Assembly (NCBI GenBank): GCA_027623795.1
Contig: JAQBUX010000005.1
Coordinates: forward strand, 1 to 36,332
Reading direction: 5' to 3'
DNA length: 36,332 nt
From: Chloroflexota bacterium
GTDB lineage: Bacteria; Chloroflexota; Dehalococcoidia; Lucifugimonadales; Lucifugimonadaceae
The notes below the pieces were generated by a model. That model was not told the origin of the DNA. It made no database searches and saw only the letters and a program-made list of their open reading frames with translations. Position 1 is the stretch's first letter. Each line of letters begins with the position of its first letter. This document shows, piece after piece, positions 1 to 36,332 of the stretch. The position numbers were made by a program, and so were the translations under genes.

Positions 1-1
1 G

Positions 2-328
2 TCAGTCGTGGTCGTCATCGTCCGGCTCTTCCGAGTCGACATCAACGACCACGAGCCCGAAGGCGTCGTTCAGCCTCACATCGACCGTGGCGCCGTCCGG
101 CCGGGTCACCTCCACCTCCCAGGTTGCTCCACTCTCGAAGTCCAGTTCGACCGAGTTGGCCGTACCGCCGCCCGTAACCTGGAGGGCGGCCGCGATCGCC
201 GCGTCGGCATCGGGTCCGGTCACGTTCTCGTCACTGTCCTGATTGGCGGCGAACCCGGTCCCGGCTGCTGCGCTGACTATCGCCAGCGCGCCGACCGCGA
301 TCCCGACAACATATGTACGTCTAGACAT
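2..328 (-). CDS. Small secreted PepSY-like domain protein
   Basis: 108-aa ORF with N-terminal signal segment (VVGIAVGALAIVSAAAGTGFAA) and a PepSY-like pattern (DADAAIAAALQVTGG...VELDFESGATWEVEVTRPDGATVDVRLND). Acidic C-terminus. Confidence 0.7.
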   Translation of the reverse strand: MSRRTYVVGIAVGALAIVSAAAGTGFAANQDSDENVTGPDADAAIAAALQVTGGGTANSVELDFESGATWEVEVTRPDGATVDVRLNDAFGLVVVDVDSEEPDDDDHD

Positions 329-356
329 GATTTAGCCTGCCTGAACTGATCTCTGA

Positions 357-1136
357 TTAGCCAGCCTGACCGCTTTGCTGACTCCCTGAGCGAATCACGG
401 AGCGGATCACGGACCCGGTCCTTACACGTCGTATCAAGTTGTCGATCGGATTGCTCTCTCGCAACGCTTCAAAAAGCCAGATAGCCGCCAGCGCGCCGAG
501 CGCGCCCAGCGCGTACCCGCCGACGACATCCAGTGGCCAGTGGCGGTGCAGGAACACGCGTGAGAACCCGACGAACACGATGAGCGTCGTCAGCACCCCG
601 ACGACGCCCCCCTTGCCGAGGTCGTGGAGAGAGCTTCTGGCGACAAGGAACATGACGAAGATGAAAAACCAGGTGCTGCCGGACGTGTGGCCGCTCGGGT
701 AGCTTGGCCGGGTCTCCCACGGGAGTGGCCGTCCTCGCCCGGCGATCTCTCCGAGCGTGAAATCGGTTGCGTAGACGCCCACCGCAACAATTGCGCCAAC
801 GACGAGAAAGATCACGGCGTCTCTAACCCGTCCAAGTGCGAGCAAGGCGAGCGTGACGACAGGAGCGAGCATCAGGCCGGGGTTCCCGGTGAAACCGGAT
901 ACTGATTCCATAAATCCGTAAAGCCGTGGCGCGTTTCGGGAGCGCATCCACTCCATCAGTGAGCTCTCCGCCCCGGAATCCGGCGCGAGCCGGATCACCA
1001 CCGCGAGCGCGATCAGCAGCACGCCGAGCCCGACCGCGACAAGTGCGGACGGGTTGCGTATGAATCCGGGTTGCGATGGGCTGCCTGCCGTCAACAATCG
1101 GGCGACCTCGAGGGATATTCGTGGTTCGACTGTCAC
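357..1136 (-). CDS. PAP2 superfamily membrane phosphatase
   Basis: Multiple TM segments plus phosphatase motifs GRGRPLPWETRPSYPSGHTSG and SRVFLHRHWPLDVVGG. Confidence 0.88.
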   Translation of the reverse strand: MTVEPRISLEVARLLTAGSPSQPGFIRNPSALVAVGLGVLLIALAVVIRLAPDSGAESSLMEWMRSRNAPRLYGFMESVSGFTGNPGLMLAPVVTLALLALGRVRDAVIFLVVGAIVAVGVYATDFTLGEIAGRGRPLPWETRPSYPSGHTSGSTWFFIFVMFLVARSSLHDLGKGGVVGVLTTLIVFVGFSRVFLHRHWPLDVVGGYALGALGALAAIWLFEALRESNPIDNLIRRVRTGSVIRSVIRSGSQQSGQAG

Positions 1137-1404
1137 CGACGGTACAAATCCGAGATTAACGTCGCATGAGAGCCGGGTTCGAATTCATTAATCAATCCCT
1201 CCAGACCGGTCCGCGGCAATCTGGAATCGGCGATGGATCAGGTCGGTAAACACACAAATAAAGTCGCCGCACGACTCGGCAGAGCTTTACCGGGGTTTCG
1301 AGGGCCGGGAGATTTGTACCGACGGAACGCCGCGAACAGACCGGGCAGCCGACGACGCGTCTGCCGATTGGTTGACCCAGGCCACCGTCCGGTCAGGCCG
1401 CCGG

Positions 1405-2751
1405 CTATTCCCTGTAAAAGGTCGTTTGGGGGAAGAAGAACTCCCATGCCCAGTCCCATGACGACTGGAACGGCAACTGCTGCAACACGACGCCGCGAAG
1501 AGGCCCATCGATGGCAGCGCCGAGCACGGTGTCCCAGGCGCTGCCGGTCTCGGCGTCTGTGACCCGGTCGACACCGGCGGCCTCGAAGGTCAGGACCTCC
1601 GGCAGATCGACACTTGTGTCGTGTGCGGGCGACGCCGGACGGCGCAGGTAGACGTTGATCGACCTGGTCTCGGGGTTCACGAACACGCCGACCGGAAACT
1701 CGCCGACAAACTCGTTAATTACTTCTTCGCGCGACGCAACGCTGTAACGAAAACCCTGGGCTTCATCTACGAGGGCGACCCCGATTACAAACTCCTCATT
1801 GAGGCGTTGCGGACGGTAGCGGACATCGTCGATCGGTTGTTCGGATTCGAGGACCGTAGTGGCCGGGTGTTCCGCCAGCCACGTTCCCCACGGGACCACA
1901 TTCGACGGTATCTGCGTGAGCGCCTTGCCCTTCAGGTCGCCAAACAGGGCTGTCCCCCACGGCTGCGACCATACGCTGTTCGTCTGGTGGTCCCACCAGG
2001 TCATGGCGTTACGAAATAACGCTCCGTTGTTGCCAAAGCGAAGGGTCGCCCCGTCCAACCTCCGGTCATGCACGAGACCGGTGAAACAAAGTGGTCACCA
2101 CGAAACGAGTATGGGCACGCCTCCCAGCGTGTCGTTGGCCATCTCCCTGAACCGCATCAGGCCGATGGGATAGGCCCTCGCCTCGCCGTCGATCTCCACG
2201 CCCAACACCAGCTCTTCCGGCGTGAGCTGTATCTGCAATTCGTCAGGCATTCGGATACGCGGAACGTAAACCGGCGTTATCGAGTCCCTGGGAACACCGG
2301 GACGGTACTGGCCGGCTCCGATCTCGCGGTCGCCCTCGGGCTGGAAAGGATCGAAAAGATCAACGACGTTCTCGCTGTTTATGACCAGCCCTCCGCCCCC
2401 TTCCCCGCGTGGTTCCGGGGGTCTGTACACGGGAGTGGGCGTTGGCGTCCGTCCCCGCCTCGGCGGGATCGGTGTGCCTGTCGCCGCGGGCACGGATGTA
2501 GGAGGCGACACCTGGACCAGTGGGTCGACGCCGGGCTGCTGTTGCGGTGCAGGCGTCGACACGGGCAGGGGGATGGGTGGTACGACCTCAGTTGGCGGCG
2601 CGACGGAGATGTCTCGCGCCGATGTGCCAGCTACCGGGCCGGAAGCACTCGAACAGGCTGCGGCGATTGTCACGACAACGCTCGCGATCAGCGCGAGCGC
2701 TGCCATCGACCGTCTTGGGCCACCGATCCGTATCGTTTTGTAACCCTCCAT
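1405..2751 (-). CDS. DUF3179 family lipoprotein with in-frame TGA at codon 219 (candidate selenocysteine); 448 codons if read through
   Basis: Two ORFs in the track (2095..2751 and 1405..2073) are in the same frame, separated by TGA 2097-2095 plus PLCFTGL. Readthrough gives ...RFREMANDTLGGVPILVSW-[TGA]-PLCFTGLVHDRRLDGATLRFGNNGALFRNAMTWWDHQTNSVWSQPWGTALFGDLKGKALTQIPSNVVPWGTWLAEHPATTVLESE..., matching the DUF3179 pattern GGRPVxVTYCPLCGTxVxFDRRVDGxxLxFGxSGxLYxSxxxMYDxxTxSLWSQ as recalled. N-terminal lipobox-like IAAACSS. Confidence 0.85.
2062..2081 (-). promoter_or_regulatory. Candidate bacterial SECIS hairpin
   Basis: mRNA sense: UGA-CCACUUUGUUUCA-CCGGUC-UCGUGCAU-GACCGG. Perfect 6-bp stem, 8-nt loop containing GU; stem starts 13 nt and loop 19 nt after the UGA. 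Confidence 0.65.
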
Positions 2752-2964
2752 CGAAAGGTTTGATGTGCGTCACGGGAAATCGGCCACCCAACGACCGTCG
2801 TAAAGCCTTGCTGAGGGATACGGGCGTCGGTCGCGTGAGGGATTTGATATGTACGGTCGGCAGACCCGGTATTAACCTTAGCCATTCGATGGCTGCCTGT
2901 TCCGCTCTCGACTATTGGGGATACGGGATCGACTCAACACGTCCCGGACGGGCCGCCTGAAGAA

Positions 2965-3384
2965 GTGGCAAAGCCGGAATCAGGGACACCTCGATTGCGC
3001 TGGAAGCGGACGGGATCACATACGGCGATGGCCATGGTGGCCATTCTGGCGGTCTTGACGACGATCGCGGGGTCCGCGCTCGACCACCATTTTGCTGAGC
3101 GTCAGGCCGCGCACGGGCATGTGTTCCTGAACCAGGTGGCTATCGAGCACAGCCACTCCTCTGGCGACGGGCACGATCACGCCGCGGGCGTGATCGTGGC
3201 GTCCGGCGTCGTCGCTACCGGCGACATTGACGCCACCGGCGTCGCAATAGACGGCGTTGCGCCGCCAACCACGGCCCTTACAGGCGACGGCGATGGTGGA
3301 CTTCGGCTTGTCGGCGAAGTCGCCCACGACGACGCACCTCCGGGACTCGTGGCGCCTCCACGGGCGAGGCCGCCGATCGTATAG
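2965..3384 (+). CDS. Small His-rich single-TM protein, first gene of the copper-type cluster
   Basis: GTG-start ORF with TM (MAMVAILAVLTTIAGSAL), then DHHFAER...HGHVFLNQVAIEHSHSSGDGHDHA. No family recognised. Confidence 0.5.
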   Translation: MAKPESGTPRLRWKRTGSHTAMAMVAILAVLTTIAGSALDHHFAERQAAHGHVFLNQVAIEHSHSSGDGHDHAAGVIVASGVVATGDIDATGVAIDGVAPPTTALTGDGDGGLRLVGEVAHDDAPPGLVAPPRARPPIV

Positions 3385-3463
3385 CTCCTTCCTGTTCGCA
3401 CGCGGCCTTCTGAGCTGCGTCCACGGCGTGTCAAAACGCGCCGATTTTATGAAGGAGTTAGAT

Positions 3464-4513
3464 GTGACAGTCGCATCAAAATCGAAGTTGCCCCTGATCG
3501 CCGCGATGGCGATCACCCTGTTCGCTTTCTCCGCGGCGACGATAACCGCACACGAGTCGCGTACAGCCGGAGACCTCTCGTATGTCGTTGGATGGCTCGA
3601 TGAGCCGGCGTATGAAGGCTTTCCGAATGGTGTGTCCGTACGAATCACCGGCCCGATCGAGACGGCCACCGGAGCGCTGTTCGAGGGCGGCGCCCTTGGG
3701 CCGGGTGCAGAGTTCACCTACACGTTTGGGCGCGAGTTGGAAGACTCCATCGTGCCGTACCACAATCACCTGAACCCCGAGCTAGGTGGAACCGTCACGG
3801 TCACCGCTACCGCCCCCGAGGGCGACGTCGAGATCGAGATCAGCGCCACAGGTTTTTCGCCTGCCGACGTGATGATCCGTCCGGACTCCTCCGTTACGTG
3901 GCGCAACGTCGACACATCCCCGCAGGCCGTCCACAGCGGCGAGGGCATGATGGGGATGGAGCAGGACGACGGAGAGCCGATGGATGGCGCCACCGCGGGT
4001 GACACGGCCGCGGGTGCGGAAGGCGACGACCACGAGCATGAGTTGACCGCCCCCACCGGCCCTGTTGAGGGATTGGAAGGATCACTTCAGGTGGAGGTGA
4101 CGCACGTGGCGACCGGGATCACACGGACGCTGACGCTGGAGAGCGCATTTCAGGAACCGGGACACTACGTCGCCGCGCTGATCCCGACTGCGCCGGGCGC
4201 GTACACCTTTCACCTGACCGGTGATATCGACGCGAGTCCGATCGACGAAACGTTTGAATCTGGCCCCGGCACTTTTGACGACGTACTGACACAGGCCAGT
4301 ATCCAGTTTCCACTTCAGGTGTCGGCCCCGAGAGAGATCGAGGGTGCGGCTCGCGGGGCGGAAGACGCCGCCGCGATCGCGGAAAGCGCCGCAGATGGCG
4401 CGGCGGACGACGCATCATCGGCCCAGACGTTGGCGATCATCGCCATCGTCATCGGCATTGGCGGTCTCGCCGTCGGAGCCGGTGGCGTGACAATCGGCCT
4501 CAAAAGGAGATAA
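3464..4513 (+). CDS. Secreted protein with cupredoxin-like segments embedded in a YtkA/FixH-like domain, C-terminal TM anchor
   Basis: GTG at 3464 preceded by GAAGGAG; signal peptide SKLPLIAAMAITLFAFSAATITA. Cupredoxin-like halves FEGGALGPGAEFTYTF...VPYHNHLNPELGGTVTV and VEIEISATGFSPADVMIRPDSSVTWRNVDTSPQAVHS. C-terminal TM IIAIVIGIGGLAVGAGGVTIGLKRR. Confidence 0.75.
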   Translation: MTVASKSKLPLIAAMAITLFAFSAATITAHESRTAGDLSYVVGWLDEPAYEGFPNGVSVRITGPIETATGALFEGGALGPGAEFTYTFGRELEDSIVPYHNHLNPELGGTVTVTATAPEGDVEIEISATGFSPADVMIRPDSSVTWRNVDTSPQAVHSGEGMMGMEQDDGEPMDGATAGDTAAGAEGDDHEHELTAPTGPVEGLEGSLQVEVTHVATGITRTLTLESAFQEPGHYVAALIPTAPGAYTFHLTGDIDASPIDETFESGPGTFDDVLTQASIQFPLQVSAPREIEGAARGAEDAAAIAESAADGAADDASSAQTLAIIAIVIGIGGLAVGAGGVTIGLKRR

Positions 4514-4516
4514 GCG

Positions 4517-4822
4517 ATGCGCAACGGCACACCGACCGGGAGTACTGCGGCTGCTGAGGCAACCGGGGCGGGGGAGCGCTTCGAGTTGCCGCGGCGTTCG
4601 TTTCGATTGCACAAGGCACATGACGGGATGCGCCTGCTCTCGGCCGGCGTGCCGGCCATCTTGCTTCATGGCGCCGGTGGCGTCGGAGGATGGGTCGATG
4701 AACTCATAACCTTCGGTCTGCTGGGAGGGCTGGTCATCGGGCTTGTCCTGCTGTCATTCCGCGGAGCCAGAAACAAGAACAAGCGACGGAATCGCCGTGA
4801 CAAGGGTCGTTCCCGACGTTGA
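4517..4822 (+). CDS. Small membrane protein with basic tail
   Basis: ATG 4 nt after the previous stop; one TM (ELITFGLLGGLVIGLVLLSF) followed by RGARNKNKRRNRRDKGRSRR. Stop overlaps the next start (TTGA). Confidence 0.55.
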   Translation: MRNGTPTGSTAAAEATGAGERFELPRRSFRLHKAHDGMRLLSAGVPAILLHGAGGVGGWVDELITFGLLGGLVIGLVLLSFRGARNKNKRRNRRDKGRSRR

Positions 4823-7113
4823 CCGAACAGAGATCGAAGAAACGCTTGCTGCCGTGGTCCGTTGCGGTTCTCGCCGCGCTGGCCCTGCTACTGATCTGGC
4901 CGCGGGGCGATGCGGCCGCACACGCAAACCTCAGCAGGGCTGAACCAGCCCCGAACTCGGAGTTGCCCCAGTCGCCCGAACGCGTCGTCCTCTGGTTCTC
5001 CGAGGCTATCGAGCCGGGGCTAGAAGACGTCAGGGTCCTCAACTCACTGGGCGACCGTGTCGACAACGACGACGCGGGCGTGGAGGGCGACCCGGCGGAG
5101 ATCGCCTTCGTCACGTTGCCCTCGCTCGAAAACGGCACCTACACCGTCTCCTGGGCGAACGTTTCGACGGTGGACGGCCACCGGGTGCGGGGGTCCTTCC
5201 TGTTTTCCGTGGGGGAGCCGATCTCTGGCGTCGTCGACCTCCCATCGCAACCCACGATCCCCAATTCGCAGGAGCCGTACCTCCGCTGGCTCGTGCTACT
5301 CGGAAGCCTGTCGGTCGCCGGGGGCCTCGTGTTGGAGGTGGCCGTTTGGCGGCCCGCGTTCCATCGGGCCGGAATCGGGTTGTCTCCGGGCCGCGTGTCT
5401 CGTCGGGTCGGATGGCTGCATCTCGGCGGGATGCTGGTCCTCGGATTCGCCTCGGTGGGACAGTTGTTGTCACAGTCGGCGTCGACCTTCGAGATTTCGT
5501 GGTTCGATGCGCTCGGCGGTCCGGTAAGTGACACTCTTGGCACCGATTGGGGCCGATCATGGTTATGGCGGTCCGGGGTGTTCCTGGCCCTGTCTGTGAT
5601 TCTTATTGCCCGCTACATGCCCCGGAGGCCGTCCAACGACGATCAGGCGGCACCCGGGATCGCCCGGGTCGACTACCGGGCCTTTGCGGCCCTTGCCCTC
5701 GCTTTTCTGTTGCTTGTTCCGATAACGCTCGTCAGTCATGCGGGCGCCACGCCGGAGCTGGCGTTTCCGGCGCAGGTGTCTGACTACCTGCACCTGATTG
5801 GCGCGGCCATCTGGGCCGGTGGCCTTTTCCACCTTGCGCTCGCCGTACTCCCCGGGCTGCATGGCATGGAGGCGGGAGACCGAAGGGCGTTCCTCGCCGA
5901 GGCGATTCCGAGGTTCTCCGTCATGGCTATTCTCGGAGCTGCGGTCCTCGGCGTCTCCGGGCTCTATAGCGCCTGGGCGCAGGTCACCACGATCCCGTCG
6001 CTCGCCGTCCCATACGGAATCACCCTGATCGTCAAAACAGCGGTGATCGTTCCGCTGCTTGCGCTTGCGATCGCAAACCACAGGTGGATACGGCGAAGGC
6101 TGGCGAAAGAGGACAGAGCCGGCCGATGGCTCGCCCGAACCGTGGCAGGCGAGGCGGCCATCGCTGTCGCGGTCCTGCTGCTTGCGGGCTTTATGACAAG
6201 CATGGAGCCTGCGCGCCAGGTTGCCGCACGGGAGGGCAGGGGGCTGCCGAGTGGGTTTGTCGACGACACGATCTCCGAGAACATTTCGATCACCGTGAGC
6301 GTGGAGCCTGCCAAAACCGGGCGTAATGACGTGAAGGTGTCGTTAGCGGACCGTCGCGGTGGCCCCGTCACCGATGCGACCGATGTGCGGGTGCGCCTCA
6401 GCTTCCTGGAGGATGACCTCGGTGAGCTGCCCATGCCGCTCGAGAACGCGGGCGATGGTGTCTGGGTTCTGCCCGAGGCCGTGATCGCTCTCGTCGGCGT
6501 GTGGCAGATCGAGGCGGATGTAACCCGTCTGAGCGGGTTTGACGGCCGTGCAGCATTTCGATTTGAAGTACTTGCTGGCGCCGGCTCGGACAGCGACGCC
6601 ATAAGGCCGGACCGCGATCTCGGTCGGGCGCTGCTCGGCGCGGAGATCGCCTTTATTGGCGTCGTGTTGCTCGCCGTCGGCGTCCCACTCGGCGGCTGGT
6701 ATGAGCGCCGGGGGGCCGCGTTTATGGCCCCCGGAACGGCGGCAGGGGTTGTCGGAGCTGGCCTTATCGTCTGGGTGCAGTTCCTCGCGCCGGTCCGAAT
6801 CGAGCAACTGACAAACCCGTTTGTGCCGACGGAGGAGTCGATCGCGATTGGCCGGACGGCCTACAACTCGGTGTGCAGTTCGTGCCACGGCGAGAGCGGA
6901 ACGGGCGATGGTCCGGCCGCCGGTCCTCTCTACCCGCCCCCGGCAAGCCTGCCGGTCCACGTCCCTTTGCACACACAGGGCGAGTTGTTCCAGATCATCC
7001 AGAACGGAGTGGCCGGCACGGCCATGGAACCGCTGTCCGACGCCCTCAGCGATGACGAGGCATGGCATCTCATCAACTACGTCCGGACACTCGGAGATAC
7101 GGGTATTCGCTGA
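4819..7113 (+). CDS. CopC-CopD-YtkA-like-cytochrome c fusion protein
   Basis: CopC-like AHANLSRAEPAPNSELPQSPERVVLWFSEAIEPG...; CopD-like multi-TM region (HLIGAAIWAGGLFHLALAVL); extracytoplasmic beta domain (SVEPAKTGRNDVKVSLADRRGG...); C-terminal cytochrome c (CSSCHG...LYPPPASL...GTAMEPLSDALSDDEAWHLINYVRTL). TTG start overlaps the preceding stop. Confidence 0.88.
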   Translation: MTEQRSKKRLLPWSVAVLAALALLLIWPRGDAAAHANLSRAEPAPNSELPQSPERVVLWFSEAIEPGLEDVRVLNSLGDRVDNDDAGVEGDPAEIAFVTLPSLENGTYTVSWANVSTVDGHRVRGSFLFSVGEPISGVVDLPSQPTIPNSQEPYLRWLVLLGSLSVAGGLVLEVAVWRPAFHRAGIGLSPGRVSRRVGWLHLGGMLVLGFASVGQLLSQSASTFEISWFDALGGPVSDTLGTDWGRSWLWRSGVFLALSVILIARYMPRRPSNDDQAAPGIARVDYRAFAALALAFLLLVPITLVSHAGATPELAFPAQVSDYLHLIGAAIWAGGLFHLALAVLPGLHGMEAGDRRAFLAEAIPRFSVMAILGAAVLGVSGLYSAWAQVTTIPSLAVPYGITLIVKTAVIVPLLALAIANHRWIRRRLAKEDRAGRWLARTVAGEAAIAVAVLLLAGFMTSMEPARQVAAREGRGLPSGFVDDTISENISITVSVEPAKTGRNDVKVSLADRRGGPVTDATDVRVRLSFLEDDLGELPMPLENAGDGVWVLPEAVIALVGVWQIEADVTRLSGFDGRAAFRFEVLAGAGSDSDAIRPDRDLGRALLGAEIAFIGVVLLAVGVPLGGWYERRGAAFMAPGTAAGVVGAGLIVWVQFLAPVRIEQLTNPFVPTEESIAIGRTAYNSVCSSCHGESGTGDGPAAGPLYPPPASLPVHVPLHTQGELFQIIQNGVAGTAMEPLSDALSDDEAWHLINYVRTLGDTGIR

Positions 7114-7167
7114 AGATCCGCGCTCGTCCGCCTACGCATCCGTATTCGCGTGAATCGCCCCGCTGCG

Positions 7168-7191
7168 GCCCTTCGAGGGCCTCAGGGCGCT
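7168..7191. repeat. Copy of a short CTTCGA..GCCTCAG type intergenic repeat
   Basis: ggcccttcgagggcctcagggcg, related to two sites near 36.1-36.2 kb; contains GGCCC-TTCGA-GGGCC hairpin. Confidence 0.45.
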
Positions 7192-7327
7192 CGCTTGGAG
7201 GGATCGAGCTGCGTCCCTGTGACTGGAGGCCGCATCCTCGCAACCCCGGGAAGCATCGCTGGCGCGTTGCGACGTTTCGCTTATCGCACGCGATCCTGCG
7301 CCCGGCGCCGTGCCCCCACACAAAGCG

Positions 7328-7358
7328 AGAGGGCCACGCCATTACGGCGTAGCCCTCT
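7328..7358 (-). terminator. Terminator-like hairpin downstream of the ABC transporter operon
   Basis: AGAGGGC-C-ACGCC-ATTAC-GGCGT-A-GCCCTCT (AGAGGGC/GCCCTCT and ACGCC/GGCGT paired); minus-strand tail CGCTTTGTGT is moderately T-rich. Confidence 0.55.
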
Positions 7359-7399
7359 CAACACTTGTCTGTTTTCGCAACGAGCCAGCGCTCGCAGCG

Positions 7400-8392
7400 T
7401 TAGACGGAGTTCCGGAGCCTCGGGTCGAATCGGTCCCTGAACCAATCGCCGATGAAGTTCAGCGACATCACCAGGAAGAAGATCATCACTCCCGGGAAGA
7501 AGGAGATCCACCACGCCGATGCAAGATAGTCACGACCCTCCGCCACCATAGCGCCCCACGTCGGGGTGGGCGGCGGAACGCCTGCGCCGAGGAAGCTCAG
7601 GATCGCCTCCGCCAGGATCAACTGACCCACGCGGAGCGTAGCGATCACGATAATGGTGTTGATCACGTTTGGCACGATGTGCTTCCACATAATCCAAATG
7701 TCGCTCGCGCCGGTCGCCCGGGCTGCGGACACGTAATCGCGCTCCTTGAGGCTAAGCACCTCCGCCCGCACGTTGCGGACGAATGGCGGCCACGCCAGGA
7801 GAGCCAGAAGCACCAACATCACCGTGACACTCTGCCCAAACACGATCACGGCAACGAGCGCCAGCAAGATAAACGGTATCGAGAAATACACGTCCAGAGC
7901 CCGCATTAAGATCTCGTCCAACCAGCCGCCGTAATACCCGGCGGCTAACCCGTAGAACGTCCCGAACACCATGCCTACGCTGGCCGCGATTGTCAGGATG
8001 ATGAGGGAGATCTGCGCTCCCTTCATGATCCTGGTCAGGATGTCACGACCGAACTGGTCGGCTCCGAGCCAGTAGTGCGGGCGGGACGGAATCGATTCAT
8101 CGTTCTTAATGGCGCGCTCCACAGACCGATCGTAGTCGCGATCGTTCTGATAGGAGCCGATCTCCGCGTTCCGATCACCGAGGGCGGGCCTCTCCGGGTC
8201 GAACCCGGTTATTCCGCCCCACCAGGGAGTCCCCGCCAGGAGGGCGAGAACCACAAGGAGCAGAAGCATCATTATCGGGGCTACGGGCCATTCCCTGATG
8301 AAGTCGAGCCATCGCTGCGCCCGGTTTCTGTGCCGGGCACGGCCGAGTACAGCAAAACTTTTGGAATCGCCTCTTGCTACTTCAGTTGCCAT
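7400..8392 (-). CDS. ABC transporter permease, DppC/OppC type
   Basis: GADQFGRDILTRIMKGAQISL; ATGASDIWIMWKHIVPNVINTIIVIATLRVGQLILAEAILSFLGAGVPPPTPTWGAMVAEGRDYL; C-terminal GDWFRDRFDPRLRNSV. Confidence 0.93.
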   Translation of the reverse strand: MATEVARGDSKSFAVLGRARHRNRAQRWLDFIREWPVAPIMMLLLLVVLALLAGTPWWGGITGFDPERPALGDRNAEIGSYQNDRDYDRSVERAIKNDESIPSRPHYWLGADQFGRDILTRIMKGAQISLIILTIAASVGMVFGTFYGLAAGYYGGWLDEILMRALDVYFSIPFILLALVAVIVFGQSVTVMLVLLALLAWPPFVRNVRAEVLSLKERDYVSAARATGASDIWIMWKHIVPNVINTIIVIATLRVGQLILAEAILSFLGAGVPPPTPTWGAMVAEGRDYLASAWWISFFPGVMIFFLVMSLNFIGDWFRDRFDPRLRNSV

Positions 8393-8407
8393 AAAAAGCT
8401 GATCCCC

Positions 8408-9346
8408 TTAACCGATCCGGATTCGTGGGTCGACGAGCGCGTATGTGAGGTCCGTGATGAGGTTGATCACCACGTACATCATCGCAAACACCAGCACGAC
8501 GCCTGTCATCACCGGGAAGTCGTTCTGGTTCGTGGACGTAACGGCGAGCCTGCCCAGACCGGGCCATGTGAACACCGTCTCCACAACAACCGTACCCGTG
8601 ATGAAGCCGACCAAAATCAGGGCCGATAACGTAAGCGGCGGGATCAGCGCGTTCTTGAACGCATGTTTCCAGATCACCATTTGCGTACCGACGCCCTTGG
8701 CCCGTGCCAGTTTGACGTACTCAGAATCAAGGATCTCCAGCATCGCCGAGCGCGTTAAACGCAGGTAGCTGGCTGACGCAGCAAGCCCAAGGGTGCCCGC
8801 TGGCAATATGAAGTTCTTAAGCCCACTTAATCCTTCGCCCTTCGTGCCGGCCGGTAACCAGTCCAGTCTGACAGAGAACAGGAGAATGGCCATGATCCCG
8901 ATCCAGAACACCGGCAGGGCCTGTCCCAGTAGTGCGAAGGTGCGTCCGATGTAATCCCACCACGAGCCACGCTTCACTGCGGACAGAACGCCTAACGGGA
9001 TGCCGATCGCCGTGGCCACCACCCAGGACACCAGACCCAGCTGTAGCGTGTTGGGAACCTTCTGCTTGATCAGATCAGTGACGTCGACGCGGCCAAGCAG
9101 TGATTGGCCGAGGTCGCCGGTGACGACTTTTCCGACCCACTTGAAGTACTGGACAACAAGCGGTTTGTCCAGGCCGAGCGCTACGCCCAGGTCTTCGTAC
9201 GCCTGGTCGGACATGCCGTAGCCACCCTCCTGTGCGTAAAGGAGGCGAGGATCGCCGACCACTCGCGATAGCGAGAATACGATGATCGTGGCGCCGATCA
9301 GCGTGAAGATGCTAAAGACCAACCGTCTCAGCAAGAATTTATACAT
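8408..9346 (-). CDS. ABC transporter permease, DppB/OppB type
   Basis: MYKFLLRRLVFSIFTLIGATIIVFSLSRVVGDPR...; YVKLARAKGVGTQMVIWKHAFKNALIPPLT; ends LITDLTYALVDPRIRIG. Confidence 0.93.
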   Translation of the reverse strand: MYKFLLRRLVFSIFTLIGATIIVFSLSRVVGDPRLLYAQEGGYGMSDQAYEDLGVALGLDKPLVVQYFKWVGKVVTGDLGQSLLGRVDVTDLIKQKVPNTLQLGLVSWVVATAIGIPLGVLSAVKRGSWWDYIGRTFALLGQALPVFWIGIMAILLFSVRLDWLPAGTKGEGLSGLKNFILPAGTLGLAASASYLRLTRSAMLEILDSEYVKLARAKGVGTQMVIWKHAFKNALIPPLTLSALILVGFITGTVVVETVFTWPGLGRLAVTSTNQNDFPVMTGVVLVFAMMYVVINLITDLTYALVDPRIRIG

Positions 9347-9730
9347 GCGCTTCTCCCTTACCTGGGGCCGACCCGGATGCTCCTGTCGGTGATGGTGCGC
9401 AAGGATAACGGGTTACGCAGCAAACGTGAAGGCCGTGTGAAGATCACCTACGTGCCGCACGATGATTTGGTTCTTGCACCCAGCCGCTCACAGGGGCACG
9501 TTCACTGGCGTATTTGCCCTATACGTCTCGATGGGGGCGCCACCGCCGAGAGCCGTTTAACGATCGTGCGTGGACGTGGTGGATAAATTGACGGCCCTAT
9601 CAACCCGGCGCCAGGACTGGCGAATCGCCCCGCACGCGGACAGGTCTCGGCGACCCCGGCCAGCCGCCCGACCAGAACGTGACCACGCCGTGTCTGTCCG
9701 GCATTTTGGTGGGATTGCGGCGGTTGTTTT

Positions 9731-9751
9731 CCTGACGCGCACCTGACGCGC
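9731..9751. repeat. Short direct repeat (cctgacgcgc a cctgacgcgc)
   Basis: Two identical 10-mers separated by one base. Confidence 0.5.
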
Positions 9752-9752
9752 A

Positions 9753-9786
9753 GAGGGGGCGCCCCTCCTGAGAAGGACGCCCCCTC
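9753..9786 (-). terminator. Hairpin downstream of the substrate-binding protein gene
   Basis: GAGGGGGCG...CGCCCCCTC (9-bp perfect stem) with inner TCCT-GAGA-AGGA. No clear T-run. Confidence 0.5.
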
Positions 9787-9820
9787 GCGATTTCGACTTA
9801 CGTCGACCTGTTACCGAGGT

Positions 9821-11761
9821 TTACTTCAGTTTCAGGCTTGCCATGTGGTTCATCTGCTGGAGGGAACCTTCCGCCTGCGGAAGCTTCTTGTACTCAGCGA
9901 TGAGGTCAGGGTTCTGGACCGTTCCCACCGGCGCCTGAACGATACCGATGCAGAGCGCGTTCTCGATACCCAGTTCGGCAAACGCCTCGTTGGAAGCAGA
10001 TCGCTCAGCCTTGTCGGTCATAAGAGCGACTCTGGCGTAGTTGTCTGCTGCCCACGGGATTTCCATGCCGACGCCGTATCCGCCGTCAGACCATGAGCTC
10101 ATGACAAAGCCACGGGCCCAGTCGTAAGGCATGGATGTGTTTGCGTCGTCACCGCAACCCAGGAACGGCTCGGAAGTCGTTCGAGCGACGAGACCCGGCC
10201 TGTAGGTCGAGTACACGGCGTTGTTCAGGGTTACGTTGACACCAAGTTCGGAGGCCCAGAGACCACCGATGGCGGTCATGAGCTCTGTCGGGAGTCCAGG
10301 CGGACCTGACCAGACGTTGTCCATGTCAAACCCGTCAGGGTATCCAGCTTCGGTGATGAACTCCTTGGCGAGGTCGTAGTCCAGCGGGTACTCCCAACCA
10401 CCGGCTCCACCTTCACCACCCCTGCTCTTGTCCACGTAAGGGGACGCGTGCGAGAGGGTGATCGGGTGACTCGTCGGGGGCTGGTACGCGAAGTACATCG
10501 GACCTGTGCCCCAGCCGTCGAGGATCGATTCCACGAGGGCTTCACGGTCGATGGCGTGAGCCAGACCGATTCGGACGAGCCGGGCATTCTCGTAGTCTGC
10601 GCCCGAGTCGTTGTCGGAGACCCACGGCTTGTCGGCGGTCTCTCGTTCGAGGACCTTGCCGTCGTAGAAGCGGGTGTCTTCCCACCAGTTACCGGTCATC
10701 CCGATGTTCCTGATATCGCCGTGGCCGGAGTCGAGGTTTACTTCGAATCCGAGTGCGACAAGGGCGTTCCAGTCGGCGAGAGCCGGCTGGGCCATGATGA
10801 CCTGACCGGTCTCGAGCATGGCACGCCTCGCAGAGGCTTCAGGAACTTCCAGGTACGTGATCTTTGCCACGGACGGGGTTTCCAGGTAGTGGTTCGGGAC
10901 TGCGTTGACCACGACCTTGTCGGACTGTACCCACGACTCAAGCTCGTAAGAGCCTGTGCCGATGACAAAGTCCCTCATCCCGTCGGCGCCTTTGTCGTCA
11001 AAGACGGCCTTGGAGACGATTCCGGCGGTCTGCCAGAAACTGCTGAACCGGTGGCGGATGCCCCGGCTGTCGTAGTTCTCGTAGTTCAGCCGGACCTTGT
11101 ACTTGTCCAGCGCTTCCATGTTCTTGATCAGCGGCGCAAAGTCGCCGGCCTGTCCGTGGATGGACTCAGGCTGCGTGTTGCGGTTCGCGTCGTTGAACGA
11201 GAACACAACGTCGTCAGCCGTGAACTCGCCCCATCCGCCGTGGAACTGGACGCCTTCGCGGAGGTCGAAGTCCAGGTACTTGACGTCTGGGTCGAGCGTG
11301 AATCCGGTTGCGAGGACGCCGTCCTCAGGGAACTCGCCCAACCAGTCCTGGTACGCGGGCCTGAACAGGGTGTCCAGAACTCCCGAGATGTACACGAACT
11401 CTGCACAACCGGCAGAGCAGAACCGCGGGGTGCCGCTGGGAGCGACGACCTCGTTGGTTGCGAGGGTAGCTTCACCGGTCGGGACCGTGCCGCCAGAAGC
11501 CGGAGCCTGCGTGGCTACTGCGGTGGCCGCGGGTGAAGCCGTTGCAGCGGGCGCCGCGGTCGGAGCTGCGGCTGCGGCTTCAGCGACTGCTGTCGCCGTG
11601 GCGTTATCGCCCACGCCGCTGAACGACCTGTATTCGAGATCGGTACCGCTCCGCCCGGCGGCTCCACCGCCGCTACCGTCTCCGCACGCGACAGCCGCCA
11701 CTAAGAGCAGGCCGAGCGAGGCGAGCAATAAGCCCGTCCTCTTTGTCGACAATAATTTCAA
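9821..11761 (-). CDS. ABC transporter substrate-binding lipoprotein (peptide/family 5 type)
   Basis: TTG start at 11761 preceded by GGAGGAG gives MKLLSTKRTGLLLASLGLLLVAAVACGDGSGGG (lipoprotein signal). Family-5 features: DVKYLDFDLREGVQFHGGWGEFTADDVVFSFND. Upstream ATG at 11785 is an alternative. Confidence 0.9.
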   Translation of the reverse strand: MKLLSTKRTGLLLASLGLLLVAAVACGDGSGGGAAGRSGTDLEYRSFSGVGDNATATAVAEAAAAAPTAAPAATASPAATAVATQAPASGGTVPTGEATLATNEVVAPSGTPRFCSAGCAEFVYISGVLDTLFRPAYQDWLGEFPEDGVLATGFTLDPDVKYLDFDLREGVQFHGGWGEFTADDVVFSFNDANRNTQPESIHGQAGDFAPLIKNMEALDKYKVRLNYENYDSRGIRHRFSSFWQTAGIVSKAVFDDKGADGMRDFVIGTGSYELESWVQSDKVVVNAVPNHYLETPSVAKITYLEVPEASARRAMLETGQVIMAQPALADWNALVALGFEVNLDSGHGDIRNIGMTGNWWEDTRFYDGKVLERETADKPWVSDNDSGADYENARLVRIGLAHAIDREALVESILDGWGTGPMYFAYQPPTSHPITLSHASPYVDKSRGGEGGAGGWEYPLDYDLAKEFITEAGYPDGFDMDNVWSGPPGLPTELMTAIGGLWASELGVNVTLNNAVYSTYRPGLVARTTSEPFLGCGDDANTSMPYDWARGFVMSSWSDGGYGVGMEIPWAADNYARVALMTDKAERSASNEAFAELGIENALCIGIVQAPVGTVQNPDLIAEYKKLPQAEGSLQQMNHMASLKLK

Positions 11762-12070
11762 AGTCTCCTCCAAATATCTGGCCATTTCGGCCGAACTGAG
11801 TCCCGTTCCACAGGGCTCGCCGAGTGGGTTTCCACATGATTCGGACAGCGACCACAACCTGGGACCCCACAAAGACTGGTGCGAGATATTAAGCGATGCA
11901 TCCCCCGCATCTCAACACCCACCGGCCGGTCGCCGTGCCCAACTGAGGCCGATGTCCTTCATGTAGCGCGGTGTTACGAAATCGATGATGATCGCGATCT
12001 CGTTCCAACGCCAAGCCGCGGTGGCTTCCCTCAGTGTGGAATCGGACGCCCGCTTGCCATCTGTCCACCA

Positions 12071-12790
12071 TTATGCGTAAAGGTCCAACTGGCCGCCACC
12101 GAGGATGAAGAATCCCGGCGGGCCCATCCCATGTTCCGGTAAGAAGTCTGCCGCAAACCGATACCCCTCCGGCGATTCGTCTTCCGCCAGGGTAACGGCT
12201 GCTCCCACCAATCCGGGAAACTGGCCGTGCGCCCACATCTCTTCCTGCGTTGCGGCGCCGGGCAGCGTGAGTCGTACGCTCCACGGCGCGCTTACGACCT
12301 GCGCCTGTTCGACCAGTACGGTGTCGCTCGATGCTCCGTGCGGCGGGGCGTCAACATCGACGACCGGCATCGGCTCGTAGTCAGGCCGTGCGATGACGTG
12401 GACGTGTGCATGATGCTGACTCTGGTGCGCTATCCGCCCGAAATTCGATACGACGCGAAACCCTTCGGGCGTCACCTTATCTGGGACGTCATCAATGGTC
12501 AGCTCACGTCCGATCCCGCACGCGTACCTTAATAGAGGGGCGAAGAGACCCGGATCGGACCACAACTCTTCTTGAGAAGGGTGGCCCTGAGGTATTACCA
12601 GCGCCATCACGCGGACCCATGTCAGGCGATTCCGGAAAGCCAGCGGCCCGTCGCCCGCAACTTCGCTCCGGTCTTCCGTTTCGACGCCGCCGGGCGATAT
12701 GTACCGGGCGGGCTCGTCTCCAGAAGAGATCCGGCAGAACACGCAGCCGTCGCGTATCGGGTAGTCCCGGCTGGACGTGCCTGACTCCAT
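12071..12790 (-). CDS. HIT-like protein with internal duplication, second half lacking the His motif
   Basis: DGCVFCRI, LVIPQGHPSQEELW and HQSQHHAHVHVIA in the N-half. C-half repeats the framework (LPGAATQEEMWAHGQFPGLVGAA...SPEGYRFAADF) but ends GPPGFFILGG. Confidence 0.72.
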   Translation of the reverse strand: MESGTSSRDYPIRDGCVFCRISSGDEPARYISPGGVETEDRSEVAGDGPLAFRNRLTWVRVMALVIPQGHPSQEELWSDPGLFAPLLRYACGIGRELTIDDVPDKVTPEGFRVVSNFGRIAHQSQHHAHVHVIARPDYEPMPVVDVDAPPHGASSDTVLVEQAQVVSAPWSVRLTLPGAATQEEMWAHGQFPGLVGAAVTLAEDESPEGYRFAADFLPEHGMGPPGFFILGGGQLDLYA

Positions 12791-14230
12791 CTACCGGCGG
12801 CCCCGGCCGCGCTGCCCTCCCGGCCGGCGCGCCGGTGGCTGTCCGGCTCCCCGGTGCCTGAAGTCCGGGGCGTCCAGTAGTCGTTCGCTCACCATCAGAC
12901 TGTCCCGCAGGCGGGACATGATCGCCGTCGAAAAGGAAGGACCGGCGTCCCCGTCGCTGCGTTCCACTTCGGTGAGCAGTACCCGACTTGTGATCACGGT
13001 TGGTAACGCCGAGTTGTACCGGTGGACGATGAGTTGATAGAGCTTTTCCTCCGCCCACGCGGTAGAGCTGTGGGCGCCAAGGTCGTCAAGTATTAGCAGT
13101 TCCGAGTTCTTGATCTGCTCAAACAACCGGTCGTAACTGATCCGGCTCTCCGGGCCAAATGCCTGTCTGAGGTGGTCCAGGAGGTCAGGCACAAACGCGA
13201 AGGTCGCGGGCGTTCGCAACGTGTTGCGATGCCCGGCGATGGCTATCGCGAGATGGGTCTTGCCCGTGCCCGTTGGGCCAGCCAGGTAAAGCCAGCGGTC
13301 GGGATGCTCCGCGAAAGCTTTTGCCGTGCCCAGGGCATCCTTTAGGACGGCCTGTTGGGTACGGGTTGTTCCAGTTCCGCCCCTCGGTTCAAACGAATCA
13401 AAGGTCATCGACTCAAGCATGCGGCGGGGGATGTCGCCGGTCCTGGAATTTGCGACGCTCGCAGGCGCCGTGATCTCGCTTACCGTTACCAGATCCGGGT
13501 CGAACAACCGCGTCCGCATCCGGTCCGGCATCGACCCACGGTCCAGCGCGGACGTGACGACGGTAGGGCGGCGAGCGTTGTAGCGGGTGGTCAACACCTG
13601 GTCCAGCTTCTCCTCGGCCCACGGCGTCAGGTTCCCCGCGCCGAGGTCGTCGAGGACAAGCAAGGGGGCGTTCACGACCTGCTGCAGCAATCCATCGTAG
13701 CCCGGCCACTCGCCGGGTTCTGAAGATGACCGAAGCTGATCCAACAGTTGGGGCGCCGGGATGAAGAACACCGGCCTTCCGTCCTCGACGCACTGATTCG
13801 CCACGGCGGCCGCCAGATGCGTCTTGCCGCAACCAGAAGGGCCGAGGATGACGAGCCAGCCTTCGGGGTTCTGGGAATAGCGCATGGCCGATTCGAGCGC
13901 CGCTCGGAACGTCTCCGCGTCGGCAAAACCGTGGCGTCCATCCGGAAGAGCGGTGTCGAAACGTAACCGCTCAAGGGGACCAAGGTTGGCGTAACGCTTG
14001 AGCCGTTCGCCCTGGCCGTCGTACCACAGACGCTCCTGGCACGTGCACGGCTCCATCTTGCCGAACCCCGGCCTGCCCAGAGGCTCGCCGATACGGACCC
14101 ATCGGGCGTCGTCACAGATTTCACAAGAAATATCGGTCTTAGAGGTTTCCGCGCCCTCGCTGTTCTGCGAGGTAGCGTCGGATGTACTCGTCCGACCGAG
14201 CCGGGTCAGGATTTGTTCCAGGCTTTCCAT
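12791..14230 (-). CDS. Tandem DnaC/IstB-like AAA+ ATPase (two complete ATPase modules)
   Basis: Walker A/B pairs GPSGCGKTH/LLVLDDLGA and GPTGTGKTH/LLILDDLGA; N-terminal Cys cluster CEICDDARWVRI...CTCQER as in DnaC/DnaI loaders. Confidence 0.88.
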   Translation of the reverse strand: MESLEQILTRLGRTSTSDATSQNSEGAETSKTDISCEICDDARWVRIGEPLGRPGFGKMEPCTCQERLWYDGQGERLKRYANLGPLERLRFDTALPDGRHGFADAETFRAALESAMRYSQNPEGWLVILGPSGCGKTHLAAAVANQCVEDGRPVFFIPAPQLLDQLRSSSEPGEWPGYDGLLQQVVNAPLLVLDDLGAGNLTPWAEEKLDQVLTTRYNARRPTVVTSALDRGSMPDRMRTRLFDPDLVTVSEITAPASVANSRTGDIPRRMLESMTFDSFEPRGGTGTTRTQQAVLKDALGTAKAFAEHPDRWLYLAGPTGTGKTHLAIAIAGHRNTLRTPATFAFVPDLLDHLRQAFGPESRISYDRLFEQIKNSELLILDDLGAHSSTAWAEEKLYQLIVHRYNSALPTVITSRVLLTEVERSDGDAGPSFSTAIMSRLRDSLMVSERLLDAPDFRHRGAGQPPARRPGGQRGRGRR

Positions 14231-14873
14231 CGGGCCTGCCTTCTTCCGCCCATCCTCGAAGGACGGCGGCTATGTAGTTCCAGTTCCGGGCGTTGGCCCG
14301 CGCTGCGGTCGCGATTGCGTCACGGACCCAGGCCTCCGGATAGGTGTCGAGAGCGTCGCGCAAGGTGTCCGCCACGGCCGGCGTGAGTGTGCCAATGTTG
14401 AGCTCGTAGTCGGCGAACACCGACGGCCGGGGCCCGGTCTCGACCGGGCCCGGCCAGGTCTCAGCCTTTTCCCGGGACCGCCCCCCCCCGGGGAACGACC
14501 TTTCGACGGCCTTGCGAACGGCATCCGAATTCAGGAAATAGAGAGTTTCCCCGTCATCCCCGCGCACTGATAGCAGCGTACCACGGCGCGTCGCTTTATC
14601 CAGAGCATTTGATACCCGGCCTTCCAGTTGCGGTCCCGATGCGTGGAGCATCGCCGCCGTGGTGCGGTCGGAGAGGAGATCGTCGGGCCGCAACGAGGAC
14701 GGGAACAGGCGCCGCTGGTGCAGAAACCAGATCGCGCGCAGCGTCACTTTTAGCTCGTCAAGGTCGTCGATCTCTTCCAGCAAACTGGACAGGAGTTGAT
14801 TGGGCACCGGCGTAGACCGATATCCGGCCGGGAAGCCTTGACCACTTCCTGGCGGCGCCATCCGGTCCGTCAT
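14139..14873 (-). CDS. DnaD-domain-like replication protein
   Basis: LKVTLRAIWFLHQRR N-terminal region and DnaD-like YELNIGTLTPAVADTLRDALDTYPEAWVRDAIATAARANARNWNYIAAVLRGWAEEG. Confidence 0.8.
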   Translation of the reverse strand: MTDRMAPPGSGQGFPAGYRSTPVPNQLLSSLLEEIDDLDELKVTLRAIWFLHQRRLFPSSLRPDDLLSDRTTAAMLHASGPQLEGRVSNALDKATRRGTLLSVRGDDGETLYFLNSDAVRKAVERSFPGGGRSREKAETWPGPVETGPRPSVFADYELNIGTLTPAVADTLRDALDTYPEAWVRDAIATAARANARNWNYIAAVLRGWAEEGRPDGKPGTNPDPARSDEYIRRYLAEQRGRGNL

Positions 14874-14879
14874 CCGGGC

Positions 14880-16271
14880 TTACGCCCGAGAATCTACGAC
14901 GCGCCGGTCGACCGATCGGAACCGTCCGTGTGCGTCGCTGACGGAAAGTTCAACGCTGCCGGTTGGGCCATTTCGGTGTTTGGCGACGATCATCTCCGCC
15001 AACCCGCCCGGGAAGAACTGACCGGGGTTGTTGCGTTCCCATTCCTCTCGCGTCGTGAACTTGTCCTCGCGGTGGATGAATATGACCACATCGGCGTCCT
15101 GCTCGATTGAGCCACTTTCACGCAAATCAGACAGCATCGGCCGGTGTGACTGGCGGTGCTCGATAGCTCTGCTCAACTGGGACAATGCCAGAACCGGCAC
15201 ATGGAGATCCCGTGCCATTCCTTTAATAGAGCGAGAAATCTCGCTGACCTCCTGGGCACGGTTGTTCTCACTGCGCTGGCTGTTGCCGCGGATCAACTGC
15301 ATGTAGTCGATCACGATGAAGTCCAGCCCGTGCTCCATCTGCAGCCGTCGTGCCTTTGAGCGCATCTCCGCCACGGATTGGATCGGCGTGTCGTCGATGA
15401 AGATTGAAAGGTCGGAGAGGACACCGATCGAGTCCACCACCCGGGTCTGTTCCTGCTCACTGAGCAGGCGCATGCGCAGGTTGTGCATGTCCACCCGCGC
15501 CTCTGCAGAGAGTAGCCGCAGGGCGATCTGCTCTTTGCCCATCTCCAGGGAGAAAATACCGACGGTGGCGCCCGAGCCGATGCCGGACCCGGCGGCTGAG
15601 TTCCGGGCGATGTTCAAACCCAGCATCGTTTTGCCGACGCTGGGACGCGCTGCGAGCACGATCATGTCAGACCGGTTCATACCGCCCAACAGATCATCCA
15701 GGTCCTTGAAGCCCGTGCCGATCGGCCGGCCTTCGTCGCCGTCAAGATCGGTCAGCGGAGAGGTCTGTTCCAGGAAGGGGTCCAGCGATTCGCTCAGCGG
15801 CACAAAATCCCGCGTCCCGGCGCTGGTACGAATCCGGAACAGCACGTCCTCTGCGCGGCTCAGCGCCGCCTCGACGTCCGCGTCTTCTTCGTAGCCGATC
15901 TCGGAAATGTCGACCGAAGCGCGTATCAGTTTGCGCATCGTCGACGTGCGCTGGACGATGCGCCCGTAGTACTCGACGTGCTGCGAGGTCGGCAAAATCT
16001 CTACAAGATGGCCCAGGTAAGCCGTGCCGCCGATGTCGGCCAGCCGCTCAGTACGCTCAAGCTCGTGCGCCACGGAGATCTGGTCGATCCCCTCCCGCCG
16101 CTGGAACAGGGCAATGCACGCCTCGTAACACCAGCGGTTTCGTTCCCGGTAAAAGTCGTCCGGCTCCAGAAATCCAGCAATGCGCGTCACTCCGTCGCTG
16201 TCGACCAGCAACGAACCGATAACGGCCTCTTCGGACTCTATGTCGTGTGGGGGGAGTCGGTCAGCCTGCAA
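14880..16271 (-). CDS. dnaB: Replicative DNA helicase DnaB
   Basis: LPPHDIESEEAVIGSLLVD; DLDDLLGGMNRSDMIVLAARPSVGKTMLGLNIARNSA; FIVIDYMQLIRG; LSQLSRAIEHRQSHRPMLSDLRESGSIEQDADVVIFIHRED. No intein. Confidence 0.97.
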   Translation of the reverse strand: MQADRLPPHDIESEEAVIGSLLVDSDGVTRIAGFLEPDDFYRERNRWCYEACIALFQRREGIDQISVAHELERTERLADIGGTAYLGHLVEILPTSQHVEYYGRIVQRTSTMRKLIRASVDISEIGYEEDADVEAALSRAEDVLFRIRTSAGTRDFVPLSESLDPFLEQTSPLTDLDGDEGRPIGTGFKDLDDLLGGMNRSDMIVLAARPSVGKTMLGLNIARNSAAGSGIGSGATVGIFSLEMGKEQIALRLLSAEARVDMHNLRMRLLSEQEQTRVVDSIGVLSDLSIFIDDTPIQSVAEMRSKARRLQMEHGLDFIVIDYMQLIRGNSQRSENNRAQEVSEISRSIKGMARDLHVPVLALSQLSRAIEHRQSHRPMLSDLRESGSIEQDADVVIFIHREDKFTTREEWERNNPGQFFPGGLAEMIVAKHRNGPTGSVELSVSDAHGRFRSVDRRVVDSRA

Positions 16272-16299
16272 CTGGGATCAGACCTCTTTAGCTCTTCAG

Positions 16300-16959
16300 T
16301 TAAGCGTCGTCGCCGTCCGAATCATCGTTGTCTTCCCCGGAGCTCTCGTCCGAGCCATCTTCATCTTCTGATTCGCCGCGCTCCCGGGCCTCACGGAGCT
16401 CTCTTGCCTGGCGACGAGATTCAAACTCCTCGAGGAGAGACATTTCGCCGGTGCCATCGCTGACGGCGCCTTCTTCCATGGCCGCTTCCATCGCCGCGGC
16501 CTCGGCGCCGCCGTCCTGTGACAGGACGTGCAGCTCGACCTGGCCGTCGACACCCTCGAAGTACCTGATAGGGACCGTGTACTCGCCGAGCATCCTGACG
16601 GGGGCATCGAACCGAATGCCGCGCCGGTCAACCGTCACGCCGGAGATCTCGGTCAGTTTCTCGGCTAGCATCACATTCGTGACAGAACCGTAGAGCCTGC
16701 CCCGTGGGCCTGAGCGGACCAGGATCTCGACGGGCTCTTCCGCAAGTTTCGCTGCGATATCGCGCCACTCTTCCGCCTCTTTGACGCGTCGAACCTCCGC
16801 GTCACGCCTCAAGCTCTCGACGCGTTTCAGTTCACCTTCGGTCGCGAGTGTGGCCAGTTTTCGAGGCAGGAGGAAATTGCGGGCGTAGCCGTGTTTCACG
16901 TCTTTAACGTCGCCTGCGCGCGCGTTTGGTGGAACATCCTGCAGGAAAATTACGTTCAC
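16300..16959 (-). CDS. rplI: 50S ribosomal protein bL9 with acidic C-terminal extension
   Basis: MNVIFLQDVPPNARAGDVKDVKHGYARNFLLPRKLA is diagnostic of bL9; tail SEDEDGSDESSGEDNDDSDGDDA. Confidence 0.96.
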   Translation of the reverse strand: MNVIFLQDVPPNARAGDVKDVKHGYARNFLLPRKLATLATEGELKRVESLRRDAEVRRVKEAEEWRDIAAKLAEEPVEILVRSGPRGRLYGSVTNVMLAEKLTEISGVTVDRRGIRFDAPVRMLGEYTVPIRYFEGVDGQVELHVLSQDGGAEAAAMEAAMEEGAVSDGTGEMSLLEEFESRRQARELREARERGESEDEDGSDESSGEDNDDSDGDDA

Positions 16960-17219
16960 TTTGACCTCCGTGCCCCGTATCTGTGAGATAGGGCGGAATC
17001 AGGTGTGACCCGGCGGCGGACGGCCCGGAGCGCGATCAATCACCTGGATGCTGCGACTCAATTACCGGGTCCCGGGCTCACCCGGGGCGGATCGGCGGGA
17101 GACGATCAATCGATCATAGCGGCGGGGCAGACCGCAGACAACGGGCGCGAGTCAGCAACACCGGACGCCGACCCGGGCAGCGAGCCGCACCGGACCGGAG
17201 TATTCCGGAGCCGCCCGTG

Positions 17220-18434
17220 TTACCGGAGCACGCCCGCTGACCGCAGCCTGGCGATCTCGTCGTCGCTCTTGCCGAGAAGGTCGCGCATGATCTCATCGTT
17301 GTGCTGACCCACCGTCGGTGTTGAACCGACCGGCACATCGCTCCGGCTGAACTTGATGATCTTGCCGGTTACGTGGATTGTGCCCGCGATCGGGTCCGGC
17401 ACCTCGACCATTACTTCGCGCTCCTTGAGGTGCTTGCTCATTGCGGCGTGAGGGATGTCGTTTACGGGCGCGCTCGGTATCGACGCCGCGTTCAAGGTCT
17501 CCTCAGCTTCGTCCGTGGTCCGCTCGCCGAACCACTTGATCAGGGCCGCTTCGATCTCGCCGCTGTCCTCTGAACGTCCCGTCCGGTCCTGCCAGCGCGG
17601 GTCTTCCTTCCACTCCGAGTGGCCGATGGTGTCCGCCATCCTCGGGAATATGTTGTCGCTCGACGCGCCGGCCAGGTATACGTGGCCGTCCTTCGTCTTG
17701 TACGCGTTCGTCACGCCATCGCCATTGCCCTGGCGTTCCGGCACGATCCCCGCTCCGAGATACGCAGACAGCGGGATCTCGCAGGTCGTGAACCCCGTGT
17801 CCGCCAGGCACACGTCTATCGCCTGGCCCTCGCCGGAGAACTGCCGTTCGTACAGCGCGCCGAGCGCTCCGATCGTCGCGTGGAGCGACGTAATCCGGTC
17901 GATCAGAGGGAACGGGAGGACGGTCGGGTCGCCCTCGGGAGGCCCCGTCAGGGACATCAACCCGCTCATGGCCTGGCCGATCGTGTCGAAGCCGACTCGG
18001 TCCTTGTACGGGCCGTACTGGCCGTAGGCAGATACGTTGACCATCACGATGCGTTTGTTCAGTTTCTTCAACTCGTCGTAGCCGAAACCCATGGCTGCGA
18101 TGGTGCCCGGCCGGAAGTTCTGGATCAGGACGTCAGACACCTTCACCAGATCTCGGAGGACCTCTTTGCCTTCGTCGGTCCGGAGGTTTATCGAGAGGCT
18201 TCGCTTACCGGAGTTGTACTGCACCCAGTACGCAGACTGCCCGCGTACCCGAGGGCCGTTTGAGCGACTCTCGTCGCCGGTGAGCGCCTCCACCTTGATT
18301 ACGTCCGCTCCCATACGGGCGAACATTAGGCCGCAACGCGGACCCGCCTGGTAACGGCCAAGGTCAAGGACGCGAACGCCGTCCAGTGCGCCTTTGGCCT
18401 GAGCGCCATTCACGTTGCCGTTGCCGGTGGTCAT
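17220..18434 (-). CDS. CaiB/BaiF (class III) CoA-transferase
   Basis: GVRVLDLGRYQAGPRCGLMFARMGADVIKVE; LIQNFRPGTIAAMGFGYDELKKLNKRIVMVNVSAYGQYGPY. Confidence 0.94.
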   Translation of the reverse strand: MTTGNGNVNGAQAKGALDGVRVLDLGRYQAGPRCGLMFARMGADVIKVEALTGDESRSNGPRVRGQSAYWVQYNSGKRSLSINLRTDEGKEVLRDLVKVSDVLIQNFRPGTIAAMGFGYDELKKLNKRIVMVNVSAYGQYGPYKDRVGFDTIGQAMSGLMSLTGPPEGDPTVLPFPLIDRITSLHATIGALGALYERQFSGEGQAIDVCLADTGFTTCEIPLSAYLGAGIVPERQGNGDGVTNAYKTKDGHVYLAGASSDNIFPRMADTIGHSEWKEDPRWQDRTGRSEDSGEIEAALIKWFGERTTDEAEETLNAASIPSAPVNDIPHAAMSKHLKEREVMVEVPDPIAGTIHVTGKIIKFSRSDVPVGSTPTVGQHNDEIMRDLLGKSDDEIARLRSAGVLR

Positions 18435-18941
18435 CGATTCCCCTCCAGGGCGTTGTTGCGATTACGAGTGCGGTCGTTCAGTTCAGTGTTCGGACGCTGA
18501 GTGCGCCGATGATACATCCGTCTACCGAGGTCCGGTTCTCCCCGCAAGTTGTCCAGCCGTTCACTCCTTCGCCGCGGCCTCTCCGGATTGAGGTGTTTCT
18601 AACGCCGCCACGGGGACAAGAAGAACGCTTGCGACGACATTCGTATCGGGGCCAGTTGGCGTCGTTCGTCAGGTCGCTCCAGTGCCGCTCTCTCGCGTCA
18701 GTTCGTTTGATTCCACGCCCTGTCGCTGGCAACAGCGCGTTTTCGCTCGAAGCTGCAAAACGTCTCTTGGGGTGCCACGAATGTCCGTAGCCCAGAGTTC
18801 CCGGATTATCTGGTCATTCGACCGACTGAATAGTGGGCGGGAATTGGGACCGAAACGGTCGAGGACGTCGGGGTGGATGTGAGATGTGATTACGAATCAA
18901 CCGGGCAGCAGTCAACCAAACAGAAGAAATGAGCACGCAAG

Positions 18942-21353
18942 ATGAGATTGAACATTCGAGTGAAGCTGATCGGGGGCTTCCTGATCGTCGTCGGGATGTT
19001 ATTAGTCGTAGCGCTCGTCGCGTACAACGGCCTGAACAAGGTGTCCGACGGCGCCGACGGGATCAACAGATCTGCCGCGTTGAACGACGCCGCGATGAAA
19101 ATTCGCATCGCAGCGCTGCGGGGCATGGACGCGGAGTCGATAGTGCTCATCTCCGGCTACAGCCAGGGGCCGGTCGACAAGTTCAACGCTTCCGCCGAGA
19201 TGTTCGATCAGGCCGAGGGCGTGCTCGATGAGCTGGGTACGGATCACCTGAAAGTCTTGCTTGAAGAGGTGGTCGCCGATTACGAGGTTTTCCAGGACGC
19301 CGTGCTGACCACAATGTCCTTGGAACTGGCGGTGAACGGGTCACGCGCGCTTCTAAGCGTTAACGACGGCGTCGCGGAGTTGTTCGACGCGGCAAACGGT
19401 GTCGTCTCGGCCGTTGTCGCGTCTCCGTCGAGCTCAGGTGCGGCCCTGGACCACGCCGGCGCTCAGCGCATGAGGGCATACAAGATGGCGTTCCTCGCGA
19501 ACGATTTCAAGGTAGCGTTGCCCGCCATGCAACCGGCAATCGCCGACAAACTCAGCGCTACGGTTGCCGAGTTCGAGGAGGTGCGGGTGGGATTGCGAAA
19601 CGGCGATGCCGGGCTCGGGCTGACCGCGACGACCGATGAAACCGTTCGCGCCCAGTTGGACGCTTTGAATGTCGTCTGGACTCCCTTCCGCGACGACCTT
19701 GCACAGGTAATTGCGGTCGGCGGGAAACACGGCGAAGCCATCGGAAACTCGATCGACGAAACAGAGCCGATCTTCAGGGAGTTGATCGGGAATCTGGATG
19801 GCTTCGAGGAAGAGGTTGAGGGCCTCGGCGTGACGGCGCTGGAAAGCGCCGGCAGCGCCAAATCCAGCGCCGTCACGACCTCCATCATCGTCGCCATGGT
19901 CGCGGTAGTCGTTGCCGTCGGACTGGGATTCTTCCTATCCCGGATGATCGCCAACGGCGTGGGCGCCATGTTGCGGGCAGCGGAAGGCATCGCAGAGGGC
20001 GACCTTGAACAAAGCGTGGACGTCACCAGTAAGGACGAGATCGGCGATATGGCCGGTGCTTTCTCCCGGATGATCGTCTACCTGAAGGGCATGGCGGGAG
20101 CCGCTACACAGCTTGCGGGAGGCGATCTGACGGTAGATGTCACGCCGAAGTCGGAGCGCGACGCTCTCGGCAACGCGTTCGCCCTCATGATCGCCAACCT
20201 TCGGGATCTCGTCGGCAAGGTCGATGACGCCTCGACGGGTGTATCGGGCGCAAGCGAACAGCTCGCCAATGCGGCTGAGCAGGCCGGCCAGGCGACGACG
20301 GGCATCGCGCAATCAGCGCAGGAAGTTGCGAAGGGCGCCGAGCAGCAGTCCCGGAGCGTCCAGGAGACGGCCGGCACGATCCGCGAGCTTTCACAGGCCG
20401 CCGAGCAGGTGGCGAGCAGAAGCGCGTCGCAGACGAAGTCGACCGAAGAGGCGTCCGTCATCGCGGGACAGGTGGCGCAGGCCATCATCGAGGTCTCGAC
20501 GAACGCACAGGCCGCGACCGACGGCGCACGTCAGGCGAGTGACGCCGCAGCGACCGGCGCAGAGGTCCTACGACGTAACGTCGAGGGTATGGAGCGCATC
20601 CGCGCTGCTGTGAGCGACGCGTCTGAGAAGATCGGCGGACTCGGGCAGCAGTCTGCCGAGATCGGCAAGATCATCGCCGTTATCGACGACGTTGCGGAAC
20701 AGACAAACCTGCTGGCGCTCAATGCGGCCATCGAGGCGGCGCGAGCGGGCGAGCAGGGCAGAGGGTTTGCGGTAGTTGCGGACGAGGTTCGCAAGCTGGC
20801 CGAGCGTGTCAGCGGGGCGACGACAGAGATCGCGACGTTGATCGAGAACGTGCAGGCCGGGGTCGAGGAGTCTGTTAAGGCGACGGACGAGGGCAGGACT
20901 CAGGTGGAAGAGGGATCGCAGCTTGTGATGGAGGCCGGCGAGGCGTTGAACGCGATCCTCGTCTCAGCCCAGGACGTTGCGGGCCGGATCGAGCAAATCT
21001 CGGCGGCTGCGGAAGAGGTAGCGGCATCGAGCGACGAGATGGTCAAGGTGCTTGAGTCTGTGAGTGCGACGACCCAGGAGAACAGCGCCGCCGCTCAGCA
21101 GATGTCGGCCAGCACCGCACAGGTCGACAAGGCCATGGAGGGCGTGTCAGCGATCACGGAGCAGGCGAGCGCCTCCAGTCAGGAGACCTCAGCATCGGCG
21201 GAGGAGATGAGCGCTCAGGTGGAAGAGGTCGTGGCATCAGCCGGGACACTCTCCAACATGGCGTCAGACCTCAAGGCCGTGGTCGGAGCGTTCAAGTTGA
21301 CACGGGACGCCGCTGATCACGACGGGTTGCGCAATGCGCCGAACCCGGCCTAG
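18942..21353 (+). CDS. Methyl-accepting chemotaxis protein
   Basis: N-terminal TM, periplasmic helical region, second TM, HAMP-like segment and MCP hairpin tip [44 protein letters not shown]. Confidence 0.96.
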
Positions 21354-21386
21354 TCAATAACTGCGGGTCGCAGGACCCGTGAATGG

Positions 21387-21440
21387 CAGGCCCCCGGATG
21401 GGTTGCACAACATGTGCAATCCCCGGGGGCCTGTTTTTTT
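21387..21440 (+). terminator. Strong bipartite intrinsic terminator after the MCP gene
   Basis: CAGGCCCCCGG ... TTGCAC-AACAT-GTGCAA ... CCGGGGGCCTG followed by TTTTTTT (11-bp outer and 6-bp inner stems). Confidence 0.93.
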
Positions 21441-21468
21441 AGTTCATCGAATACAGGGCGGATGCGGA

Positions 21469-22233
21469 CTAGACGGTGCCCTTCCGGTCTATGAACGATT
21501 TGAACCCCTCAAGTACCGGAGTTGGAGCGAGCCGGGTCTGCTGCTCGCTGATCTCTTCCTCGAACTGTTCCCGCCAGCTCCGGCCGATGTTGCCGTCGAT
21601 CAGCCGCTTGGCGCCCTGCACCATGCGCTGGTCGTTCTTGGCGATGTCGTGCGCGATCTCGATCGCTTTCGGCAGAACCTGGTCGGGCTCCACGAGGTGA
21701 TTCAGCAGCCCGGCCCTGTACGCCTCGTCCGGCTCCACGACGCGTCCGGTAAACAGGTACTCGCGTGCGATCGGCAGCCCGACGATTGTCGGGAGCAGCC
21801 AGGTGTTGTTGATACGCCCGTAGGTCACGGCCAGGAATCGGAACCGGGTGCGCTCGCAACCAACGCGGATGTCGAACGACGTCGACAGCACGCCGCCACC
21901 GCCGTAGCAGAGCCCGTTCAGCGCGCCGATCCGGGGTTTCCGGCCCGTGGCGAAACGCCAGGAGTGCTCGGAGAAGTTGCTCGATGGCGGGGCCACTCCC
22001 TCCTCCGCGAGACGGGCCATCTCCTTGATGTCCGCCCCGGCCGAGAAGGCGCGATCCCCCGCGCCTGTTACGACGATCACCGCGGTCTCGTCATCCTCGT
22101 CGAGCTTGTCCATCGTGGCGTAAAGCTCAGTGAAGAGTTGCCGGCTGAGGGCGTTCATGGCGTGCGGGCGGTTGAGAGTGACGATAGCGACCGGGCCATC
22201 GTGTTCGAGCAGTACGGGATTCTCGTCGGACAA
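21469..22233 (-). CDS. Enoyl-CoA hydratase/isomerase family protein
   Basis: VAIVTLNRPHAMNALSRQLFTEL; VVTGAGDRAFSAGADIKEMARL; LNGLCYGGGGVLSTSFDIRVG. Confidence 0.94.
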   Translation of the reverse strand: MSDENPVLLEHDGPVAIVTLNRPHAMNALSRQLFTELYATMDKLDEDDETAVIVVTGAGDRAFSAGADIKEMARLAEEGVAPPSSNFSEHSWRFATGRKPRIGALNGLCYGGGGVLSTSFDIRVGCERTRFRFLAVTYGRINNTWLLPTIVGLPIAREYLFTGRVVEPDEAYRAGLLNHLVEPDQVLPKAIEIAHDIAKNDQRMVQGAKRLIDGNIGRSWREQFEEEISEQQTRLAPTPVLEGFKSFIDRKGTV

Positions 22234-22344
22234 ATCTGCACAGCTCCTCGGAAGTGTGTGGTGCGGCGTCGCGGTCGGTTCGCCCGATTATGTCCCGGCC
22301 TTCGCGAGCGGTCAACGCGTGGCGTTCTTATTCCGGCCCACCCC

Positions 22345-23013
22345 TCAAACGATCGCGCCGGCGCAACAGGATGCGGAGCATCTGCGCATCCCGTACAGGC
22401 AGGACCGGCAGGCACATAACGGCGTTGTTGATCCATCCCCTTCTTCCTGCTCAGGCCGTACGCGCTCGACGCCCTCGCGGACCAGCCACGGCACAAGGAG
22501 CATCGCCGTGACGACATCGAGCCACCACCATCCGACCAGGGCGTTAGCGACGAGGCCAATGAGGAGGGTCAACGAAAGGTAGGAACATGCGAGCGTTTCT
22601 TTCGCCTCGAAGGCCAGTGAACGAATGTTGTGTCGAGCGGCGAGTTTGAGTTTCCAAATCGCGATACCGGGCATGACGACAAGCGACGCCAGCGCAAGGA
22701 GAATTCCCACCATCGAATCGTCGGCGCCGTCGCTACGGAAGAGATTGAAACCTCCCTGGAACAAAATACCGGCCGCCAGGAGGAGGAACGTGACGCCGAT
22801 GAACCGTTCGGCGAACTGTTCCAATCGCTCTGCATCGTCGCCCCGCGCACCCAGACGCCAGAGCACAACGGACGCGGCGGCCACCTCCAGGTAGCTGTCT
22901 ACGCCGAACGCCGCTAGTGCCAGGCTTCCGGCGGCGATGGCGGCCCAGAGTGCGAGGGCGCCTTCGCCGACGTTGTAGGCAAGGGTGAGCAAGATCAACT
23001 TTCGCGCGGACAT
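22345..23013 (-). CDS. Cation transporter, CDF/TMEM163-like transmembrane domain
   Basis: TLAYNVGEGALALWAAIAAGSLALAAFGVDSYLEVAAASVVLWRLG and LIGLVANALVGWWWLDVVTAMLLVPWLVREGVE; multi-TM. Start chosen at MSARKLILLT; ATG at 23025 also possible. Confidence 0.75.
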   Translation of the reverse strand: MSARKLILLTLAYNVGEGALALWAAIAAGSLALAAFGVDSYLEVAAASVVLWRLGARGDDAERLEQFAERFIGVTFLLLAAGILFQGGFNLFRSDGADDSMVGILLALASLVVMPGIAIWKLKLAARHNIRSLAFEAKETLACSYLSLTLLIGLVANALVGWWWLDVVTAMLLVPWLVREGVERVRPEQEEGDGSTTPLCACRSCLYGMRRCSASCCAGAIV

Positions 23014-23077
23014 CGCGTGGAGCATACCTCCCTGTACGAACCCGCGGGATCCTCGCTCCGATTCAGGTCGCATTTTG

Positions 23078-23132
23078 CCGGACTTCGCTACGTCCGGTAT
23101 CCTCGTGCCTCGTCCGTGGAGACACGGGAGGC
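23078..23132 (+). other. Two adjacent hairpins in the leader of the acetyl-CoA synthetase gene
   Basis: CCGGAC-TTCGCTAC-GTCCGG (23078-23097) and GCCTC-GT-CCGTG-GAGA-CACGG-GAGGC (23107-23132). Confidence 0.45.
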
Positions 23133-23201
23133 GCGCGCCCGCCCGCGCTGAGCAATATCGCCTAAGGAAGAACCCCAAATCAAACTACCGGAGGCGTAAA
23201 A

Positions 23202-24953
<1,752 letters not shown>

Positions 24954-24979
24954 GGACAGCCAGGATCGAAAACCGACGG

Positions 24980-25020
24980 GGTCGATTGGTATCGATCCGA
25001 GGACGGATGCCAACCCGCCC
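24980..25020. repeat. Two head-to-head hairpin repeat copies (REP-like)
   Basis: gggtcgattggtatcgatcc, then ggacggatgccaacccgccc (reverse complement gggcgggttggcatccgtcc). Related to gggcggattggtatccgccc at 36143-36162. Confidence 0.6.
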
Positions 25021-25123
25021 CTACGAATTCGCGCATCTGACCGCCGTCGTTTCCATCCCGAGAGTGCGGATGGCGAGGCCCGCCCCCACGCACGTCTAAC
25101 CCGTCGTCGGTGCGACCGTCCGG

Positions 25124-25738
25124 ATGAGCGGGTCAACCGGTAACCTGTCCGCAATGTTAGAGCGTTCACCGCCGGATTCCGGCAACCGCCACCGATCGTG
25201 GCCGACTCGCGTGCTCACGATCGCGTTCGTGGTCGCGGCGTTCGTGGTCTTGCCCGTCGCGCTGCACGAAGCCGTGCACATAACGGCCGCGTTGATTGGA
25301 GGTATATCGCCGTCAGCGCTCGACGTCGGATTCGTCGGCATCTACCCGGGTGTCCGGCTCGACGAACCGCTTCATGGCTGGCGTGAGATTCTTTTTAACT
25401 ACTCGGGCGGTCTCGTAGCCGGGGCTTTGCTGCTGTTTGTCTACGTGCGCTGGTACTGGGCATGGTCCGGGGACAAGACATCCTTCGTCGAATGGTGGCT
25501 GGGCGCGTTGATCCTGGTGATCGCGGGCAATGAACTTGGCAACGGGTTTGCCGAGGGCGCGTTTCACGAGGAGTACATCGCCAACCGGGACCCGGCGACC
25601 ATCATCAGCTTTGGCGCTGCGCTCGCCGGATTCATTGTTCACCGCGTCATGCTCGGCTCGCGGGGCGCGCGACTCGCTGTGTTGAGAGGCGAGATCGGTG
25701 ACAGGAACCAGATAGAGGAGGCGGCGAAGCGCTGGTAG
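25124..25738 (+). CDS. Membrane protein with HEXXH motif (M50-like putative metalloprotease)
   Basis: TM helix followed by LPVALHEAVHITAALIGG; further TM segments GGLVAGALLLFVYVRWYW and WWLGALILVIAGNELGNG. Confidence 0.6.
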   Translation: MSGSTGNLSAMLERSPPDSGNRHRSWPTRVLTIAFVVAAFVVLPVALHEAVHITAALIGGISPSALDVGFVGIYPGVRLDEPLHGWREILFNYSGGLVAGALLLFVYVRWYWAWSGDKTSFVEWWLGALILVIAGNELGNGFAEGAFHEEYIANRDPATIISFGAALAGFIVHRVMLGSRGARLAVLRGEIGDRNQIEEAAKRW

Positions 25739-25751
25739 GGCGGGCGCGCCC

Positions 25752-27110
25752 TCAGTCCGCCGTAACGCTTTCATGTGCGGTGTTGGCGTCTTGCACGTCC
25801 CGGCCGGGGTCTCCAGACTCCGACCACAGGCCACGCCACACGATGGCCGCGACAGCCGTTCCGCCGAGGCCGACCACGGAGTTGATCGCCAGCGCCGTGC
25901 GCACACCCAGCCACTCGGCGATCACGCCGCTTATCAGGAGACCCATCGGCAGTCCGTAAACGGCCAGCGACCGGACCCCCATCACGCGGCCGCGCAACTC
26001 GACCGGCGAGGCGTGTAGGAGCGTGGTGGACATGGAGATCATCGCCAGGCTTTGCGTCGTCCCGTACACGACCAGAGTGGCGAGCGCCGCCAGCCACCAC
26101 CCCATCAAGGCGAACGCGAGCATGCTGAAGTGCCACAGGACGATTCCGACGATCATCCGACGTGTCGGATGTACAGATTGCGTGTACGCGGCCAGCGCCA
26201 CCGATCCGATCAGCGCCCCGACACCCGGCGCCACCTGCATTACGGCGAGTCCGTTCGGTCCCTTGTCGTAGATCTCCCTGGCGACGACCGGCATGAGGCC
26301 GTTCACCGCGGGGAACAGGGTCAGATTCACGAGAAAAGCAAGTACAAGCGGTCCGAGGATGGCCTCGTCGTGCCGCATGTATGTAACGCCTTCACGCAGG
26401 TTGCGGAGCCAACCTGCGCCGTCTGATCTTGTTGTCTGTGACTGGAGCACGATGCCCATCGAAAGCAGGCTACTCCCGGCGTACAACAACACGACGCCGA
26501 CGTACGCCTCGCCGACGCCAAGCGCACCGAGAAGGCTGCCGGCGAGCAGCGCGCCGCTGATGCGCGAGATGTCCATCACAGACCGGCTGAGAGCGAGAGC
26601 GTTGGACAGGGACCGCGCAGGCATCACGTCCGCGATCAGGGCCTGCCGGACGACGTTGTCGAGGTTGCGGGCGATCCCGGTCAGGAAGGCGAAAACAAAC
26701 GCGTGCCACGGCTCAAGCACGCCAGTCAGAGCGAAGAACGTGAACCCCAGCGCTATGACGGAGAGGACGGCGCGGTCGACGATCAATAGTCGTCGCCGGT
26801 TGAACCGGTCGGTGAGCGCGCCGTAGATAGGCCCGAATAGTGTTCCGCCGAACCGAAGAGTGCCGATCAGGCCGACGAGGGCCGGTGAGTTGGTGGCGTT
26901 CAGGATGTACCAGCCGAGGACCAGCGTCTCCATCTCGAACGCCCAGATCGTCAGCCCGTCCGCCGGCCACTGGAACCGGAAGCTTCGGACCTGGAAGGCG
27001 TCGAAGATCCCACCTCGTCGCGGTGGAGCGCCGACCGGCGAAACCGATACGACCCTCTGTGGTCCGGTCGCTTTCGATTCGTCTATCGGTTCTCGCTGTG
27101 GTTCGCTCAT
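25752..27110 (-). CDS. MFS transporter (EntS/MFS_3-like)
   Basis: SFRFQWPADGLTIWAFEMETLVLGWYILN; FGPIYGALTDRFNRRRLLIVDR; about 12 TM; LLHASPVELRGRVMGVRSLAVYGLPMGLLISG. Confidence 0.92.
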   Translation of the reverse strand: MSEPQREPIDESKATGPQRVVSVSPVGAPPRRGGIFDAFQVRSFRFQWPADGLTIWAFEMETLVLGWYILNATNSPALVGLIGTLRFGGTLFGPIYGALTDRFNRRRLLIVDRAVLSVIALGFTFFALTGVLEPWHAFVFAFLTGIARNLDNVVRQALIADVMPARSLSNALALSRSVMDISRISGALLAGSLLGALGVGEAYVGVVLLYAGSSLLSMGIVLQSQTTRSDGAGWLRNLREGVTYMRHDEAILGPLVLAFLVNLTLFPAVNGLMPVVAREIYDKGPNGLAVMQVAPGVGALIGSVALAAYTQSVHPTRRMIVGIVLWHFSMLAFALMGWWLAALATLVVYGTTQSLAMISMSTTLLHASPVELRGRVMGVRSLAVYGLPMGLLISGVIAEWLGVRTALAINSVVGLGGTAVAAIVWRGLWSESGDPGRDVQDANTAHESVTAD

Positions 27111-27197
27111 GTGGGTAGCAAGACTACCCGGAATCTCCCCCTCTCGGCCGCTTGATTAATGAAGGCCACATGTGCGTACGCAATTTCCCGCGACCGG

Positions 27198-28805
27198 CTA
27201 CGCGTTTTCAGGCCATTCCGCTGGTTCGCCCGGAGGGTTGCGGCGCCTTCGCATATAGAGCGCCCAGAAGATGGTGATGTACACGACCGCAAGCTCTATC
27301 GCCCAGGGACCCGCCGCCATAGCCCAAATCCATACACCGTCGACCAGGGATTCTGACAGCCAGACCCACCCCCCGACGAATCCGATCGTTGCGATCACCA
27401 TGAGGCCCGCCGTGAGGAGACGGCCGATCCATAAGGCCGCAAGCAGTAGGGCCAGTTCCAACGCCCACGGTCCGTTGCCGAACGAATCAAGGAATCCCTC
27501 TTCCGGTGAACTCCTCGCATACCAGATACCGATCGCGAAACCGAACAGCACGATCGGGATCAGGGTCCGAAGGAAGGCGTTGAATACCTGCCTTTTCCTC
27601 GATGAGGTCCGGGCATGGTGGCGATCCGACAGATCTCCTTCCTGATTTGTCGACGCCAAAGTGCCTCGGTCCGGGCGATACTCCTCCCCGCCGTTGATGG
27701 CGCGGATGACGCGCGGCACGACAGTTGTCCGATTTTGGAAGTAGCTGGTGTGGTCTTTGAACGGGATGTCCGTGTTGGTTACGCGAACTTCGTGGTACTG
27801 CTCCGCCGACGCTCCCGAACGCGCCCGGATCTCGGGGGTCAATCCGCCCGCCGGCACAAGGTCCATACGGGCGTAGATATCGACCCACTCGAACAGATCG
27901 CTATCGGTGCCGACGCCCGCGAGGGAGCCCGTCACATCAGGGTCCAGTGGCTGGCAAAAATGGGTCTTGCCGTACGTCTCGGACCGCCGGGCGACGGCGA
28001 ACACCTGGTTTATCCCGCTCCCGATGGTGACGAGCGTGATTTTCTTGCGCCGGCCTTTTTCTTGTGCGCGCCTGATCGCATCTGACACGGCGCCACCGCC
28101 GCGCAGGGCGTCGTAGGCCACGACACACCCCATGGAGTGCGCGACGATCGTCAGGTCTTCGATCGGGGAATACTCGTCCTCAATGAAGTCGATCACGATC
28201 CGTTCAATAATCCCGCGCGCGCTCGCCGCCCACATTCCGTGGGTCGTGTACCTGTAAACGTCCCCGAGGACGCGACTCAGGAACGGATCAAACGGGTGGA
28301 GGATGTGAATCGGAACCTTTTGCAGGTAAACGAGGCCGAGGCCCGTCGCTATAAGGAACGGGCTGACAACAAGCAGAAGAATCGCCAGGAGCACGATCTG
28401 CAGCCGCGTACTCCAGCTCGAGATGAACTCGGACCACATCTGTACACCCAGTTGGACAGGGCCGGGGGCGAGCTCAGGCGTTCTGCTATCCGGTTGTCGC
28501 AACAGACTCAACAGGTAGCGCGCCTGGCGCGGAATCGCCCGGGCAGTCCAGAGGAATACGGCCTGCGCTGACGGAGGCGTAAACGCGTCCGCCCACAACG
28601 CTTCTTTAAGCGTCCAGGTCGTCAGATTCCCGCCGTCACCCTCGAAGCGAAGGGTCGCGGTCGACACCGGCCCCGAGATGTCCATTTCCCGCCCGATCAG
28701 ATGACCGGAAGGCGCCGTCTCCTCGAACGTGAGGGCAAGCGACTCTGAGACCTCCGCAAGCGTCTCACCCTTGCGTTGCCGTCCGATCCCGTGCACCACG
28801 ACCAC
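27198..28805 (-). CDS. Alpha/beta-hydrolase-like protein with inserted and C-terminal TM segments
   Basis: VVVHGIGRQRKGETL; LTIVAHSMGCVVAYDALRGGG nucleophile-elbow-type motif; internal TM (IVLLAILLLVVSPFLIATGLGLVYL) and about 4 C-terminal TM segments. Confidence 0.75.
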   Translation of the reverse strand: MVVVHGIGRQRKGETLAEVSESLALTFEETAPSGHLIGREMDISGPVSTATLRFEGDGGNLTTWTLKEALWADAFTPPSAQAVFLWTARAIPRQARYLLSLLRQPDSRTPELAPGPVQLGVQMWSEFISSWSTRLQIVLLAILLLVVSPFLIATGLGLVYLQKVPIHILHPFDPFLSRVLGDVYRYTTHGMWAASARGIIERIVIDFIEDEYSPIEDLTIVAHSMGCVVAYDALRGGGAVSDAIRRAQEKGRRKKITLVTIGSGINQVFAVARRSETYGKTHFCQPLDPDVTGSLAGVGTDSDLFEWVDIYARMDLVPAGGLTPEIRARSGASAEQYHEVRVTNTDIPFKDHTSYFQNRTTVVPRVIRAINGGEEYRPDRGTLASTNQEGDLSDRHHARTSSRKRQVFNAFLRTLIPIVLFGFAIGIWYARSSPEEGFLDSFGNGPWALELALLLAALWIGRLLTAGLMVIATIGFVGGWVWLSESLVDGVWIWAMAAGPWAIELAVVYITIFWALYMRRRRNPPGEPAEWPENA

Positions 28806-28912
28806 GCCGTGGTGTCCTGGTCGTAGCGTTATCTGCCCATTCCTCCCGCGCGCGGCTCTCGCCGGCGCCGCTCAGGATTGCTGTCGGCGCCTTTCCAACG
28901 GTCATGCAGGCT

Positions 28913-30643
28913 CTAGCGAGGGATGATATCCAGCTCTACGTAGCTTTCATGTTGAGGGTCGTGAAACACGGTGTTCGTAGCGACCGCGATCTCGTCACTA
29001 TCGGACCACAAACCTGTGTTCAGGTTGCGAGCGAACCGCGGGAAGTTCGATGACGAAATCTCCAGCCGGATGCGGTGTCCTCTCTTGAACACATTGCTCG
29101 TGGCCACAAGATCGATATCGAATCGCTTGGGGAGGTTGGGATCTACGTGGTGGGGACGCTTGCGAGAGTCCTGGTAGCGTGCGCGAACGATTCCGTCCGT
29201 CAAGTTGACGGCGCAACCACAGGGGCGGACATCCAGCAGCATGCCGGTAAAGTCGGTATCTGAGGACGAAGTCGACGCCCATAGCGACACCGTGACGGGG
29301 CCGGTGACCTCCAGGTCACTATCTAGCTCCTCCGTCGAGTAAACGAGGATGTCCGCCCGCTCCTCCTTTTCCGCGTGGTTCGATGGGCCATCGGGAAGCG
29401 GTCCGCCGCCGCAGCATAACGGTCCGCCCTGCGTCGGTACCGGCGCCTGTGGGTCGTACAGGTAAACGTCCGGCCGCTCGTTCTCGGTCGGCAGATCTGT
29501 CGACAGCACGCCGTGCTCGCTTGGTGAGTGCGCCCGACCCTGGCTGTGGAGGTAGTAACGGGTCCGTTCCGCCCGAGCGAGAGGCCACTCGTTCTCGTCG
29601 CGCCAGACGTTCTCGCCCATTACGAAAATCTTGACCGGCGGCTCGGACGTGATCCCGTTTTCTTCGCCCTTCAACCAGTGGTCGTACCACCGCAGGGTGA
29701 GCTCGTCCAGGTTGACGCCGGACGCCGTCGCTCGGTGTGTGAAATCAGCTTCCCCGACCTGACTCTGACCGATCGTGCTGTGGCTCCACGGCCCGATGAT
29801 CAGTTTCTGGCCGTCCCGCGCCTCATCGGTTCCGCCGTTCGCCTTCATGTTGACGTAGTTCCGGATCGTCCCCATCAGGAAGATGTCGTACCAGCCGCCG
29901 AGGCTGTACGCCGGCGTTTCGATGTCGTGGTGCTTGCCTTCGATACGGATGCTGGACCAGAAACCGTCGTCTGACGGGTGGTTCAACCAGTCAAAGAAGT
30001 AAGGGGACGTCTGAGGATTCATGAAAGCTTGTTGATTGAGAGGTAGCGTCCAGAACGCCTCCTGGATGTTGTCGACAGATCCGGCGAGTTCGGCCACGCG
30101 CTCGTCGCTCAACTCGAGATCATCGCCCAGGTGCTTCGCGTTCGCCGCCGCAAGTCTTATTCCCCACGACACGTTGAACCCGAGCTCAAAGACCCCGCCC
30201 TGATACGTCCAACCCTCGTGGTAGTCAGACGCCGTGACGCGCGGGAAGATCGCCGTGAGGTGTGGCGGCTTAGCTGAGGCGGCAAGCCATTGGGTCGCGC
30301 CGACGTATGACGAGCCGACCATACCGACCTTGCCATCGCACCACGGCTGCGAAGCGATCCACTCGATCGTCTCAAACCCGTCATCGGCCTCATTTTGGAA
30401 CGTGTCGAACTCACCCTCTGACCGGAATCTCCCCCGAACGTCCTGGAGCACAACCGCGTATCCGCGCTCTACGGCCATCAGGATGTTCAAACCTGGCGCG
30501 GCGCGCTTGTCGTACGGCGTGCGCTGGAGGATCACCGGATGGGCGCCGACGTCCCCCGGTTGGTAGATATCGGCGTACAACGTGACCCCGTCCCGCATCT
30601 TGATGGCGACATCAAGATCGATGATGGCCGCTGAGATGACCAT
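28913..30643 (-). CDS. CocE/NonD family hydrolase (X-Pro dipeptidyl-peptidase-like)
   Basis: MRDGVTLYADIYQPGDVGAHPVILQRTPYDKR; GYAVVLQDVRGRFRSEGEFD; GKVGMVGSSYVGATQWLAAS; C-terminal beta domain DIDLVATSNVFKRGHRIRLEISSSNFPRFARNLNTG. Confidence 0.95.
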   Translation of the reverse strand: MVISAAIIDLDVAIKMRDGVTLYADIYQPGDVGAHPVILQRTPYDKRAAPGLNILMAVERGYAVVLQDVRGRFRSEGEFDTFQNEADDGFETIEWIASQPWCDGKVGMVGSSYVGATQWLAASAKPPHLTAIFPRVTASDYHEGWTYQGGVFELGFNVSWGIRLAAANAKHLGDDLELSDERVAELAGSVDNIQEAFWTLPLNQQAFMNPQTSPYFFDWLNHPSDDGFWSSIRIEGKHHDIETPAYSLGGWYDIFLMGTIRNYVNMKANGGTDEARDGQKLIIGPWSHSTIGQSQVGEADFTHRATASGVNLDELTLRWYDHWLKGEENGITSEPPVKIFVMGENVWRDENEWPLARAERTRYYLHSQGRAHSPSEHGVLSTDLPTENERPDVYLYDPQAPVPTQGGPLCCGGGPLPDGPSNHAEKEERADILVYSTEELDSDLEVTGPVTVSLWASTSSSDTDFTGMLLDVRPCGCAVNLTDGIVRARYQDSRKRPHHVDPNLPKRFDIDLVATSNVFKRGHRIRLEISSSNFPRFARNLNTGLWSDSDEIAVATNTVFHDPQHESYVELDIIPR

Positions 30644-30802
30644 TCCGCTGGCTCCCTGGATTGGGTTTGGGGGTTGGCGATTGTTTTCGAAATGTTCCGC
30701 TTGTCCGCAATCAATGCCGACCTAAGGGCGGGTGCGATGCGCTATCGGTTCTTGTTACATACAGGATGGCGAAAGTTAGCCTAGACGGACCCCGGGGGCA
30801 AC

Positions 30803-30852
30803 CGTCACGGATGATTCAACCGTGACGTCTTCAGCCTGTCACATGCACAGGC
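30803..30852. other. Pair of intergenic hairpins
   Basis: CGTCACGG-atgattcaa-CCGTGACG (30803-30827) and GCCTGT-cacatgc-ACAGGC (30834-30852). Confidence 0.45.
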
Positions 30853-30893
30853 AACCGTGTATGGGTTCTCCACAGCAGGTGGTCGAAAAGCCT

Positions 30894-31484
30894 CTACACC
30901 TCGAACTCAACCGGACCCTGGTCCGGCGGGTGTTTTACGAACCACCTGATCGCTGTCTCGAGCGCGTCAGGCGCCTCGACGGCCGGGTCGTCACCGCAAT
31001 CCTCTAGTTCGTACAGCCGCGAGCCGGGCAGACGGTTCATCAGGGTTACGGCGTCCTCGTGTGTCAGCCGCTCCGCCTGCCGTCCGCGGAGGATGAGCGT
31101 CGGGACGCCGGGAATGTCGGATTCCGGGTGGGGCAGGTTCGCGTCTACAAGCGCGAGCGCGCCGACCTTTCGCAATCGGGTCGATACGAACGCGGCCCGG
31201 CAAGACTGGCCATACCCGATCACGAGCGCATCCGGACCCGCCTCATCGAGCGCCGCCGCCGTCCAGTCACCCCCGCGGCGGTCACCGGGGAGCGGGACCA
31301 ACTCGACCAGATAATCACCGGCAAGTTTTGCTGCGAGCGCGCGCAGCGGTCCTGGATCAACGTTCGCAGGTCCAAGAATTACTATTGGCCGGGCGCCATG
31401 TTCGCCCCACGACTCGTAGGGCAGGGTCGCCCCGTCGCTCAGCTGGAGGGTCGCGTTCACAGCGTTCAGATTCGCCATCGCCAC
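30894..31484 (-). CDS. Small alpha/beta-hydrolase-fold protein
   Basis: LPYESWGEHGARPIVILGPANVDPGPLRALAAKLAGDYLVELVPLPGDRRGG...ALVIGYGQSCRAAFVSTRL...PTLILRGRQAERLT. Elbow-like GYGQS. Confidence 0.65.
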   Translation of the reverse strand: MAMANLNAVNATLQLSDGATLPYESWGEHGARPIVILGPANVDPGPLRALAAKLAGDYLVELVPLPGDRRGGDWTAAALDEAGPDALVIGYGQSCRAAFVSTRLRKVGALALVDANLPHPESDIPGVPTLILRGRQAERLTHEDAVTLMNRLPGSRLYELEDCGDDPAVEAPDALETAIRWFVKHPPDQGPVEFEV

Positions 31485-31748
31485 CAGTTATTCATGAGTC
31501 ACGCCACCTCCGGCCCCGTTTCGCAGCCCGAGACCGGTTCGCCATATCAACGATTCACGATGTCCTTCATCGTACCCTGATCGATGTCCGCAGGGGACCG
31601 GCGCGGCCAACGCCTCGGCGGTACAATGCGCCAGCCTGGCGGGACCGGCCAATCGCCGGTGCGCGCATCAAGATGCGACTGACGCACTGCGAACCCCGGG
31701 CGCACAAATATGCTCGCGTGACAAGTAACGACGGAGGAACGTCCAGAG

Positions 31749-33404
31749 ATGAATGGCTTCGATTTTGTTGCACAGTGCTTGAAACAAGAAGGCGTCGAAT
31801 GGATGGCGTGCTTCCCGGCAAACCCGCTTATCGAGGCGGTCGCGAAAGCCGGCATCAAGCCGATCGTATTTCGCCAGGAGCGTGGCGGAATCCAGGCGGC
31901 GGATGGGTTTAGCAGGCAGATGGCCTCGAAGGGCAAGATCGGCGTGTTCGCCTCCCAGGGCGGTCCCGGGGTTGAGAACGCGTTCGGCGGCATCGCCCAG
32001 GCATGGGGTGACGCCGTTCCGCTCGTGTACCTCCCCGGCGGGCACGGCACGATGCGCGATGACATCGATCCCGGGTTCTCCGCGCCGCAGAACTACGAGC
32101 ACATCACGAAGGTAGCGCTCACCGTCAACCGCATCGAGCGAACCTCGCAGCAGGTCCGACGGGTTTTTCACGCCGCCCGAAATGGCAGGCCGGGACCGGC
32201 GCTTCTTGAGCTGCACGGCGACATCCTGTCGCAGGAAGTGCCTGCGGAGTGGGCGACCTACAAGCCGACATCTACCATCAAGACGGCGCCGAACGTGTCC
32301 GACGTAAAGGACGCAGTCAAACAGCTTCTCGCGGCGTCCAACCCGGCCATATGGGCCGGCCAGGGCGTGCTCTACGCCGGCGCCACAGCTGAGCTGATGG
32401 AACTCGCGGAGCTCACGCAAATCCCGGTTATGACGACGATGCAGGCCAAGAGCGCGTTCCCGGACAGCCATCCGCTTGCACTCGGCTCGGCAAACCGGAC
32501 TGCGCCCAAGCCCGTCTGGAAGTGGCTCGGAGACTCCGACACCCTGCTAGCTATCGGTTCCGGCCTCACCCGTACCAACTACGGTATCGAAATCCCGAAC
32601 GGCAAATTCCTGATCCACTCCACCGTGTCCGCCGAGGACATAAACAAGGACTACGCGGTCGACATCGGAATCGTTGGCGACGCGAAGCTGGTCCTGCAGG
32701 CGATGATCGAAGAGGTCAAAGCCTCGATCGGCGAAAACGGTCGCCGCGGCGATAGCGCAACCGCCGATCGCGTCGCGACGGTGCGCGCCGAGTGGGTCGC
32801 CGAATGGGCGCCGCACCTGGCGACCAACGGATCGCCGATGAACCCATACCGGGTGGTCGCTGAGATCAACAAGGTCGTGGATCACGCCAACACGGTGGCG
32901 ACCCACGACGCCGGGCACCCGCGGGACGAGGTTATGCCGTTTTACACGGCGACCGTGCCGCATGGCTACATCGGTTGGGGCAAGACGACCCACCTCGGGT
33001 ACGGCATTCCTCTCATGATCGGCGCTAAGATCGCCGATCCGTCCAAGTTCTGCATGAACATCATGGGCGACGCCGCGTTCGGCATGTCTGGCCTGGATAT
33101 CGAGACCGCTGTCAGGTCCGGCAACCCGATCACGACCGTCGTGTTGAATAACGGCACGATGGGCGGATACAACCACCACCAGCCGACCGCGATGGAGACG
33201 TTCGGGGCCGGCAACCAGGGTGGAGATTACGCCAAGATCGCAGAGGGCCTTGGGGCGGTTGGCATTAAGGTCGAGAAGCCCGAGGAGGTTGGCCCGGCCA
33301 TCAAGAGGGCGCAACAGCTCAACAGCGAAGGCACCTGTGTGCTGATCGAGACGAAGACCATCCAGCAGATGGAGTTCTCGCAGTACCCGGACCTGCTCAA
33401 GTAG
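31749..33404 (+). CDS. Thiamine-pyrophosphate-dependent enzyme (acetolactate synthase-like)
   Basis: FDFVAQCLKQEGVEWMACFPANPLIEAVAKAG; QERGGIQAADGFSRQMASKGKIGVFASQGGPGVENAFGGIAQAW; ThDP region MNIMGDAAFGMSGLDIETAVRSGNPITTVVLNNGTMGGY. Confidence 0.93.
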   Translation: MNGFDFVAQCLKQEGVEWMACFPANPLIEAVAKAGIKPIVFRQERGGIQAADGFSRQMASKGKIGVFASQGGPGVENAFGGIAQAWGDAVPLVYLPGGHGTMRDDIDPGFSAPQNYEHITKVALTVNRIERTSQQVRRVFHAARNGRPGPALLELHGDILSQEVPAEWATYKPTSTIKTAPNVSDVKDAVKQLLAASNPAIWAGQGVLYAGATAELMELAELTQIPVMTTMQAKSAFPDSHPLALGSANRTAPKPVWKWLGDSDTLLAIGSGLTRTNYGIEIPNGKFLIHSTVSAEDINKDYAVDIGIVGDAKLVLQAMIEEVKASIGENGRRGDSATADRVATVRAEWVAEWAPHLATNGSPMNPYRVVAEINKVVDHANTVATHDAGHPRDEVMPFYTATVPHGYIGWGKTTHLGYGIPLMIGAKIADPSKFCMNIMGDAAFGMSGLDIETAVRSGNPITTVVLNNGTMGGYNHHQPTAMETFGAGNQGGDYAKIAEGLGAVGIKVEKPEEVGPAIKRAQQLNSEGTCVLIETKTIQQMEFSQYPDLLK

Positions 33405-33434
33405 GCGCCGCTCGCTGAACGGGTAACGACTACA

Positions 33435-33468
33435 AAGGGGCGCTCCGATGGATATCGGGACGCCCCTT
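33435..33468. terminator. Hairpin between convergent genes (possible bidirectional terminator)
   Basis: AAGGGGCG...CGCCCCTT outer stem with inner TCCGAT-GGAT-ATCGGG, between the ThDP gene (+) and zwf (-). Confidence 0.7.
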
Positions 33469-33534
33469 CTCGCGTTCCGGCCCACGCCGAATTACCCGGT
33501 GCGGGTCTGCCGTTCCGATTTCCGACACTGCTGC

Positions 33535-34998
33535 TCAGCCCGGCAGCCAGCGCCGACCTTCGCGGGCAAGCATGGCGTCCGATTCCGCCGGGCCATGCGA
33601 GCCGACGCGGTACAACGCGGGCGGGGGCGCGTCCTCCGACTCCCAGTACTCCAACAGCGGGTCTACCACAGCCCATGCGGCGTGGATGTTATCTGAGCGC
33701 GTGAAGAGCGAGGCGTCGCCGCGAAGCACGTCGTCGAGCAGTTGTATGTACGCGTCCGGGATGGCTTCGCCTTCAAACGTGTCGTCGTAGTGGAATTGCA
33801 TGTCCACCGGGCGTGTCGCAGTACCGCCGCCCGGGACTTTCGTCATAAAGCGAAGGTGCATCCCCTCGTCAGGTTGAAGACGTAGCGCCAGCCTGTTTGG
33901 CTCAACGACCGCAGACTCGGCGTCCTGATCCGCGCGCATGAGCAGATGTGGCGGCTCCCGAAATTGAATAACCACATCGGTCGATTTGGCGGATAACGCC
34001 TTGCCACTCCTCAGAAAGAACGGAACGCCTTGCCATCGCCAGTTGTCGATCCGGAGGGTCATCGCTGCGTAGGTCGGAGTCGTCGAGCCGGGCGCCACTC
34101 CCGGCAGGGCCGTGTATCCCTCGTACTGGGCGCGCACGGCGTGCTCGGTATCGGGGTTGCGCACGGCCTGAAGTACCTTGACCTTCTCGTTGCGCAGAGC
34201 GTCCGCCTCCATCGAGATCGGCGGCTCCATAGCGACCATCGCCAGCACCTGTAGCAGATGGTTCTGAAACATGTCCCGCACCACGCCCGTCTGGTCGTAG
34301 AAATCGACCCGACCCTCGACTCCGACAGACTCCAGCGCCGAGATCTGCACGCTTTCGACGTAGTTACGGTTCCAGACCGGCTCGAAGATCGAGTTCAGGA
34401 ACCGGAAATAGAGCAGGTTCTGGACCGTTTCTTTGCCCACGTAGTGGTCGATCCGGTAGACCTGCTGCTCGTCGAATACGCCCTGCACGGCGTGATCCAG
34501 CACGTCCGCGGAGACACCGTCGTGGCCAAACGGCTTCTCGATCACGACCCGCCGCCAGTTGCCTCCGGTTTCTTCCGACATTCCCGCCGCGCCGAGTTCG
34601 TTGACACAGCGTTCGTAGAGGTTTGGCGCCACCGACAGGTAGTACACCCTGCCGGATGTCCCCGACCCCTCAAAAACCTTCAGGTGGGCGTCCAGCGTCC
34701 GGTAGTCGTCCGTTTTCGTGAGGTCGCCCGATATGTAGGTAATTCGCTGGGCGAACTCGTCCCACTCGTCCTGGTGGCCGTCCATCCCGCCGATAGACAC
34801 CACACCGTCCCGTAGCACTTCACGGACCTCTTCGATGGACCGATCACGGCGCGCGAACCCGACGACGCGCGTGGATGAAGGTAGTCGACCGCGACACGCC
34901 AGGTTGAACAGCGCCGGCAGCAGCTTGCGTGCCGAAAGGTCGCCGGTGATCCCGAAGATCACGATCGTCGTTGTGTCAACGCCCTGTGTACCGCTCAT
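33535..34998 (-). CDS. zwf: Glucose-6-phosphate 1-dehydrogenase
   Basis: IVIFGITGDLSARKLLPALFNLACRGRLP; VIEKPFGHDG; YRIDHYVGKETVQNLLYFRFLNSIFEPVWNRNYVESVQI. Confidence 0.97.
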   Translation of the reverse strand: MSGTQGVDTTTIVIFGITGDLSARKLLPALFNLACRGRLPSSTRVVGFARRDRSIEEVREVLRDGVVSIGGMDGHQDEWDEFAQRITYISGDLTKTDDYRTLDAHLKVFEGSGTSGRVYYLSVAPNLYERCVNELGAAGMSEETGGNWRRVVIEKPFGHDGVSADVLDHAVQGVFDEQQVYRIDHYVGKETVQNLLYFRFLNSIFEPVWNRNYVESVQISALESVGVEGRVDFYDQTGVVRDMFQNHLLQVLAMVAMEPPISMEADALRNEKVKVLQAVRNPDTEHAVRAQYEGYTALPGVAPGSTTPTYAAMTLRIDNWRWQGVPFFLRSGKALSAKSTDVVIQFREPPHLLMRADQDAESAVVEPNRLALRLQPDEGMHLRFMTKVPGGGTATRPVDMQFHYDDTFEGEAIPDAYIQLLDDVLRGDASLFTRSDNIHAAWAVVDPLLEYWESEDAPPPALYRVGSHGPAESDAMLAREGRRWLPG

Positions 34999-35903
34999 TT
35001 CGCTTTTTGTACGGCGTGGCCGCCGAACTGGTTGCGCAGCGCGGCAAGCATCCGGCCGCCGAAGGGATTGTCCTGTCGGGAACGAAAGCGAGCCTGCAGT
35101 GACGCAGTGATAACAGGCGCCGGGACGCCGAGATCGACCGACTCCTGAACCGTCCAGCGGCCCTCTCCGGAGTCGTCAACGTACGAGGTGAGGGCTGACA
35201 GGTCGCCGTCCTCTTCAAGCGCTGCCACGGCCAGGTCAAGCAACCAGGACCTGACGACGGAGCCGTGTTGCCAGATCTTGGAGATCTGTTCCAGGTCTTC
35301 CGCCAGCTCGGGCTTTGCGGCGAGGATCTCGAAGCCCTCCGCGTAGGCCTGCATCATTCCGTACTCGATCCCGTTGTGGATCATCTTCGTGAAGTGGCCT
35401 GCGCCGCTCGGTCCGACGCGTCCGACTCCCCTGTCGGCCGCCGGGGCGAGCGACTGGAAGATCGGCTCCAGCCTCTGGTACGCGGCCAGATCGCCGCCGA
35501 CCATCAAGCTGTAACCTTCCTGAAGCCCCCAGATACCGCCGCTTGTGCCGGCGTCGAGGAAGTCGACGCCGTGCCCGGACGACTTTTCAGCACGACGTAT
35601 CGAGTCTTTGTAGTTTGCGTTCCCGCCGTCAATGATCGAATCGCCCGGCGACAGCAGCCCCAGTAGCTCATCGATGCCCGCTTCGGTAATGTCGCCTGCG
35701 GGCAGCATGATCCACACGGCGCGCGGCGCCTCGAGACGTGACACGAGGTCGGCCGGCCCGCTGGCGGCCGTCGCGCCAAAGCCCGCGGCGGTCTGCACCG
35801 CTCCGGCGTCTCTGTCGTATGCGACCACGTCGTGGCCGGATTTGAGCAGGCGTTGGGCCATGTTGCCGCCCATCCTGCCCAGGCCGATCATGCCGAGTTG
35901 CAT
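34995..35903 (-). CDS. gnd: 6-phosphogluconate dehydrogenase (decarboxylating), short form
   Basis: MQLGMIGLGRMGGNMAQRLLKSGHDVVAYDRD; DGGNANYKDSIRRA; FLDAGTSGGIWGLQEGYSLMVGG; GAGHFTKMIHNGIEYGMMQAYAEGFEIL. 4-bp ATGA overlap with zwf. Confidence 0.95.
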   Translation of the reverse strand: MQLGMIGLGRMGGNMAQRLLKSGHDVVAYDRDAGAVQTAAGFGATAASGPADLVSRLEAPRAVWIMLPAGDITEAGIDELLGLLSPGDSIIDGGNANYKDSIRRAEKSSGHGVDFLDAGTSGGIWGLQEGYSLMVGGDLAAYQRLEPIFQSLAPAADRGVGRVGPSGAGHFTKMIHNGIEYGMMQAYAEGFEILAAKPELAEDLEQISKIWQHGSVVRSWLLDLAVAALEEDGDLSALTSYVDDSGEGRWTVQESVDLGVPAPVITASLQARFRSRQDNPFGGRMLAALRNQFGGHAVQKAK

Positions 35904-36096
35904 CCGGTATTCCCCTTCATTCCTACATTTTGCGGCCTGGATTTCGCGTCCCCGCCGGTGGTTTGATGCGCCACCGGTAGCTCAGGTAGCGCGAACGCTA
36001 ACACGGCTTGCGCTGCCCTTCTACCGATCGCCCCGCGCTCGACCACGTTGCCCGCCGGCCACCCCGAGGCAACGCGCCCGGAAGAACTCGAAGCAT

Positions 36097-36216
36097 GCAC
36101 TGAGCCTGTCGAACGAGGCCGTTGCCCACCGCCATCCCGTCAGGGCGGATTGGTATCCGCCCAACAGCGCGATTCGGATGTGTCTGGCCGAGGCGTGCTT
36201 CGAGAGCCTCAGCACG
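36097..36216. repeat. Composite intergenic repeat: imperfect inverted CTTCGA/CTCAG arms flanking an 8-bp hairpin
   Basis: Left arm gcactgagcctgtcgaacgaggcc, right arm ggccgaggcgtgcttcgagagcctcagcac; inside, GGGCGGAT-TGGT-ATCCGCCC (36143-36162). Confidence 0.5.
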
Positions 36217-36332
36217 CGGTTAGCTCGACGCCCGGGGGTCACGACACCGTAGGTGTAGAGATGTAGCAGGGTGCTGAAAAACGTCCGTGGTTCCCAGGAA
36301 CTCAGTGAGTGTGAGGGTGATCCAAAGCTAGA

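Follow-up and report, generated by a model that had tools for sequence, protein, structure and literature searches.

The analysed window, a stretch of 36,332 nucleotides of contig JAQBUX010000005.1 (assembly GCA_027623795.1) from a marine SAR202 bacterium (Chloroflexota), carries on its minus strand a DUF3179 gene in which a single frame comprises 218 codons, a TGA at 2097-2095, a further 229 codons and a closing TAG. The coordinates, frame and codon counts given for 2751-1405 in a preliminary description of this DNA were confirmed base by base, and the readthrough translation around the TGA is ...GGVPILVSW-U-PLCFTGLVHDRRLDG.... The features of the locus are as follows:

1405..2751, minus strand: predicted selenocysteine (Sec)-containing DUF3179 gene, from ATG at 2751 to TAG at 1407-1405, 448 residues, predicted Sec219
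2653..2751, minus strand: signal peptide predicted by eye, with a lipobox-like AAAC (Cys33) at its end
1837..2289, minus strand: first half of the DUF3179 domain, with UxxC (Pfam match)
2095..2097, minus strand: predicted Sec codon, an in-frame TGA where CPLC has its first Cys (alignment)
2086..2097, minus strand: UPLC (UxxC) motif (alignment)
2062..2081, minus strand: bacterial SECIS-like hairpin, with a 6-bp stem (2081-2076 with 2067-2062) and loop 2075-2068, UCGUGCAU
1423..1839, minus strand: second half of the DUF3179 domain, an internal repeat in which the motif is lost

The protein matched Pfam DUF3179 (PF11376) with an E value of 1.1e-55 and 189.6 bits (cut-off 27), and no NCBIfam model match was obtained. 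In an alignment of the readthrough product with sampled DUF3179 homologues, the motif column held either Cys or TGA, with the exception of one gene of the same genome (C103) that has Ala, which agreed with the earlier proposal that the TGA falls on the first Cys of CPLC and leaves UPLC. Compared with its relatives, the window gene encodes a protein that stays conserved after the TGA, and its frame is open before and after that codon. A TGA joining two open stretches of more than 100 codons occurred at six places in the window, the predicted Sec codon being one of them.

The source assembly (2.95 Mb, 357 contigs, 83% complete) contained about ten DUF3179 genes, five of which have TGA at the motif (C142, the window gene, along with C70, C25, C239 and C203), while Cys occupies this position in two genes on C159, in C46 and in a tandem twin on C25. 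Tandem DUF3179 arrays mixing Sec and Cys types in the order U-C or C-C-U were found at this C25 locus (L009) and also at L117, L134, L136 and L141. The preliminary description had pointed to selABCD as the machinery to look for, and this held in part: a tRNA-Sec with anticodon TCA, SelB (316 bits) and SelA (520 bits) were present, and SelD gave no match over the cut-off in the 83%-complete assembly. Incompleteness is the best account of this absence, since SelD, itself TGA-containing, was present in all seven genomes of the same genus. SelD with one in-frame TGA was also seen in nearly all related genomes (e.g. L198-L209), and its occurrence across the order suggests that SAR202 SelD is probably a selenoprotein. 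A different kind of TGA was observed in the Cys-type paralogue on C46 (L011, at about nt 1916), where a conserved-Trp TGG has become TGA 69 codons past the motif; it was rejected as a further Sec codon because that column is Trp, and is a nonsense mutation or an assembly error, so not every in-frame TGA in this genome encodes Sec.

DUF3179 was detected in 34 of 60 relatives' genomes, in many cases with one TGA. The TGA stood exactly in the motif column in 63 distinct sequences drawn from related genomes and the source genome itself. When named genomes were scanned with the window-type alignment, 67 loci were recovered, all with the motif TGA in at least one copy and one of them (L196) apparently frame-broken. 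Nearly all belonged to Chloroflexota (SAR202/Dehalococcoidia, Anaerolineae and Caldilineae), together with single records labelled Armatimonadetes and Proteobacteria; the locus nearest to the window gene was L131, at 82-83% identity. Among 150 genomes spread evenly over the phylum, most DUF3179 genes were free of any stop, which argues that the TGA is no general artefact. SelA was found in 49 of the 60 relatives; of the eleven that lacked it, ten also lacked DUF3179, and the remaining one (G029) is 82% complete. Under stricter filters tRNA-Sec was found in 42 of the 60, and a few TGA-bearing genomes (e.g. G020, G029 and G038) gave no tRNA-Sec match under these filters, which may reflect incompleteness or the filtering itself. 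In a tree of 157 proteins, built quickly without a mixture model from a sample leaning to SAR202 and the window clade, the Sec/Cys state changed only five times, suggesting that Sec is old and stable in these proteins.

In the cultured SAR202 strain Candidatus Lucifugimonas marina JH1073, whose genome (CP046147.1) is complete, at least four DUF3179 genes contain a TGA, and SelA, SelD and tRNA-Sec are also present. In L150 (at about nt 3178) and in L119, from JH1073, a second TGA occupies the position of a conserved Gly, eight codons ahead of the Sec TGA (VG*LPVLVSW*PIC), in a frame that is otherwise open; this may be a second Sec, decay or a sequencing error. In several Anaerolineae-type loci the Sec DUF3179 gene is followed by an ORF of about 158-161 aa with no Pfam match (L166:4070-4552, L180:4078-4554, L188:4118-4591 and L195:4079-4552).

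Downstream of the UGA, on the minus strand, CCGGUC (2081-2076) pairs with GACCGG (2067-2062) around the loop UCGUGCAU. With positions numbered ungapped from the U of UGA, the spacing to this 6-bp stem is 13 nt and the loop GU lies at nt 25-26, as had been described. Taken by itself, the folding energy of the window hairpin was ordinary (z = -0.81, with 36 of 200 shuffles folding equally well); single-sequence folding was therefore rejected as evidence for the hairpin, and the case rests on comparison. A test in which the stem position was left free was weak per sequence (median p 0.15), so that fixed geometries and group means were used instead. Three geometries were recognized: A, that of the window clade, in which nt 17-22 pair with 31-36; B, in which nt 17-22 pair with 30-35; and C, in which nt 19-24 pair with 31-36. 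As these were picked after viewing the Sec sequences, the Cys genes scored in the same geometries are the fair control. At least five of the six pairs were present in 120 of 121 distinct Sec 60-mers versus 3 of 41 Cys 60-mers. All six pairs were present in 86% of the 121 distinct Sec sequences versus 3% expected from synonymous codon resampling, a contrast inflated by shared ancestry, which the resampling ignores; the resampled Sec genes never exceeded 8%, and the Cys genes showed no excess (2% observed, 2% expected).

Shared ancestry explains neither the double changes in the stem nor the comparison of Sec and Cys twins. Stem pairs in geometries B and C covary, with both partners changing: pair 18-34 of geometry B, for instance, is TA, GC, CG or AT depending on the sequence. 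The peptide TGLVHDRR is encoded by 63 Sec genes of the window clade with nearly identical stem codons, whereas five Cys twins encode it with different codons that break the stem. This twin test is the strongest evidence for the hairpin because the protein is identical while the RNA differs. The comparative evidence that the hairpin is conserved at the RNA level beyond what the protein demands is overwhelming, and the combination of TGA and conserved hairpin recurs in more than 100 related genes.

Gene 2751-1405 is therefore best read, with a probability of roughly 94%, as encoding an exported DUF3179 selenoprotein with SECIS-directed Sec219. Co-translational Sec insertion, as put forward in the preliminary description, is supported by the motif column, the machinery and the recurrent TGA with its hairpin. 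According to this model, SelB would bind the hairpin just downstream of the UGA during translation and deliver Sec-tRNA-Sec, the UGA would be read as Sec219, and the full 448-residue protein with UPLC would be made and then exported; the conserved codon, the RNA hairpin and the presence of most of the machinery were observed, and we infer insertion itself, export and chemistry.

Two other accounts of the TGA were weighed against Sec insertion. A nonsense mutation or base-call error in a Cys codon, leaving a pseudogene or an assembly artefact, is conceivable in a 357-contig assembly, and the TGG-to-TGA change in C46 indicates that such events happen; it is nevertheless very improbable here, given that the same codon occurs in more than 100 genes from independent assemblies, including complete genomes, and that the open frame and conserved protein continue past it. 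Reassignment of TGA to Trp or Cys throughout the genome would favour a full-length product, as any form of readthrough does, but is more improbable still: the motif column is Cys rather than Trp, TGA appears at that column and almost nowhere else in the sampled DUF3179 domains, only genes with the TGA retain the hairpin, and TGA still terminates genes in this genome, as it does after the C25 genes.

Contrary to the preliminary description, which knew of no described Sec DUF3179, the family has already been reported: DUF3179 (PF11376, UxxC/T) is listed as a predicted selenoprotein family in reviews of 2022 (PMC9312934) and 2026 (PMC13188914), and the former credits it to Zhang and Gladyshev 2007, from a deltaproteobacterial symbiont of Olavius algarvensis. 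The window gene thus adds one more gene to a family already catalogued as containing Sec, and shares with it the Pfam domain and the Sec within UxxC (here UPLC). Compared through the review listings, it differs in its Chloroflexota hosts (SAR202 and Anaerolineae relatives), and also in the several Sec copies per genome and the Sec/Cys tandem twins. Text searches found no Chloroflexi in PMC9312934 and neither Chloroflexota nor SAR202 in PMC13188914, and a search of open-access papers for selenocysteine or selenoproteins in SAR202, Chloroflexi or Chloroflexota returned no title on the subject. Like the E. coli fdhF element and the published consensus for bacterial SECIS (bSECIS), the hairpin lies in the coding region right after the UGA and its loop has G followed by U or G; the UGA-to-loop distance of 19 nt falls inside the published range of 16-37 nt. 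It departs from the consensus in that the loop G of the window clade is at position 3, one off unless U23-A29 pairs; three related geometries occur among the DUF3179 paralogues.

AlphaFold2 modelled the domain with a pLDDT of 94 (96 for the half domain) as a beta-rich repeat in which UxxC sits between two strands. UxxC is shared with thioredoxin-fold selenoproteins, but the predicted DUF3179 fold is mostly beta strand and its UxxC is not at a helix start, so that a thioredoxin-fold oxidoreductase was rejected; there was no thioredoxin-family Pfam match among the 67 members. Of the "classic redox selenoprotein arrangement" proposed earlier, the UxxC therefore stands, while the redox class is inferential and the predicted fold is other than thioredoxin. 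Sequence searches found no solved relatives and Foldseek no solved structure below E 0.001. The best Foldseek hits of the half domain were the Rieske structures 5bok, 3c0d and 3gce (probability 0.84-0.96, E 0.06-0.2). Compared by eye between L015 and a Rieske protein in L210, DUF3179 has CPxC where Rieske [2Fe-2S] domains have CPxH, and the HE-to-CPxC spacing in Cys members is 17 residues versus 18 for CxHE-to-CPxH. The Rieske cluster ligands CxH and CxxH were not found, as the only invariant Cys in the family are those of C/UPxC and the first-loop Cys is missing; profile comparison with two Rieske proteins of the source genome gave no support for kinship. A Rieske-like fold for the half domain is a weak lead.

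The most likely role, at about even odds, is a redox function at the cell surface in which the UxxC pair carries out selenol/thiol chemistry, with Sec in place of the reactive Cys of the Cys paralogues. Alternatively, Sec may be inserted but UPxC may bind a metal, copper or another, instead of acting as a redox pair, a reading that is possible but on the unlikely side. CPxC is known as a metal-binding motif, and the least noisy Foldseek hits were Rieske iron-sulphur domains, although no hit reached E 0.001 or better, the first Cys ligand of Rieske domains is missing and the profiles indicate no kinship. A CopC-CopD-cytochrome c fusion gene (4819-7113, plus strand) lies near the selenoprotein gene and reads away from it, making a copper-handling link possible, but flanking genes vary among the scanned loci. 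No common redox partner gene was found across the scanned neighbourhoods, which included isocitrate/isopropylmalate dehydrogenase in three loci and histidine kinase or short-chain dehydrogenase in others. Overall, surface redox was judged to rank first and metal binding next.

As far as shown by the open-access literature, two points are new: the expansion of paralogues in SAR202, seen in a cultured strain as well, and the test on Sec/Cys twins. The tandem twins amount to a natural experiment, with one peptide encoded both with and without a SECIS. No word starting with "selen" occurs in the cultivation paper of Candidatus Lucifugimonas marina JH1073, and since this cultured strain carries several such genes, the Sec prediction is directly testable. 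Gene calling with table 11 splits these genes, so that estimates of how much selenium SAR202, a major deep-ocean clade, requires are likely too low. More speculatively, and with rather long odds, SAR202 and related Chloroflexota may have expanded a set of surface Sec DUF3179 lipoproteins on a Rieske-like sandwich in which the CPxH loop became UPxC, giving a new selenium site, redox or metal-binding, on a fold other than thioredoxin; if true, this would represent a new type of selenium site in an abundant deep-ocean clade.
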